Source: an uncultured Bacteroidota bacterium
GTDB lineage: Bacteria > Bacteroidota > Bacteroidia > Bacteroidales > FEN-979
Assembly (NCBI GenBank): GCA_937900965.1
Contig: CALCGJ010000007.1
Coordinates: 1 to 53,925 of the forward strand
Direction: 5' to 3'
DNA: 53,925 nt
Each line of letters starts with the position of its first letter. Position 1 is the first letter of the stretch. Below, piece by piece: positions 1 through 53,925 of this stretch. The translations under genes and the position numbers were made by a program. The notes beneath the pieces were generated by a model that saw only the letters and a list, made by a program, of their open reading frames with translations, was not told the DNA's origin and did no database searches.

Positions 1-552
1 GTCAATCCCCATTTTCTTTTCAACACACTGAATAACATCTATTCGATGTCGCAGCTGAAACTGGATAAAACCCCGGATGCCATTCACCGCCTTTCCAACA
101 TGCTCCGGTATGTCCTGTACGATTGCAACGAAAAAAATGTCCCTCTGGAACAGGAGATCAGTTACCTCAGAAGTTATATCGAATTGCAATTGCTGAAGGA
201 TAATAACATTCATAATGTGACCTATGATTTCGAAAAGGCAAATCCGAAGCTGAGGGTTGCACCGCTCCTCTTTATCGCATTTGTAGAGAATAGCTTTAAG
301 CACAGCCATATTGAGGACACCGGTCAATCCTGGATCAGAATCATCTTGAAGACAGATGGCAACCGGATCAATTTCCGGTGCGAAAACTCATTGCCTGACA
401 ACCAGATTGCAAAAGATACGACTCCCGGAATTGGGTTGGAGAATGTCAAACGTCGGTTGGAACTTCTTTATCCCGAAAGGCATCATCTGGTCATTGAAGA
501 GGGAAAAGAGGTCTATTCTGTTACACTCATTTTGGAAGCTGATGAAGATTAA
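1..552 (+). CDS. LytS-type sensor histidine kinase, C-terminal part (5' end outside window)
   Basis: The reading frame is open from base 1, so the gene starts upstream of the window; the ATG at 46 is internal. The visible 183 codons carry the His_kinase (LytS/YehU) phosphoacceptor motif NPHFLFNTLN, with the histidine at residue 4 of the fragment. An ATPase domain follows, with an N box (FVENSFKHS) and a G box (PGIGLENVKRRL). Kinases of this family sit in the membrane and phosphorylate LytTR regulators. The stop codon overlaps the start of the LytTR regulator gene by 11 nt, so the two are translationally coupled partners. The sensor domain and signal cannot be inferred from this fragment. Confidence 0.93.
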   Translation, partial: VNPHFLFNTLNNIYSMSQLKLDKTPDAIHRLSNMLRYVLYDCNEKNVPLEQEISYLRSYIELQLLKDNNIHNVTYDFEKANPKLRVAPLLFIAFVENSFKHSHIEDTGQSWIRIILKTDGNRINFRCENSLPDNQIAKDTTPGIGLENVKRRLELLYPERHHLVIEEGKEVYSVTLILEADED

Positions 553-1261
553 TTGCCTGATCGTCGACGATGAACAATATGCACGGAAGCTTCTGGCAGG
601 ATACGTGGATAAGATCCCTCATCTCCACCTTTCCGGGGAGGCAAAAAATGCCATGGAAGCGATGCAGTTCCTTCAGGAGGCCCATGTTGACCTGATGTTC
701 CTTGATATCCAGATGCCTGATCTTACCGGGCTCGAGCTGATGAAGAGCCTCCATGCCAGGCCTGTAGTCATATTTACCACGGCATATAAGGAGTATGCCA
801 TTGATGGATACCAGCTGGATGTGATCGACTACATGCTAAAACCCATCTCCTTTGAGCGATTTGTCCAGGGAGTAAATAAAGCAGCAGAGATGATTCGATT
901 GAAATCCTTGAAACTAGAACCCGACACCTCTCCCCCGGCGAATGAAATCAAAGAACCTAAATTCATCACACTCAAAGCAGATTATAAGATCTATAAAGTT
1001 AAACTGGATGAAATTCTCTACATCGAGGGATTAAAAGAGTATGTTACTTACTATACAACCCAACGCAAATACGTTGTGTTGGAATCGCTTCACAAACTGG
1101 AACAATCACTCCCTTCGCAATTCCTTCGGGTACATAAATCATATATCGTCAATACCGAACACATTGTGGCCCTCAACGGAAACCAGATCGAGATGGACAA
1201 AACGCGAATTCCCATAGGCAAAACTTATGCTGATCAAGTGAAAGGGAGGTTATTCAATTAA
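542..1261 (+). CDS. LytTR-family response regulator
   Basis: This is a 239-residue regulator. The receiver domain (about residues 1-120) has the acidic pair in VDDEQ, phosphoacceptor D55 in FLDIQMP, and the conserved T and K in FTTAY and MLKPI. A LytTR DNA-binding domain follows (about 140-239; IYKVKLDEILYIEG, FLRVHKSYIVN). I chose the ATG at 542 because the receiver begins there (MKINCLIVDDE) and overlaps the kinase stop; an earlier in-frame start would run through the kinase gene. The cognate kinase is the gene immediately upstream. Target genes are unknown; members of the family bind direct repeats upstream of promoters. Confidence 0.95.
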   Translation: MKINCLIVDDEQYARKLLAGYVDKIPHLHLSGEAKNAMEAMQFLQEAHVDLMFLDIQMPDLTGLELMKSLHARPVVIFTTAYKEYAIDGYQLDVIDYMLKPISFERFVQGVNKAAEMIRLKSLKLEPDTSPPANEIKEPKFITLKADYKIYKVKLDEILYIEGLKEYVTYYTTQRKYVVLESLHKLEQSLPSQFLRVHKSYIVNTEHIVALNGNQIEMDKTRIPIGKTYADQVKGRLFN

Positions 1262-1301
1262 TAGAAATTTGTGTAAAACCATCAGTAATCAATCTATCTT
1301 C

Positions 1302-2162
1302 ATGAAAATAGCATTCACCGCAGTGAGCGGACAGTTAGGCCGGACTATTGCAAACTGCGCCATAGAAAAATTTGGCAGAGAGAATGTCATTGGGACTGCC
1401 CGAACTCCCGAAAAAGTGAAAGATCCCGGCATTGAGGTCAGGAAAGCAAGTTATGACTACCAGGAGGAGTTTGCCGAGGCACTGAAAGGGATCGATGTTG
1501 TAGTACTTATCTCAGGTATGGCTGCTCCGGATCAACGAATCATCCAGCATCGGAATGTGATTGATGCAGCAAAAGAAGCCGGAGCACGAAAGATCATCTA
1601 CACCAGCATCATTGGAAAAGATGGGAATTCGACTTTTGATGCCATTGTACAGAGCAATCGCCAAACCGAACAGGATATTTTGGAAAGCGGCCTGGAGTGG
1701 GCCATCGGAAGGAACGGATTATACCTGGAACCGGATATTGAATACCTTGACAATTATGTAAAAGAGGGCAAGATCACCAATTGTGCCGGTGATGGGAAAT
1801 GTTCGTATACATCACGTGATGAGCTGGCAACAGCATACACGTCAATGATTGGAGATGATTCCCTCAATGGCAGGATATACAACCTGGCAGGAGAAGCGAT
1901 TACACAGCAACAACTTGCAGAACTCTTCAATGAGGCGTTTAGCACTGATCTTCAGTATGTTCCAATAAGCGTTGACGAGTACCTAAGGTTTCAGGTAGAG
2001 CACAATGGTGAATTCTTAGGGCCCATCATCGCCGGGATCTATCAAAAGATCCGGAATGGAGAATTTGATATTAAATCAGATTTCGAGGCTGTAACCGGAA
2101 GAGCCCATAAGAGTGTGAGGGAAATATGCAGTGAGGGACGAGGGATAAAGAAAGCGAATTAA
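1302..2162 (+). CDS. NmrA/QorB-like NAD(P)-dependent reductase
   Basis: This 286-residue atypical short-chain dehydrogenase has the length of the QorB (YtfG) quinone oxidoreductase group. The N terminus is a Rossmann dinucleotide-binding segment (MKIAFTAVSGQLGRTI), followed by the family segments VVVLISG and IIYTSIIG. The NAD(P)-binding glycine motif is partly relaxed (TAVSGQLG instead of TGATGQLG). I prefer the ATG at 1302 to the upstream non-ATG start because the Rossmann fold begins at once. It probably reduces quinones or senses NADPH; the substrate cannot be read from sequence. It follows the LytTR gene by 40 bp but need not share its function. Confidence 0.85.
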   Translation: MKIAFTAVSGQLGRTIANCAIEKFGRENVIGTARTPEKVKDPGIEVRKASYDYQEEFAEALKGIDVVVLISGMAAPDQRIIQHRNVIDAAKEAGARKIIYTSIIGKDGNSTFDAIVQSNRQTEQDILESGLEWAIGRNGLYLEPDIEYLDNYVKEGKITNCAGDGKCSYTSRDELATAYTSMIGDDSLNGRIYNLAGEAITQQQLAELFNEAFSTDLQYVPISVDEYLRFQVEHNGEFLGPIIAGIYQKIRNGEFDIKSDFEAVTGRAHKSVREICSEGRGIKKAN

Positions 2163-2169
2163 AGACTTA

Positions 2170-2190
2170 CTGCCAACTGCCAACTGCCCA
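2170..2190. repeat. Heptamer array, CTGCCAA type
   Basis: Three tandem copies of the 7-mer CTGCCAA (the last is CTGCCCA) lie 8 bp after the stop of the NmrA-like gene. The same word recurs, translated, inside valS near 31735-31758. Confidence 0.8.
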
Positions 2191-2223
2191 CTCCTCACCT
2201 TTCACCACTCGCAAACGTCCCCC

Positions 2224-2254
2224 TTGTATGTTAGTTTGAAGTATTGTAACTTTG
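2224..2254 (+). promoter_or_regulatory. Putative Bacteroidota promoter (TTG-N20-TAACTTTG)
   Basis: TTG at 2224-2226 and TAACTTTG at 2247-2254 are separated by 20 nt, which fits the Bacteroidota -33/-7 consensus. The promoter lies 22 nt before the ATG of the T9SS protein gene. Confidence 0.5.
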
Positions 2255-2275
2255 ATTATTCCTAAACCCTCCCCC

Positions 2276-4336
2276 ATGACAACCAATCGCCTCCTGGCAG
2301 GATCTCTGATGATGGTCCTCCTATCCCTCACCGGGTTTTCCCAATGGAGCACCAGCCCGGTTGTGAACAACCAGGTCACCTTTATGCCGGGTGATCAAAC
2401 TCAGTGCTATGTAGCTACCCATCCCAATGGGAACACATATATCAGCTGGTTTTCGGCCGAAACAGGAGGCATGTACTATCCTCGGATCCAGCTTTTTAAT
2501 GTAGAAGGAAATCAGCTATGGAGCAATGATGGAATCATGGTTAGCAACCACCCATCGATGACCTGGATCACCGATTATGACATGAAAGTTTCTTCCGATG
2601 GAGCCTGCATCATCGCTTTTCAGGATACACGAACAGGAAATAACGATGCATTTATCTATAAAATCTCCGACACAGGGGAGTTTCTCTGGGGCGACGATGG
2701 GACCCAACTCTCCAACGATGTCCACTTCGATGCTGACCCGAAATTGCTGGCGACAGACGACGGAGGAGCCTATGTAGCCTGGCCAAAAGCAGTAGATAAT
2801 GGTGACAGCAAGGTGATCGTTCAGCGCATTACGGCATCCGGGCAAAAAGCATGGACCAATGACCTGGAACTTGGCGAAGCGGGATTTGATTATGCATGGC
2901 CTCAAATCGTCCCAGATGGCGAAAATGGGTTTATCCTTACCTGGTATAAGGAGTGGGGACCTTACTGGGCTCCCAACCGAAACATCCTGGCGCAAAAATT
3001 TGATGTAAACGGCAATGCCATATGGGCCTCTCCGGCAATTCTCTTCACCGGCGGCATCATTCCCCTCTATATTCACCAGATCGCTGTAGCCGATGGAGAT
3101 GGAGGAGCCTGGACCTGCTGGTATTACGAACAAACGGCCAGTCACCTGAGCACCTTTGTCCAACATGTGGATGAAGACGGAACAGTCGCTTTTCCTACCG
3201 GCGGTCTTGAAGCCACCACCAACATGGCCACTCTCTCACTGGAACCAGCGATTTGCTCCAATGAAGAGACCCAGGATCTGTATATCTGTTGGAGAGAAAC
3301 CAATACCAACCAATCGCAGTTTGGACTGTTCGGCCAACGTATTGACCTCTCCGGAAGCCGCTTATGGGGGAACAATGGCAAGCAGTTTGTCGCGGTTGGC
3401 TCCCAGAATCCCATCCTGATCAACCTCTCCCCTCTTGGTTCGGGCGGCGTGGTATCCTATATTTACGATGCCGCCAGCGGAACAAACGGAGCAGTCAGAT
3501 CCATCCGGTTCGACGACGCAGGCAGTCAGGTTTGGACAACCAGCCCGGTGGATGTATCATCCGTGGCGAGCCCCAAAGGGAAACTGGATGCTGGTGATTT
3601 CCTGAGCGGACAAATGGTTGTTGCCTGGGCCGACGGCCGCACCGGGAACAGCGATATCTTCGCTCAAAATGTTACTGAAGATGGAACCCTCGGGCCACTC
3701 TCCTTTGAAATCACCGTTACCCCCGACACCCTGTTCTTCCTTACTCCTGAATCCGTCATGTATGGTCTCCCTTTTACGATAACAAATACAGGTGCCAGCC
3801 CGGTAGATATCCTCTACATTCAACCAGACGGAGCACCTGTTGGACCTTTCGCCTTTTGGTATATTGCCCCCTCCATACCCTCCTACCCTGTCACACTCGA
3901 TGCTGGTGAAGATCTGACGGAGACAGTTCACTGGATTGTTTTCGACAACTATCCGTCAACCACTATTTTTGATACTCTTGAGATCCATACTGCTTCAGAC
4001 ACAATCAACCTGATTATTGCAGTCGATTCTACATTTATCACGATTGGGAAAGAAGAATTACAAGTGTCCGGGATGACCCTGTTCCCGAACCCGTTCTCAC
4101 TGGAAACAACATTGTCATTCGACGTTACCAGTCAGTCCCAGGTACAGGTGACCATCTTCAACTCACAGATGCAAACCATTAAAACCCTGGTTGACCAGAA
4201 TCTGCCATCAGGTTTGGTTCAACTAACCTGGGATGGCACAGATGAAGCAGGCAGGTTCCAACCACCCGGAATTTATTTTATAACGATTCAAACAGAAGAT
4301 GGTGCGATCTCCAGAAAACTTATCAGGATCCAATAA
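2276..4336 (+). CDS. T9SS-exported protein with beta-propeller-like repeats, function unknown
   Basis: This 686-residue secreted protein begins with a signal peptide (about residues 1-22, hydrophobic LLAGSLMMVLLSLTGFSQ). Residues about 25-470 contain repeated segments of the kind 'W..DG...S.....D..P.....DGG..V.W.D.R', typical of propeller-like or lipocalin-free beta-repeat proteins in Bacteroidota. A beta-sandwich linker follows. The last ~80 residues are a type A T9SS sorting domain (LFPNPFS ... GIYFITIQTEDGAISRKLIRI), which directs export and surface anchoring or release. The ATG at 2276 is chosen because it starts the signal peptide; the longer frame adds eight residues from a non-ATG codon. 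No catalytic motif was recognised. Confidence 0.85.
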   Translation: MTTNRLLAGSLMMVLLSLTGFSQWSTSPVVNNQVTFMPGDQTQCYVATHPNGNTYISWFSAETGGMYYPRIQLFNVEGNQLWSNDGIMVSNHPSMTWITDYDMKVSSDGACIIAFQDTRTGNNDAFIYKISDTGEFLWGDDGTQLSNDVHFDADPKLLATDDGGAYVAWPKAVDNGDSKVIVQRITASGQKAWTNDLELGEAGFDYAWPQIVPDGENGFILTWYKEWGPYWAPNRNILAQKFDVNGNAIWASPAILFTGGIIPLYIHQIAVADGDGGAWTCWYYEQTASHLSTFVQHVDEDGTVAFPTGGLEATTNMATLSLEPAICSNEETQDLYICWRETNTNQSQFGLFGQRIDLSGSRLWGNNGKQFVAVGSQNPILINLSPLGSGGVVSYIYDAASGTNGAVRSIRFDDAGSQVWTTSPVDVSSVASPKGKLDAGDFLSGQMVVAWADGRTGNSDIFAQNVTEDGTLGPLSFEITVTPDTLFFLTPESVMYGLPFTITNTGASPVDILYIQPDGAPVGPFAFWYIAPSIPSYPVTLDAGEDLTETVHWIVFDNYPSTTIFDTLEIHTASDTINLIIAVDSTFITIGKEELQVSGMTLFPNPFSLETTLSFDVTSQSQVQVTIFNSQMQTIKTLVDQNLPSGLVQLTWDGTDEAGRFQPPGIYFITIQTEDGAISRKLIRIQ

Positions 4337-4338
4337 AA

Positions 4339-4391
4339 GCTGGTGAACTTGTGAACTGGTGAGCTGGCGAGTTTGTGAGTTGGTGAGTCTG
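4339..4391. repeat. Nonamer array, GTGAACTGG type
   Basis: Degenerate 9-mer units (GTGAACTTG, GTGAACTGG, GTGAGCTGG, GTGAGTTGG) start two bases after the TAA of the T9SS protein gene. The same word family occurs after rsmE (28391) and after the DUF4159 gene (29201). Confidence 0.8.
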
Positions 4392-4426
4392 GACTCCCAT
4401 CCTTTCATTCCTGCATTCCTTCTTGC

Positions 4427-4792
4427 CTATATTCTCTCAAGTGAATCAGCTTCCAACGTCCTTTCGTTCTTCAGATCACCTGTATTCACATTTCCGGCTG
4501 TGACGAACATCATCAGCTCTACCTCATCCTTAGCCACCGGCCTGTGAAGTTTACCCTTTGGAACGATAAGAAATTCACCCTCTTCCAAAGCGACCTGTTC
4601 TTCCTTGAAGTCCAGGATCAACGAACCTTTGATCACTAGGAACATCTCATCTTCATGATCGTGCTTATGGAAAGGAAACTCCCCTTTGACCTTGACCAAC
4701 CGGATCTGCTGATCGTTCAACTCCCCGGCTACCCTTGGATTCCAATGGTCGGTTATCAGGCTTAGTTTTTCGGCAATATTGACTTTTTTCAT
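4427..4792 (-). CDS. Cupin-domain protein
   Basis: This is a 121-residue single-domain cupin. The first cupin motif is visible as FHKHDHEDEMFLVIKG (residues about 41-56) and the second as GEFLIVPKGKLHRPVA, giving the usual His/His/Glu/His metal site of small mannose-6-phosphate isomerase-like cupins. It is a cytosolic protein with no signal peptide. Its substrate is unknown; such proteins range from isomerases to sensors. It is transcribed alone, pointing away from the SDR gene at 5011. Confidence 0.85.
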   Translation of the reverse strand: MKKVNIAEKLSLITDHWNPRVAGELNDQQIRLVKVKGEFPFHKHDHEDEMFLVIKGSLILDFKEEQVALEEGEFLIVPKGKLHRPVAKDEVELMMFVTAGNVNTGDLKNERTLEADSLERI

Positions 4793-4830
4793 CCTTTGAA
4801 ATTACAATTTCTTGACATTTCTTGAAATGG

Positions 4831-4898
4831 AACACTGATTACACTGAAAACACAGATTTACACAGATTTCTGTGTCCTGTGCCTTGTGTCCTGCGCAT
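4831..4898. repeat. Word-like repeats with an ACACAGA/TCTGTGT palindrome
   Basis: The spacer between the cupin and SDR genes holds ACACTGA-type words, a perfect 7-bp inverted repeat with a 2-nt loop (4860-4875), and then TGTGTCCTG-type words. It has no coding potential. I cannot tell whether the palindrome is an operator. Confidence 0.5.
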
Positions 4899-4970
4899 TT
4901 ACCAGATCGGTAAAGATAATCTTTTTACATTGTGAACTTATTAACATGCAGAAATATAGATATTTGAGTC

Positions 4971-4986
4971 TATATTTGTATCTTTG
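4971..4986 (+). promoter_or_regulatory. Two overlapping -7 like elements (TATATTTG, TATCTTTG)
   Basis: Two back-to-back TAnnTTTG matches sit 25-33 nt before the TTG start of the SDR gene. No well-placed -33 element was found. Confidence 0.4.
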
Positions 4987-5010
4987 ATTTAAGAAACCAA
5001 CCATTTAACC

Positions 5011-6477
5011 TTGAAGATCCTCCTTACCGGCGCTACCGGATATATAGGGAAAAGACTGTTACCTGTCCTGATGGAAAACGGCCATGAGGTGGTTTGTTGT
5101 GTCAGGGATAAAACAAGGATGGTGGTTGACCCTGACTGGGCAGACAGGATTGAGGTGATTGAAGTTGACTTCCTCCGGAAATCATCCCTGACAGCAATTC
5201 CTATAGATATTGAAGGAGCCTTCTACCTGATCCACTCCATGACCTCCACAGCCAAAGGGTTTGATCTGGCCGAAGCTATATCTGCGCACAACTTCAAAGA
5301 TCGCATGAACACAACGAAGGTTAAACATGTGGTTTACCTGAGTGGAATCGCCAATGATCCCAAACTCTCCAAACACCTCTCATCGAGGAGAAACGTAGAG
5401 GATATCCTTGCCTCCGGCAATTACAAATTTACTACCCTGAGAGCCGGAATTATCATAGGTTCAGGGAGCTCCTCCTTCGAGATCATTCGGAACCTGGTGG
5501 AGAAACTTCCGGTAATGATAGGCCCACTCTGGTTATTGACCCGTTCACAACCTATTGCCATCAGGGACGTGATTTATTGCCTTGATAAAGTCCTGTTTAA
5601 AGAGGAGTGTTTCAACAGAAATTACGATATTGGAGGTCCGGATGTTATGACATACAAGGAGATGCTTGTGGAACTGGGTCGGATCCGTGGGTTGAAACGT
5701 CGTGTTTATGCTTTACCTGTATTATTTCCCAAACTTTCATCCGTCTGGCTATTCCTTTTTACACCTGCTTCATATCCTTTGGCCTGCCACCTGGTTAATA
5801 GTATGCAAGTTGAGGTAGTGGCCCGTAATGACAGGTTACACAGGCTACTGGGAGTATGTCCCATGACATTTTATGAGGCCGTGGAAGATGCATTTGTCAA
5901 CATCCGGCAAAATTCAATCATCTCCAGCTGGACAGATGCTATGACACGGGGAAGGATAGGTCCCAATCTCTCAAAATACATCGAGATCCCCAGCCATGGA
6001 TGCTTTGAAGACATCCGATCCATAGAAATTAGTGATATCGAACTCGTCACAACCCGGATCTGGTCGATTGGTGGAGAAAAAGGATGGTATTACGCAAACT
6101 GGCTCTGGAAACTCAGAGGGATGACCGACAGGCTGATCGGCGGAGTGGGATTGATTCGCGGACGCCGGTCTGTTAATCGTATTTATGCCGGCGATACCCT
6201 GGACTGCTGGCGTGTGCTGGTTGCGGATAAAGAGAAGCACAGGTTGCTGCTCTATTCCGAAATGAAGCTACCGGGGGAAGTATGGCTCGAGTTCAGAATT
6301 ACAAACAACACCCTCACCCAAACCGCCACATTCAGACCCAAAGGACTCTCCGGCAGGCTTTACTGGTACATTCTCATGCCTTTCCATCTCTCTGTTTTTA
6401 AAGGGATGATCCGGAAGCTGGCGAAGGACGAAGGACGATGGACGAAGGACGAGGGACGAAGGATGTTAGATGTTTGA
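5011..6477 (+). CDS. YbjT-like SDR oxidoreductase with DUF2867 domain
   Basis: This 488-residue protein has an N-terminal atypical SDR domain (NAD(P)-binding LLTGATGYIGKRLLP, residues 3-17; YLSG and TTLRAGIIIGSGSSSFE further on). A C-terminal DUF2867 domain follows (about residues 320-465). The architecture and length match E. coli YbjT (about 476 aa). The start is a TTG: an in-frame stop lies at 4990-4992 and no ATG lies between. The final ~15 residues (KDEGRWTKDEGRRM) are a translation of a GAAGGAC heptamer array at 6423-6464, so the tail is repeat-derived rather than part of the family fold. The substrate is unknown. Confidence 0.88.
   Translation: MKILLTGATGYIGKRLLPVLMENGHEVVCCVRDKTRMVVDPDWADRIEVIEVDFLRKSSLTAIPIDIEGAFYLIHSMTSTAKGFDLAEAISAHNFKDRMNTTKVKHVVYLSGIANDPKLSKHLSSRRNVEDILASGNYKFTTLRAGIIIGSGSSSFEIIRNLVEKLPVMIGPLWLLTRSQPIAIRDVIYCLDKVLFKEECFNRNYDIGGPDVMTYKEMLVELGRIRGLKRRVYALPVLFPKLSSVWLFLFTPASYPLACHLVNSMQVEVVARNDRLHRLLGVCPMTFYEAVEDAFVNIRQNSIISSWTDAMTRGRIGPNLSKYIEIPSHGCFEDIRSIEISDIELVTTRIWSIGGEKGWYYANWLWKLRGMTDRLIGGVGLIRGRRSVNRIYAGDTLDCWRVLVADKEKHRLLLYSEMKLPGEVWLEFRITNNTLTQTATFRPKGLSGRLYWYILMPFHLSVFKGMIRKLAKDEGRWTKDEGRRMLDV
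6423..6464. repeat. Heptamer array GAAGGAC x6, translated at the SDR C terminus
   Basis: Six tandem heptamers (GAAGGAC, GAAGGAC, GATGGAC, GAAGGAC, GAGGGAC, GAAGGAT) lie just inside the stop codon of the SDR gene and are read in frame. Confidence 0.9.
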
Positions 6478-6506
6478 GGATTTTCCATAATTTCGTATTT
6501 CATTTT

Positions 6507-6565
6507 CACATCACCACATCACCACATCACCACATCACCACACCACCATATCACCATATCACCAC
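6507..6565. repeat. Nonamer array CATCACCA(C/T) abutting a start codon
   Basis: About six and a half 9-mers of the CACATCACC type run right up to the ATG at 6566. They displace any recognisable Shine-Dalgarno sequence. Confidence 0.9.
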
Positions 6566-7798
6566 ATGAACTTAGACATTCCCTTCGTCCGAAGTCATTT
6601 CCCCGCCCTTCAGAACGACTTCATCTTCATGGACAACGCTGGCGGATCACAGGTATTGGAATCAGTTATTGATCGCACAGCCGATTTCTTCCGCAACTAC
6701 TATGTCCAGCTGGGAGCCTCCTACCAGGTTTCGGAGCGGGCTGGAAGCCTTTTAGACAAAACCATCAGCGAGCTGGCCGAATTTATCCATGCCCGGAACC
6801 CGAAAGAGATAGTGGTCGGCCCCTCAACCTCCATGTTACTCCGAATCCTGAGTATCTGCATCAGCCGCGAATGGAAGCCTGGAGATGAGGTGATCGTCAC
6901 CAACTCCGACCACGAAGCCAATGTCAGTTGCTGGACAGACCTTGAGCAAAAAGGAATCGTGATTAAGACCTGGAAGATCAATCCTGAAACATTGCGGTTT
7001 GAAATGCATGATCTCGAGAAGTTACTCTCTGACAGAACCAGGCTGGTTGCAATGGTACATATCTCTAACATCCTTGGAACAATCAATCCCATCAAGGAGG
7101 TGGCAGCATTGGTTCATCAGGCCGGGGCCCTTTTCTGTGTTGATGGCGTTGCCGCAGTCCCGCACAGGCTGATCGATGTGCAGGAGTGTGACGCCGACTT
7201 CTATGTGTTCAGCACCTACAAACTATTTGGTCCGCACCTGGCGGTCTTATACGGAAAATTAGACCTGCTGCTTGAAATGGATGGCATCAATCACTATTTT
7301 TTCACCAAAGAGGATGTCCCCTGCAAATTTCAACCGGGAAATGTCAATTATGAACTCACTTTTAGCCTGGGAGCCATTCCTGCCTATTTTTCCAGGTTGC
7401 ATGATCATCACTTCCCTGATGACACATCAAACGATTGCCGGAACAAATACCGCCGGAGTTATGATCTGATTGCCGGGTATGAAGAGCAACTGGCTGATAA
7501 ATTGATTCGGTACCTGGAAACAAAATCCGTGATCAGGATTATTGGGGAGAAGAGCGGAAGCAGGGAAATAAGAGTGCCCACGGTCTCATTCGTGCACGAC
7601 CAGTGCAGAAGTTCCGAGGTTGTTTCCCGGGTAGACCCATACCGGATCGGCATCCGCTACGGCGACTTCTATGCGAAAAAGATCATTCATGACCTTGGGC
7701 TCGATGAAAAGGATGGTGTTATCCGGGTCAGTCTGGTGCATTATAATTCCATGGATGAGGTATTTCGGTTGATTGAGGTGCTGGAAAAGGTATTGTGA
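6566..7798 (+). CDS. Class V aminotransferase / cysteine desulfurase-like protein
   Basis: This is a 410-residue PLP enzyme of fold type I, class V. The N-terminal FIFMDNAGGSQ is the substrate-binding entry motif. HEANVSCW resembles the SufS/CsdA 'HHANIVPW' segment, and the Schiff-base lysine is K219 in STYKLFGPH. The active-site loop cysteine typical of true SufS proteins is not obvious, so it may be a CsdA-like relative with another role (desulfurase, lyase or epimerase). The ATG at 6566 lies directly after a nonamer array with no visible ribosome binding site, yet the fold begins within a few residues, so the start is likely correct. It appears monocistronic. Confidence 0.85.
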   Translation: MNLDIPFVRSHFPALQNDFIFMDNAGGSQVLESVIDRTADFFRNYYVQLGASYQVSERAGSLLDKTISELAEFIHARNPKEIVVGPSTSMLLRILSICISREWKPGDEVIVTNSDHEANVSCWTDLEQKGIVIKTWKINPETLRFEMHDLEKLLSDRTRLVAMVHISNILGTINPIKEVAALVHQAGALFCVDGVAAVPHRLIDVQECDADFYVFSTYKLFGPHLAVLYGKLDLLLEMDGINHYFFTKEDVPCKFQPGNVNYELTFSLGAIPAYFSRLHDHHFPDDTSNDCRNKYRRSYDLIAGYEEQLADKLIRYLETKSVIRIIGEKSGSREIRVPTVSFVHDQCRSSEVVSRVDPYRIGIRYGDFYAKKIIHDLGLDEKDGVIRVSLVHYNSMDEVFRLIEVLEKVL

Positions 7799-7817
7799 CC
7801 GGAGGAGTTTCCGACAC

Positions 7818-7847
7818 AAAAAAGAACCCGCCTTTCCCGGCGGGTTC
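7818..7847 (-). terminator. Rho-independent terminator of the small secreted protein gene
   Basis: A perfect 9-bp stem GAACCCGCC/GGCGGGTTC (7824-7832 with 7839-7847, 6-nt loop) is followed on the minus strand by six T's. It lies 54 bp after the stop of the minus gene ending at 7901. Confidence 0.9.
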
Positions 7848-7900
7848 CAAACGATTGACCAACCTGATCAATCCTGATGTACTCTACCAATCAATCCAGA

Positions 7901-8206
7901 TCAGTTAGAGGGGGCCCAAGTCGGCTTGTTGCGGAAAAACTCCACCCATCCTTCACGTGTCCCACGAATCTTAATCGTTCTAAACCTGTACTTTACAGTA
8001 CCAACGTATAGGCCAGGCTGTTCAACTCGCAGTAAAGCCGGTGTCAGTTGCTGATACATGGCACAAACCAATCCTGGATTAGTCAGAGCCTGCTCAAGCG
8101 TAATCTTGATAACATTATCCTTCGACGGATGAGTTGGCTTCTCTGCAAAACTCATAAAGGCAAAGGAAACGATTGTTGCAATCAGTACTAATTTTAAAGC
8201 TTTCAT
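7901..8206 (-). CDS. Small secreted protein, unknown function
   Basis: This is a 101-residue protein with a clear signal peptide (about 21 residues, LVLIATIVSFAFMSFA). The mature basic domain of about 80 residues contains ITLEQALTNPGLVCAMYQQL and a C-terminal Y/F-rich beta segment (GLYVGTVKYRFRTIKIRGTREGW). I do not recognise the family. A GGAGG ribosome binding site lies 7 nt before the ATG, and the gene ends in a strong terminator. Its control region (8256-8322) is nearly duplicated in front of the next minus-strand peptide gene, with identical spacing, so both are probably controlled by the same factor. The divergent LuxR regulator is a candidate. Confidence 0.8.
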   Translation of the reverse strand: MKALKLVLIATIVSFAFMSFAEKPTHPSKDNVIKITLEQALTNPGLVCAMYQQLTPALLRVEQPGLYVGTVKYRFRTIKIRGTREGWVEFFRNKPTWAPSN

Positions 8207-8255
8207 AATAACCTCCGTGTTTTAATTAATAATTGGTTTCAAAATCTTTATGATC

Positions 8256-8322
8256 CAAAAGTATTCCGGTTTGTCTTCTGAAACGTGGCTGGAAATGGCT
8301 ATATGTTTTTTTAGTGGTTTTC
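8256..8322 (-). promoter_or_regulatory. Promoter and upstream box of the small secreted protein gene
   Basis: On the minus strand, GAAAACCACTAAAAAAA (8322-8306) is followed by a CCGG-preceded -7 element TACTTTTG (8263-8256). The box and the -7 element start exactly 50 nt apart. The same arrangement precedes the 30-aa peptide gene, with interior matches (ATAG, TTT, GCCA, CCGG). Confidence 0.75.
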
Positions 8323-8351
8323 AGGGATACAGCTTATCTGTGGGGATTTAC

Positions 8352-8387
8352 ACATAAAGAGGCTGTCTCAGATGATGAGACAACCTC
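8352..8387 (-). terminator. Hairpin terminator after the 30-aa peptide gene
   Basis: A 12-bp stem (one G-U pair on the minus strand; 8359-8370 with 8376-8387, 5-nt loop) is followed by a short T-rich stretch. It lies 46 bp past the peptide stop. Confidence 0.65.
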
Positions 8388-8432
8388 CCCCAGTTTTGCA
8401 TTTGTTTACCAACCCGATTCTGAATATTGCCC

Positions 8433-8525
8433 TTACATGGCAACTGCTATAATAGTGATCAAGATGATGGAAAGAGGATAAATTAAGAATAGGGTCATTT
8501 CACATGTTTCTGCTAATGATTTCAT
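8433..8525 (-). CDS. 30-residue single-span membrane peptide
   Basis: This ORF encodes 30 residues: a short polar start (MKSLAETCEM) followed by a continuous hydrophobic helix (TLFLIYPLSIILITIIAVAM) to the stop. An AGGAGG ribosome binding site (8531-8536) lies 5 nt before the ATG. It has its own promoter (8603-8610), an upstream box shared with the neighbouring secreted-protein gene, and a downstream hairpin, so it is a complete transcription unit despite its size. Such peptides often modulate a membrane complex or act as type I toxins; nothing here decides between these. I do not recognise the family. Confidence 0.7.
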   Translation of the reverse strand: MKSLAETCEMTLFLIYPLSIILITIIAVAM

Positions 8526-8602
8526 GACAACCTCCTGTTTTAATTTGATTAATCTGGTTTCTTTTCGATGAAGAAGGATTTATTTCCTTAATCTTCACTC
8601 AA

Positions 8603-8669
8603 CAAAATTATACCGGAACCAACCTGAATTCATGGCGGAAAACATCTATCATTTTTTTTAGTGGTTTTC
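8603..8669 (-). promoter_or_regulatory. Promoter and upstream box of the 30-aa peptide gene
   Basis: GAAAACCACTAAAAAAA (8669-8653 on the minus strand) lies 50 nt upstream of the -7 element TAATTTTG (8610-8603), which is again preceded by CCGG. The 17-nt box and the spacing are identical to those at 8256-8322. Confidence 0.75.
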
Positions 8670-8764
8670 TGCCACCGCAAGAGAACCTGATCCAAACCTC
8701 TCGTTTAATTTGACAACGTATCTGAAATTCACTACTTTTAGCATCATCTTTGACACATCGCATC

Positions 8765-9403
8765 ATGATAAACATTCTAATCGCTGACGACCATCAACTC
8801 ATGATATCAGGGATCAAATCGGCCCTGAGCGGCATCGAGGACTTTGAATTCGTTGCTGAAGCTGGCAATGGTTACCAGGTACTGGAGATTCTGGAATCAG
8901 GCATCCGGGTGGATGTGATCCTCATGGATATCAACATGCCCAAGCTGGATGGATTGAGTTGTACTAAAATGGTTAAAAAGAAGTACCCCGATGTCAGGAT
9001 CATCGCCCTGTCACAGTATGATGAGAAAAGATTTGTGAAACTGATGGTGAAAAACGGGGCTTCGGGTTACATTCTGAAAGATGCCGGGATCGACATCCTT
9101 GAGACCGCGATCAGAAAGGTACATGCCGGAGAGAACTACTATTGCGACCGGCTTTCCGTAAGGTTGCTGGAACAGGAACTCAAAGCAGAGAATATCCGCT
9201 CTCTCTTCCCCAAACTCACCGAAAGGGAGGTAGAGGTCCTCAACCTGATATGCCAGGAGTTTTCCAGCCAGGAGGTCTCCGAAAAACTTTTCATCAGTTT
9301 CCATACTGTTGAAAGTCACAGGGCCAATCTAATGCAAAAGGCCGGCGTGAAAAATACCGCCGGCCTTGTACGCTGGGCTGTTGAGAACGACTACGTCGAT
9401 TAA
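8765..9403 (+). CDS. NarL/LuxR-family response regulator
   Basis: This 212-residue regulator has a receiver domain with ADDH near the N terminus, phosphoacceptor D55 in LMDINMP, and S and K in ALSQYDE and YILKDAG. A C-terminal LuxR helix-turn-helix follows (about residues 145-205: LTEREVEVLNLICQE ... ISFHTVESHRANLMQKAGV). I use the ATG at 8765; a TTG five codons upstream is possible. The likely kinase is the TPR/HisKA_3 protein encoded at 9883, because HisKA_3 kinases pair with NarL-type regulators. It is divergent from the two small minus-strand genes that share an upstream box, making them plausible targets (inference). Confidence 0.95.
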   Translation: MINILIADDHQLMISGIKSALSGIEDFEFVAEAGNGYQVLEILESGIRVDVILMDINMPKLDGLSCTKMVKKKYPDVRIIALSQYDEKRFVKLMVKNGASGYILKDAGIDILETAIRKVHAGENYYCDRLSVRLLEQELKAENIRSLFPKLTEREVEVLNLICQEFSSQEVSEKLFISFHTVESHRANLMQKAGVKNTAGLVRWAVENDYVD

Positions 9404-9452
9404 GTTACTTTATCGGGACAATACCCAATTATTAACCTTTAATTTTTTCGTC

Positions 9453-9872
9453 ATGAACCTAAAAAAGAAACCGGAAAATGAAACGTACAAGCCATTGCAA
9501 CGTCTTGACTTTGTGCATTTTATAAATCGTAATTCAGTGTCTATAAGAGCGAAACTAGTGGTGCCCTTACATGAAAACGAATCAATTACACCGCCTAAAA
9601 GTGTAAAGACTACCGGACTTTACAATTCACTGACGTTGATTGTCAATGGAGATGCAACCGGTCCGATAAGACTATGCAACCTGGAATACCATATTGAGTT
9701 TATACAAAAGCTAAAAAGTGATACTGAAGAGTTTGTTCGCCATGCCATTAAAACAAAATTGTATGAAAATTTTCTGAAAGTTTTTGTTGTAAACACGAAA
9801 GTTACCAAGAATCCAACAGAAGAGGTGACCAATACCATCTCCGAGGATGCAGATATTGAGGTGAGAAGATAA
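9453..9872 (+). CDS. Hypothetical protein between regulator and kinase
   Basis: This is a 139-residue soluble protein that I do not recognise. It has no signal peptide or membrane segment, is Lys/Thr-rich, and has an acidic C terminus (ISEDADIEV). The ATG at 9453 is preferred over the longer frame because that extension overlaps the regulator gene and lacks an ATG. It sits 49 bp after the response regulator and 10 bp before the histidine kinase in the same direction, so it is probably co-transcribed with both. Base composition is more AT-rich than its neighbours. It may be an accessory of the two-component system or a passenger. Confidence 0.65.
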   Translation: MNLKKKPENETYKPLQRLDFVHFINRNSVSIRAKLVVPLHENESITPPKSVKTTGLYNSLTLIVNGDATGPIRLCNLEYHIEFIQKLKSDTEEFVRHAIKTKLYENFLKVFVVNTKVTKNPTEEVTNTISEDADIEVRR

Positions 9873-9882
9873 TAAACGTGAG

Positions 9883-11958
9883 ATGAGGAGAATCATTCTG
9901 AACGGGATATGTATGCTGGTAATTTCAGCCGGAATTACCCAACAAATACAGGCGCAGCTTGAAATGGGTCAGCTGGATAGTTTAAAGCAGGTGATAGCCA
10001 ACCAGAGTGATCAACCGGAGAAGATTGATAACATCCTCATACTTGCCCGGGAGTACACCTATATTGATAAGGACGATGCCATGATGTTTGCAAAGCAGGC
10101 TCTTGCATTATCAGAACAACTGGAGTATAACAAGGGAAAGCTGGATGCACTTTACAGAATGGGCCTTGTACAAAAGAAGTTGGGAAACTACAACGAATCC
10201 TTCAGCCTCTACAAGGAACTACTTTCACTCAGCGAAGAACTGCAGGATAGTGTAAATATGGCAGATGGATACTTTCAATACGGGATCCTTTACCGGCTGC
10301 AGGGGAAAGAGAACTCAGCCATCTATTTCCACCAAAAAAGCCTGGCATTATACTATGCATTAAATAATCCGGGAGGCTTGATCAGCAACTATAACAGCAT
10401 CGGGAATATATTCCAGAATATCGGAGAATATGATTCTGCAGCATTTTATTTTATGACAGCCATTAATCTGTGCAGAGAGACCAATGGGAAAGAAAAAAAC
10501 CTGGCTACCATATACCTTAACCTCGGTGAGGTATTCCAGAACCTCGGTGACTATAAGAATGCAAAGGAATACCTGAATATGGCACTGGCATACTATACCC
10601 TGACTAAAAATGACAATGCCCGGGCACTAGCCTATACAAAACTGGGCAATGTGGCGAATGAGGAGATGCAGCTTGATTCTGCCCTCAATTACTACAGTAT
10701 GGCAAAATCTATTTATGCCCGGGAAAATAATTTGAGGGGGATCAATGATCACTATGTCAACAGTGGGATTGTTTTTATGAAAAAAGGTTTGTACAAACCG
10801 GCATATTCAAACTTTTCACTTGCGCTGGCCTACTATATCAGGCAAAACCTTCCGGAAGGGATCATCGCGGCCTGGCAAAACATGGCTTCTGTACTTACCA
10901 GTCAAAAGCGATATGCTGAAGCATTGATCCTGCTGGACTCCTGTTACAACTTGTCGTACAGGACAGGACTGAAAAAGGAACGTCTTGACATGTTGAAGCA
11001 GATCTCTGACCTATATTATGAGTCGGGAGATTTCAGACAGTCAATTGACTATTCGACAAAATACAATGCTCTGAAAGACAGTATTTTTAAGCTTGATAAA
11101 GAGGAGATCGTTGCCGATCTGAGAATACGCTATGAGAGGGAACTTGACCAGGCGAAAATACTGGCGCTTGAAAATGAGAACCTGAGGAAGACCAAGCAGC
11201 GAAACACCTATTTGTTCACAGGTCTTGGAATCATAACCCTGATCCTGTTCCTGTTCATCTTTTTCAGATATAAAGCAAGGAAGGACAAGATCATATCTAC
11301 TCAACGGATCCGGCAACTTGAGGAGGAGAAAAAACTGCTTGCAGCCCGCTTCCTCGTGGAGGGGGAGGAAAAAGAGCGTAAACGTATTGCCAAAGAATTG
11401 CATGATGGCCTGGGTGTACTGCTCTCGGTTACAAAGATGCAATTCTCTGCTATCAAAGATGCCAGCCCGGAAAACAAACCGTTGATTGAAAAGGCATCTC
11501 AGTTCCTTGAACAGGCGAGTGGTGATGTTCGGAAGATCTCTCACAACATGATGCCGGGACTCCTTACCAAACTTGGTCTCTGCGAAGCGCTGGAAGATCT
11601 TTTCGAAAAACTCACTGATACCGAAGGCATCCAGGCCATTTGCTACATAGAGGGACCGCGGGAACGGCTACCTGAAAACAAAGAGATTATGCTTTACCGG
11701 ATCATCCAGGAGATGGTGAATAATACGCTGAAACATGCTGAAGCCGGCAAAATAGAGCTCCGGGTAAATGTCAGTCCCGGCCACCTGGACATTCGTTTTG
11801 CCGATAATGGAAAAGGATTTGAAGTAGCGGAAGGGATCGAAAAAAAGTCCATTGGTCTGCAGAGCATCTGGTCGCGGGTAAATTTCCTCGATGGCAATAT
11901 TTCCGTAGAGTCATCTCCCGGGAAGGGGACTGTTTATACGATTAAGATACCGGTTTAA
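9883..11958 (+). CDS. TPR-domain sensor histidine kinase (HisKA_3)
   Basis: This is a 691-residue sensor. It has a signal peptide (about 1-25), then a long periplasmic array of tetratricopeptide repeats (about 30-400; units such as YFQYGILYRLQGKENSAIYF). A coiled coil leads into one transmembrane helix (about 443-462), followed by a HisKA_3 dimerisation domain with phosphoacceptor H507 in IAKELHDGLG. The HATPase domain has an N box (EMVNNTLKHA) and a G box (FADNGKGFEV; KGTVYTIKIPV at the end). It probably senses an extracytoplasmic signal through the TPRs and phosphorylates the NarL-type regulator encoded at 8765. Confidence 0.95.
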   Translation: MRRIILNGICMLVISAGITQQIQAQLEMGQLDSLKQVIANQSDQPEKIDNILILAREYTYIDKDDAMMFAKQALALSEQLEYNKGKLDALYRMGLVQKKLGNYNESFSLYKELLSLSEELQDSVNMADGYFQYGILYRLQGKENSAIYFHQKSLALYYALNNPGGLISNYNSIGNIFQNIGEYDSAAFYFMTAINLCRETNGKEKNLATIYLNLGEVFQNLGDYKNAKEYLNMALAYYTLTKNDNARALAYTKLGNVANEEMQLDSALNYYSMAKSIYARENNLRGINDHYVNSGIVFMKKGLYKPAYSNFSLALAYYIRQNLPEGIIAAWQNMASVLTSQKRYAEALILLDSCYNLSYRTGLKKERLDMLKQISDLYYESGDFRQSIDYSTKYNALKDSIFKLDKEEIVADLRIRYERELDQAKILALENENLRKTKQRNTYLFTGLGIITLILFLFIFFRYKARKDKIISTQRIRQLEEEKKLLAARFLVEGEEKERKRIAKELHDGLGVLLSVTKMQFSAIKDASPENKPLIEKASQFLEQASGDVRKISHNMMPGLLTKLGLCEALEDLFEKLTDTEGIQAICYIEGPRERLPENKEIMLYRIIQEMVNNTLKHAEAGKIELRVNVSPGHLDIRFADNGKGFEVAEGIEKKSIGLQSIWSRVNFLDGNISVESSPGKGTVYTIKIPV

Positions 11959-12009
11959 AATGGATCAATGTCTTTAATCTTTCGTATGACTGAGAAAAAA
12001 CTTTTTGAA

Positions 12010-12180
12010 GTTTGCTTCCTCCCCCGAGTACTCGGGGGCGTCGCAATGACACAGACTCCGGCCATAAAGGAAGGGAAGTGGGGCGTGGCGGCATATAGCG
12101 CCGCCACGCCCCACTTCCCTGTTGTTATTCCAACGCGCCGTGTCATTGCGAACCAAAGCCGAAGGCGAAGGTGAAGCAAC
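12010..12180. repeat. Composite palindromic element (nested hairpins)
   Basis: This 170-bp non-coding element is symmetrical at several scales. Ends TTGCTTC and GAAGCAA face each other. Twelve-bp arms TCGCAATGACAC (12041-12052) and GTGTCATTGCGA (12140-12151) are inverted. The centre is a perfect 20-bp inverted repeat (12073-12092 with 12100-12119, 7-nt loop). An 18-bp perfect palindrome CCCCCGAGTACTCGGGGG lies at 12021-12038. It resembles two inverted copies of a GTCATTGCGA...GAAGCAA dispersed repeat around a hairpin. It lies between the converging kinase and hydroxylase genes and carries no T tract. Confidence 0.85.
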
Positions 12181-12249
12181 CCCTACCTTTATCCTTTGCC
12201 TTTGTCTGTAAATTCATGACTTATGCGACTGATAATCCTGAGGGCTTTC

Positions 12250-13983
12250 TTACTTCGAAATTAACTTTATACCGTCCTCAATCAGTTTTCTGACACCCTC
12301 TCCCCTCATTTTTTTCTCGTTGAGAAAACGGATGATATCCTGTTTCAGGGCGGTATCCATCTTCTTGAATTCAAGTATTTCAAGTATCTCAAGTGCACCT
12401 AACCAATCGTTGGAGTGGTCGGTTTTCAGCTCTTCCCATAATTGGGGCAGGGTGGCATATCCACAGTTTTGTTCCCTGATATTGCGCACATTCTGATAGA
12501 TTGCATGAAGCTTTTTTGCTTCCTGGCTATGATGGATTTTATGAGTCTTCTCATCCGGGACGGGATAGGTCAGCCCATATAAATCCGGATCAGCAGGCCC
12601 TGCGAATGCCGATACGATACTGCTTCCGACAGCCATATCAAACATCCCCCAGGATGGTTCAAAAAGAGTTTCCCCTTCATATGTAACTGTACAATCGAAG
12701 AAACTGAGAAGAATAGCACGCTCTTCATGCGTTGTGATCGACTGTAGTATCCCTTTCACCTGAAGTCCGGATTCAAACACCAGAATAATTCTCTCCCCTT
12801 CTGAAATACCCAACTGCTCAAGCTCTTCCACCGAAAAATCCTCCAGAGAGCGCGCAAGTCCGGAGGGTCTGCCTACCGGAGATCCGAAACCCTGTGAATG
12901 GGATGCTGTTCCATGGCCCGGCAGCTCTTTCCCCTTAACATTGAGATTGGTTAGCCCGGTGGTTTTAAGATAGACCGGATTACCATTCTTTTCAATGACG
13001 CGTGTGAAAATGCCGGAGACCTGGAGCCCCGAACGGTACTCACATGTAGCCGGATACTCCGAGTGGATCGCTTTCCTGATCCCCTCCAGTCCACCTGTTC
13101 GTAATGCCATCGTGTCAGCGAACTGCTCCAGAACCTGTGACAGAGTTTCAAAATCGGGCGTTACAAAAAGCTGTGGTTGAGGTTCAGTAATATCGAAGCT
13201 GTAATTCACGGCATCGAGGGAGTAAGGTATCTTTTTCACGGCAGGTGTCAGGCAATGAAAGCTCTCGGCAATGGAAGAGAGTAATCCTGCGCCATAGATC
13301 CCTGGATCATCCACTTCACCAATCAAGCCGTACTCCACTGTCCACCAATGAAGATTCCGGATCATGGCGAGTTCAGATGGCTCCCCCTCCTCCTTGCCCA
13401 GGTTATCGATCATCTGTTCTGCATCTGCGATCTGTTGTTTGTCTGAATATGGATCTGCTTTCAGGATCGATAGGTGACGAATCGCTTCATACATCCGGTG
13501 ATCCCAGGCAGAGGCAAATGCCTTGCTGCCTAACTCGCCAAACCTCTTAAGGTAATCGGCATAGAGAGGATCAGCAATAATAGGGGCATGTCCGGCAGCT
13601 TCATGAATGATATCGGGAGCAGAGGTATATCCTATCTGGTCGACCGGACGAATATCCGCCGCGATTACCAGCACGTTGTAGGCCTGGAACTCCATGAAAG
13701 CAGAAGGTGGAATAAACCCGTCCACTGCAACAGCAGCCCATCCGATCTCCCTGAGAATACGGTTCATCCCATACATATGGGGGATAGTATCAATGCTGAT
13801 GCCGGTCTTCCGCAATCCATCGATATAGGACCCATGAGCAACCCTGGAGAGGTACTCTACGTTTTGCCTCATGATATATCTCCATACGGCATGATCCTGT
13901 GCCGTATAATTGTTGTAAGGCTGATCTATAACCAGACTGAGCAGATGCTTAGGTAACTTCTCCAGGACTTCATTCATCTCCAT
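12250..13983 (-). CDS. Pterin-dependent aromatic amino acid hydroxylase (long form)
   Basis: This 577-residue member of the biopterin-dependent hydroxylase family converts Phe to Tyr (or a related ring hydroxylation) with O2, Fe(II) and a pterin. The iron ligands are visible as H127 and H132 in IIHEAAGHAP and E217 in WWTVEYGL; YGAGLLSSIAE is the conserved active-site loop. The catalytic domain ends near residue 310. The remaining ~265 residues are an extra C-terminal region absent from short bacterial PhhA proteins (about 260-300 aa). Its position as the last gene of the hmgA-hppD-fahA cluster argues for phenylalanine entry into tyrosine degradation. No pterin recycling gene (pcd/phhB) is present here. 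Confidence 0.9.
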   Translation of the reverse strand: MEMNEVLEKLPKHLLSLVIDQPYNNYTAQDHAVWRYIMRQNVEYLSRVAHGSYIDGLRKTGISIDTIPHMYGMNRILREIGWAAVAVDGFIPPSAFMEFQAYNVLVIAADIRPVDQIGYTSAPDIIHEAAGHAPIIADPLYADYLKRFGELGSKAFASAWDHRMYEAIRHLSILKADPYSDKQQIADAEQMIDNLGKEEGEPSELAMIRNLHWWTVEYGLIGEVDDPGIYGAGLLSSIAESFHCLTPAVKKIPYSLDAVNYSFDITEPQPQLFVTPDFETLSQVLEQFADTMALRTGGLEGIRKAIHSEYPATCEYRSGLQVSGIFTRVIEKNGNPVYLKTTGLTNLNVKGKELPGHGTASHSQGFGSPVGRPSGLARSLEDFSVEELEQLGISEGERIILVFESGLQVKGILQSITTHEERAILLSFFDCTVTYEGETLFEPSWGMFDMAVGSSIVSAFAGPADPDLYGLTYPVPDEKTHKIHHSQEAKKLHAIYQNVRNIREQNCGYATLPQLWEELKTDHSNDWLGALEILEILEFKKMDTALKQDIIRFLNEKKMRGEGVRKLIEDGIKLISK

Positions 13984-14020
13984 ATCAAACTCTCTCTTCT
14001 TATTATTAAGGCTATTAATA

Positions 14021-14065
14021 CTTGTCTAACTTGTCTAACCTGTCTAACCAGCCTAATCTGTTAAA
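14021..14065. repeat. Nonamer array CTTGTCTAA type, reaching the stop of the flavin protein gene
   Basis: Five 9-mers (CTTGTCTAA x2, CCTGTCTAA, CCAGCCTAA, TCTGTTAAA) become more degenerate toward and finally include the minus-strand stop codon at 14061-14063. Confidence 0.85.
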
Positions 14066-14702
14066 CGGGTTTCGCTAGTTCGAATAACGATCCGCCACTG
14101 GCCCTAACGTAAAAATCACCTCCCATTCTGCCAACAAGATCAATCTTGTTCGGGTCTATCCTGCCATTGCTGTCAAGGACCGCTGGGTTTACATGCATCC
14201 TGAGAATTTCGCAAATGACCAGGTTCCCGGCACCACCACTGATCCCTGTTTCGATAACCTGCAGCACCTTGCATTCGAACTGTACAGGTGACTCCTTTAC
14301 CCTGAATGGCTTAACAAGTTGCGACGGTTCCATAGTGAATCCCACCATCTCAAATTCATTCACCCCTTTGTCAAAATCGGCGCTGGCATTGTTAACCTGC
14401 TTTACCATTGCATAATTCACCACGTTGATCACTACCTCCGGGACCTCTTTTACATTTTCATAACTGTGCTTGGTTGTATTGTCAAGCCCACGCCTTGCCG
14501 GGGAGAAGATCAGGATGGGCGGATTGGCTCCGAAAGCATTGAAAAAGCTGAAGGGAGAAAGATTCGGATTTCCGGCTTTATCGATGGTGCTTGCAAACGC
14601 TATCGGCCGGGGAGCAACGGCTCCCAGCATTGTACCATGAAACAACTGAACAGGGGTCTCGCTGGGGTCGAAATGGATATATTCGGTGTTTGTATCTTTC
14701 AT
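14061..14702 (-). CDS. Flavin reductase-like FMN-binding split-barrel protein
   Basis: This 213-residue protein is of the flavin reductase-like (DIM6/NTAB) family. Its FMN-binding split barrel is recognisable by GAVAPRPIAFASTID near the start, then SPFSFFNAFGANPPILIFSP, and YVRASGGSLFELAKP at the end. It sits 12 bp downstream of fahA on the same strand, within the tyrosine-degradation operon. Flavin-binding members of this family accompany hmgA/fahA clusters in Bacteroidota, but their exact step is not established. It may supply reduced flavin or act on a pathway intermediate. No maleylacetoacetate isomerase gene is seen in the cluster. Confidence 0.85.
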   Translation of the reverse strand: MKDTNTEYIHFDPSETPVQLFHGTMLGAVAPRPIAFASTIDKAGNPNLSPFSFFNAFGANPPILIFSPARRGLDNTTKHSYENVKEVPEVVINVVNYAMVKQVNNASADFDKGVNEFEMVGFTMEPSQLVKPFRVKESPVQFECKVLQVIETGISGGAGNLVICEILRMHVNPAVLDSNGRIDPNKIDLVGRMGGDFYVRASGGSLFELAKPV

Positions 14703-14714
14703 AACAGGTTATTA

Positions 14715-15989
14715 TTATTTTTTTGCAGGAAGTATTCTGGTTGTAACCTCGCCGAAGCCTATCCGTAGCCCATTTCTCACAGCATATCCGCGCATGATGA
14801 TGGTATCATTGTCGTGTATGAATTTCCGCTCACTGCCATCCGGCATCTGTACTGGCCTGGTTCCTTTCCAGGCAATTTCCAACATTGACCCGAATGAACC
14901 GGGGACATGACCACTGATTGTCCCTGAAGCATACATATCACCCACATTGATATTGCATCCGTTCACCGTATGATGAGCGAGTTGCTGGGACATATTCCAG
15001 TACATGAATTTGAAGTTAGAATGGCAAACCCGGTGAGCAGTACCTCCATCAGGCTGGATAAGCACATCGAGCTGGATGTCAAAATTCCGACTCCCCTCAC
15101 TCTGCAGATATGGCAATACATCAGGTTCCTGTTTTGGCCCCTCTACCCGAAAAGTCTCCAGGGCATCGAGCGTAACAATCCAGGGAGAAGCAACCGAACC
15201 GAAGTTTTTCCCGAGGAAAGGACCCAGCGGAACATACTCCCACTTTTGAATATCACGGGCCGAAAGGTCATTGAAGAGAACCATCCCAAAGATGTACTCT
15301 TCGGCCTCCTTCACCGGGATAGAATCACCCAGAGAGCTTTTCTTTCCTGCAATAAAGGCCATCTCTAATTCAAAGTCAACCTGATTACTGGGGCCAAATT
15401 CAGGGTGTTCCGCTCCGTCGGATTTGGTCTGCCCTTTGGGCCTGTGAATGGGTGTTCCGGAGACTACAATCGAAGAGCTTCTTCCATGGTATCCTACCGG
15501 GATATGCCTCCAGTTAGGCAGCAGGGCATTTTCGGGATCGCGGAACATGATGCCGACATTCGTCGCATGCTCAATACTGGAGTAAAAATCGGTATAGTCA
15601 CCAACCTCCACAGGAAGTAACATCTCAACCTCATGAATAGCGTGGATGATAACGGAATGGTCTTTCACACGTTCACGAAGGAAGGTGTTCCCCGATTCAA
15701 AAAGCTCCATCAGTCTGCTCCTCACTGCCCGCCATGTAGGTCTTCCAAGGGAAATAAAGTCATTCAACGAAGGCTTCAGGAACACTTCCGGGACAATATG
15801 CAGGTCGTGAAAATACCCCAGAGTTGCCAGGCTGTAGAGGTCAATAACTTTATCGCCTATCCGCGAAGCCGCTCTGGGAGAAACCCCTTCATAGCGGATT
15901 ATCCCGAAAGGGATGTTCTGAATCGGGAAATCACTGCTCTCCGGAACAGAGATCCATGAGGAAAGTGAGGGATTGTTTATGTCGTTCAT
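14715..15989 (-). CDS. fahA: Fumarylacetoacetase
   Basis: This 424-residue enzyme hydrolyses fumarylacetoacetate to fumarate and acetoacetate, the last step of tyrosine/homogentisate degradation. It shows the N-terminal SH3-like region (FGIIRYEGVSPRAASRIGDKVIDL) and the FAH catalytic domain with DFYSSIEHATNVG, VGYHGRSSSIVVSG, DFELEMAFIAGK and FNDLSARDIQKWEYVPLGPFLGK. The start is placed at 15989 because the frame upstream overlaps the hppD gene and contains no family sequence. It is the third gene of the minus-strand cluster, 64 bp after hppD. Confidence 0.96.
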   Translation of the reverse strand: MNDINNPSLSSWISVPESSDFPIQNIPFGIIRYEGVSPRAASRIGDKVIDLYSLATLGYFHDLHIVPEVFLKPSLNDFISLGRPTWRAVRSRLMELFESGNTFLRERVKDHSVIIHAIHEVEMLLPVEVGDYTDFYSSIEHATNVGIMFRDPENALLPNWRHIPVGYHGRSSSIVVSGTPIHRPKGQTKSDGAEHPEFGPSNQVDFELEMAFIAGKKSSLGDSIPVKEAEEYIFGMVLFNDLSARDIQKWEYVPLGPFLGKNFGSVASPWIVTLDALETFRVEGPKQEPDVLPYLQSEGSRNFDIQLDVLIQPDGGTAHRVCHSNFKFMYWNMSQQLAHHTVNGCNINVGDMYASGTISGHVPGSFGSMLEIAWKGTRPVQMPDGSERKFIHDNDTIIMRGYAVRNGLRIGFGEVTTRILPAKK

Positions 15990-16004
15990 AGCTTTATTTT
16001 GATC

Positions 16005-16045
16005 CCGGATGCCGGATGCCGGATAAATCGAAAATCGAATAATTC
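16005..16045. repeat. Heptamer array GCCGGAT followed by AATCGAA words
   Basis: CCGGAT plus two GCCGGAT heptamers (16005-16024), then AATCGAA-like words, fill the spacer between hppD and fahA. Confidence 0.7.
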
Positions 16046-16053
16046 GTAATTCC

Positions 16054-17196
16054 TTACAGTGTTCCCCTGCTCTCCTGCTCCAGCTCAATCGATTCGAAGA
16101 GAGCTTTGAAGTTTCCTTTTCCAAACGATTTAGCCCCTTTTCGCTGAATGATCTCGAAAAAAACCGTAGGTCTGTCCTCAACGGGTTTGGTAAATATCTG
16201 CAGAAGATAACCTTCGTCATCCCTGTCAACCAGCACACCGAGTTCCTGCAGCGGGCTCAGAGCTTCATCGATACTCCCTACACGGTCCAGCACTGTTTTA
16301 TAATATGTATCAGGGATTCGAAGAAACTCTACTCCACGGTTGCGAAGTTTGGTAACGGTTTCTATAATGTTATTGGTTGCCATTGCCACATGCTGAACTC
16401 CCGGGCCCCTGTAGAAGTCGAGATACTCCTCGATTTGTGATTTCTTCTTACCATGGGCCGGTTCATTAATCGGGAATTTGATCCTGTAGTTACTGCTGGC
16501 CATCACCTTGCTCATGAGAGCAGTATATTCTGTTGAGATATCTTTGTCATCGAATGATATCAGTTGCGTGAACCCCATCACGTCAGCGTAAAATTTACCC
16601 CAGATGTTCATCTCATTCCAGCCGACGTTACCGACCATATGATCGACAAAAAGCAAACCCACATCCTCAGGTTTATAGAGGGGATTCCATGAGATATAAC
16701 CCGGTAGAAATATCCCGTTATAGTTTCTGCGTTCCACAAAGAGGTGAACCGTCTCACCATAGGTATCAATTCCCGCGGTAACTACTTCACCCGACTCGTC
16801 TTTGTCAACCCTGGGAGCCAAATAGCTTTTTGCTCCCCGTTTGATCGTCTCCTCATATGACTTCCTGGCATCATCAACCCAAAGTGCAACAACTTTTACC
16901 CCGTCACCATGCAGTTTGCAATGTTCTGCAATGAGGGATTCTGGAGTTAATGCTGTAGTCAAAACAAAGGTGATCTTCCCCTGTCTGATGACATAGGATG
17001 TCCGGTCTTTCAAACCGGTTTCAAGACCTGCATATGCCAGGGGCTGAAAACCAAATGCAGTTTGGTAATAATGAGCTGCCTGCTTGGCATTGCCCACGTA
17101 AAACTCTACATAGTCGGTTCCATTAATCGGGAGGAATTCCTCTGCACCGGATCCTGGATCCTGGATCCTGGATCCTGGTTTCTGTTCAGTATTCAT
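16054..17196 (-). CDS. hppD: 4-hydroxyphenylpyruvate dioxygenase
   Basis: This 380-residue Fe(II) dioxygenase converts 4-hydroxyphenylpyruvate to homogentisate. The two vicinal oxygen chelate halves are present, with metal ligands H186 (FVDHMVGN), H269 (GVQHVAMAT) and E348 (TVFFEIIQR). The C-terminal gating helix is recognisable (KGAKSFGKGNFKALFESIE). Residues 7-16 (PGSRIQDPGS) are translated from four perfect ATCCTGG heptamers at 17151-17178. The family fold starts after about residue 24, so the N terminus is repeat-derived. Upstream is hmgA; downstream is fahA. Confidence 0.96.
   Translation of the reverse strand: MNTEQKPGSRIQDPGSGAEEFLPINGTDYVEFYVGNAKQAAHYYQTAFGFQPLAYAGLETGLKDRTSYVIRQGKITFVLTTALTPESLIAEHCKLHGDGVKVVALWVDDARKSYEETIKRGAKSYLAPRVDKDESGEVVTAGIDTYGETVHLFVERRNYNGIFLPGYISWNPLYKPEDVGLLFVDHMVGNVGWNEMNIWGKFYADVMGFTQLISFDDKDISTEYTALMSKVMASSNYRIKFPINEPAHGKKKSQIEEYLDFYRGPGVQHVAMATNNIIETVTKLRNRGVEFLRIPDTYYKTVLDRVGSIDEALSPLQELGVLVDRDDEGYLLQIFTKPVEDRPTVFFEIIQRKGAKSFGKGNFKALFESIELEQESRGTL
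17151..17178. repeat. Perfect ATCCTGG heptamer x4 inside hppD
   Basis: Four exact tandem copies are translated in frame near the HPPD N terminus. The same heptamer is found upstream of the DUF58 gene (34077) and inside valS (31660). Confidence 0.95.
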
Positions 17197-17211
17197 AATT
17201 TTATTTGTCTA

Positions 17212-17306
17212 TATTGTCCAACCTGTCTAACCTGTCCAACCTGTCAGGCGAGGCATCCCTCTTCCCTAATCCCTAATCGCTAATCGCTAATCGCTAATCG
17301 CTAATC
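17212..17306. repeat. Decamer and TAATCGC heptamer arrays covering the hmgA stop codon
   Basis: ACCTGTCTA-type words (17212-17246) are followed by CCCTAAT/TAATCGC heptamers (17264-17306). The minus-strand stop of hmgA (17294-17296) and the last codons before it lie inside the heptamer run. Confidence 0.85.
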
Positions 17307-18454
17307 CACGACCTGTAATAATCCGGGTTCTCGATAGCCATTGCCTGTTCTGTAATCTTGAGCGGCTTGAATGTGTCTACCATAACCGCCAGTTCTTTTG
17401 TCTCTTTTGCCCCAATACTTCGCTCTACTGCTCCGGGATGTGGGCCGTGAGGAATTCCGGTGGGGTGGAGAGTGATCATGCCCTGTTCAATGTTATTCCG
17501 GCTCATGAAATCTCCATCAACATAATAGAGTACTTCGTCGGAATCCACGTTGCTATGATTGTAGGGAGCCGGGATTGAGTCGGGGTGATAGTCGTACAAT
17601 CTCGGCACGAAAGCACAAACCACAAAGGTGGGTGTTTCAAATGTCTGATGAACCGGGGGAGGCTGATGCAGCCGGCCGGTAATCGGTTCAAAATCATGGA
17701 TCGAGAAGGCAAACGGATAATGATTGCCGTCCCAACCGATCAGGTCAAACGGATGGGTGGTAAAATGGTAAGTCCATATCCGGTCATCACGTTTGATCTT
17801 CACCAGGAAGTCTCCTGTTTCATCATGGGTTTCCAGCTCACCGGGAGGACGGATATCGCGTTCACAGAAGGGCGAATGCTCCAGTAACTGACCCGATTTA
17901 TTCATATATCGTTTGGGGAACCGAAGTGGGGTGAATGACTCAACAATGAAAAGCCTGTTCTCATCTCCACTGAATTCCATCCGGTAAATAACTCCTCGTG
18001 GAATTATCAGGTGGTCACCATATCCAAAAGGGATGTTTCCGTACATCGTCCGAAGCACACCTTTACCCTTGTGTATAAAGATCATCTCATCTGCCCCCGA
18101 ATTCTTGAAGAAATAGTCTGTCATTGATCGTCTGGGAGCAGCAAGACTTATGTGAAGGTCACTGTTGACAAGGACAGGAATCCGGCTTTCCAGGTAGTCA
18201 TCACTGGCGGGAATATCCATCCCGCTGAAGCTGCGGTGCTGCATATTCTGATCAATGGATATTTTGGGAGCAACGGAATAGGAGTCATCGATACGGTCGA
18301 CCAGGGTTGGAGGGTGACAATGATATACGAGTGAATAGCTGTCAGAGAACCCTTCTGTAGAGACCAACTCTTCCGCATAAAGTCCCCCATCGGGTTTCTT
18401 GAAAACAACATGTCGTTTTCGTGGTATCTGGCCAAGTGTATAATAATGTGGCAT
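17294..18454 (-). CDS. hmgA: Homogentisate 1,2-dioxygenase
   Basis: This 386-residue cupin-fold Fe(II) ring-cleavage dioxygenase opens homogentisate to maleylacetoacetate. Recognisable segments are MPHYYTLGQIPRKRHVVF, DEMIFIHKGKGVLRTMYGNIPFGYGDHLIIPRGVIYRM, HPFDLIGWDGNHYPFAFSIHDFEPI, and the metal-site region GMITLHPTGIPHGPHPG. The start at 18454 is used because the family N terminus begins there. It is the first gene of the minus-strand cluster. A -7 element TAAATTTG lies at 18515-18508. The final codons (I-S-D-stop) are encoded by a TAATCGC heptamer array. Confidence 0.95.
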   Translation of the reverse strand: MPHYYTLGQIPRKRHVVFKKPDGGLYAEELVSTEGFSDSYSLVYHCHPPTLVDRIDDSYSVAPKISIDQNMQHRSFSGMDIPASDDYLESRIPVLVNSDLHISLAAPRRSMTDYFFKNSGADEMIFIHKGKGVLRTMYGNIPFGYGDHLIIPRGVIYRMEFSGDENRLFIVESFTPLRFPKRYMNKSGQLLEHSPFCERDIRPPGELETHDETGDFLVKIKRDDRIWTYHFTTHPFDLIGWDGNHYPFAFSIHDFEPITGRLHQPPPVHQTFETPTFVVCAFVPRLYDYHPDSIPAPYNHSNVDSDEVLYYVDGDFMSRNNIEQGMITLHPTGIPHGPHPGAVERSIGAKETKELAVMVDTFKPLKITEQAMAIENPDYYRSWISD

Positions 18455-18507
18455 GATGCAATGATTCAGGTGTGAGTCAGAGAACTTCAAATTAGCTCAA
18501 TCCGATA

Positions 18508-18515
18508 CAAATTTA
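18508..18515 (-). promoter_or_regulatory. -7 element of the hmgA operon
   Basis: TAAATTTG on the minus strand lies 54 nt before the hmgA start, in an AT-rich divergent spacer. Confidence 0.5.
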
Positions 18516-18537
18516 AATTAATTCTAAATAAAAACAA

Positions 18538-18545
18538 TAATTTTG
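18538..18545 (+). promoter_or_regulatory. -7 element of the old yellow enzyme gene
   Basis: TAATTTTG ends 10 nt before the ATG at 18556, implying a very short 5' leader. Confidence 0.45.
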
Positions 18546-18555
18546 CAGAAAAAAC

Positions 18556-19629
18556 ATGCTACTATTTTCCCCATATCAGCTTGGACAACTAAAATTGACA
18601 AACAGGATCGTAATGGCACCGCTAACTCGTTCGCGAGCGATCGGGAACCAGCCGAACGAACTGATGGCAACATATTACAGTCAGCGGGCCGGAGCGGGGG
18701 TGATCATTTCGGAAGGAATCGCGCCCTCCCCTAACGGGTTGGGTTATGCCAGGATTCCCGGGCTTTTTTCAAATGAACAGGTTGAAGGATGGAAACGGGT
18801 TACCAATGCTGTACATAATGAGGGTGGGAAGATCTTCGCCCAATTGATGCATACAGGCAGAATGAGTCATCCTGTCAACATGCCTGCCGGAAGCACGATC
18901 ATCGCTCCGTCAGCAATCTCTGCTGGAATGGAGATGCGAACCGATCAGGGAATGCAACCGTTGCCGGTCCCGGAAGAGATGAGTCTATCAGATATCACCC
19001 AAACTCAAACTGAGTATATCAAAGCGGCCATGCTTGCCATGGAAGCCGGCTTTGACGGAGTGGAGATCCATGGAGCTAATGGCTATTTGCCTGAACAGTT
19101 TCTCTCTCCTTACAGCAATGTAAGAAATGATGATTACGGCGGGAATATTGAGAACCGATGCCGGTTCGTTCTGGAGCTTGCAGAAAAAGTTGGACAATCA
19201 ATTGGGTTTGATCGCGCTGGTATCCGACTCTCGCCTTATGGTGTTCATGGGGGCATGAAATACTACCCCGAACTCGATGAAACATACATACATCTTTCTC
19301 AGGGGCTTGAATCCCTTGGACACCTCTATATCCACCTGGTAGATCATAGTGGGTTAGGAGCACCGGAGGTCCCCTGGAGAATAAAAACAGCTATCCGGAA
19401 GCAGTTCAGCAGAATCCTTATTCTCTCTGGCGGATATACAAAAGACAAGGCCGAGAAGGATCTGGCATCGGGAACGGCCGATTTGATTGCATTCGGGAAG
19501 CCGTTTATCAACAATCCCGACCTTGTTAAACGAATGGAGAACAACTGGCCTCTCTCCGACAACCTTGACCCTTCAACATTCTACTCATCAGGTGAAAAGG
19601 GATACACGGATTGGCCAACTTTCAATTAA
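18556..19629 (+). CDS. Old yellow enzyme family NADH:flavin oxidoreductase (alkene reductase)
   Basis: This 357-residue FMN TIM-barrel enzyme is of the NemA/OYE class. Family marks are LTNRIVMAPLTRSRA near the N terminus, GGKIFAQLMHTGRMSHP, the substrate-binding HGANGYLPEQFLSP (the usual H-x-x-N pair), YGGNIENRCRFVLE and the phosphate-binding AFGKPFINNPDL. It reduces activated C=C bonds of enals, enones or nitro compounds with NAD(P)H. It is divergent from the tyrosine-degradation operon, sharing a ~100-bp spacer, so it may share regulation, but a metabolic link is only inference. Confidence 0.95.
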   Translation: MLLFSPYQLGQLKLTNRIVMAPLTRSRAIGNQPNELMATYYSQRAGAGVIISEGIAPSPNGLGYARIPGLFSNEQVEGWKRVTNAVHNEGGKIFAQLMHTGRMSHPVNMPAGSTIIAPSAISAGMEMRTDQGMQPLPVPEEMSLSDITQTQTEYIKAAMLAMEAGFDGVEIHGANGYLPEQFLSPYSNVRNDDYGGNIENRCRFVLELAEKVGQSIGFDRAGIRLSPYGVHGGMKYYPELDETYIHLSQGLESLGHLYIHLVDHSGLGAPEVPWRIKTAIRKQFSRILILSGGYTKDKAEKDLASGTADLIAFGKPFINNPDLVKRMENNWPLSDNLDPSTFYSSGEKGYTDWPTFN

Positions 19630-19675
19630 AAACCGTACTTTTACAATCGAAACCAAACTATTATTTCCATTCCAT

Positions 19676-22600
19676 ATGAAAAAATTACTCCTTATCTCTT
19701 TAGGGCTGATTTTCTGTTCATTAACAATGAATTCACAGTCCGCTGACCCCTCTTTCACATCACATGAGAACTCTGGGAACTATCCCTTATGGGTATCAAT
19801 GATGCAGGATCCTGACGCCAACTTCTTTGCGACACAGGAGGCATTCAACAACTACTGGAAAGACCGCACCATCACGAAAGGATGTGGCTGGAAAGTATTT
19901 AAACGCTGGGAATATATGATGCGTGACCGAATCTCTTCCGATGGAGTGAAACCGTCGCCGGATGCCACCTATTTGGCTTTTAACGACTATATACAAAATA
20001 CCCGCTCCGCTAGTGGAGCCTGGACCTCCCTGGGACCGTCACTGATCCCTCTGCCCGGACCTGCCGGTTACGAAGGATTGGGACGGCTTAACAATATCGC
20101 TTTTGATCCAACTGATCCTGATAAGTGGTATGTTGCTGCCCCTTCAGGAGGCATGTGGATGACCAGCGACGGAGGCTCCACCTGGGAGACACACACCGAT
20201 ACGCTTCCAACACTCGGTGTATCATCTATTGTTGTTGATTATGTTAACCCTGATATCATTTACATCGGCACCGGTGACCGCGATGCAGGTGATGCGCCCG
20301 GAATGGGTATTTTCAAGAGTACAGACGGAGGATACAGTTGGGTTCAATCAACGCTTGGAATGGGTAACAAAACGGTTGGAGAGATCCTGATGCATCCCAC
20401 CAACAATCAGATCCTTATTGCAGCTACAAACAGTGGTGTATACAGGAGCACTGATGCAGGCGCGAACTGGACCAGTTCGGCTACAGGCAACTTCAAAGAT
20501 CTCGACTTCAAACCCAACGACCCGAACATCGTTTATGGAGCTTCAGGTTCAAGCTTTTTCCGCTCTACGGATAATGGCATAAACTGGGCTCAAATTACCT
20601 CCGGCCTCACAGGCGCTCAGCGTGGCGTTATTACTGTAACTCCGGCTAACCCCAATTATGTGTATTTCGTGCAATCCAACAGCAGCAGTGGGTTCAAAGG
20701 ACTTTACCGTTCCACTGATGCCGGACTTAACTTTACTACCCGTTCCACCTCTCCGAACATCCTCGACTGGTCATGCGATGGCTCAGGCAGCGGGGGACAG
20801 GGATGGTACGACCTCTCCCTGGCAGCAGATCCGCTGAATGCGGAGATTATTTACGTTGGAGGTGTTGATACCTGGAAATCGACCAATGGTGGTACCTCAT
20901 GGGCAATCAACTCTCACTGGTATGGCGGATGCAATGTGCCAGCCGTTCATGCCGACTGTCATTATCTGAAATATTCGCCGGTTGACGGGAAACTCTATGC
21001 CTGCAATGATGGCGGTGTCTATAATACCAGCAACGGAGGGAATACCTGGACCGATTATACAGAAACCATGACCATCGGTCAGATCTACAAACTGGGACAG
21101 GCTCAAACGGTGAAAGAAAAGGTGATCAACGGCTTCCAGGATAACGGCACCTATACCTATATGGGGACTGAATGGTGGGCTACAGGCGGAGGCGACGGCA
21201 TGGAGTGTGCTGTCGACTATTCCAATGCGGCATATACCTACCATACGATATACTATGGCGACATCTTCAGGAAATACAACAACGGCGGTGAGAAGAAGAT
21301 CGCCGGAGAAGGCACCTACGGCATCACTGAAGGCGGTGCATGGGTGACTCCCTTTATCCTACATGAAACCAATCCTGAAGCGATGTTTGTTGGCTATAAA
21401 AATGTATGGAGATGTGAAAATATCAGAGGTGGCAGCCCTAACTGGTCAAAAATTTCCGATTGGGGTACCGGGAACAACTGTGTTGTGGTGGAACAATCTC
21501 CTGCTAACACTGATATCCTCTACGTTGCCAGATATGATAACCGGCTTTTCCGCTCGGAAAATTGCAACGATGCCGCTCCCGACTGGGTTGAAATAACTTC
21601 ATTCATGCCGGCATCGGGTTATCCGACCGACATCGAAGCTCATCCAACTGATCCGGATGTTGTTTACATCACTATGGCTAACGGTGTGTATAAATCCACA
21701 GACAAAGGACTTAGCTGGACCGAGATAACAGGCAGTCTGCCCAACATCCATATGAGCACCATCACATATTATAAAAATGCGATGGAAGGCCTTTATGTCG
21801 GAACAGATGCCGGAGTATATTACAAAGATGCTTCGATGACCGACTGGATTCTGTTTAGCAGTGGGCTCCCCGTCAGTGTCATAATAACCGAATTGGATAT
21901 CTATTATAACGAGGACACAGTTTCAAATGACGCTATCCGTGCCAGTACATATGGCAGAGGGTTATGGGGATCAGATATGTACCACGGCATCCCGGCTGCT
22001 GACTTTGAAGCCGATAAAACCACAGTTCCTGTGGGTTGCGGTGTCAATTTTACCGACCTCTCCAATGGTGTTCCCACCCAATGGCTCTGGACCTTTGAAG
22101 GCGGCACACCCTCCTCCTCTACTGTAAAACATCCTGCTGATATCGTGTACAATACTGTAGGTACTTACGAAGTGAAGATGGTTGCCACCAATGAAGCGGG
22201 AACCGACTCAATCACCAAAGCCGGATACATTACCGTGAGCGATAACCTGCTTCCGGAAGTTGATTTCATGGCCGATAAAAATGTTATTTGCGCCGGGGAT
22301 GAGGTGTATTTCACGGATCTGACCCAATACTGTCCCTCCTCCTGGAGTTGGCAGTTCTCCCCAAATAATGTGGTTTACCTGGAAGGAACTACTATGAACA
22401 GCCAGAATCCCATCGTGATGTTTACCCAAAATGGCGCCTACACAGTAATATTGACAGCCACGAATGCAATTGGCACCTCCAGTGAAACCAAAACGGAATT
22501 TATCATGAACGGGGGATACCAACTCCCCTTTACTGATGATTTTGAGACCGGTTTTTCTACACAGTTCTGGACCATCGAAAACCCTGACAACCGGATCACC

Positions 22601-23341
22601 TGGGATACGATCTCGATACCCGGGACCTCCCCGGAGAATAAAGCAGCCTGGATGAATTTCTATGATTACATCTTTATGTATAAGCGTGATCGTCTGATCA
22701 GTCCGGGATTTGATCTGACCAATTACCATAATGTCGTCCTGACCTTCCGTCATGCCTATGCACAGCGGGACCCGCTAAAAGATTCCCTGATCATCCTGGT
22801 ATCTGACGATTGCGGATCTACGTTTACCCGCGTTCTGGCCCTCGGCCCTGATGGCACTCCTGACACATTTGTGACACATGAGCCCACAATGGACGAATTC
22901 TTTCCGGAGAGCGTTGGTGATTGGTGCAGCGGCAACTATGGCGTCAACTGCTACAATGTGGATCTCAATGCCTACTCCTGGAAACCCAACGTGAAGATCG
23001 CCTTTGAGTCATACAACCGCCGCGGGAATAACCTCTTTCTCGACGATATTACCCTGACCGGAATCGTTGGGATCCCCTCCGCATCAGATCACCGCCAGTC
23101 TGTTCTGGTCTATCCGAATCCGACCGACGGCATGGTAAATATAACGATTGACCAGCTTGAAGGCAATGCCACTCTGGGATTATACACTATGCAGGGACAG
23201 AACATCATCTCGGAACAAATCGCAGGCACAAAAGAGAGGACAACACATCAGTTTAACCTGAGTTCACTTAGCAAAGGTGTTTATTTCCTTAAAGTAATAA
23301 CCAGTAAATCAACACTGGTAAAAAAGATCGTTAAAGAATAA
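19676..23341 (+). CDS. Giant T9SS-exported beta-propeller/PKD protein (sialidase-like or VPS10-like repeats)
   Basis: This 1221-residue secreted protein has a signal peptide (about 1-20, KKLLLISLGLIFCSLTMNSQS). A long propeller region (about 110-760) carries Asp-box-like units such as STDGGYSWVQS, STDAGANWTSS and STDNGINWAQ, as in BNR/sortilin-type proteins. Two PKD domains follow (about 770-930; WLWTFEGGTPSSSTVKHP and a second copy). A MAM-like beta-sandwich (DDFETGFSTQFW ...) precedes the C-terminal type A T9SS sorting signal (LVYPNPTDGMVNI ... KGVYFLKVITSKSTLVKKIVK). I place the start at the ATG heading the signal peptide; the longer frame overlaps the OYE gene. The ligand is unknown. Confidence 0.88.
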   Translation: MKKLLLISLGLIFCSLTMNSQSADPSFTSHENSGNYPLWVSMMQDPDANFFATQEAFNNYWKDRTITKGCGWKVFKRWEYMMRDRISSDGVKPSPDATYLAFNDYIQNTRSASGAWTSLGPSLIPLPGPAGYEGLGRLNNIAFDPTDPDKWYVAAPSGGMWMTSDGGSTWETHTDTLPTLGVSSIVVDYVNPDIIYIGTGDRDAGDAPGMGIFKSTDGGYSWVQSTLGMGNKTVGEILMHPTNNQILIAATNSGVYRSTDAGANWTSSATGNFKDLDFKPNDPNIVYGASGSSFFRSTDNGINWAQITSGLTGAQRGVITVTPANPNYVYFVQSNSSSGFKGLYRSTDAGLNFTTRSTSPNILDWSCDGSGSGGQGWYDLSLAADPLNAEIIYVGGVDTWKSTNGGTSWAINSHWYGGCNVPAVHADCHYLKYSPVDGKLYACNDGGVYNTSNGGNTWTDYTETMTIGQIYKLGQAQTVKEKVINGFQDNGTYTYMGTEWWATGGGDGMECAVDYSNAAYTYHTIYYGDIFRKYNNGGEKKIAGEGTYGITEGGAWVTPFILHETNPEAMFVGYKNVWRCENIRGGSPNWSKISDWGTGNNCVVVEQSPANTDILYVARYDNRLFRSENCNDAAPDWVEITSFMPASGYPTDIEAHPTDPDVVYITMANGVYKSTDKGLSWTEITGSLPNIHMSTITYYKNAMEGLYVGTDAGVYYKDASMTDWILFSSGLPVSVIITELDIYYNEDTVSNDAIRASTYGRGLWGSDMYHGIPAADFEADKTTVPVGCGVNFTDLSNGVPTQWLWTFEGGTPSSSTVKHPADIVYNTVGTYEVKMVATNEAGTDSITKAGYITVSDNLLPEVDFMADKNVICAGDEVYFTDLTQYCPSSWSWQFSPNNVVYLEGTTMNSQNPIVMFTQNGAYTVILTATNAIGTSSETKTEFIMNGGYQLPFTDDFETGFSTQFWTIENPDNRITWDTISIPGTSPENKAAWMNFYDYIFMYKRDRLISPGFDLTNYHNVVLTFRHAYAQRDPLKDSLIILVSDDCGSTFTRVLALGPDGTPDTFVTHEPTMDEFFPESVGDWCSGNYGVNCYNVDLNAYSWKPNVKIAFESYNRRGNNLFLDDITLTGIVGIPSASDHRQSVLVYPNPTDGMVNITIDQLEGNATLGLYTMQGQNIISEQIAGTKERTTHQFNLSSLSKGVYFLKVITSKSTLVKKIVKE

Positions 23342-23358
23342 CAAAACACTACAGCCCT

Positions 23359-25908
23359 ATGAGCCGACTACTTGGAATACTAAGCATTCTACTCCTTTCC
23401 ACATTGAGCTGGAGTCAGGCCGCCTGGCGCCCTGGCGAGATGGAGGCTAAAGTCTACCTTCATACCCCCGGGGATATTGTCACCCTGAAAAACCTGAAGC
23501 TGATGAATGAGCCTGGTTTGGAGAACGGTGTAGTAATGTCATGGGTCTACCTGACCCCTGCCGAACTTGAAAAGCTGGAACACTCAGGACTGGACTACCT
23601 GATAACAATTCCTGACCTGAACGACCATAGTCTGCACTTCTGGGATCTGGCAATACTGGAAAGTTATCATAACTACACCCAGGTAGTTGCACTCGCCGAC
23701 AGCCTGGCTGCAAACTTCCCCGCCATATGTAAGAAAATCCTGCTTGGCACAACCCTGCAAGGCCGTCAGATGGGAATTCTCAAGATCAGTGACAACGTGG
23801 ATGATGATGAAAACGAACCGGAACTGATGTTCGACGGAGGGATACATGGCAACGAGATCATGGGGCCCGAGATTGTAATCAGGTATGCGCGGGAATTGTG
23901 TCTCGGATATGGAAGTGACAGCACCTATACCGACCTTATCAACAACCGGGAGATCTGGCTTTACTACCTTGCTAATCCGGATGGATTCGCGAATGGAAGC
24001 CGATACAACTCGAACGGTGTTGACATCAACCGTGATGTTGGTTTTATGTGGGGTGCGGAAGGGTTTAGTACGGCACCGTTTTCACAACCGGAAACCAGGA
24101 TCTTGCGCAATCTGTGGCTCGAGCACAACTTTGTATTGTACAACAATTTTCATGGAGGAACTGAGGTGATATCATTACCCTGGAGTTATCGGGTTTCCGA
24201 GCCTGCTGACTGGGGGCATATCAATCAACTCGCCTCTGTCTATTCCTCTGCTTCGGGTTATCCCAACCTCGGTTACGGGCAGGGATGTGTAATCATGTAT
24301 CAAATCTTTGGTGCTACTAAGGATTTCAATTACGGATCCCTTGGTCAGGTAGGCTGGTCCATGGAGATATCAAATTTAAAAGAGCCCCCTGCCAGCCAGA
24401 TACCGACCTACTACAATTACAATGTCCCTGCTATTACCGAGATGATCAATCGGGTGGGATGGGGTGTAGAGGGTATTATCACAGATAATATAACCGGGAG
24501 TCCTGTAAAAGCAGCTGTTTTTGTCGGCTCTTACTACCCTGTGTATACTCAGGCTGATGTTGGGGATTACCATAAATATGTACTTCCCGGGACCTATACA
24601 ATTATTGTAAAAGCCAGCGGTTATCAGACAAAGACCGTTACCGGAGTAACGGTACCTTCACAGGGATCTGTAATAAAAAATATCCAGCTTACCCGGACTC
24701 CCGGCAGATATGCCTACCGGACAATTGTGACCAACATTCCATATTTCCCAAGTTCAGGAATTTACTATGACGAATCGTATGTTCCCGGATTTATAGGCCC
24801 ACCCGATTCTGTCAATTACAGTCTGGGTCGTAGTGGGTATATTATCATAGACATGGGGGATACAATCTATGATGGAACGGGTAATGACTTCAAGGTTTTC
24901 GAGGGAGATACATCGCCAGAAGGCTATTATTGCCACGTGAGTCAGAGTATGGACGGCCCCTGGACCAACCTTGGATCCGCTACAGGAACCACAGCCTTTG
25001 ATCTATCCACCGCACCCATTTCCGGTATCCGGTACGTTAAGATTACGGATGACGGCGACGGACAAACCAATGTCAACGATGCCGGGTTCGATCTGGACGG
25101 GATCGAAATCCTGACACCTCCTCTGATTGCTGATTTTATAGCCGGTAATAATTCTCCCTGCATGGGAGATGCCGTAACTTTTTTCGACATGTCTATCGGA
25201 AATCCAACGTCATGGTTGTGGCAATTCCCTGGCGGAACCCCGGCAGCTTCTATCCAGCAGAATCCTGCAGGCATCCTTTATGCTACTCCTGGATCGTATA
25301 ATGTAACCCTGAGCGTCCTGAACAGTTTTACTCAGGTAACGCTTACCAAAGAGTATTTCATCCAGGTCGGAGCCTCCCCGGTGCCTCCATCCACACCATC
25401 CGGCCCCTCAATTGTATGCCAGAATGAGATTACTGAATATACAACCACAGGTTCGGCTTCTGCCAACAGTTTCATCTGGGATCTTAGCCCGGAAGATGCC
25501 GGTACCGTTTCAGGTATATGGAATGTAGGAACAGTGAACTGGAATGACAGTTATATCGGAGCTGCTTATCTAAAAGTTAAAGAGGAAACATCCTGTGGAG
25601 TAGGTCCTTTCTCTGATAGCATCGTTGTTACGGTTGACGCCTGTACAGGTTTGACAGACCCGGTTTTCTCTCCTTCAGTGAGGATCTATCCGAACCCCAG
25701 TACAGGCACATTTTATCTGGCTGTGAGCCTCATGGAACAAGCAGTATGCGATATCCTGACAGTTCAGGGCAAGGTGGTTTATTCAACCCTCCTGGAAAAG
25801 CCACCTGAACCGAGAAAGATATCCCTTCCGAATCTAACCAAAGGCATTTATTTGTTACGCATACAGTCTGACAACCAAAACGTTATTAAAAAATTGATCA
25901 TTCATTAA
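23359..25908 (+). CDS. T9SS-exported M14 family zinc carboxypeptidase
   Basis: This is an 849-residue secreted metallopeptidase. After a signal peptide it has an M14 catalytic domain. The zinc ligands H163 and E166 lie in GGIHGNEIMGPE, the substrate arginine R225 in GVDINRD, the third zinc ligand H265 in NNFHGGTE, and the catalytic glutamate E336 in SMEISNLKEPP. A carboxypeptidase-regulatory beta-sandwich follows (GVEGIITDNITGSPVKAAVFVG), then a discoidin-like segment, a PKD domain and a type A T9SS sorting domain (RIYPNPSTGTFYL ... KGIYLLRIQSDNQNVIKKLII). It starts 17 bp after the propeller-protein gene, so the two may form an extracellular degradation operon. Confidence 0.93.
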   Translation: MSRLLGILSILLLSTLSWSQAAWRPGEMEAKVYLHTPGDIVTLKNLKLMNEPGLENGVVMSWVYLTPAELEKLEHSGLDYLITIPDLNDHSLHFWDLAILESYHNYTQVVALADSLAANFPAICKKILLGTTLQGRQMGILKISDNVDDDENEPELMFDGGIHGNEIMGPEIVIRYARELCLGYGSDSTYTDLINNREIWLYYLANPDGFANGSRYNSNGVDINRDVGFMWGAEGFSTAPFSQPETRILRNLWLEHNFVLYNNFHGGTEVISLPWSYRVSEPADWGHINQLASVYSSASGYPNLGYGQGCVIMYQIFGATKDFNYGSLGQVGWSMEISNLKEPPASQIPTYYNYNVPAITEMINRVGWGVEGIITDNITGSPVKAAVFVGSYYPVYTQADVGDYHKYVLPGTYTIIVKASGYQTKTVTGVTVPSQGSVIKNIQLTRTPGRYAYRTIVTNIPYFPSSGIYYDESYVPGFIGPPDSVNYSLGRSGYIIIDMGDTIYDGTGNDFKVFEGDTSPEGYYCHVSQSMDGPWTNLGSATGTTAFDLSTAPISGIRYVKITDDGDGQTNVNDAGFDLDGIEILTPPLIADFIAGNNSPCMGDAVTFFDMSIGNPTSWLWQFPGGTPAASIQQNPAGILYATPGSYNVTLSVLNSFTQVTLTKEYFIQVGASPVPPSTPSGPSIVCQNEITEYTTTGSASANSFIWDLSPEDAGTVSGIWNVGTVNWNDSYIGAAYLKVKEETSCGVGPFSDSIVVTVDACTGLTDPVFSPSVRIYPNPSTGTFYLAVSLMEQAVCDILTVQGKVVYSTLLEKPPEPRKISLPNLTKGIYLLRIQSDNQNVIKKLIIH

Positions 25909-25918
25909 AGAAGTTCCC

Positions 25919-26371
25919 ATGAAGAAACTACTAATAGTTCTTCTTATCGGCCTGGCTGCATGCAGCTCTTCCGAAGATCGTCAAAAAGAGGCAAGGAAAG
26001 AGATGCTGAGCACCGACCGGGCTTTTTCAGCCCTGAGTGCTGAGAAAGGTATGCAGGAAGCATTTCTTTATTATGCCGCCAATGATCTGGTTAAATTGCA
26101 GGAAGGGAGATTTCCTGTGATCGGGAAAGAGGCTTTGAGAAACTCATTTGAAGGTGTTTTCGATAGCATGTATCGTCTGACCTGGGTGCCTGTAATGGCA
26201 GAAATGAGTATATCATGCGACCTGGGCTACACATTCGGTAACTACGAGCTTTATGATTTTACCCGGGGAGAGGTTCGCTTCGGCAACTATTTTACCGTCT
26301 GGAAAAAAGAGAATGACGGAACCTGGCGTTGGGTTTTGGATGGGGGTAATTCAACGCCTATGCCCGAATAA
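25919..26371 (+). CDS. DUF4440/NTF2-like lipoprotein
   Basis: This 150-residue protein has a lipoprotein signal (LLIGLAAC, lipid-anchored Cys15) followed by a single NTF2-like alpha/beta-cone domain (DRAFSALSAEKGMQEAFLYYAANDLVKL, DLGYTFGNYELYD, GNYFTVWKKENDGTWRWVLDGGNSTP), typical of DUF4440/SnoaL-like proteins. The fold binds small hydrophobic ligands or acts as an enzyme scaffold; no catalytic assignment is possible. It is ten bases downstream of the carboxypeptidase and 11 bases upstream of the MFS gene, probably in one operon. Confidence 0.85.
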   Translation: MKKLLIVLLIGLAACSSSEDRQKEARKEMLSTDRAFSALSAEKGMQEAFLYYAANDLVKLQEGRFPVIGKEALRNSFEGVFDSMYRLTWVPVMAEMSISCDLGYTFGNYELYDFTRGEVRFGNYFTVWKKENDGTWRWVLDGGNSTPMPE

Positions 26372-26382
26372 CTTACTCCCGG

Positions 26383-27567
26383 ATGGTATCCAATTCTCAC
26401 GGTAAACTCTGGAGTACCAGTTTCTTCTTTATGGCGATCGGGAATCTTCTGATGGCCACCGGGTTTTACTTCCTGATACCAACCCTTCCGATCTACGTGA
26501 TCGATGTGCTACATGCAAAAACCAGTGATGTCGGCTATATTCTTGCAGCTTACACCGTATCAGCTTTGCTCATCCGACCCTTTATTGGGATTGCTCTGGA
26601 CACCTGGGGCAGAAAATGGATCTACCTCATCTCCCTGCTGATTTTTACCCTGACCATCCTCCTGTATCCGTTAATTCTGACTTTCGGTGTACTGTTACTC
26701 CTCCGGTTCTTCCACGGATTCTCCTGGGGTGCTACCACAACAGCTGGGATGACTGTGGTGGTGGATATTATTCCTCCACAAAAACGTGGCCGGGGAATTG
26801 GTTACTTTGGTATTTCCTTTACTCTCGCGATGGCTATCGCTCCTGTTCTAGCCCTGCTGATCCTTGAAACCTGGGGATATTTTGAAATGTTCTATATCGC
26901 AGCCCTTTTTTCTTTCTGTGGGTTGGTGATGGTCCTCTTTGTCAGGTATCCGGTATTTCAAACCCAGCAGGTGAAGAGCAGGATCACCTGGAAACGGTTC
27001 ATTGAGCCAAAAGGGATTCCCATATCCATCCCGATGGCCCTGTTTGGCACTACATTTGGAGGGGTGGTATCCTTTATTACTCTATATGACAAAGAGCTGG
27101 GATTGGAGCAAGCAGGCAACTTCTTTCTGATACTGGCAGGCGGAGTTACAGTCTCACGGCTCTTTGCCGGACAGGTCTTCGACAGATATGGCCCTACATA
27201 CCTGATGATCGGTGGCTTCGTGGCGAATATCGCAGGACTTCTGTTCCTTGGTCTCATGCTGAACATCACTGGATTTCTGGTTGCCGCCGGCCTGATAGGA
27301 CTGGGTGTCGGAATCCTGATGCCCACTCTTCAAACGATGGTCAACAATGTTGTAACAGTTCACCGCCGTGGAGCGGCCAATGCTACATTGATCACTGCTT
27401 TTGATCTTGGCATAGGACTTGGTTCCCTGGGGCTTGGATACCTTGCTGAATGGATCGGTTTTGATGGCATGTACCTGGTCTGCATGGGTATTGCAGTTCT
27501 CTCCGTGATATACTATTTCTGGCATGTGCGAGGATTTTATGCGAAGAATGTGAGGCATGATATATAA
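26383..27567 (+). CDS. MFS transporter
   Basis: This is a 394-residue integral membrane protein with about 12 hydrophobic helices. It carries the major facilitator signature between TM2 and TM3 (GIALDTWGRKWIY), plus the R/G-rich motif DIIPPQKRGRGIGYFG after TM4. The second half repeats the pattern (AGQVFDRYGPTYLMIGG; VHRRGAANATLITAFDLGIGLGS). It resembles drug or sugar efflux MFS proteins of Bacteroidota, but the substrate cannot be assigned. It is the last gene of a run starting with the T9SS genes and is followed by a palindromic repeat. Confidence 0.9.
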   Translation: MVSNSHGKLWSTSFFFMAIGNLLMATGFYFLIPTLPIYVIDVLHAKTSDVGYILAAYTVSALLIRPFIGIALDTWGRKWIYLISLLIFTLTILLYPLILTFGVLLLLRFFHGFSWGATTTAGMTVVVDIIPPQKRGRGIGYFGISFTLAMAIAPVLALLILETWGYFEMFYIAALFSFCGLVMVLFVRYPVFQTQQVKSRITWKRFIEPKGIPISIPMALFGTTFGGVVSFITLYDKELGLEQAGNFFLILAGGVTVSRLFAGQVFDRYGPTYLMIGGFVANIAGLLFLGLMLNITGFLVAAGLIGLGVGILMPTLQTMVNNVVTVHRRGAANATLITAFDLGIGLGSLGLGYLAEWIGFDGMYLVCMGIAVLSVIYYFWHVRGFYAKNVRHDI

Positions 27568-27576
27568 GATAACAAT

Positions 27577-27657
27577 GCACCTCAACCCCCGGCCCCTTCT
27601 CCTCAAAGAGAAGGGGAGAGATTCCCTCTCCTTGAGGAGAGGGTTAGGGTGAGGTGG
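27577..27657. repeat. Palindromic dispersed element (CACCTCA...TGAGGTGG ends, two hairpins)
   Basis: Ends CACCTCA and TGAGGTGG are inverted. Within lie two GC-rich hairpins, CCCCTTCTC/GAGAAGGGG (27593-27616) and CCCTCTCCT/AGGAGAGGG (27624-27643). It is non-coding and resembles the 'CCCTAACCCTCTCC' type of dispersed bacterial repeat. It may also act as a terminator for the MFS operon. Confidence 0.8.
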
Positions 27658-27702
27658 ATAACCAATTTCAAATTTCTATCTAACATTTTGATCAAATAAA
27701 TC

Positions 27703-28401
27703 ATGACTCTTTTTTACGCTCCCAACATTGTCCCTCCCTCCCACTCCTTTGACCGTGAAGAATCTGCTCATATTGTTCGTGTTCTCCGGTTGAAGGAAGG
27801 AGACCGGGTGCACCTGACCGACGGAAAAGGGACTCTGTATGAAGGCGAAATTCTTGTTGCCCAACCAAAACACTGTGAAGTCACCCTTCTCTCTCATACG
27901 CTCATACCCTCACACCCACATACCCTACACGTTGCTATTGCTCCCACAAAAAATATCAACCGGTTTGAATGGTTCCTCGAGAAAGCAACTGAGATTGGGA
28001 TCGACGAGATTATTCCACTTATATGTGCCCATTCGGAGCGTAAAGTCGTAAAAACAGAGCGGCTTCGGAAGATTCTGGTTGCGGCCTTGAAACAGTCGCT
28101 GAAAAGTTGGTTGCCAGCCCTTCATGAACCACAAACATTTCATGCTCTCATCAGGCAGGGGTTCGTGGGTCAGAAATTCATTGCTTATTGCGAAACCGGT
28201 TCTGAGGAGTTACTGCAAAAAGTTTATATCCCTGGCAAGTCCGCCCTGATCCTGATAGGCCCCGAAGGTGATTTCTCTCCTGAAGAGGTAGTTAAGGCTA
28301 TGCAAGAGGGCTTTATTCCAGTAAGCCTGGGAACAAGCCGGCTGCGTACAGAGACCGCGGGGGTTGTGGCCTGTACGATCGTAAATATGGTGAACTGGTG
28401 A
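27703..28401 (+). CDS. rsmE: 16S rRNA (uracil-1498 N3)-methyltransferase RsmE
   Basis: This 232-residue SPOUT methyltransferase methylates U1498 of 16S rRNA with S-adenosylmethionine. The N-terminal PUA-like domain (HIVRVLRLKEGDRVHLTDGKG) precedes the knotted SAM domain, with KATEIGIDEIIPL, ALKQSLKSWLPAL, LIGPEGDFSPEE and the trefoil-knot signature SLGTSRLRTETAGVVA. The last codons and stop (N-W-stop) are already part of a GTGAACTGG nonamer array that continues for about 35 bp. Confidence 0.95.
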   Translation: MTLFYAPNIVPPSHSFDREESAHIVRVLRLKEGDRVHLTDGKGTLYEGEILVAQPKHCEVTLLSHTLIPSHPHTLHVAIAPTKNINRFEWFLEKATEIGIDEIIPLICAHSERKVVKTERLRKILVAALKQSLKSWLPALHEPQTFHALIRQGFVGQKFIAYCETGSEELLQKVYIPGKSALILIGPEGDFSPEEVVKAMQEGFIPVSLGTSRLRTETAGVVACTIVNMVNW

Positions 28402-28437
28402 ACTGGTGAGTTGGTGAACTGGTGAACTGGTGAGGCC
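28391..28437. repeat. Nonamer array GGTGAACTG starting at the rsmE stop
   Basis: Five units GGTGAACTG/GGTGAGTTG run from inside the last two rsmE codons to a truncated dispersed repeat at 28440. Confidence 0.9.
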
Positions 28438-28439
28438 TG

Positions 28440-28466
28440 TTGCGAGGAGCGTAGCGACGCGGCAAT
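28440..28466. repeat. Truncated TTGCGAGGAGCG...GCGGCAAT dispersed repeat
   Basis: This fragment resembles the common bacterial dispersed repeat GTCATTGCGAGGAGCGAAGCGACG, here embedded in the nonamer array. Related half-elements form the composite palindrome at 12010. Confidence 0.55.
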
Positions 28467-28522
28467 GGTGAGATGGTGAAATTTGATTGCCGGCTGCCAA
28501 CTGTAGACTGCAGACTTTCTAG

Positions 28523-28530
28523 TATCTTTG
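28523..28530 (+). promoter_or_regulatory. -7 element (TATCTTTG) upstream of the DUF4159 gene
   Basis: This TAnnTTTG match lies 20 nt before the ATG at 28551. No clear -33 element was found. Confidence 0.4.
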
Positions 28531-28550
28531 TCAACCATCAATTCACTGGC

Positions 28551-29207
28551 ATGAAAAGATCCCTGTTTCTTCTTCTAATCCTGATCACAGGCCTCTCCGC
28601 TACTCCGCCCTCCTTCCAGATTGCGTTGCTGAAATACAACGGAGGGGGAGATTGGTATGCCAATCCTACCTCCCTGCCGAATCTCGTTAAGTTTGCAAAT
28701 CAAAATCTTGGAACCAATATCAGCGAAGAAATAGCTACGGTGGATGTGGGAAGTAAAGAGATATTTAACTTTCCCGTAGTCCATATGACCGGCCATGGGA
28801 ACGTACTTTTTTCGCAAAAGGAAGCGCAGAACCTTCGGGGGTACCTCCTTGCTGGTGGATTTCTTCACATTGACGATAACTATGGACTGGATAAATACAT
28901 TCGACCACAGATGAAGCTGGTCTTCCCCGAACTTGATTTTACCGAACTCCCCTATTCCCACCCAATATATCATCAGAAATACAACTTTCCCAACGGCCTG
29001 CCAAAAATTCACGAACACGACAATAAAGCGCCCCATGGATTTGGCCTGATCTGGAAAGGGAGGCTTATCTGTTTCTATACCTATGAGAGTGACCTGGGAG
29101 ACGGGTGGGAAGACCCGAGGGTACATAACGACTCAGACGCAACCCGCCAGGATGCTCTCCGGATGGGAGCGAATATCCTGGAATTTGCTTTTACACAAGA
29201 GTTGTGA
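28551..29207 (+). CDS. DUF4159 domain-containing exported protein
   Basis: This 218-residue protein has a signal peptide (LFLLLILITGLSATPP) and then a DUF4159 domain of glutamine-amidotransferase-like fold. Recognisable family segments are IALLKYNGGGDWYANPTSLPNLVKF, FPVVHMTGHGNVLFSQKEAQNLRGYLLAGGFLHIDDNYGLD, and LPYSHPIYH. Family members often accompany DUF58/BatA/vWA genes, and such genes occur elsewhere in this window. The role is unknown. I use the ATG at 28551; the upstream frame is repeat sequence. The stop codon begins another nonamer array. Confidence 0.85.
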   Translation: MKRSLFLLLILITGLSATPPSFQIALLKYNGGGDWYANPTSLPNLVKFANQNLGTNISEEIATVDVGSKEIFNFPVVHMTGHGNVLFSQKEAQNLRGYLLAGGFLHIDDNYGLDKYIRPQMKLVFPELDFTELPYSHPIYHQKYNFPNGLPKIHEHDNKAPHGFGLIWKGRLICFYTYESDLGDGWEDPRVHNDSDATRQDALRMGANILEFAFTQEL

Positions 29208-29233
29208 ACTGGTGAGTTGGTGAGTTGGTGGGT
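29201..29233. repeat. Nonamer array GTGAGTTGG at the DUF4159 gene stop
   Basis: GTTGTGAACTGG followed by GTGAGTTGG units begins within the last codon of the DUF4159 gene; its TGA is part of the first unit. The array supplies a TTG for the mscS-like promoter. Confidence 0.85.
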
Positions 29234-29255
29234 AAGATGTTTTGTATTAACTTTG
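29225..29255 (+). promoter_or_regulatory. Putative promoter of the mscS-like gene (TTG-N20-TAACTTTG)
   Basis: TTG at 29225-29227 (within the nonamer array) and TAACTTTG at 29248-29255 are 20 nt apart, matching the Bacteroidota consensus. The start codon is at 29310. Confidence 0.5.
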
Positions 29256-29309
29256 AGGCTCTAGTCTCTTATACATGCAACTATTCTAATTAATGGAGGG
29301 TCACTAAAT

Positions 29310-30146
29310 ATGTCCTTTTCAGAATTTCTTGAGTACCATCTCATTGATATAGGAAACTTCTCTCTTACAGTTTCTGAACTATTTTTCATTGTAGTGATTT
29401 TCATCGCTACATGGATACTCCTTTTCCTGATAAAAAGAGTGGTTGTCAAAACCATGTCGAAAAACAAATATGTAGCCGGCCGGCAATACTCCGTTTTTCT
29501 CCTTGTAAGATATTTAGTCTGGATCATTGCCCTCGTCCTGATTATCGAAACAATCGGCGTAAAAGTCACCTTCCTTATCGCCAGTTCAGCGGCACTGCTG
29601 GTTGGTCTTGGTTTGGGTTTGCAACAGATTTTCCAGGACATCGTTTCAGGTATTTTCATACTTTTCGAAGGGACTATCAAGGTGGATGACATCCTTGATG
29701 TAGGTGGTATTGTTGGGAAAATCAAAGAGATACGTTTACGTACCTCTACCCTTTTGACACGAGACGGAACAGTTTTGATCATACCCAACCACAAGTTCGT
29801 CAATGAAAATGTGATCAACTGGAGCCATAATCTGAAGCCCACCCGGTTTCGTGTGCAGGTTGGAGTCTCTTATACATCAGATGAGGTGCAGGTTAGGGAT
29901 ATTTTGTACCAGTGTGCTGCCGAACACCCCGAGGTTATTAACGACCACCCAAAGATGAAACCGATCGTGCGAATCATTGATTTCGGGGATAGTGCAATAG
30001 TTTTTGAAATCCTATTCTGGAGCCACGATATGTTCTGGATCGAAAATATCAAGAGTGATATTCGTTTTAAGATCCGTGAAAAATTCCGGGAAGAGGGAAT
30101 CGTGATCCCATTCCCGCAAAGGGACGTGCATATGATCCAACAATAA
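29310..30146 (+). CDS. MscS-family small mechanosensitive channel
   Basis: This 278-residue inner-membrane channel has about three N-terminal transmembrane helices (about 20-105). The pore-lining TM3 is glycine/alanine-rich (ASSAALLVGLGLGLQQIFQDIVSG). The cytoplasmic beta domain follows (FEGTIKVDDILDVGGIVGKIKEIRLRTSTLLTRDGTVLIIPN), then the C-terminal alpha/beta domain ending IPFPQRDVHM. Its length matches the small MscS class. It probably releases solutes during hypoosmotic shock. A decamer array starts exactly after its stop codon. Confidence 0.94.
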   Translation: MSFSEFLEYHLIDIGNFSLTVSELFFIVVIFIATWILLFLIKRVVVKTMSKNKYVAGRQYSVFLLVRYLVWIIALVLIIETIGVKVTFLIASSAALLVGLGLGLQQIFQDIVSGIFILFEGTIKVDDILDVGGIVGKIKEIRLRTSTLLTRDGTVLIIPNHKFVNENVINWSHNLKPTRFRVQVGVSYTSDEVQVRDILYQCAAEHPEVINDHPKMKPIVRIIDFGDSAIVFEILFWSHDMFWIENIKSDIRFKIREKFREEGIVIPFPQRDVHMIQQ

Positions 30147-30200
30147 TTGTACATCATTGCACATCATTGCACATCATTGCGCAAGATTGCACATGATTGC
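30147..30200. repeat. Decamer array ACATCATTGC x5, starting at the mscS-like stop
   Basis: After TTGT, five 10-mers (ACATCATTGC x3, GCAAGATTGC, ACATGATTGC) follow directly on the TAA stop. Confidence 0.92.
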
Positions 30201-30222
30201 ATCTGAGTTATTGATTGATAGC

Positions 30223-30280
30223 ATTGGTGGCAATGGTGGTAATGGTGGTAATGGTGGCAATGGTGGCAATGGTGGCAATT
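30223..30280. repeat. Nonamer array GGTGGCAAT, starting at the valS stop
   Basis: About six 9-mers (GGTGGCAAT/GGTGGTAAT) begin on the minus strand directly at the valS TAA (30279-30281). A small plus-strand open frame through it reads as GGN repeats and is not a gene. Confidence 0.92.
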
Positions 30281-33059
30281 ATTCCATTTCGTTCAGCTTC
30301 TCCTCCAGCACCCTGATCCTTGCTTCGGCGTCAGCCTTTTTCTTCTGTTCCAATTCAACCACCTGCCTGGGAGCATTATTGACAAAACGCTCATTGCTGA
30401 GTTTTTTATCTACAGTGGATAAAAACCCTCTGGTATAGGTCAGCTCCTCCTCTACTTTCTGGAGTTCCTCTTCTGCATTTATCTGAACAGAGAGCGGGAT
30501 ATAAAATTCGGTCGACTTTACTACAAATGAAAATGCCTCTGGCTGCTTCTCTGACACATATATCAATTCATCTATACCACACAGTTTCATCATTACCTCA
30601 TCGAAAGTTGTATCAACTTGCTCCTCATTATTCTTCTTAACCATCAGTTGAATAACCTCTTTTTGAGGAATATTCTTCTCTTTTCTGACAGTACGTATCG
30701 CTGTAACCACCTCCCGGGCAAATTCGAAGGACTGCAATAACACTTGATCCGGGATCCTCGATCCGGGATCCTCAGTATGGGGCTTGAGACTTGGAATTTG
30801 AGACTTGGGACTTGGTGCCTGGCTTACCATGATCGATTCACCCTCCTTCCTCTCGCGTATCAGCTGCCATATCTCCTCCGTAATGAATGGAAGAAAAGGA
30901 TGAATCACCCGCATCAGTTCATCGAAGAAATCTATTGTTGCTTTTTTTGTAACCGGATCGATTGGTTGCTGGTAAGCAGGCTTTATCATCTCCAGGTACC
31001 AGGCACAGAAGTCATCCCAAAAAAGTTTATAAATCGCCATCAAGGCTTCAGACAAGCGATAGTCAGTTAATAACTCATCAATTTCACTAAGGGATTGTGA
31101 AAACCTGGCCTCAAACCAGGCGACAGATACCTGGCATGCCTTCGGTTGAACAAGCTCTTCATCCACTTGCCATCCATTGACCAATCGAAAAGCGTTCCAT
31201 ACTTTATTACAGAAATTCCTACCCTGCTCAATCAATCCTTCATCGAAGAGGAGGTCGTTGCCTGCCGGTGAACATAAGAGCATTCCCATCCTTACAGCAT
31301 CGGCTCCGTGCTGTTGGATCAATTGAATTGGTTCAGGTGAATTACCTAACGACTTGGACATTTTCCGGCCACTTTTATCCCGTACAATACCTGTGAAATA
31401 CACGTTGTGAAAAGGAATCTCTTTTCGGTATTCCAATCCGGCAATTATCATCCTGGCAACCCAGAAAAAAATGATCTCAGGTGCTGTTACCAGATCGTTG
31501 GTTGGATAGTAATAGTTGATATCAGGATTATCCGGATAGCGGATTCCGTCAAATACTGAGATGGGCCACAACCAGCTTGAAAACCAGGTGTCCAGAACGT
31601 CGGGATCCTGTTCAAGGTCATCAGCTGACACCTGATGCCGGATACCAGATGCCGGATGACCAGATCCTGGATCCTGGTTGCTGGTTGCTGGATCCTTATG
31701 GCTTATGCCTAATGACTCATGGCTTTTGTCTGCCAACTGCCAACTGCCAACTGCCAACTTCTCAACCGCCTCTTCCCTGGTCCTGGCCACAACCACCGTT
31801 CCATCCGGCAGGTACCAGGCAGGTATCCTTTGTCCCCACCATAGTTGGCGGGAGATACACCAATCCTGCACGTTCTCCATCCAGTGACGGTACATATTCT
31901 TGTATTTGGCAGGATGAAAACTGACCGTATCATTTTCAACTACTTCCAACGCCGGCCGGGCAAGATCCTTCATCCTGAGAAACCACTGCACTGAGATCCT
32001 GGGTTCAATCACTTCATCGGTACGTTCAGAGTAACCAACTTTGTTTGTATACTCTTCAATCCTGACAATATGTCCGGCAGTTTCAAGATCGGTTATAATC
32101 TTTTTTCTTACAGTGAACCGGTCTTCCCCAATGTAAAGCTGTGCAGCTTTGCTCATAGTGCCATCGGGATTGAAGGTATCCACCACCTCCAGATTGTGCT
32201 TGAGTCCAAGGTTGTAATCGTTAACATCATGGGCCGGTGTTACTTTCAAAGCACCAGTCCCAAACTCCATCTCAACATAATCATCAAAGATTACCGGTAC
32301 TGACCGATTGATCAGCGGAATGAGAACGCGTTTACCTTTCAGACCGGAATACCGGTCATCATCCGGATGGACACAAATGGCCGTGTCGCCCAGAATCGTT
32401 TCTGGTCGCGTGGTAGCAATCGTTATCCACTCATTTCCGGAACCCTCTATTTTGTATCTGACATGATAAAGTTTGGAGTGCACCTCTTTGTAGATTACCT
32501 CCTCGTCGGAAACAGCCGTAAGCGCCTTGGGGTCCCAGTTTACCATCCTGGCTCCACGGTATATCAGTCCCTTGTTGTGCAAATCGATAAACACGTCGAT
32601 GACCGATTCGTACCGGGCTTCGTCCATTGTAAAACAGGTTCTTTCCCAGTCACATGAAGCTCCCAGCTTTTTCAATTGCTCCAGGATGATCCCTCCATGT
32701 TTCTCTTTCCACGCCCACGCATGTTCGAGGAACTCTTCCCTGGTGATTGTGGCTTTTTCAATCCCGTCCTCTTTGAGTTTCGCTACCACCTTTGCCTCTG
32801 TGGCAATGGAGGCATGATCGGTTCCGGGAACCCAGCAGGCATTCTTCCCGTTCATCCGGGCTCTCCTGACCAGGATGTCCTGGATCGTATTATTGAGCAT
32901 ATGTCCCATATGAAGGACGCCAGTCACATTCGGGGGTGGAATTACAATACAATACGGTTCACGATCGTCTGGTTCAGAATGAAAGAACCCCTGCTTCATC
33001 CAATAGTCATACCACTTGTTCTCAACTTCAGCAGGGTTATATCTTGAAGGAATTTCCAT
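30279..33059 (-). CDS. valS: Valyl-tRNA synthetase
   Basis: This 926-residue class I aminoacyl-tRNA synthetase charges tRNA-Val. It has the HIGH motif ([10 protein letters not shown]), the CP1 editing domain, KMSKS ([10 protein letters not shown]), the anticodon-binding domain and a C-terminal coiled coil ([25 protein letters not shown]). Two segments do not belong to the family. Residues about 434-478 lie between the REEAVEKL segment and [12 protein letters not shown], and residues about 745-775 lie between SIMVSQ and [13 protein letters not shown]. Both are translations of intergenic-type heptamer arrays and include DPGSG and EDPGSRIPD peptides. All catalytic motifs are intact, so it is presumably functional. 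Confidence 0.97.
30738..30828. repeat. Repeat-derived insertion in valS (second)
   Basis: GATCCGGGATCCTC words and GAGACTTGG-type words are read in frame as part of ValRS (about residues 745-775). Confidence 0.75.
31627..31760. repeat. Repeat-derived insertion in valS (first)
   Basis: A mosaic of GCCGGAT-, ATCCTGG-, TTGCTGG-, ATGGCTT- and CTGCCAA-type words (the last about four times) is translated in frame just before the DVLDTWFSS motif of ValRS. Confidence 0.85.
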
Positions 33060-33094
33060 GAAGGTAATAGGTTAAAGGAAAACGTAAAATTACT

Positions 33095-33129
33095 AAAAAC
33101 CCCTAAATCCCCTTTAGGATTTAGGGGTT
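33095..33129 (-). terminator. Terminator-like hairpin between DUF58 gene and valS
   Basis: A perfect 13-bp stem (33098-33110 with 33117-33129, 6-nt loop) with a minus-strand T run follows the DUF58 gene stop by 8 bp. Its arms are the CCCCTAAATCC word, also seen at 53845. Confidence 0.8.
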
Positions 33130-33136
33130 ACCGGCA

Positions 33137-34072
33137 TCAATAAAGTTTACTCCGTTTCACCAGGTAGGGTAACAGCACCTGCTCAAATCCTTTGTTGATA
33201 TCGGCTTCCACAAGGTCAATATGATATTGGCCACATTTAAGCTTCAGTTCATCCTTGAATTGCTGAACCGCAGCAAGGTATTGCTGTTTCACTTCAGCGG
33301 GAAACAGTTTAACCTGCTGTCCTGTTTCCATATCGACGAAACGATAGGGTCTGTTTTCAAACGAGAAATCAAGCTCTTTCGATTTATCGGTTACGTGAAA
33401 GAGAATTACTTCATGCCTGTTGTGTTTCAGATGCTGGAGTGCTGCAAAAATCTCATCCGGATTGCTGGTGTTTTCAAACATATCACTGAAGATGATTACC
33501 AGGGAACGCTTGTGAATCCGTTCAGCCAGTGCATGTATAGTATCTGTCACAGCCGTACTCTTCCGGGTGCCGGATGGAATGGGAATGATCAGCTTTTCCA
33601 ACTCCGAAAAAATATATTTGTAATGAATATTACTTGATTTGGACTGTGAATGCAGTTCTATCTGATCCGAAAAAATACTTAGCCCTGCAGCATCTCTTTG
33701 TTTACGAAACAAATGGATGAGGGCAGCACTGAGGTATATGGAGAAGGTAATTTTATTCGGATGGTCGATCGTAGGTTTCTCCAGCACAGGATAGTACATG
33801 GAAGACGAATTGTCTATCAATATCTGGCAACGCAGGTTGGTCTCCTCTTCATAACGCTTCACATAAAGCCGGTCAGTCCGGCCATAAAGCTTCCAGTCGA
33901 TATTTCGTATCGACTCGCCTGAGTTGTACAAACGATGCTCGGCAAACTCAACCGAGAAGCCATGAAAAGGACTCTTATGCAATCCAGTTATGAACCCCTC
34001 AACCACCTGACGGGCAAGGAATTCCAGGGAGCTGAATTGCTCCAGACGGGATTGATCAATGGTGGAGGGCAT
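33137..34072 (-). CDS. DUF58 domain-containing protein
   Basis: This 311-residue DUF58 protein has the family core SIRNIDWKLYGRTDRLYVKRYEEETNLRCQILIDNSSSMYYP and a vWA-like domain with a MIDAS-type DxSxS (DNSSS) and a later SDMFE. Such proteins usually belong to a MoxR-DUF58-BatA/B operon of aerotolerance or envelope-stress type. Here the MoxR ATPase is not adjacent; a BatA-like gene lies 8 kb away. It is probably cytoplasmic, as no signal is visible. The gene starts just after an ATCCTGG heptamer array (34077-34162) that separates it from trxA. Confidence 0.92.
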   Translation of the reverse strand: MPSTIDQSRLEQFSSLEFLARQVVEGFITGLHKSPFHGFSVEFAEHRLYNSGESIRNIDWKLYGRTDRLYVKRYEEETNLRCQILIDNSSSMYYPVLEKPTIDHPNKITFSIYLSAALIHLFRKQRDAAGLSIFSDQIELHSQSKSSNIHYKYIFSELEKLIIPIPSGTRKSTAVTDTIHALAERIHKRSLVIIFSDMFENTSNPDEIFAALQHLKHNRHEVILFHVTDKSKELDFSFENRPYRFVDMETGQQVKLFPAEVKQQYLAAVQQFKDELKLKCGQYHIDLVEADINKGFEQVLLPYLVKRSKLY

Positions 34073-34076
34073 AGAC

Positions 34077-34162
34077 TGGATCCTGGATCCTGGATCCTGG
34101 ATCCTCGATAACCAGGTCTATGTATTTAAATCCAGTATCTAGCATCCAGAATCCAGCATCTA
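34077..34162. repeat. Heptamer arrays between trxA and the DUF58 gene
   Basis: About four ATCCTGG copies (34077-34105) lie next to the DUF58 gene start. Degenerate ATCCAGC words (34130-34160) end one base from the trxA stop. Confidence 0.9.
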
Positions 34163-34480
34163 TTATAAATACTTTTCAATAAGTCCCTTATAGGTAGCTT
34201 TAGGGACAGCACCTACCTGCTTGTCAATGACCTCTCCCTTCTTAAAAAACAGAACTGTAGGGATATTCCGCACACGATAGGTTGCAGTGATTGTTGGATT
34301 TTCGTCAACATTCAGCTCCCCGGCTACAATGCGGTCTGCATATTCTTCTGCCAGTTCATGAATTATCGGACCCACCATCCGGCATGGCCCACACCATTCG
34401 GCAGTCAGGTCTACGACAACGAGTTTGTCAGATTTGATGACTTTTTCATCAAAATTGGCATCAGTGAAAGATTCAAACAT
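34163..34480 (-). CDS. trxA: Thioredoxin
   Basis: This 105-residue cytosolic thioredoxin has the redox motif WCGPC in LTAEWCGPCRMVGPI, the cis-proline segment NIPTVLFFKKGE, and the usual length. It reduces protein disulfides with thioredoxin reductase, which is not in the window. It lies downstream of dnaE on the same strand with about 90 bp between, filled partly by AATCG/TTTACGA words. Confidence 0.97.
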   Translation of the reverse strand: MFESFTDANFDEKVIKSDKLVVVDLTAEWCGPCRMVGPIIHELAEEYADRIVAGELNVDENPTITATYRVRNIPTVLFFKKGEVIDKQVGAVPKATYKGLIEKYL

Positions 34481-34487
34481 AGCTTTT

Positions 34488-34545
34488 CAATTTACGATTG
34501 ATTCGATTTTCGATTTACGAATTATATTGTGTTATTTACGATCTG
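34488..34545. repeat. Degenerate TTTACGATT words between dnaE and trxA
   Basis: The spacer consists of TTTACGATTGATTCGATTT-like words. No promoter could be assigned with confidence. Confidence 0.5.
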
Positions 34546-34573
34546 AATGTTCAATTGGGTTACAAATTTACAG

Positions 34574-37500
34574 TTATTCCTGAAATACACGTACCTCGAG
34601 ATCATCAGAATCAGCAAGCTGATCCATCATCTCCCTGGGATTCACTTTAAATTTTCGGGAGGGAAGATCAATCGCCACTTCATCATCTTTGTCGAAGATA
34701 CGTATCCTGAGATTGCATTTCCCTTTGTTAGCCTTCGCCAGGGCAAAGGTCCTATCTATCAATTCCTCATTCAGATCGCTTAGATTCATTGAAACGGAGA
34801 GGTTTTTTGCATATTTCTCCATAATTTCAGTCAACAGAGCCATGGAGGTTACCTTCACCCGTAACTGGTCGGGGGCGTCATAACGGGGTTCCACCCGCGC
34901 TTTGACATGAACATACATTCCCTCATCCAGCAAGTGCTTCCATTTCAGATAATCTTCAGAATAAAGAAAAATGTTCATGGAGTCGAGATAATCTTCCAGG
35001 GTGAATGAGCCATACGGTTTCCCATTTTTCCCCATCTTGTTCGCAGAGGTGATTATAATCCCGGCGAAGGAGATATCCTTGTTCCGAAATTCATTCATAT
35101 CGGCTTTCAGCTTCTCGAGGGTAACCGTACAGAAACTCTCCATCTCCACTTTGAAATCATCCAGTGGATGACCTGTCATGTAAAATCCGGTAATCTCCTT
35201 CTCGTTCTTCAACTGTTCAATCTTCGACCAGGCCTGACATTCGGGAAGATTCAACTCAGTCATTTCAATCTCCTCATCCTCACCGAACAACGACTGCTGA
35301 GATGAATTTTTTCTGGCCGTATAATCGGCTGCATGTCGCATTACCTTCTCCAGAAAGATACTCTCTTCCCCCATTTCCCGGTAAAAGTACTGAGCCCGGT
35401 GAGTGTTCTCAAAATCATCAAAAGCCCCGGCCTTCGCAAGCGCTTCAAGACACCGCTTATTGACTGCATGGGAATTGACCCGGGAGGTGAAATCGAATAT
35501 ACTTAAATAGGGGCCATTCTTTGTCCTCTCTTCGACAATACTCATAACGGCCGACTCCCCAACATTCTTAATTCCCGCCATCCCAAACCGGATTTCGCCC
35601 TTTTTATTAACGGTGAATCTCAGCTCACTCTCATTGACATTCGGACCCAGTACAGAAATATGCATCCGTTTACACTCCTCGATAAAAAGTGTAATCTCCT
35701 TCAAATCTGTCAGGTTACGGCTTAAAACAGCAGCCATAAATTCGGCTGGATAATGTGCTTTCAGGTAAGCCATACGGTAGGCTACATATGCATAACAGGT
35801 ACTGTGTGATTTGTTAAAGGCGTAATTGGCAAAGGCTTCCCAGTCTTTCCATATCTTGACGACAATCTGTTCATCATGTCCGTTGGTTTTACATCCTTCG
35901 ATGAATTTTGGTTTCAGCTCATTCATCATGGACTCAATCTTCTTGCCCATCGCCTTCCGAAGCGAGTCCGCTTCTCCTTTGGTAAACCCTGCCAGCAACT
36001 GGCTCAGGAGCATAACCTGTTCCTGGTACACCGTAATACCATATGTATCCTTCAGGAATTTTTCCATCTCCGGGATGTCGTAAGAAATTTTCTCCCGGCC
36101 ATGTTTCCTGTTTATGAAACTGGGGATGTATTCCATTGGCCCCGGGCGGTAAAGGGCGTTCATGGCAATCAAGTCTTCGATCTTGTTCGGCTTAAGTTCC
36201 CGAAGGTACTTTTTCATTCCGTCTGACTCAAACTGAAAGATCCCGGTGGTTCTCCTCTGACTGAATAGCTTGTACGTCAGTTCATCGTCCAACGGAATGG
36301 ATTCAATATCAACCGTATCACCCTTGGAGCTTTTAATATTCTTTATCGCATCGCTGATGATGGCCAGGGTTTTCAGTCCCAGGAAATCCATCTTCAACAT
36401 CCCCACTTTCTCGATGTGATCTCCATCATACTGGGTGACCAGCAACTCTGATTCTTTAGATCTGGTGATTGGAATATGTTCGATCAGGCTATTTTTACCG
36501 ATGATAATTCCACAGGCGTGCAACCCGGTTTGCCTGATAGATCCCTCCAACGTCTCAGCGTACTTCAGCGTCTCAGAGATCAGTTTGTTGGGTGACCTCT
36601 TCAGGGCCTTCAACTCCGGAACCTCTTCATAAGCCTGTTTCAGCGTAATTCCGGGCCTTGCAGGGATCAACTTGGTGATACGGCTGACCTCGTCCAGCGG
36701 AATTTCGTGTACCCGTGCCACATCACGGATAGCCCCTTTGGCTGCCATTGTTCCGAAGGTTATGATCTGTGCCACCTTATCATGTCCATACTTCTCAACT
36801 ACCCATTTCAGCACTTTTTCTCGACCGTCTTCATCGAAATCGATATCGATATCGGGCATCGATATCCTGTCAGGGTTAAGAAACCGCTCAAAAAGGAGGT
36901 TGTAGAGCAATGGGTCCACATCCGTAATCCGGATGCAGTAGGCCACTACCGACCCGGCAGCAGATCCACGTCCGGGACCCACTGAAACTCCCATTTCCCT
37001 GGCAGCATCCAATATATCTTCAATGATGAGAAAATATCCCGGATAGCCCATTTTTTTAATAGTCTCCAGCTCGAAATCAATCCGTTCCCTTATCTCAGCC
37101 GTAATATCCTTATATCTCCTGGCAGCTCCTGCATACGTTTGATGCCGGAGGTAGGAGTCCGCATCTTCAAACCCTTCGGGAATCTTAAAATCAGGCATCA
37201 CCGGTTCCCGATCCAGAGAAAACTTCTCGATCTTGTCAAGGATCTCCTGTGTATGGTCAAGTGCTTCCGGGATGTCAGCGTAGAGTGCCTCCATCTCCTC
37301 CCGAGACTTGAACCATTCCTGTCCGGTGTAACGCAACCGGTTTGTATCAGACATCACCTTCCCTGTGTTGATACAGAGTAACCGGTCATGAGCCTCCGCA
37401 TCTTCTTCATTTAGAAAGTGGACATCGTTGGTGGCAATCAGTTTTACCCCTGTCTTTCCGGAGAGTTCAATAAGAGCTGTGTTTACCATCGCCTGGCGTT

Positions 37501-38071
37501 GAAACACCGTTGCGTCACGTGTTGGATCAGTTGCCTGGTGACGCATCAACTCCAGGTAAAAATCATCCCCAAAGATCTCTTTGAATTCCAGGATATACTT
37601 TTCAGCCTGCTCCAGATCACCGTTCTGAATAGAACGTGGGATCTGACCGGCAAGACACGCAGAGGAAGCTATCAGACCTTCATGATACTGTTTCAATAAC
37701 TCCTTATCGATTCTGGGCTTGTAATAATGTCCTTGTGTCCATGCCAGGGAGATCAATGTCACCAGATTGGCATAGCCCACCTTATTCTTTGCAAGCAAAA
37801 TCAAGTGATCTCCCTTTCTGTCAATCATATCTGTCTTATCTTCGATTCTGCGGTGGGCTACATACGTTTCACAACCGATGATTGGAGTAAAATCAGGGAA
37901 CTCATTGCAGGCTTCCGTGAATGCCTTTACTCCGAAGAGATTTCCATGATCGGTAATGGCCACGCCCCGCATCCCGTCATCAACAGCTTTCTTAACTAAA
38001 CTCTCGATATGACAGGCTCCATCCAGGATGGAGTATTGTGAATGGACGTGCAAATGGACGAAATCTCTCAT
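34574..38071 (-). CDS. dnaE: DNA polymerase III alpha subunit
   Basis: This 1165-residue replicative polymerase is of the DnaE1 class. An N-terminal PHP domain (FVHLHVHSQYSILDGA) leads. The palm aspartates are in PDIDIDFDEDGREKVLKWV, with GPGRGSAAGS in the fingers/palm region and HSTCYAYVAYRMAYLKAHYPAEFMAA. A helix-hairpin-helix region (AIKNVGESA) and a C-terminal OB fold (ISFAGIIITSANKMGKNGKPYGSFTLEDYLD) complete it. The start is set at 38071 where the PHP domain begins; the 24-residue extension has no family similarity. It is probably the sole replicative polymerase gene. Confidence 0.98.
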   Translation of the reverse strand: MRDFVHLHVHSQYSILDGACHIESLVKKAVDDGMRGVAITDHGNLFGVKAFTEACNEFPDFTPIIGCETYVAHRRIEDKTDMIDRKGDHLILLAKNKVGYANLVTLISLAWTQGHYYKPRIDKELLKQYHEGLIASSACLAGQIPRSIQNGDLEQAEKYILEFKEIFGDDFYLELMRHQATDPTRDATVFQRQAMVNTALIELSGKTGVKLIATNDVHFLNEEDAEAHDRLLCINTGKVMSDTNRLRYTGQEWFKSREEMEALYADIPEALDHTQEILDKIEKFSLDREPVMPDFKIPEGFEDADSYLRHQTYAGAARRYKDITAEIRERIDFELETIKKMGYPGYFLIIEDILDAAREMGVSVGPGRGSAAGSVVAYCIRITDVDPLLYNLLFERFLNPDRISMPDIDIDFDEDGREKVLKWVVEKYGHDKVAQIITFGTMAAKGAIRDVARVHEIPLDEVSRITKLIPARPGITLKQAYEEVPELKALKRSPNKLISETLKYAETLEGSIRQTGLHACGIIIGKNSLIEHIPITRSKESELLVTQYDGDHIEKVGMLKMDFLGLKTLAIISDAIKNIKSSKGDTVDIESIPLDDELTYKLFSQRRTTGIFQFESDGMKKYLRELKPNKIEDLIAMNALYRPGPMEYIPSFINRKHGREKISYDIPEMEKFLKDTYGITVYQEQVMLLSQLLAGFTKGEADSLRKAMGKKIESMMNELKPKFIEGCKTNGHDEQIVVKIWKDWEAFANYAFNKSHSTCYAYVAYRMAYLKAHYPAEFMAAVLSRNLTDLKEITLFIEECKRMHISVLGPNVNESELRFTVNKKGEIRFGMAGIKNVGESAVMSIVEERTKNGPYLSIFDFTSRVNSHAVNKRCLEALAKAGAFDDFENTHRAQYFYREMGEESIFLEKVMRHAADYTARKNSSQQSLFGEDEEIEMTELNLPECQAWSKIEQLKNEKEITGFYMTGHPLDDFKVEMESFCTVTLEKLKADMNEFRNKDISFAGIIITSANKMGKNGKPYGSFTLEDYLDSMNIFLYSEDYLKWKHLLDEGMYVHVKARVEPRYDAPDQLRVKVTSMALLTEIMEKYAKNLSVSMNLSDLNEELIDRTFALAKANKGKCNLRIRIFDKDDEVAIDLPSRKFKVNPREMMDQLADSDDLEVRVFQE

Positions 38072-38128
38072 GGCGGTAAAAGTACTTAAAATCCCACCTG
38101 TGCGAGGGCAGTGTTGATAAAAATATGC

Positions 38129-38136
38129 TACCTTTG
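38129..38136 (+). promoter_or_regulatory. -7 element (TACCTTTG) of the rubrerythrin-like gene
   Basis: This TAnnTTTG match lies 51 nt before the ATG at 38188, in the divergent spacer with dnaE. No clear -33 element was found. Confidence 0.45.
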
Positions 38137-38187
38137 TTAACAACTAAAGCTATTGATCAATAGCAGTCATTTGCAATTTCCAACACA

Positions 38188-38799
38188 ATGAAACACCTCC
38201 TGAGTCTTATCCTGATCCTACTGCTGATTCCATGCTTAACTGGTTTTACACAGAACAAAACCGTTGTGAATCTAACTGAAGCATGCCACTTTGAATCAAC
38301 CAATATCCCCCTGTTTGCAGCTTATGCCGAACAGGCCGACAAAGAAGGACTTCCAAAAGTTGCAACATTTTTCAGGGCAATTTCAAAAGCAGCGTCCATC
38401 CATGCTGCCAATTTTCAAGAGCTCCTTACAAAGATGGGAGTCACTGTTACACCCATAAAAACTGAGATCAGTCTTATGACCCCTGAACTTAATATCCAGG
38501 ACGCGTTGAAGTTGATCCGGATCGAAGCGGGAATCAACTACGCTGAATATCTCGAACAAGCGAAGACTGATAATGAAAAGAGTGCTTCAAAAGCGCTTCG
38601 ACTTGCCAGAGAGACCGAACAACAAAGCCTGCAGCTTTTTGTCAATGTTGCAGATGCCCTCGCAAACGAGAATACCAAAATCCTTCCAGCCTTCTATTGG
38701 GTTTGTCCCAACTGTGGAAATCTCTACGATGTTCCTGATCCGGAAAACGAGTGCAGCTTCTGTAATACAGGAAACGGGAAATTTCTTAAGGTCATTTGA
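38188..38799 (+). CDS. Exported rubrerythrin-like protein with incomplete diiron site
   Basis: This is a 203-residue protein. A signal peptide (about 1-21, LLSLILILLLIPCLTGFTQ) precedes a ferritin-like domain (about 25-160) and a C-terminal rubredoxin-like knuckle with C173/C176 (CPNCG) and C189/C192 (CSFC). Compared with the rubrerythrin ligand pattern (E; ExxH; ExxE; ExxH), it shows E36, then AxxH (A69, H72), then ExxI (E113, I116), then ExxS (E144, S147), so about three ligands are replaced. Canonical rubrerythrins are cytosolic peroxidases. An exported form with a damaged diiron site may transfer electrons or bind another metal. It is divergent from dnaE with its own -7 element. Confidence 0.85.
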   Translation: MKHLLSLILILLLIPCLTGFTQNKTVVNLTEACHFESTNIPLFAAYAEQADKEGLPKVATFFRAISKAASIHAANFQELLTKMGVTVTPIKTEISLMTPELNIQDALKLIRIEAGINYAEYLEQAKTDNEKSASKALRLARETEQQSLQLFVNVADALANENTKILPAFYWVCPNCGNLYDVPDPENECSFCNTGNGKFLKVI

Positions 38800-38844
38800 T
38801 CAGGGATGCTCGATTCGTGATACATGATCCCTTAATTAATGTTT

Positions 38845-38930
38845 ATTCATGTCATTCGTCATTCATGTTCATTCATGTCATTCGCTTCAAACCTCGACCC
38901 TCGACCCTTGACCCTGAACCTTCTATTTGT
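38845..38930. repeat. TCATTCATGT and CGACCCT word arrays upstream of rpsP
   Basis: GTTCATTCATGTCATTCG-like words and then CTCGACC/CTTGACC heptamers fill the 200-bp spacer before the rpsP promoter. No gene is seen here. Confidence 0.75.
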
Positions 38931-38957
38931 TTCTTTCAATTTTAAGTGCTACTTTTG
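38926..38957 (+). promoter_or_regulatory. Promoter of rpsP (TTTG-N20-TACTTTTG)
   Basis: TTTG at 38926-38929 and TACTTTTG at 38950-38957 with a 20-nt spacer form a near-ideal Bacteroidota promoter 43 nt before the rpsP ATG. Confidence 0.75.
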
Positions 38958-38999
38958 CACCCCAATTTCATAAACCTAATTACTATTCAATAAAGTAAC

Positions 39000-39764
39000 A
39001 TGCCAGCAAAGATTAGATTACAGAGAAAAGGTAAAAAGGGACAACCTTTTTATCACATTGTGATTGCGGATGGTCGTGCACCACGTGACGGAAGATTCAT
39101 TGAAAAAATTGGCTATTACAATCCCCTGACCAAACCGGCAGAGATTGAGATCAATTTTGAAAGTGCCCTTAACTGGATACAAAAGGGAGCACAGCCCACC
39201 GATACAGTCAAAGCCATCCTCTCCTATAAGGGAGTTATGTACAAAAACCACCTTTTAAAGGGAGTTCAGAAAGGAGCCTTTACTGTCGAAGAGGCTGAAA
39301 CAAAGTTCCAGAACTGGCTCTACGAAAAGGAGACCAGAATCAAATCCAAAAAGAGTGAGCACGAGCTGAGTGTTAAGGAGGCTGACATAGCTGCTCTTGA
39401 CCACGAGAAGAAGGTAAACGAAACCAAAGCCCAGGCTCTGGCAAAAAAATATGCTAAGGCTCAGAAATCAGCCGATGCCGAAGAAATTGCAGAAGTGACT
39501 GCAGAAGAAGGTGCAACTGAAGTAACCGATGCTGTTTCGGAACCGGTAGCTGACCCAACACCAGAGGCAGAAGTAGTGGCCGAAGAGCCTGTTGCCGAAG
39601 TGGTTGAAGAGGCAGAAGTAGTGGCCGAAGAGCCTGTTGCCGAAGTGGTTGAAGAGGCAGAAGTAGTTGCTGAAGAGCCGGTAGTGGAAGAGCCGGTTGC
39701 AGCAGAGAAAAAAGAAGACGAATCAACACCGGAAGAGCCGAAGAAAGAGGAACCAGCAGCGTAA
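39000..39764 (+). CDS. rpsP: 30S ribosomal protein S16 with long acidic C-terminal extension
   Basis: The first ~80 residues are S16 ([38 protein letters not shown]...YNP). Canonical S16 is 80-90 residues, whereas this protein is 254. An extended segment after S16 ([21 protein letters not shown]) is shared with Bacteroidota S16 proteins. It is followed by a lysine-rich helix and a low-complexity acidic tail containing two exact 15-residue tandem repeats ([15 protein letters not shown]), from a 45-bp minisatellite. It is 24 bp upstream of rimM, as usual, but trmD does not follow. Confidence 0.95.
39567..39675. repeat. 45-bp minisatellite in rpsP
   Basis: Two full and one partial 45-bp in-frame copies encode [15 protein letters not shown] near the S16 C terminus. 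Confidence 0.9.
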
Positions 39765-39788
39765 CGCCTGAGCTTTGGGACCAAAAAC

Positions 39789-40307
39789 GTGGAAGAATTC
39801 TATTACCTTGGGAAGATTCTGAAAAGACATGGCAACCAGGGTTCCTTGCTTGCACTTCTTGAAGTTGATAATACCTCAGACTACGAGGATCTGAAATCCG
39901 TTTATGTCGATCTGGCACATGAACGGATTCCTTTTTTTATTGAATCGGTGGAACTATTGGCAAAGAATAAAATGATCCTGAAATTTCAGGATGTTGCTAC
40001 TGCCGAACATGCAGATGCTTTTTCAGGACTGGAGCTGTACCTTCCCCTATCCTATCTTCCAAAACTTAAAGGAAACCGGTTCTATTTTCATGAAGTAAAA
40101 GGATTCCGCGTCATCGATGATGTATTTGGGGAATTGGGCATCATTGAAGATATTCTGGATCTGCCGAAGCAGGCCCTGTTTCAGATCCTATACAACGACA
40201 AGGAGATACTTATTCCTGTCGTTGATGAGGTGATCCGTGAAGTTGACAGGACAAACCGAACTATACATATCCATGCACCGGAGGGATTAATCGACCTTTA
40301 TCTTTAA
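39789..40307 (+). CDS. rimM: Ribosome maturation factor RimM
   Basis: This 172-residue 30S assembly factor binds S19 and helps mature the 16S 3' domain. The N-terminal beta-barrel (YYLGKILKRHGNQGSLLALLEVD) and C-terminal PRC barrel (FRVIDDVFGELGIIEDILDLPKQALFQILYNDKEILIPVVDE) are present. The start is a GTG at 39789, 24 bp after rpsP, and the family sequence begins at once. It is co-transcribed with rpsP. Confidence 0.95.
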   Translation: MEEFYYLGKILKRHGNQGSLLALLEVDNTSDYEDLKSVYVDLAHERIPFFIESVELLAKNKMILKFQDVATAEHADAFSGLELYLPLSYLPKLKGNRFYFHEVKGFRVIDDVFGELGIIEDILDLPKQALFQILYNDKEILIPVVDEVIREVDRTNRTIHIHAPEGLIDLYL

Positions 40308-40394
40308 CTGAATGGCATCCGGATACCTGGAGGCAACTAAAGATTATCACTACTTTTAGACCTGAAATGTTTAACAGTTTTAAACACACTTTTC

Positions 40395-41054
40395 ATGCAA
40401 GATAACACCCTGCATATTTTCACGGTTATTCTTCTTCTTTCAACTGCAATCCTTCTTTCTTCGTGCCAGGATATACATACCAGTTATTATGCTGACGGTA
40501 CAATCATGTCTGAGATAACGATGAAAGATGGAAGGTACAATGGCGATGCGACATTCTTTTATAAGAATGGGGAGAAACAGATGGAGTGCCGCTACCATAA
40601 TGATACATTGGAAGGCAAATTGATAAGGTATCACAGTAACGGGACACCTCAAGATTGGATTTATTATAAAGCAGGAAGACCCGACAGCCTCTTCCGAAGC
40701 TGGAATCCACAGGGTCAGCTGTTGCTCGAATGCATGTATACAGATAGTCTTTTACATGGCCGGTATACAGACTATTATGATAATGGCCAGGTTAAGAGCA
40801 GCGGCGAATACAATCATGGACTGTTTAACGGACTATGGCTCTTTTATAATCAAACAGGATATATCATCGGAAAGGGTGATTTTTCTAATGGATCCGGTGT
40901 CAGGAAAGCCTTTCATCCGAATGGAAATGAAAAACAGGTCACACGTTTTGAAAACGGGTTGCCTTTGGAAGAGATAATCTTTGATCATGAAGGTAATCCG
41001 GTTGAAAGAAAAACCTTCCGGAAAGGAAAAATTATTGATATAAAAACGTACTAA
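40395..41054 (+). CDS. MORN/YwqK-repeat lipoprotein
   Basis: This is a 219-residue protein with a lipoprotein-type signal (ILLLSTAILLSSC, Cys about 24). It is made of MORN/YwqK-like units (YYADGTIMSEITMKDGRYNGDATFFYKNGEKQ; YTDYYDNGQVKSSGEYNHGLFNGLWLFYN). Databases often label such proteins 'YwqK family antitoxin', but in Bacteroidota they are usually surface or periplasmic lipoproteins of unknown role; no toxin neighbours it here. It stands between rimM and gdhA with its own weak -7 element (TACTTTTA at 40351). Confidence 0.85.
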   Translation: MQDNTLHIFTVILLLSTAILLSSCQDIHTSYYADGTIMSEITMKDGRYNGDATFFYKNGEKQMECRYHNDTLEGKLIRYHSNGTPQDWIYYKAGRPDSLFRSWNPQGQLLLECMYTDSLLHGRYTDYYDNGQVKSSGEYNHGLFNGLWLFYNQTGYIIGKGDFSNGSGVRKAFHPNGNEKQVTRFENGLPLEEIIFDHEGNPVERKTFRKGKIIDIKTY

Positions 41055-41070
41055 TATCCAGCAAATAATA

Positions 41071-41100
41071 TTGCCAATAGACAGAAACCATGTAACTTTG
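41071..41100 (+). promoter_or_regulatory. Promoter of gdhA (TTG-N19-TAACTTTG)
   Basis: TTG at 41071-41073 and TAACTTTG at 41093-41100 lie 45 nt before the gdhA ATG. Confidence 0.65.
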
Positions 41101-41145
41101 CACTCAATTTGTTATTAAATTCACAATCATTTTAATATTACTAAG

Positions 41146-42483
41146 ATGAACATCGAAAAAATCATGCACAACCTGGAAAAGAAAAACCCGGGAGAAGTTG
41201 AATACTTACAAGCCGTAAGAGAGGTTCTGGAATCAATTGAGGATATCTACAACGAGAATCCTCAGTTTGAATCTGGCAACATCATTGATCGGATAATTGA
41301 CCCCGACAGGATCTTTACATTCAAGATCAGCTGGGTTGACGATAACGGGAAAGTGCATGTGAATCGTGGCTACCGTGTCCAGTTCAATAATGCTATCGGA
41401 CCGTATAAAGGGGGATTACGCTTTCACCCAAGTGTGAACCTGAGTATTCTCAAATTTCTTGGATTCGAACAGATCTTTAAAAACAGTTTGACCACCCTGC
41501 CTATGGGTGGAGCCAAAGGAGGTTCGGATTTTGATCCCAAGGGGAAATCCAACGGTGAGATCATGCGTTTCTGCCAGGGATTCATGATGGAATTGTGGAA
41601 GATCATCGGCCCCGAAACAGATGTACCTGCAGGAGATATTGGTGTTGGTGGCCGGGAGATAGGATTCCTTTACGGGATGTATAAAAAACTGGCGCGTGAG
41701 AATTCAGGTGTGCTAACCGGCAAAGGACTAAACTGGGGCGGTAGCCTGATCCGGCCCGAAGCCACAGGTTTCGGAACTGTCTATTTTGCTGATGAGATGC
41801 TCAAAACAAAAGGGGAATCCTTTGCAGGAAAGATTGTTGCCCTGTCAGGCTTCGGGAATGTTGCATGGGGTGCGGCGATAAAGGCAACTGAACTGGGAGC
41901 CAAAGTGGTTACAATCTCCGGTCCCGATGGATTCGTATTTGATCCCGATGGCATATCCGGTGAGAAGATTGACTACCTCCTGGAACTGAGAGCCTCCAAC
42001 CAGGATATTGTGAAACCATATACCTATGAATTCCCATCCGCCCAGTTTCATCAGGGGAAACATCCATGGGAAGTAAAGTGCGATATCGCTCTTCCTTGTG
42101 CCACACAGAATGAGCTCAATAAAGAGGATGCACAGCACCTTGTCAATAATGGTGTACTTTGTGTTGCTGAAGGGGCCAATATGCCCAGTACCCCGGAAGC
42201 AGTTGAAGTATTCCTGGATCACAAGATCCTGTTTGCTCCCGGGAAAGCAGTGAACGCAGGTGGTGTAGCCACTTCAGGTCTTGAAATGTCGCAAAACTCG
42301 ATGAAATTGAGCTGGCCCATGTCTGAGGTTGACACCCGTCTTCATCAGATCATGTGTAGTATCCACGAACAATGTGTGAAGCATGGAACTGATGCCAATG
42401 GTTACGTTGATTACGTCAAAGGCGCCAATATAGCCGGATTCCTCAAGGTAGCCAACGCAATGCTCGATCAGGGAGTTGTCTGA
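41146..42483 (+). CDS. gdhA: Glutamate dehydrogenase
   Basis: This 445-residue hexameric glutamate dehydrogenase (ammonium assimilation from 2-oxoglutarate, probably NADPH-linked by similarity to the short-form bacterial enzymes) has the substrate-binding core YKGGLRFHPSVNLS, the catalytic lysine in TTLPMGGAKGGSDFDPKGKS, and the dinucleotide-binding segment VALSGFGNVAWGAAIKATELGAKVV. NALPCATQNE-type and NAGGVATSGLEMSQNS segments complete the family pattern. It overlaps the next gene by one base (TGATG), suggesting an operon with the BatA-like gene. Confidence 0.96.
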   Translation: MNIEKIMHNLEKKNPGEVEYLQAVREVLESIEDIYNENPQFESGNIIDRIIDPDRIFTFKISWVDDNGKVHVNRGYRVQFNNAIGPYKGGLRFHPSVNLSILKFLGFEQIFKNSLTTLPMGGAKGGSDFDPKGKSNGEIMRFCQGFMMELWKIIGPETDVPAGDIGVGGREIGFLYGMYKKLARENSGVLTGKGLNWGGSLIRPEATGFGTVYFADEMLKTKGESFAGKIVALSGFGNVAWGAAIKATELGAKVVTISGPDGFVFDPDGISGEKIDYLLELRASNQDIVKPYTYEFPSAQFHQGKHPWEVKCDIALPCATQNELNKEDAQHLVNNGVLCVAEGANMPSTPEAVEVFLDHKILFAPGKAVNAGGVATSGLEMSQNSMKLSWPMSEVDTRLHQIMCSIHEQCVKHGTDANGYVDYVKGANIAGFLKVANAMLDQGVV

Positions 42484-44555
42484 TGGCATTTGTTTCTCCG
42501 ATTTTTCTCTATGGACTCTTTGCACTGGCGATCCCGATCCTGATCCATCTGATTAATTTCAGGCGGTACAAGAAGATCTGGTTTACCAATGTTAAGTTTC
42601 TGGCAGAAATCAAGCAGGAGAGACAAAAACGTTCCCAACTCAAGCAGTGGTTACTTCTTGCGATCAGATTGCTGATCATTGCCTCATTGGTTATTGCATT
42701 TGCCCAGCCATACCTCCCCTCCACCCTTCAACCTGAAAAGCAAAAACAACAACAGGGGGTTAGTGTTTTCGTAGATAATTCGTTCAGCATGGATGCTGTT
42801 GGGAGTGAGGGTAAACTGATTGAAACGGCAAAAGCAAAAGCAAGAGAGATTGTGGAGGGGTACAAACCTTCTGACCGGTTCCAGCTTCTCACCAATGATT
42901 TTGAAGGAGCCCATCAAAACCTCGTTTCAAAAGATGAGTTCCTGAAACTTCTGGAGGAGGTCCGCATCTCACCAGCCTCCCGGAAGATTTCTGAGGTTGT
43001 ATCGAGGCAGCAGGATCTGCTTGCAGGATCTCCTGCTCTATCAGCTAATATCTTCCTAATCTCTGATTTTCAGGAGATAACAAGTGATTTTATAAACCTT
43101 GATGCCGATACATCCGTCTCCTTTTTCATCTTACCGCTGGAAGCAAATCGTACCGGAAACCTGTATATTGACACAGCTTACTTTGAGTCGGCTGTACAAC
43201 AGCCTGATCAGCTTTCGCGCTTACGCGTTCGCATCAGAAACACGGGTCCCGACCGGCTGGAGAAGATTCCTGTAAAACTTGTGATCAATGCCCGGCAAAA
43301 GGCTTTGGCCAGTGCAGAGATCGACCCGGAAACAGAGACGGAACTGGTCCTCCCTTTTGTCAACGAACCAGGTGGGATCCAGTCGGGATACATCGAGATT
43401 CCCGATTATCCGATTGTGTTTGATGACCGCTGTTACCTCAGTTACCCACTTGTAACCACCGTTTCGATTTTATGTATAAACCACGAAGGTGAGAATCCCT
43501 ATCTGAGTGCTCTCTTTGGAAACGATTCTGCATTCCAATTTTTAAATACAGGAATCAACAGTCTCAACTACTCTTCGTTTGGTGCCTACTCCCTGATCAT
43601 CCTGAACCAGGTGAATCGTATTTCATCCGGATTAGCCCAGGAACTTACCCGTTTCGCTCTTAATGGAGGAAGCCTCCTGGTCATCCTTCCTTTGGAGCCC
43701 AACCAGCCTGAGTACAAGAGATTTTTTCTCCCCCTCGGAATCCCGGGACTTCAAAATGCCGATACGAGTCAGCTCCGGGTTTCACTAATCAGTGTAGAAA
43801 GCCAGCTCTATGCTGATGTCTTTGAGCCTGATGCCTCAGGAAAAATTGTATTACCTGATAATGCTGACCTGCCTTCAGTCCATCTTCACTACCCGCTGAA
43901 CCTGAATACTGACTCCAGGATGGAGCCATTACTGCTGCTCCAGAACAGTGATGTGCTCTTGGCCAGAACTCCTGCTGGGAAAGGAGAAGTTTACCTGCTG
44001 ACCTCTCCGCTTGAGTTACTCTATTCAAGCCTCCCGGGACATCTCCTCTTTGTCCCGACATTTTATAAAATAGCCCTGCTTAGCCAGCCAAAACGCGATC
44101 TCTACTATCTGACAACATCAAACACTCCTGTGGAGATTCCAGCAGCAACTCATCAGAAGGACATCGTATTCCGGATCGTAAAGGATGATTCCCCTTTTGA
44201 GATTATTCCTGAATTGAGGTTCGTAGATGGAAGAATGCTCCTGTATCCTCACGACCAGATCCGGGAAGCCGGGCTCTACACAATCAATTCCGGAGAGAAA
44301 CCTTTATCCGGCTTGGCCTTCAACTATCCACGAACAGAATCAGACCGCACGTTTATGGACCCGGAAACTATCAGCGAAACGCTGGAACGGAAAAAGATTC
44401 ACTCCTTTGTCCTGCTAAAGCCCGACCATCCTTCTCTGACTAAGGAGATCCTGGAAGCAGAGCATGGGAAGCCTCTATGGAAACTTTTCATCCTGATATC
44501 CCTCCTCTTTCTCGCTTTGGAAATAGCCGTGATCAGGTTGTTCCCGAAACAATAG
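42483..44555 (+). CDS. BatA-domain / vWA membrane protein
   Basis: This 690-residue protein has the aerotolerance BatA N-terminal domain: a first TM (FLYGLFALAIPILIHLINFRRYKKIWFTNVKFL), then a basic KQERQKRSQLKQW linker and a second TM (LLLAIRLLIIASLVIAFAQPYLP). An extracytoplasmic vWA-like domain follows with a MIDAS-type DNSFS. Large beta-rich regions precede a last C-terminal TM (LFILISLLFLALEIAVI). It resembles the BatA/DUF4175-type proteins common in Bacteroidota, which partner with DUF58 and MoxR. Its function is unknown. Its stop codon touches the first enhancer-like site of the RiPP operon (44555). Confidence 0.9.
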   Translation: MAFVSPIFLYGLFALAIPILIHLINFRRYKKIWFTNVKFLAEIKQERQKRSQLKQWLLLAIRLLIIASLVIAFAQPYLPSTLQPEKQKQQQGVSVFVDNSFSMDAVGSEGKLIETAKAKAREIVEGYKPSDRFQLLTNDFEGAHQNLVSKDEFLKLLEEVRISPASRKISEVVSRQQDLLAGSPALSANIFLISDFQEITSDFINLDADTSVSFFILPLEANRTGNLYIDTAYFESAVQQPDQLSRLRVRIRNTGPDRLEKIPVKLVINARQKALASAEIDPETETELVLPFVNEPGGIQSGYIEIPDYPIVFDDRCYLSYPLVTTVSILCINHEGENPYLSALFGNDSAFQFLNTGINSLNYSSFGAYSLIILNQVNRISSGLAQELTRFALNGGSLLVILPLEPNQPEYKRFFLPLGIPGLQNADTSQLRVSLISVESQLYADVFEPDASGKIVLPDNADLPSVHLHYPLNLNTDSRMEPLLLLQNSDVLLARTPAGKGEVYLLTSPLELLYSSLPGHLLFVPTFYKIALLSQPKRDLYYLTTSNTPVEIPAATHQKDIVFRIVKDDSPFEIIPELRFVDGRMLLYPHDQIREAGLYTINSGEKPLSGLAFNYPRTESDRTFMDPETISETLERKKIHSFVLLKPDHPSLTKEILEAEHGKPLWKLFILISLLFLALEIAVIRLFPKQ

Positions 44556-44594
44556 TGTCAAAAATACGTACACTAGTGTCAAAATATTTGACAC
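44555..44594 (+). promoter_or_regulatory. Two tandem 19-bp enhancer-like sites (GTGTCAAAA...ACAC)
   Basis: Site 1 (44555-44573, GTGTCAAAAATACGTACAC) and site 2 (44576-44594, GTGTCAAAATATTTGACAC, a perfect 8-bp inverted repeat with a 3-nt centre) share their first nine bases. They start 21 bp apart, two helical turns. They lie about 75 bp upstream of the sigma-54-type promoter, where bacterial enhancer-binding proteins normally bind. Confidence 0.75.
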
Positions 44595-44656
44595 TTATAC
44601 GTTAAGTCATCGACATAATATTTTTGTATTTGTCTGATATACAATATTTTGTGTAT

Positions 44657-44673
44657 TTGGCACCATATTTGCA
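44657..44673 (+). promoter_or_regulatory. Sigma-54 (-24/-12) promoter of the RiPP operon
   Basis: TTGGCAC-N5-TTGCA gives GG at 44659-44660 and GC at 44671-44672 with exactly 10 nt between, the sigma-54 hallmark. The predicted transcription start is near 44684, giving a leader of about 43 nt to the first precursor ATG. Confidence 0.8.
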
Positions 44674-44726
44674 CTATGGATATTACAGGAACGTACATAA
44701 AAAATTAACATATAAAATTCCAAGCT

Positions 44727-44936
44727 ATGAAAACTTTAAGCATCATCAACCTTCACAAAGCTGAGATCAAGAAGAATCAACTGGCAAAAATCAAGGGTGG
44801 TACAGACGTAAAATGTTTCTGTACTCTTTCCAATCCATTTGTTACTACAAAAAAACAGGGTGGTACTACCAATCTGTGTAATTGTGAGAATACAACCAAT
44901 AATACTGCAGGTGTATACAACAGCTCTCCTTTATAA
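44727..44936 (+). CDS. RiPP precursor peptide 1 (GG-Bacteroidales family)
   Basis: This 69-residue precursor starts with a typical Bacteroidota GG leader (MKTLSIINLHKAEIKKNQLAKIKGG, cleavage expected after GG25). A ~44-residue Ser/Thr/Asn-rich core follows, with two conserved CxC motifs (CFC at about 30-32, CNC near 51-53) and an internal QGGT. The leader matches the TIGR04149-type 'natural product precursor' profile known for this family. The core is the likely substrate of the radical SAM enzyme encoded at 45238, and the leader of the C39 peptidase exporter encoded at 50399. It is the first gene after a sigma-54 promoter. Confidence 0.9.
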   Translation: MKTLSIINLHKAEIKKNQLAKIKGGTDVKCFCTLSNPFVTTKKQGGTTNLCNCENTTNNTAGVYNSSPL

Positions 44937-44958
44937 AATATCCTTATAAGACAACGTC

Positions 44959-45168
44959 ATGAAAACTCTAAGTATCATCAACCTACACAAAGCTGAAATC
45001 ACGAAGAACCAACTCGCAAAAATCAAAGGTGGTATTGAAGTTCGTTGTTTCTGCACAGTTTCAAATCCGTTCCTCTCCACCAAACAGCAGGGAGGAACAG
45101 TAAAGCTATGTAACTGTGAAACTTCAACTACGACAGAGTCGGCAGTTTATAATTCAGCCTCGAAATAA
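44959..45168 (+). CDS. RiPP precursor peptide 2 (paralogue)
   Basis: This 69-residue paralogue of the preceding precursor has an almost identical leader (one substitution, K to T, at residue 15) and an aligned core. All four core cysteines and SNPF, QGGT and CNCE are conserved, while spacer residues and the C terminus vary. Conservation of the cysteines against divergence elsewhere suggests they are modified or cross-linked. It starts 22 bp after precursor 1, and a 69-bp spacer leads to the maturase gene. It is a recent tandem duplication under the same promoter. Confidence 0.9.
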   Translation: MKTLSIINLHKAEITKNQLAKIKGGIEVRCFCTVSNPFLSTKQQGGTVKLCNCETSTTTESAVYNSASK

Positions 45169-45237
45169 GTCCAGGGAAGTGTTACCTTTGCCTGTATCCA
45201 ACGATGGGTATTCGTTTAACTATAGGTCCAAAGGCTG

Positions 45238-46752
45238 ATGAAAAATGCGGTCTTCTTCACTTCCGGTAAAGGTAACCAGTATCTGTACAGCCCGTATAGA
45301 AATCAGCTGCGGCTGTGTCATCCTTTAATAATACATCTCTTTTCCCTGGAACAAAAAGGCACCAAGCTAAGCCGTTGGTTATCAGCTATTCGTAAGAGCG
45401 GCAGTGTCACTATTCAGGATGTTGGCACTTTTTCCTCATCAGAGGTAGCATACCAGCTGGATAAATACCGTTTCCTGAAACGAAATGGATTCCTGAAACC
45501 CTCCAGGAATATTAATATTGAAGGCAGACTTAAGGGGTCTGATGTGAAGAAAAATATTTCTACGGTCAGACAGGTCATATTTGAAGTGACGGAAGATTGC
45601 AATCTCAATTGTACCTATTGCACCTACAGTAAGTTCTATATCAACAAAGAGAGACATGACAGCTATTTGTCATTTGAGAATGTCAGGCATACGCTTACAG
45701 AATTAATCTCCAGGCGCACTCCATCGCCATCTAATAACCTCATTATCAGCTTCTATGGAGGCGAGCCGCTTAAGAATTTCAAGTTCATCAAATCTGTGGT
45801 GGAATTTACCAATAGCTATCCCAGGGATCAGATCTCATTTACCTATTCCCTTTCAAGCAATGGTCTCTTATTAAAAAAATACATCGGATTTCTTGTCGAG
45901 CATAACTTTGATCTCTCCGTTAGTCTTGATGGGGATGAAGTAGCCAACTCATTCCGGGTATTGAAAAACAATAAACCCTCATTTGACATCACAACAAAAA
46001 ACCTCGACTACGTCAGAACACACTATCCCGAATATTTTGAAAAAAGCATCAGTTTCCTGACGGTATTGCATAACCGGAACTCTTTCAAATCCGTCCATGA
46101 ATTCTTCCAGGAGCGGTACAGTAAGGTCCCTCAGATGGCAGATGTCAACCCGATCAATCTCAATCCGTTACACGAAAAGGAGTTTCACGAGAAGTTACAA
46201 TCAAAGCCCATATCCCCTCAAGAAGAGAAAGAGACTATTAAACAGATGGAAAACGTGCATCCAAAGGTGAGGGAGATGTCCAGGCTTACAGAGTACTATT
46301 CCGGGTTCGTGTTTAAAAATTACCTTGAGGTGATCTCTTCAAAACGTGGTAAAGTTTCATCAAAAAAGTTTATTCCTACAGCTACCTGTACCCCCTTCTC
46401 AATCCGGGCCTATTTTTCGGCCGACGGTACCATTTTGCCCTGCGAACATATAAGCCCGTTCCATGGAATCGGCACATACTCTGACAACCAACTGGTACTT
46501 GACCCCACTGGCATGGCTAAACTCTACAACACCTATTATGATAAAATCTCGCGTTTCTGCAGCAAATGCTATTTCATCGATAACTGCCAGGAATGTCTTT
46601 TCAATGCCGGAGTGGAGACAGACCATCCATCTTGCTCCTTTTATATCCGGGAAAGTGGATTCAGGAAATATCTTATGAATCATTACTCCAACATTGAGAA
46701 CGACTATCCGTTTTACCGCAAAACCACTCAAACTGCTTTTTATGAAGGATAA
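45238..46752 (+). CDS. Radical SAM/SPASM peptide maturase (GG-Bacteroidales type)
   Basis: This is a 504-residue radical SAM enzyme. An N-terminal ~110-residue region (a leader-binding RRE-like role is possible) precedes the [4Fe-4S] motif C121-x3-C125-x2-C128 (EDCNLNCTYCTY). The SAM-binding GGEP motif (SFYGGEPL) and other barrel strands follow. The C-terminal SPASM region has seven cysteines at about C384, C402, C441, C444, C450, C453 and C466, which would bind two auxiliary clusters. By synteny it resembles the TIGR04148-type maturase of the GG-Bacteroidales system. The bond made (thioether, C-C or other) cannot be read from sequence. Its stop overlaps the next gene by 11 nt. Confidence 0.93.
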   Translation: MKNAVFFTSGKGNQYLYSPYRNQLRLCHPLIIHLFSLEQKGTKLSRWLSAIRKSGSVTIQDVGTFSSSEVAYQLDKYRFLKRNGFLKPSRNINIEGRLKGSDVKKNISTVRQVIFEVTEDCNLNCTYCTYSKFYINKERHDSYLSFENVRHTLTELISRRTPSPSNNLIISFYGGEPLKNFKFIKSVVEFTNSYPRDQISFTYSLSSNGLLLKKYIGFLVEHNFDLSVSLDGDEVANSFRVLKNNKPSFDITTKNLDYVRTHYPEYFEKSISFLTVLHNRNSFKSVHEFFQERYSKVPQMADVNPINLNPLHEKEFHEKLQSKPISPQEEKETIKQMENVHPKVREMSRLTEYYSGFVFKNYLEVISSKRGKVSSKKFIPTATCTPFSIRAYFSADGTILPCEHISPFHGIGTYSDNQLVLDPTGMAKLYNTYYDKISRFCSKCYFIDNCQECLFNAGVETDHPSCSFYIRESGFRKYLMNHYSNIENDYPFYRKTTQTAFYEG

Positions 46753-48022
46753 CTCTGCCTGGCTTTTTTTGGAACCCTATGTGCATATGCTCTGCCAGGA
46801 TGGAGTTTTTCTTCTCTACAATACAATTAGTAAAACCGTTTTGGAGTTCAGTAATTCCCATGCACTCATTGAAATTACAGAAGGACTAATAGATCCCGGT
46901 AATGGTTATGTGGTCTCACTTTCCACCAGTCAGTTGCAGGATGCAACTGTCCGGGATTTCATCCGGCAGCTGAAAGAGCATTTCATGGGTGACCTTCTCG
47001 ACCCTTCCTGGTCGGATGGTAAGCCGGTCAATATTTACCCGGAACCTTTTGTTAAATTTGGCCTAAAACTGCCTCAGGAAAAGCATTCTGCCATGAAAGC
47101 CGATCTTGATGTACGAAATTACCTGCAGGAGATCACGTTGTTCCTGAATACGGGAACAGAAGCATCCGCAGAACCGTACACCACAGCATACCTCCAATGC
47201 TACTATCCGGCTGTCGTTTCAGCCAAAACAGAGGAGATGGATATTCACCTGTTCCGCACTGTGATCGACGATGTTAACAATTATACACCTACGTTGATCC
47301 ATATATCTGGCATCAACCTTCTTGCCTATCCCTACCTTGAGGATGTTCTGGGAGTCCTGGAATCCAGCCCTTTTCAAAAAAAATATCACCTCCTGATTGA
47401 GCATTGGGAAGAACGGGTCTTCCCATACATCCTGATTCAGAAACAAACAACCCTATCCCTTTATATCAACTTCCCCGTCAATCATGATACTATCGCCGCG
47501 TATTTAAGGAGCCTGCCGGATCCGAAACTCATAAAGAAACTGGAATTCAACTTTGTGGTTAGCAACCAGGAGGAGTTAGACAAGGCACTGGAGATTATCA
47601 AACTGTTAGATCTTAACAATGTTTTCTTCAAACCTTTCTTTACCGGAAAGAATCTCGATTTTTTTCGTAAAAATGTGTTTGTTTCCAAAGAAGAGATACT
47701 GGCATCACAACCCGACCAGCAGCAGGTGTTTTCCAGGATATCGATTAACGAGAATGATTTCGGGAAATTTTCTGTTCTCCCCGGAGGAGAAGTTTATGCA
47801 AATCTGAACGATCCCATGATCGGAGAAGCAACGAAGAGCTCGCTGGTTCAGCTTGTTCGCACTGAACTGGATAAGGGAATCAGCTGGCGCAGGATTCGGG
47901 CGCAGGTCTCTCCATGCAAAGATTGTTTGTATCAGTTTCTTTGTCCACCGATCAGCTCCTACGAGATCTTCATGAAACGGTTCAATTTCTGCGATGTCTA
48001 TCCAAACGGGGAAGAGGTATGA
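46742..48022 (+). CDS. Pseudo-radical-SAM protein (GG-Bacteroidales system)
   Basis: This 426-residue partner of the maturase has no N-terminal CxxxCxxC motif and so no radical SAM cluster. It keeps a C-terminal cysteine cluster CKDCLYQFLC (C-x2-C-x5-C), as in a SPASM tail. This matches the 'pseudo-rSAM protein' (TIGR04150-type) that always accompanies this RiPP family. The start at 46742 overlaps the maturase stop (ATGAAGGATAA). It probably helps recognise the precursor or carries an auxiliary Fe-S cluster. The overlap with both neighbours implies translational coupling and a protein complex. Confidence 0.88.
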   Translation: MKDNSAWLFLEPYVHMLCQDGVFLLYNTISKTVLEFSNSHALIEITEGLIDPGNGYVVSLSTSQLQDATVRDFIRQLKEHFMGDLLDPSWSDGKPVNIYPEPFVKFGLKLPQEKHSAMKADLDVRNYLQEITLFLNTGTEASAEPYTTAYLQCYYPAVVSAKTEEMDIHLFRTVIDDVNNYTPTLIHISGINLLAYPYLEDVLGVLESSPFQKKYHLLIEHWEERVFPYILIQKQTTLSLYINFPVNHDTIAAYLRSLPDPKLIKKLEFNFVVSNQEELDKALEIIKLLDLNNVFFKPFFTGKNLDFFRKNVFVSKEEILASQPDQQQVFSRISINENDFGKFSVLPGGEVYANLNDPMIGEATKSSLVQLVRTELDKGISWRRIRAQVSPCKDCLYQFLCPPISSYEIFMKRFNFCDVYPNGEEV

Positions 48023-50406
48023 ACTGGAACTCAATGGTGACATCCTATCGATTTATCCTGAAGAGTAAACTTTTCACCGCTATTAATTTGATTGGTCTAA
48101 CGGCTGGTCTGACGGTCTCATTCTTTCTGTTGATATTCATTATCAACGAATTAAGCTATAACTCCTTCCACGACAAGAGCGACCGTCTCTTCCGTATCAT
48201 TACGGTTACAGAAGAGACTGCCTACCCCTTCTCCCCCTCTCTTCTCCCGGTAAGATTGAAAGAAAAAAGCAACGTGATTTTACAGTCTGGTGGAATTATC
48301 TCCCTTCCGTTCTCGATAGGGCCTGTGGCTGTAACGTATGGTCAACATAACCAGGATGAACCAGGATTTTTCTGTGCGGATCCGGAGATACTCGAAATGC
48401 TTAGCTTCAGGATTGTCCGGGGTGAGGGAAAAACAGGGTTAGAGAAGGGAGAATCTGTCATGCTTTCACAACCGGCAGCGCAAAAATATTTTGGAGAGGA
48501 TATCCCAATTGGGAAGAAGATTGAGATTAAAATAGAAGGGATTCCCGTTTCGTTGACTGTTACCGGTGTCTTTGAGAAACTACCATGGAACTCTACCATG
48601 AAAATTGATTTCCTGGCAGGGATGGATCTCTTCAACAACCTTATGGAGCAATTCGGTACCGATCTGCCAGCCGAAGCAAGAAGTTATACCGATAATTATG
48701 CTGAGAGTTATATCCTGGTTAACAATCGTGTGAGGATTTCAGAGATCAGGGAAGATCTTCCATCACTCCTGGATACCCTGGGACTGGCAGAGGAGAATGT
48801 TTCTTTTGTTTTTCAGAATATTCGTGACATTCATCTGGATTCCGATGAGATTACAAACGATTTTCATCAAAAAGGGAACCGGTCATCTCTCTTCTATTAT
48901 GGATCTCTGGCCTTCGCCATTTTATTGCTCGCAGGCATCAACTACTCCATCCTGAGTACTGCCAGATCGGCTTTACGCTTTAAAGAGATCGGAGTACGAA
49001 AGGTCCTCGGAGCTACCAAACGGGAATTACGGACTCAGATCCTGTTTGAATCCATGTTACTGACTTTTCTGGCTCTGCCGCTCTCTTTTCTGGTCCTGGG
49101 ATTCGTTGAGCCGTTTGTCCATAAGCTATATGGGTATGATATCCAGCTATACACATGGAACATGCTGATTTACATTCCTCTCTTCGCAGCCATCACCCTG
49201 CTGATCGGTTTGATCTCCGGAGGATACCTTGCTTTTTACCTTTCGGCCCTGAAACCGTTAAAAGCCATAAAAAACCAGGTATTAACCCGGCAACGGTTCA
49301 GCCTGAGTAAGCTTTTTATAGTGTTCCAGCTTTTTATCACACTCTTTCTCCTGGGTTGTGTTCTGATCATCTTCTCTCAACTCGATTATTGTCTGAATAC
49401 AAACAGTGGCATCCAAAAGAAGAACCTATTGATTGTTTCATTCAATCCTGAAGAGTTTTCATCATATCCGGAATTCCGGGACCGGATGCGAAAAAACACA
49501 GAGGTAGTGGCCGTTTCCGGAAGCTCCATCATCCCGCCCACCAACGCAATTTCGTTCATTTCGTATTCCGTTTTAACTTCCGATTCAGTACTCAAGACAT
49601 CTAACATGGAGAATTACTTCGTAGACAGTGACTTCTTCACTACACTGGGTATCAGTATGATATCAGGATGGGATATCAATCAAACAGAAATCGGTCAAAC
49701 CAAAGCACCCTCTGTCATCAACCAGGAAGCTGAAGCGTTGATGGACCTCAGGCAACCGGTTGGAAGCTCTATTGGAGGAACTATCATAACAGGCATCGTC
49801 AGGGACTTTAACATCCACTCGTTTCATTCGAAGATTACTCCGGCAATATTCATATACAATCCCTCAGAGTGCAGTTTTATGGTTGTCAGATGCCAGCCGG
49901 GGTCCATGAAGGCGGTCCGTCAGGAATTGGAGAGGCAATGGAAAGAGCTGGCGCCGGATCTCCCCTTCGCATGTACCACATTCGATGATGAACTGAATAC
50001 GATGTACTCCGGCGAGCAGAAATTTGGCCAGGTGGTGGCCTCCTTTTCGTTCCTTGCTTTTCTCATTACCGGGATGGGGCTGTTTGGTCTTGCCCTGCTG
50101 ATGATCGAACGCCGGTTGAAAGAGATTGCAGTCAGGAAGATCTTCGGCGCCTCAAACAGTGATATTCTCTACCGAATGCAGAAGGAGTTTCTGATTTACA
50201 CCATTTTTGCTTCTTTTGTGGCTGTTCCGGCAACCTGGTATGTCATGAATTTCTGGTTATCATCATTCTATTATAAAGTTCCGCTCCACTGGTATCTCTT
50301 TGTAATCGCTGTGCTTTCCATCGCTATTTTTGTATCCTCGATCATCATGATCAGGACCTGGGTTGTTTTACGTAAAAACCTCATGAACGTTTTGAGATAT
50401 GAGTAA
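48019..50406 (+). CDS. FtsX/MacB-like ABC transporter permease
   Basis: This 795-residue permease has an N-terminal MacB-type periplasmic core after the first TM (FTAINLIGLTAGLTVSFFLLIFIINELSYNSFHDKSDRLFRI). FtsX domains with several TM segments lie at about 280-420 (GNRSSLFYYGSLAFAILLLAGINYSILSTARSALRFKEIGVRKVLGATKRELRTQ) and again at the C-terminal end (LKEIAVRKIFGASNSDILYRMQKEFLIY). The partner ATPase is probably the MacB/LolD-like protein encoded at 53160. It overlaps the pseudo-rSAM stop by 4 nt and the C39 exporter by 8 nt. In RiPP clusters such pairs act in export or self-immunity. Confidence 0.93.
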   Translation: MNWNSMVTSYRFILKSKLFTAINLIGLTAGLTVSFFLLIFIINELSYNSFHDKSDRLFRIITVTEETAYPFSPSLLPVRLKEKSNVILQSGGIISLPFSIGPVAVTYGQHNQDEPGFFCADPEILEMLSFRIVRGEGKTGLEKGESVMLSQPAAQKYFGEDIPIGKKIEIKIEGIPVSLTVTGVFEKLPWNSTMKIDFLAGMDLFNNLMEQFGTDLPAEARSYTDNYAESYILVNNRVRISEIREDLPSLLDTLGLAEENVSFVFQNIRDIHLDSDEITNDFHQKGNRSSLFYYGSLAFAILLLAGINYSILSTARSALRFKEIGVRKVLGATKRELRTQILFESMLLTFLALPLSFLVLGFVEPFVHKLYGYDIQLYTWNMLIYIPLFAAITLLIGLISGGYLAFYLSALKPLKAIKNQVLTRQRFSLSKLFIVFQLFITLFLLGCVLIIFSQLDYCLNTNSGIQKKNLLIVSFNPEEFSSYPEFRDRMRKNTEVVAVSGSSIIPPTNAISFISYSVLTSDSVLKTSNMENYFVDSDFFTTLGISMISGWDINQTEIGQTKAPSVINQEAEALMDLRQPVGSSIGGTIITGIVRDFNIHSFHSKITPAIFIYNPSECSFMVVRCQPGSMKAVRQELERQWKELAPDLPFACTTFDDELNTMYSGEQKFGQVVASFSFLAFLITGMGLFGLALLMIERRLKEIAVRKIFGASNSDILYRMQKEFLIYTIFASFVAVPATWYVMNFWLSSFYYKVPLHWYLFVIAVLSIAIFVSSIIMIRTWVVLRKNLMNVLRYE

Positions 50407-52603
50407 ATTCCCATTCTCACGGCAACTTGATACAATGGATTGCGGTCCGGCCTGCCTCCAGATGGTTTCCCGTTTCCACGGGAAGAGCTACTCACTTTCC
50501 ACTCTTCGGGATTCATGCCACATCACCCGTGACGGGGTAACCATGCTGGGAATCAGCGATGCAGCCGAAGAGACCGGATTCCATACCATGGGCGTGAAGA
50601 TCAGTTTAGCCGAACTTCTCTCTCAAGCGCCCCTCCCCTGCATCCTTCACTGGCAGCAGAATCATTTCGTAGTGTTGTACAGAGTGAAGGAGAAAAATGG
50701 AAGGAAGTATTTCTACATCGCTGATCCCGCAATTGGAAAAGGAAGGTATAACGAAGAGGAGTTCATGAAACGATGGCTCTTTGAGGTGGATCCGGAAGAT
50801 GAACAGAAGGGAATCTGTCTCCTGCTGGAGCCTACGGAAGCATTTCATGCCAGGGGGGATGAAAAGACCGGAATGTCGCATCTCCGGTTCATCTTCAGTT
50901 ACCTGAAACCTCACCGGAAGCTCTTCTCACAACTGGTCCTCGGCATGCTGCTCGGAAGTCTGTTCATGCTGATCTTTCCCTTTCTCACCCAGTCGATAAT
51001 CGATGTCGGGATCCAGAACCAGGATCTGAGCTTTATTTTCCTGGTTCTGCTTGCCATGATGGCACTATTTCTCGGCCAGATCTCAGTGGAGTTTATCCGC
51101 GGGTGGATCCTCCTGCATATCAGCACACGGGTCAATATTTCGTTGATCTCCGACTTCCTGATCAAAATCATGAAACTGCCCATTGGCTTCTTTGATACCA
51201 AGCGCACAGGTGACCTCATGCAGCGTATCCTCGACCACGACCGGATTCAGTCCTTTATCACCGTCAGCTCACTGAGTATTCTCTTTTCTATTGTGAATTT
51301 CATCATCTTCGGATTGGTTCTCCTGGCATACAACTCCACCATCTTTCTTGTTTTTATAACTGGTAGTGTGCTCTATGCCCTCTGGGTTTATCTCTTCATG
51401 AAACGCAGAAAAGAGCTAGATTATGCCAGGTTCTCATACATGGCTGAAAACCAGGGGAACCTCTTCCAGTTGGTGACTGCCATGCAGGAAATCAAACTTA
51501 ACAATTGCGAAAAGGAAAAACGATGGGATTGGGAACGGATCCAGGCCAAACTTTTCCGGGTGAGCTTAAAAAGCCTCTCTCTTTCACAGTACCAGAATGT
51601 TGGCGCACTGTTCTTCATCCGTACAAAAGATATCGTGATCATTTTTTTATCGGCTTCACTGGTGCTGAAAGGGGAACTGACTCTTGGAATGATGCTTGCT
51701 ATCCAGTACATCCTTGGACAGGTGAACAACCCGGTTGAGCAAATGGTCAACTTTATCAGGGAGGCGCAGGATGCTACTATCAGCATGGCTCGCCTGGATG
51801 AGGTAGGCTCGCTGAAAGAGGAAGAGAGGCCGGATGAAAATCTGAAGATAAAGATTCCACATGAGCATAGCATGCATCTCAACGAACTCTCCTTTCAGTA
51901 TGAAGGACCGCATTCTCCGTTCGTGCTTCAGGATCTGAAGCTGACCATCCCCGGGAAGAGGATCACCGCTATCGTTGGTCCCAGTGGTAGCGGTAAGACA
52001 ACCCTGATCAAACTGATGCTGGGTTTCTATCCCCCCGTAGCAGGGTCAATCAATATCGGGGATCTGCCCATGCAAAACATCTCTCCGAGATACTGGCGTA
52101 GTATCTGCGGCGCGGTCATGCAGGAGGGCTACATCTTTTCCGACACTATAGCCAGTAATATCTCTATGAGTCGTGAGAATATGGAGCCGGAAAAACTCAC
52201 CCGGGCGATCAGGATCGCCAACCTGACCGAATTTGTGGAGTCGCTGCCTACAGGTCTTCAGACAAAGATCGGACAGGAGGGGCACGGCATCAGTGAAGGA
52301 CAAAAACAAAGAATTTTGATCGCCCGGGCAGTTTACAAAGATCCGGAATTCATTTTCTTCGATGAAGCCACGAACTCATTGGATGCCAATAATGAACGGA
52401 TGATCATCGAAAACCTCAAGGAATTTTTTGCCGGTAAAACTGTAGTTATAGTGGCTCACCGGCTTAGTACCGTAAAAAATGCCGACCAGATTGTAGTCCT
52501 CGATCACGGATGCATTGTGGAGCAGGGTACGCACCATGAACTAACCTCCCTGAGGGGGGCCTATTATGAATTGGTTAAAAATCAACTTGAACTGGGGTAC
52601 TAG
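50399..52603 (+). CDS. Peptidase-containing ABC exporter (C39 double-glycine peptidase)
   Basis: This 734-residue PCAT-type exporter cleaves GG leaders and exports the core. The N-terminal C39 peptidase has catalytic C15 (QLDTMDCGPAC), H89 (HWQQNHFVVLY) and D109 (YIADPAIG). A six-helix ABC membrane domain follows (about 170-450). The ATPase has Walker A GPSGSGKTT (from about 527), a signature ISEGQKQR in place of the usual LSGGQ, Walker B FIFFDEATNSLD and an H-loop (IVAHRLS). The GG leaders of the precursors encoded at 44727 and 44959 are the obvious substrates. It overlaps the permease gene by 8 nt. Confidence 0.95.
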   Translation: MSKFPFSRQLDTMDCGPACLQMVSRFHGKSYSLSTLRDSCHITRDGVTMLGISDAAEETGFHTMGVKISLAELLSQAPLPCILHWQQNHFVVLYRVKEKNGRKYFYIADPAIGKGRYNEEEFMKRWLFEVDPEDEQKGICLLLEPTEAFHARGDEKTGMSHLRFIFSYLKPHRKLFSQLVLGMLLGSLFMLIFPFLTQSIIDVGIQNQDLSFIFLVLLAMMALFLGQISVEFIRGWILLHISTRVNISLISDFLIKIMKLPIGFFDTKRTGDLMQRILDHDRIQSFITVSSLSILFSIVNFIIFGLVLLAYNSTIFLVFITGSVLYALWVYLFMKRRKELDYARFSYMAENQGNLFQLVTAMQEIKLNNCEKEKRWDWERIQAKLFRVSLKSLSLSQYQNVGALFFIRTKDIVIIFLSASLVLKGELTLGMMLAIQYILGQVNNPVEQMVNFIREAQDATISMARLDEVGSLKEEERPDENLKIKIPHEHSMHLNELSFQYEGPHSPFVLQDLKLTIPGKRITAIVGPSGSGKTTLIKLMLGFYPPVAGSINIGDLPMQNISPRYWRSICGAVMQEGYIFSDTIASNISMSRENMEPEKLTRAIRIANLTEFVESLPTGLQTKIGQEGHGISEGQKQRILIARAVYKDPEFIFFDEATNSLDANNERMIIENLKEFFAGKTVVIVAHRLSTVKNADQIVVLDHGCIVEQGTHHELTSLRGAYYELVKNQLELGY

Positions 52604-52604
52604 G

Positions 52605-53147
52605 ATGAAACAGCAACCAACCGATCATACAAAATACAGTAAGGAAGTGGAGGAAATACTGCGTAAAAAACCCGCTTTTCTGGTCCGTAAAGGCATTCTT
52701 CTGCTCACAATCCTTGTTGCACTGCTATTGGTTGTATCTCATTTTATTAAATATCCGGAGAAACTGACAGCTTCTGTCACGTTCGAAGCAACCACCAAAA
52801 ATGTTTCAGCTCCCATCAATCATTCAGCCGCCCTCATCAATGATTCAGCCCTCATGTATGGGCAGATCATCCTGACTTCGGCAGCAGCTTCTATCGTTGA
52901 ACCGGGACAACCGGTTTTGATGTTCCTTCAGGCGACACCTGAGAGTTTGCCCATTGAAGTACAAGGAACTGTTGATAGCCTGCTCCCGATGGGCAATGGG
53001 GATTACTATACCGTACTGGTTATCCCTGCTGAACCAATACAACTTTTTGGGTATCAGGGGAAAGCCTACATTTCGATAGGCGAGGCCAGTTTACTGTCCA
53101 AAATATTAAACCCGGTTTTTGCAGTGTTCCGATCTGCTGGCCAATAG
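52605..53147 (+). CDS. Short HlyD-like membrane fusion protein lacking the hairpin
   Basis: This 180-residue protein has a cytosolic N terminus, one TM helix (GILLLTILVALLLVVSHFIKYPEK) and a periplasmic region. Its end, FGYQGKAYISIGEASLLSKILNP, matches the C terminus of HlyD-type adaptors (QGKAxIxxxxxSLLxKI). Normal adaptors of this kind are about 400 residues, with a lipoyl domain and a long coiled-coil hairpin between the TM and the beta barrel; both are missing here with an intact frame. It starts 2 bp after the exporter stop. It may be a minimal adaptor that cannot contact a TolC-like channel itself. Confidence 0.8.
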   Translation: MKQQPTDHTKYSKEVEEILRKKPAFLVRKGILLLTILVALLLVVSHFIKYPEKLTASVTFEATTKNVSAPINHSAALINDSALMYGQIILTSAAASIVEPGQPVLMFLQATPESLPIEVQGTVDSLLPMGNGDYYTVLVIPAEPIQLFGYQGKAYISIGEASLLSKILNPVFAVFRSAGQ

Positions 53148-53159
53148 AGGAAGACCGTT

Positions 53160-53831
53160 ATGATAATAATCAAAGAATTGACAAAAGTGTTTCAGGCTAA
53201 CGATGTACAGACCATGGCCCTGAATCAGGTAGATTTCGAGGTAAGCGAAGGGGAGTTTGTAGCTATTATGGGCCCTTCAGGCTGTGGGAAATCCACCCTG
53301 CTCAACACAATTGGCCTGCTGGAAGAACCAACCAGCGGTCAGTATAAATTCCTGGGACACAACATCTTTGAATTATCAGAAAAAGAACGTACTGCAATCC
53401 GGAAGAAGAATATCGGTTTTGTATTTCAGAATTTTAACCTGATCGACGAACTGAATATATTCGAGAATGTAGAACTGCCTCTGATCTACCTTGGATTGCC
53501 AGCCCCCGAACGGAAAGTGAAAGTTATCGATGTCCTGGAAAAGATGGAGATGACTCACCGTAAGAAATACTTCCCAAATCAACTATCCGGTGGCCAGCAG
53601 CAACGCATTGCAGTGGCCAGGGCACTGGTAGTGAATCCAGCCCTCCTGCTGGCAGATGAGCCCACCGGTAACCTCGACTCCCTCCATGGAGATGATGTGA
53701 TGAACCTGTTCATCAACCTCAATGATGCTGGCACAACCATTGTGATGGTAACCCATTCGGCCCGCGATGCAGAGTACAGCACACGTATCGTAAACCTGTT
53801 CGACGGACAGATTGTTTCGGAGAGGTACTAG
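53160..53831 (+). CDS. MacB/LolD-type ABC transporter ATP-binding protein
   Basis: This 223-residue ATPase has Walker A GPSGCGKST, a Q-loop in IGFVFQNFNLID, signature LSGGQQQRIAVARAL, Walker B LLLADEPTGNLD and an H-loop VTHSARDA. Its length and sequence type are those of the ATPase partner of FtsX-like permeases, most likely the permease encoded at 48019. It is the last gene of the RiPP operon, 12 bp after the adaptor. With the permease it may export product or provide self-immunity. Confidence 0.95.
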   Translation: MIIIKELTKVFQANDVQTMALNQVDFEVSEGEFVAIMGPSGCGKSTLLNTIGLLEEPTSGQYKFLGHNIFELSEKERTAIRKKNIGFVFQNFNLIDELNIFENVELPLIYLGLPAPERKVKVIDVLEKMEMTHRKKYFPNQLSGGQQQRIAVARALVVNPALLLADEPTGNLDSLHGDDVMNLFINLNDAGTTIVMVTHSARDAEYSTRIVNLFDGQIVSERY

Positions 53832-53844
53832 CCCCTACTTGCCC

Positions 53845-53922
53845 CTAAATCCCCTAAAGGGGACTTACGCCTGCTGCGCAGGATGACCCCTCCCTGCCCT
53901 CCCCTTGGAGGGGAGGGAACCC
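53845..53922. repeat. CCCCTAAATCCCC palindromic repeats after the RiPP operon
   Basis: CCCCTAAATCCCCTAAAGGGG, CCTGCTGCGCAGG and CCCTCCCCTTGGAGGGGAGGG are three successive hairpins after the ATPase gene. The first word is shared with the terminator-like hairpin at 33095-33129. Confidence 0.75.
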
Positions 53923-53925
53923 GCA

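Follow-up and report, generated by a model that had tools for sequence, protein, structure and literature searches.

Systems of the NtrC family, to which NtrC, ZraR and AtoC belong, are built on two-component enhancer-binding proteins that activate sigma-54 promoters. Control of this kind has also been connected with natural products. In Myxococcus xanthus, sigma-54 promoters and the enhancer-binding protein Nla28 control polyketide and non-ribosomal peptide genes, according to the accessible text (PMC7910581). A sigma-54 domain is reported in 2% of the response regulators of biosynthetic clusters, so regulators of this type have general precedent there (excerpts of PMC10663231). In Bacteroidia, predicted sigma-54 promoters were found to be statistically enriched before COG0577 ABC-type antimicrobial peptide permeases (excerpts of PMC12316311). 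The RiPP families TIGR04148, TIGR04149 and TIGR04150 are named in two open-access papers (PMC4573289; PMC8939145), and the available portion of the former shows no control circuit for these clusters. A survey of Bacteroidales RiPP clusters, as far as its excerpts extend, includes a two-component system in one cluster, and the word "sigma" is absent from its main text (PMC10352776). Among the matches listed from the open-access literature, none describes sigma-54 control of this RiPP class; most subscription papers fall outside that scope.

The locus described here lies towards the end of the window, the whole stretch of 53,925 nucleotides of DNA that was analyzed (contig C7). The region 44555-44684 is very likely a sigma-54 promoter with its enhancer, controlled by a dedicated two-component pair whose genes probably fall in the assembly gap behind the contig end. 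The operon, all on the forward strand, begins with two GG-leader precursor peptides (44727-44936 and 44959-45168), each with two CxC motifs in its core, a feature that was read by eye in all 17 precursors from 15 family loci. They are named TIGR04149-like because their scores, 19.7 and 19.9 bits (E about 5e-4), fall below the cut-off of 25 for that family. A radical SAM peptide maturase (45238-46752; TIGR04148, 357.6 bits, above the cut-off of 300) and a pseudo-rSAM protein (46694-48022; TIGR04150, 340.3 bits, above the cut-off of 250) follow, and the true start of the latter may lie further in, because the protein is 426 aa long in L093 and L097, two relatives from the same genus. Next stands a MacB/ADOP-type FtsX permease (47914-50406) with FtsX and MacB_PCD matches and with ADOP and DarB scores (191.1 and 74.5 bits) that are both below their cut-offs; judged from relatives of 793-795 aa, its true start is probably near 48019. 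The peptidase-containing ABC exporter (50399-52603) has C39 peptidase, membrane and ATPase domains. A small subunit (52566-53147) with no family matches is called HlyD-like from its position and length; it is in place in four of five same-genus relatives, the contig of the fifth being cut before that point. The last gene before the contig end at 53925 encodes a MacB/DarD-like ABC ATPase (53160-53831), which scores 265.2 bits against NF038007 (DarD), below the cut-off of 375. A candidate hairpin in the interval from precursor 2 to the start of the maturase gave a folding z-score of -1.44, and 20 of 200 shuffles were equally good.

The -24/-12 promoter element, TTGGCACC-ATAT-TTGCA, occupies 44657-44673 on the forward strand. 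Inspection of the sequence places an exact GG-N10-GC within TTGGCACCATATTTGCA, with GG at 44659-44660 and GC at 44671-44672, and its context, TTGGCAC-N5-TTGCA, is that of a sigma-54 promoter. Transcription is predicted to start at about 44684, which would give a leader of 43 nt up to the ATG at 44727. Farther upstream on the same strand lie two putative activator sites of 19 bp, with a pitch of 21 bp. The first, GTGTCAAAAATACGTACAC (44555-44573), is an imperfect palindrome that matches at 13 of 16 scored positions, and its first base is the final stop-codon base of the gene that precedes the promoter region, a BatA-like gene (42483-44555; PF07584). The second, GTGTCAAA-ATA-TTTGACAC (44576-44594; GTGTCAAAATATTTGACAC in full), is a perfect palindrome with 8-bp arms flanking 3 bp. 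Its centre lies 73.5 bp upstream of the promoter GG, and by coordinate arithmetic the two centres are 120 and 99 bp upstream of the predicted start. The original prediction had placed an exact GG-N10-GC before the first precursor and, upstream of it, two 19-bp sites 21 bp apart, the second a perfect inverted repeat, and all of these were found at the positions given above. A TAnnTTTG sequence is also present in this upstream region, at 44619-44626.

In the genome of 3,787,108 bases, the -24/-12 pattern TTGGCACNNNNNTTGCA has a single exact match, which is the operon promoter. When up to two mismatches are allowed, it matches 354 places genome-wide, counting both strands, and the reversed control pattern matches 199; within the window the matches number 5 against 4.38 expected, which is the chance level, and only 44657-44673 is exact. 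Another sigma-54-like place with one mismatch (27044-27060) lies within a transporter-like gene (26383-27567) on the same strand and was set aside. The palindrome pattern, for which a genome scan had been proposed in the original prediction, has one exact place, at 44576-44594 before the RiPP operon; with up to three mismatches it occurs 30 times per strand, against 18 in the control. The promoter match by itself is no more than suggestive, and its position together with its conservation is decisive. Since the promoter pattern is weak by counts alone, its conservation was examined.

Within the same family, the maturase is present in 16 of 43 genomes, and 15 of these have a readable upstream region; the remaining locus (L099, genome G024) does not enter the upstream counts, since its contig begins within the maturase gene. 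The exact GG-N10-GC is kept in 14 of the 15 loci, 62-71 bp upstream of the first precursor ATG, and the exception (L095) reads GG-N10-GT. Above the promoter element stand palindromes of the family form GTGT[AC]AAA-N3-TTT[GT]ACAC. At least one site scoring at least 14 of 16 was found in 14 of the 15 loci, and at least two sites scoring at least 13 of 16 in 12 of them; the palindromes of L096 are weak (12 of 16 at best), and the second site scores 12 of 16 in L088 and L093. The 15 upstream regions hold 38 palindromic sites of at least 12 of 16, including three weak, probably chance sites (the third in L098 and in L096, the fourth in L086) that are omitted from the distances below. In 30 shuffles, which here and for the activator genes preserve base composition only, the mean was 2.9 and the maximum 6. 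The window's genus (6 loci) has two palindromes and a second genus (5 loci) has three, both with a pitch of 21 bp, and the pitch in the remaining four family loci is 28-30 bp. The lowest strong palindrome stands 73.5 bp from the GG in five of the six loci of the window's genus, and 72.5 bp from it in the sixth. In all five loci of the second genus this distance is 62.5 bp, about one helical turn off, a difference that would match expectation if the helix face matters.

Motifs may also be conserved merely because a region is young or repetitive, and the same-genus sequences are indeed close, with maturases 65-83% identical. As an explanation for these elements, this is extremely unlikely. In five same-genus sequences (without L093), the mean pairwise column identity is 1.0 at site 2, 0.88 at site 1, 0.83 at the promoter and 0.66 in the leader, and the spacer has diverged to 0.52 while the sites have not. 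Across genera, the maturases are only 39-48% identical, yet both the promoter and the palindromes persist. Moreover, a search for GTGTCAAANNNTTTGACA in six genomes of the genus (69-96% complete) returned 9 exact places, just one or two per genome, of which six precede the RiPP operon, three precede the activator gene and none lies elsewhere. At one mismatch, the same six genomes gave two further activator promoters and seven other places.

The upstream regions also bear on the proposal that an ordinary Bacteroidota housekeeping promoter of the TAnnTTTG type drives the operon and that GG-N10-GC arose by chance. Such a promoter could be seen in the TAnnTTTG at 44619-44626, and the TATTTGC of the -12 half looks similar to the TTTG in a -7 element. 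However, TAnnTTTG occurs in only 4 of the 15 homologous regions, at four different positions, against GG-N10-GC at -62 to -71 in 14 of them, and we regard this proposal as very unlikely. The companion claim of the original prediction, that the other promoters of the window are of the TAnnTTTG type, could not be established, as TANNTTTG occurs 31 times against 31.25 expected in a whole-window count taken irrespective of gene starts.

No enhancer-binding protein is encoded in the window, as the original prediction had stated; the contig ends just before the position of the activator gene in relatives. In all 11 contigs of relatives that could be read past the operon, two convergent genes stand directly after the operon's ATPase gene, one for a histidine kinase (about 450 aa) and one for a response regulator (about 457 aa), both measured once alternative starts are trimmed off. 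Three of three more contigs (G004, G015, G024) also carry both behind the 3' part of the operon, which makes 14 of 14 in total. The response regulator is the co-occurring enhancer-binding protein that the original prediction had proposed to seek, and it was found next to the operon in these relatives. In the one analyzed for domains (P0001; locus L100), a receiver (PF00072), a sigma-54 interaction AAA+ domain (PF00158, 214.7 bits) and a Fis-type HTH (PF02954) were identified, all above cut-off. An activator ortholog (at least 64% identity) occurs in 17 of the 43 family genomes, the maturase in 16 and both in 15; the next matches stand at 53% identity, and those examined are paralogs. The Fisher value for this co-occurrence, 1.3e-8 (table 15/1/2/25, without correction for kinship), is overstated because related sequences are not independent. 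In 13 of the 15 genomes with both, the activator gene is contiguous with operon genes, and contig ends hide the linkage in the other two (G002, G041). The activator was found without the maturase in two genomes. The G015 contig breaks off within the exporter gene, and in G010, which has no maturase, a 4.7-kb contig carries the activator gene with no kinase gene beside it.

The activator loop reads GAFTDA in 10 of 11 relatives and GTFTDA in one, against the canonical GAFTGA. In the accessible text of a Desulfovibrio study, GAFTDA is among the variants expected to keep activity (PMC4641369), and excerpts of a Dickeya study report that no sigma-54 was recovered in a pull-down with a regulator carrying GAFTDA (PMC10714721). 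In 10 of 11 relatives the kinase has hydropathy peaks at about residues 10-30 and 34-52 (in L108 only the second), and the helices are separated by few residues only. A Pfam search of one kinase (P0002) found HATPase_c-type domains only and no sensor domain, and among the best 25 NCBIfam matches for the activator and for the kinase none reaches its cut-off. Bce-like intramembrane-sensing kinases have two transmembrane helices, a very short outside loop and no sensor domain, and they work with ABC permeases. The kinase of the relatives answers to this definition in its helices, its loop and the lack of a sensor domain, and the operon encodes an FtsX-type permease through which it may sense.

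The palindromes recur before the activator gene itself. Nineteen sites of at least 14 of 16 stand before the activator genes of 10 of 11 relatives, against a shuffled mean of 0.07. In four same-genus relatives, a strong palindrome lies just above TAAATTTG, which is itself overlapped by a weaker site (12 of 16), and in L108 and L109 a strong palindrome runs into TACATTTG before the activator gene. L110 has a TAnnTTTG without site overlap and no palindrome of at least 14 of 16, and L104-L107 have no TAnnTTTG near the activator start. TAnnTTTG is thus found near the start in 7 of 11 relatives and is overlapped by a palindromic site in 6, in four of them only weakly (12 of 16). For these six it may fairly be inferred that the factor blocks its own housekeeping promoter. 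Autorepression would nevertheless be the weakest step of the proposed circuit, because the overlap is confined to six relatives and is weak in four, and because L110 has no strong site. The RiPP operon and the activator gene together form a probable regulon of two promoters.

Palindromes ahead of the operon as well as ahead of the activator gene would equally be expected with a third factor. The sigma-54 promoter could then be real while a different regulator, such as a shared repressor, occupies the palindromes and the adjacent pair acts elsewhere. We consider this unlikely, since the sites, centred 99 and 120 bp upstream of the predicted start, are placed as enhancers are, the activator gene is inherited together with the palindromes, and related pairs have TGT...ACA-type repeats (by eye) upstream of their own exporter operons. 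These paralogous kinase-activator pairs, at 50-53% identity, are divergent from MacB-type exporter operons at all seven loci examined. These operons open with a MacB-type ATPase gene and also encode FtsX-type permeases, and the two genes in between look by eye as if they code for an outer-membrane factor and for a membrane fusion protein. Upstream of all seven, GGCA...TTG elements were read by eye; two loci (L232, L238) have an exact GG-N10-GC, and the other five read GA or GT at -12. Because the paralogs adjoin MacB-type operons, and the RiPP operon has such a permease and ATPase, the pair is probably a member of a sigma-54 family linked to exporters, with a version of its own at the RiPP operon. 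This reading agrees with the COG0577 enrichment described for Bacteroidia in the excerpts of PMC12316311.

Beyond the family, the maturase was found in 1 of 395 genomes drawn from the phylum, the window's own, and in 23 of 393 drawn from the order, two of them from the window's family. At the 24 order-level maturase loci (L136-L159, 21 genomes), a strict sigma-54 element within 2.5 kb upstream was found in none, with upstream sequence limited to 21 bases in L147 and to 0.8-1.5 kb in L145, L150, L151 and L156. The activator was likewise found at none of the 24, several of which are cut downstream. The strict pattern recovers 11 of the 15 family sites and a looser pattern 13. The looser pattern matched four order-level loci (L136, L151, L152 twice, L158), and all five matches lie inside open reading frames and were rejected. 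Within these upstream and downstream limits, no trace of the sigma-54 circuit was seen in the wider TIGR04148 family.

In the window's own genome, rpoN, whose presence the original prediction had proposed to check, was identified by a PF04552 match in a 509-aa open frame (E 5.4e-52). The layout of a sigma-54 promoter activated by an enhancer-binding protein, as first proposed, is therefore supported by the conservation of its elements, by rpoN and by the activator beside the operon in relatives. An ortholog search showed the kinase-activator pair to be absent from the 3.79 Mb assembly, the best match to the kinase having an E of 7.9e-21 and 32% identity over residues 213-447, and this is the only one of the 16 maturase genomes without an activator ortholog. 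Contig C7 ends at 53925, 94 bp after the operon's ATPase gene, and the gene that lies beyond the pair in relatives starts another contig, C20, at base 96 (73% identity). Since the one contig breaks off directly behind the operon and the other starts with the next conserved gene, the pair probably lies in the assembly gap behind base 53925; because it is missing from the assembly, we infer its presence in the window's strain from these flanks. The final 94 bases of C7 are G+C-rich and look by eye like a dispersed repeat, and no kinase end is readable in them. The genome's own enhancer-binding proteins were also considered as the activator. Five strong and two weak PF00158 matches were found, and none is the ortholog, because the best (C130) reaches 38% identity against 64-95% for orthologs elsewhere; the surroundings of the five strong matches hold other genes.

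In the circuit proposed from these features, a membrane histidine kinase would phosphorylate the NtrC-type enhancer-binding protein, whose oligomers would bind the tandem palindromes, loop over the AT-rich spacer and contact the polymerase. The enhancer-binding protein would then spend ATP on opening the promoter, to which RNA polymerase-sigma-54 is bound. Opening would switch on the whole operon, comprising the two precursors, the maturase, its pseudo-rSAM partner, the C39 exporter and the MacB-type ABC unit, which would otherwise be silent. The activator would bind the same palindromes before its own gene, and as these lie partly across a likely housekeeping promoter, it probably limits its own amount. 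That the sensor is short and has two helices, and that the operon contains exporter genes, suggests that exporter activity or membrane stress may be sensed. More tentatively, the kinase, which hardly protrudes from the membrane, might monitor the MacB/FtsX-type ABC unit encoded in the operon; export of the modified peptide, or attack by it, would then feed back via the activator on the sigma-54 promoter. This possible but doubtful arrangement would be a Gram-negative sigma-54 counterpart of the Bce-type flux-sensing modules, dedicated to a single RiPP and confined to two promoters of the genome. For a little-studied peptide class, sequence alone thus yields a promoter, an enhancer, an activator, a sensor and a probable two-promoter regulon. 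A silent peptide cluster becomes addressable, as expression of the activator could switch it on and the sensor could be used to probe what the system answers to, and sigma-54 control of MacB-type exporters in Bacteroidia is linked to peptide natural products.

The promoter, the regulator and the RiPP each belong to a known class, and it is their combination that appears new against the open-access literature searched. Like the NtrC, ZraR and AtoC systems, the present one has a -24/-12 element, tandem palindromes roughly 100-120 bp upstream of the predicted start, a regulator with receiver, AAA+ domain and Fis-type HTH, and a partner kinase. Unlike them, it stands beside and before a peptide natural-product operon, its activator has GAFTDA for GAFTGA, and its kinase has a two-helix anchor with few residues between the helices. 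The Myxococcus xanthus system likewise concerns natural-product genes, but in another phylum and for other product classes, as described in the accessible text (PMC7910581). The operon shares a MacB/FtsX-type permease with the COG0577 genes of Bacteroidia, whose sigma-54 promoters, in the available excerpts, are predicted and come without a named RiPP cluster, activator or enhancer site (PMC12316311). With the TIGR04148/TIGR04149/TIGR04150 cassettes of Bacteroides, as presented in the available portion of PMC4573289, it has in common the maturase, the pseudo-rSAM partner, the GG-leader precursor and the C39-type exporter, to which the operon described here adds a MacB-type ABC unit, CxC...CxC cores, a sigma-54 element and a linked two-component pair.

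The listed ATG of the permease reading frame (47914-50406) falls within the pseudo-rSAM gene, and comparison with relatives suggests that translation would instead start near 48019. Across the start of the maturase gene, GTTACCTTT and AAAGGTAAC are able to pair (45150-45310), and the predicted fold of this stretch was better than those of shuffled sequences only by a slight margin. The final bases of the contig (53832-53925) are rich in G+C and contain short inverted motifs of the CCCCTAAA/GGGG type; they may belong to a dispersed repeat at which the assembly broke off, immediately ahead of the kinase gene.

An activator ortholog without an adjoining kinase was found in the same-family genome G010 (locus L228, contig 61, 1240-2613), on a contig that also carries a BatA-like gene. 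No maturase was found in this genome, as if the cluster had gone and the activator had remained. The paralogous kinase/activator pairs adjoin MacB-type exporter operons at loci L229-L233, L238 and L239 in relatives, where they are accompanied by TGTwCA...TTwACA-type repeats and by sigma-54-like elements whose -12 dinucleotide is often GA or GT instead of GC.
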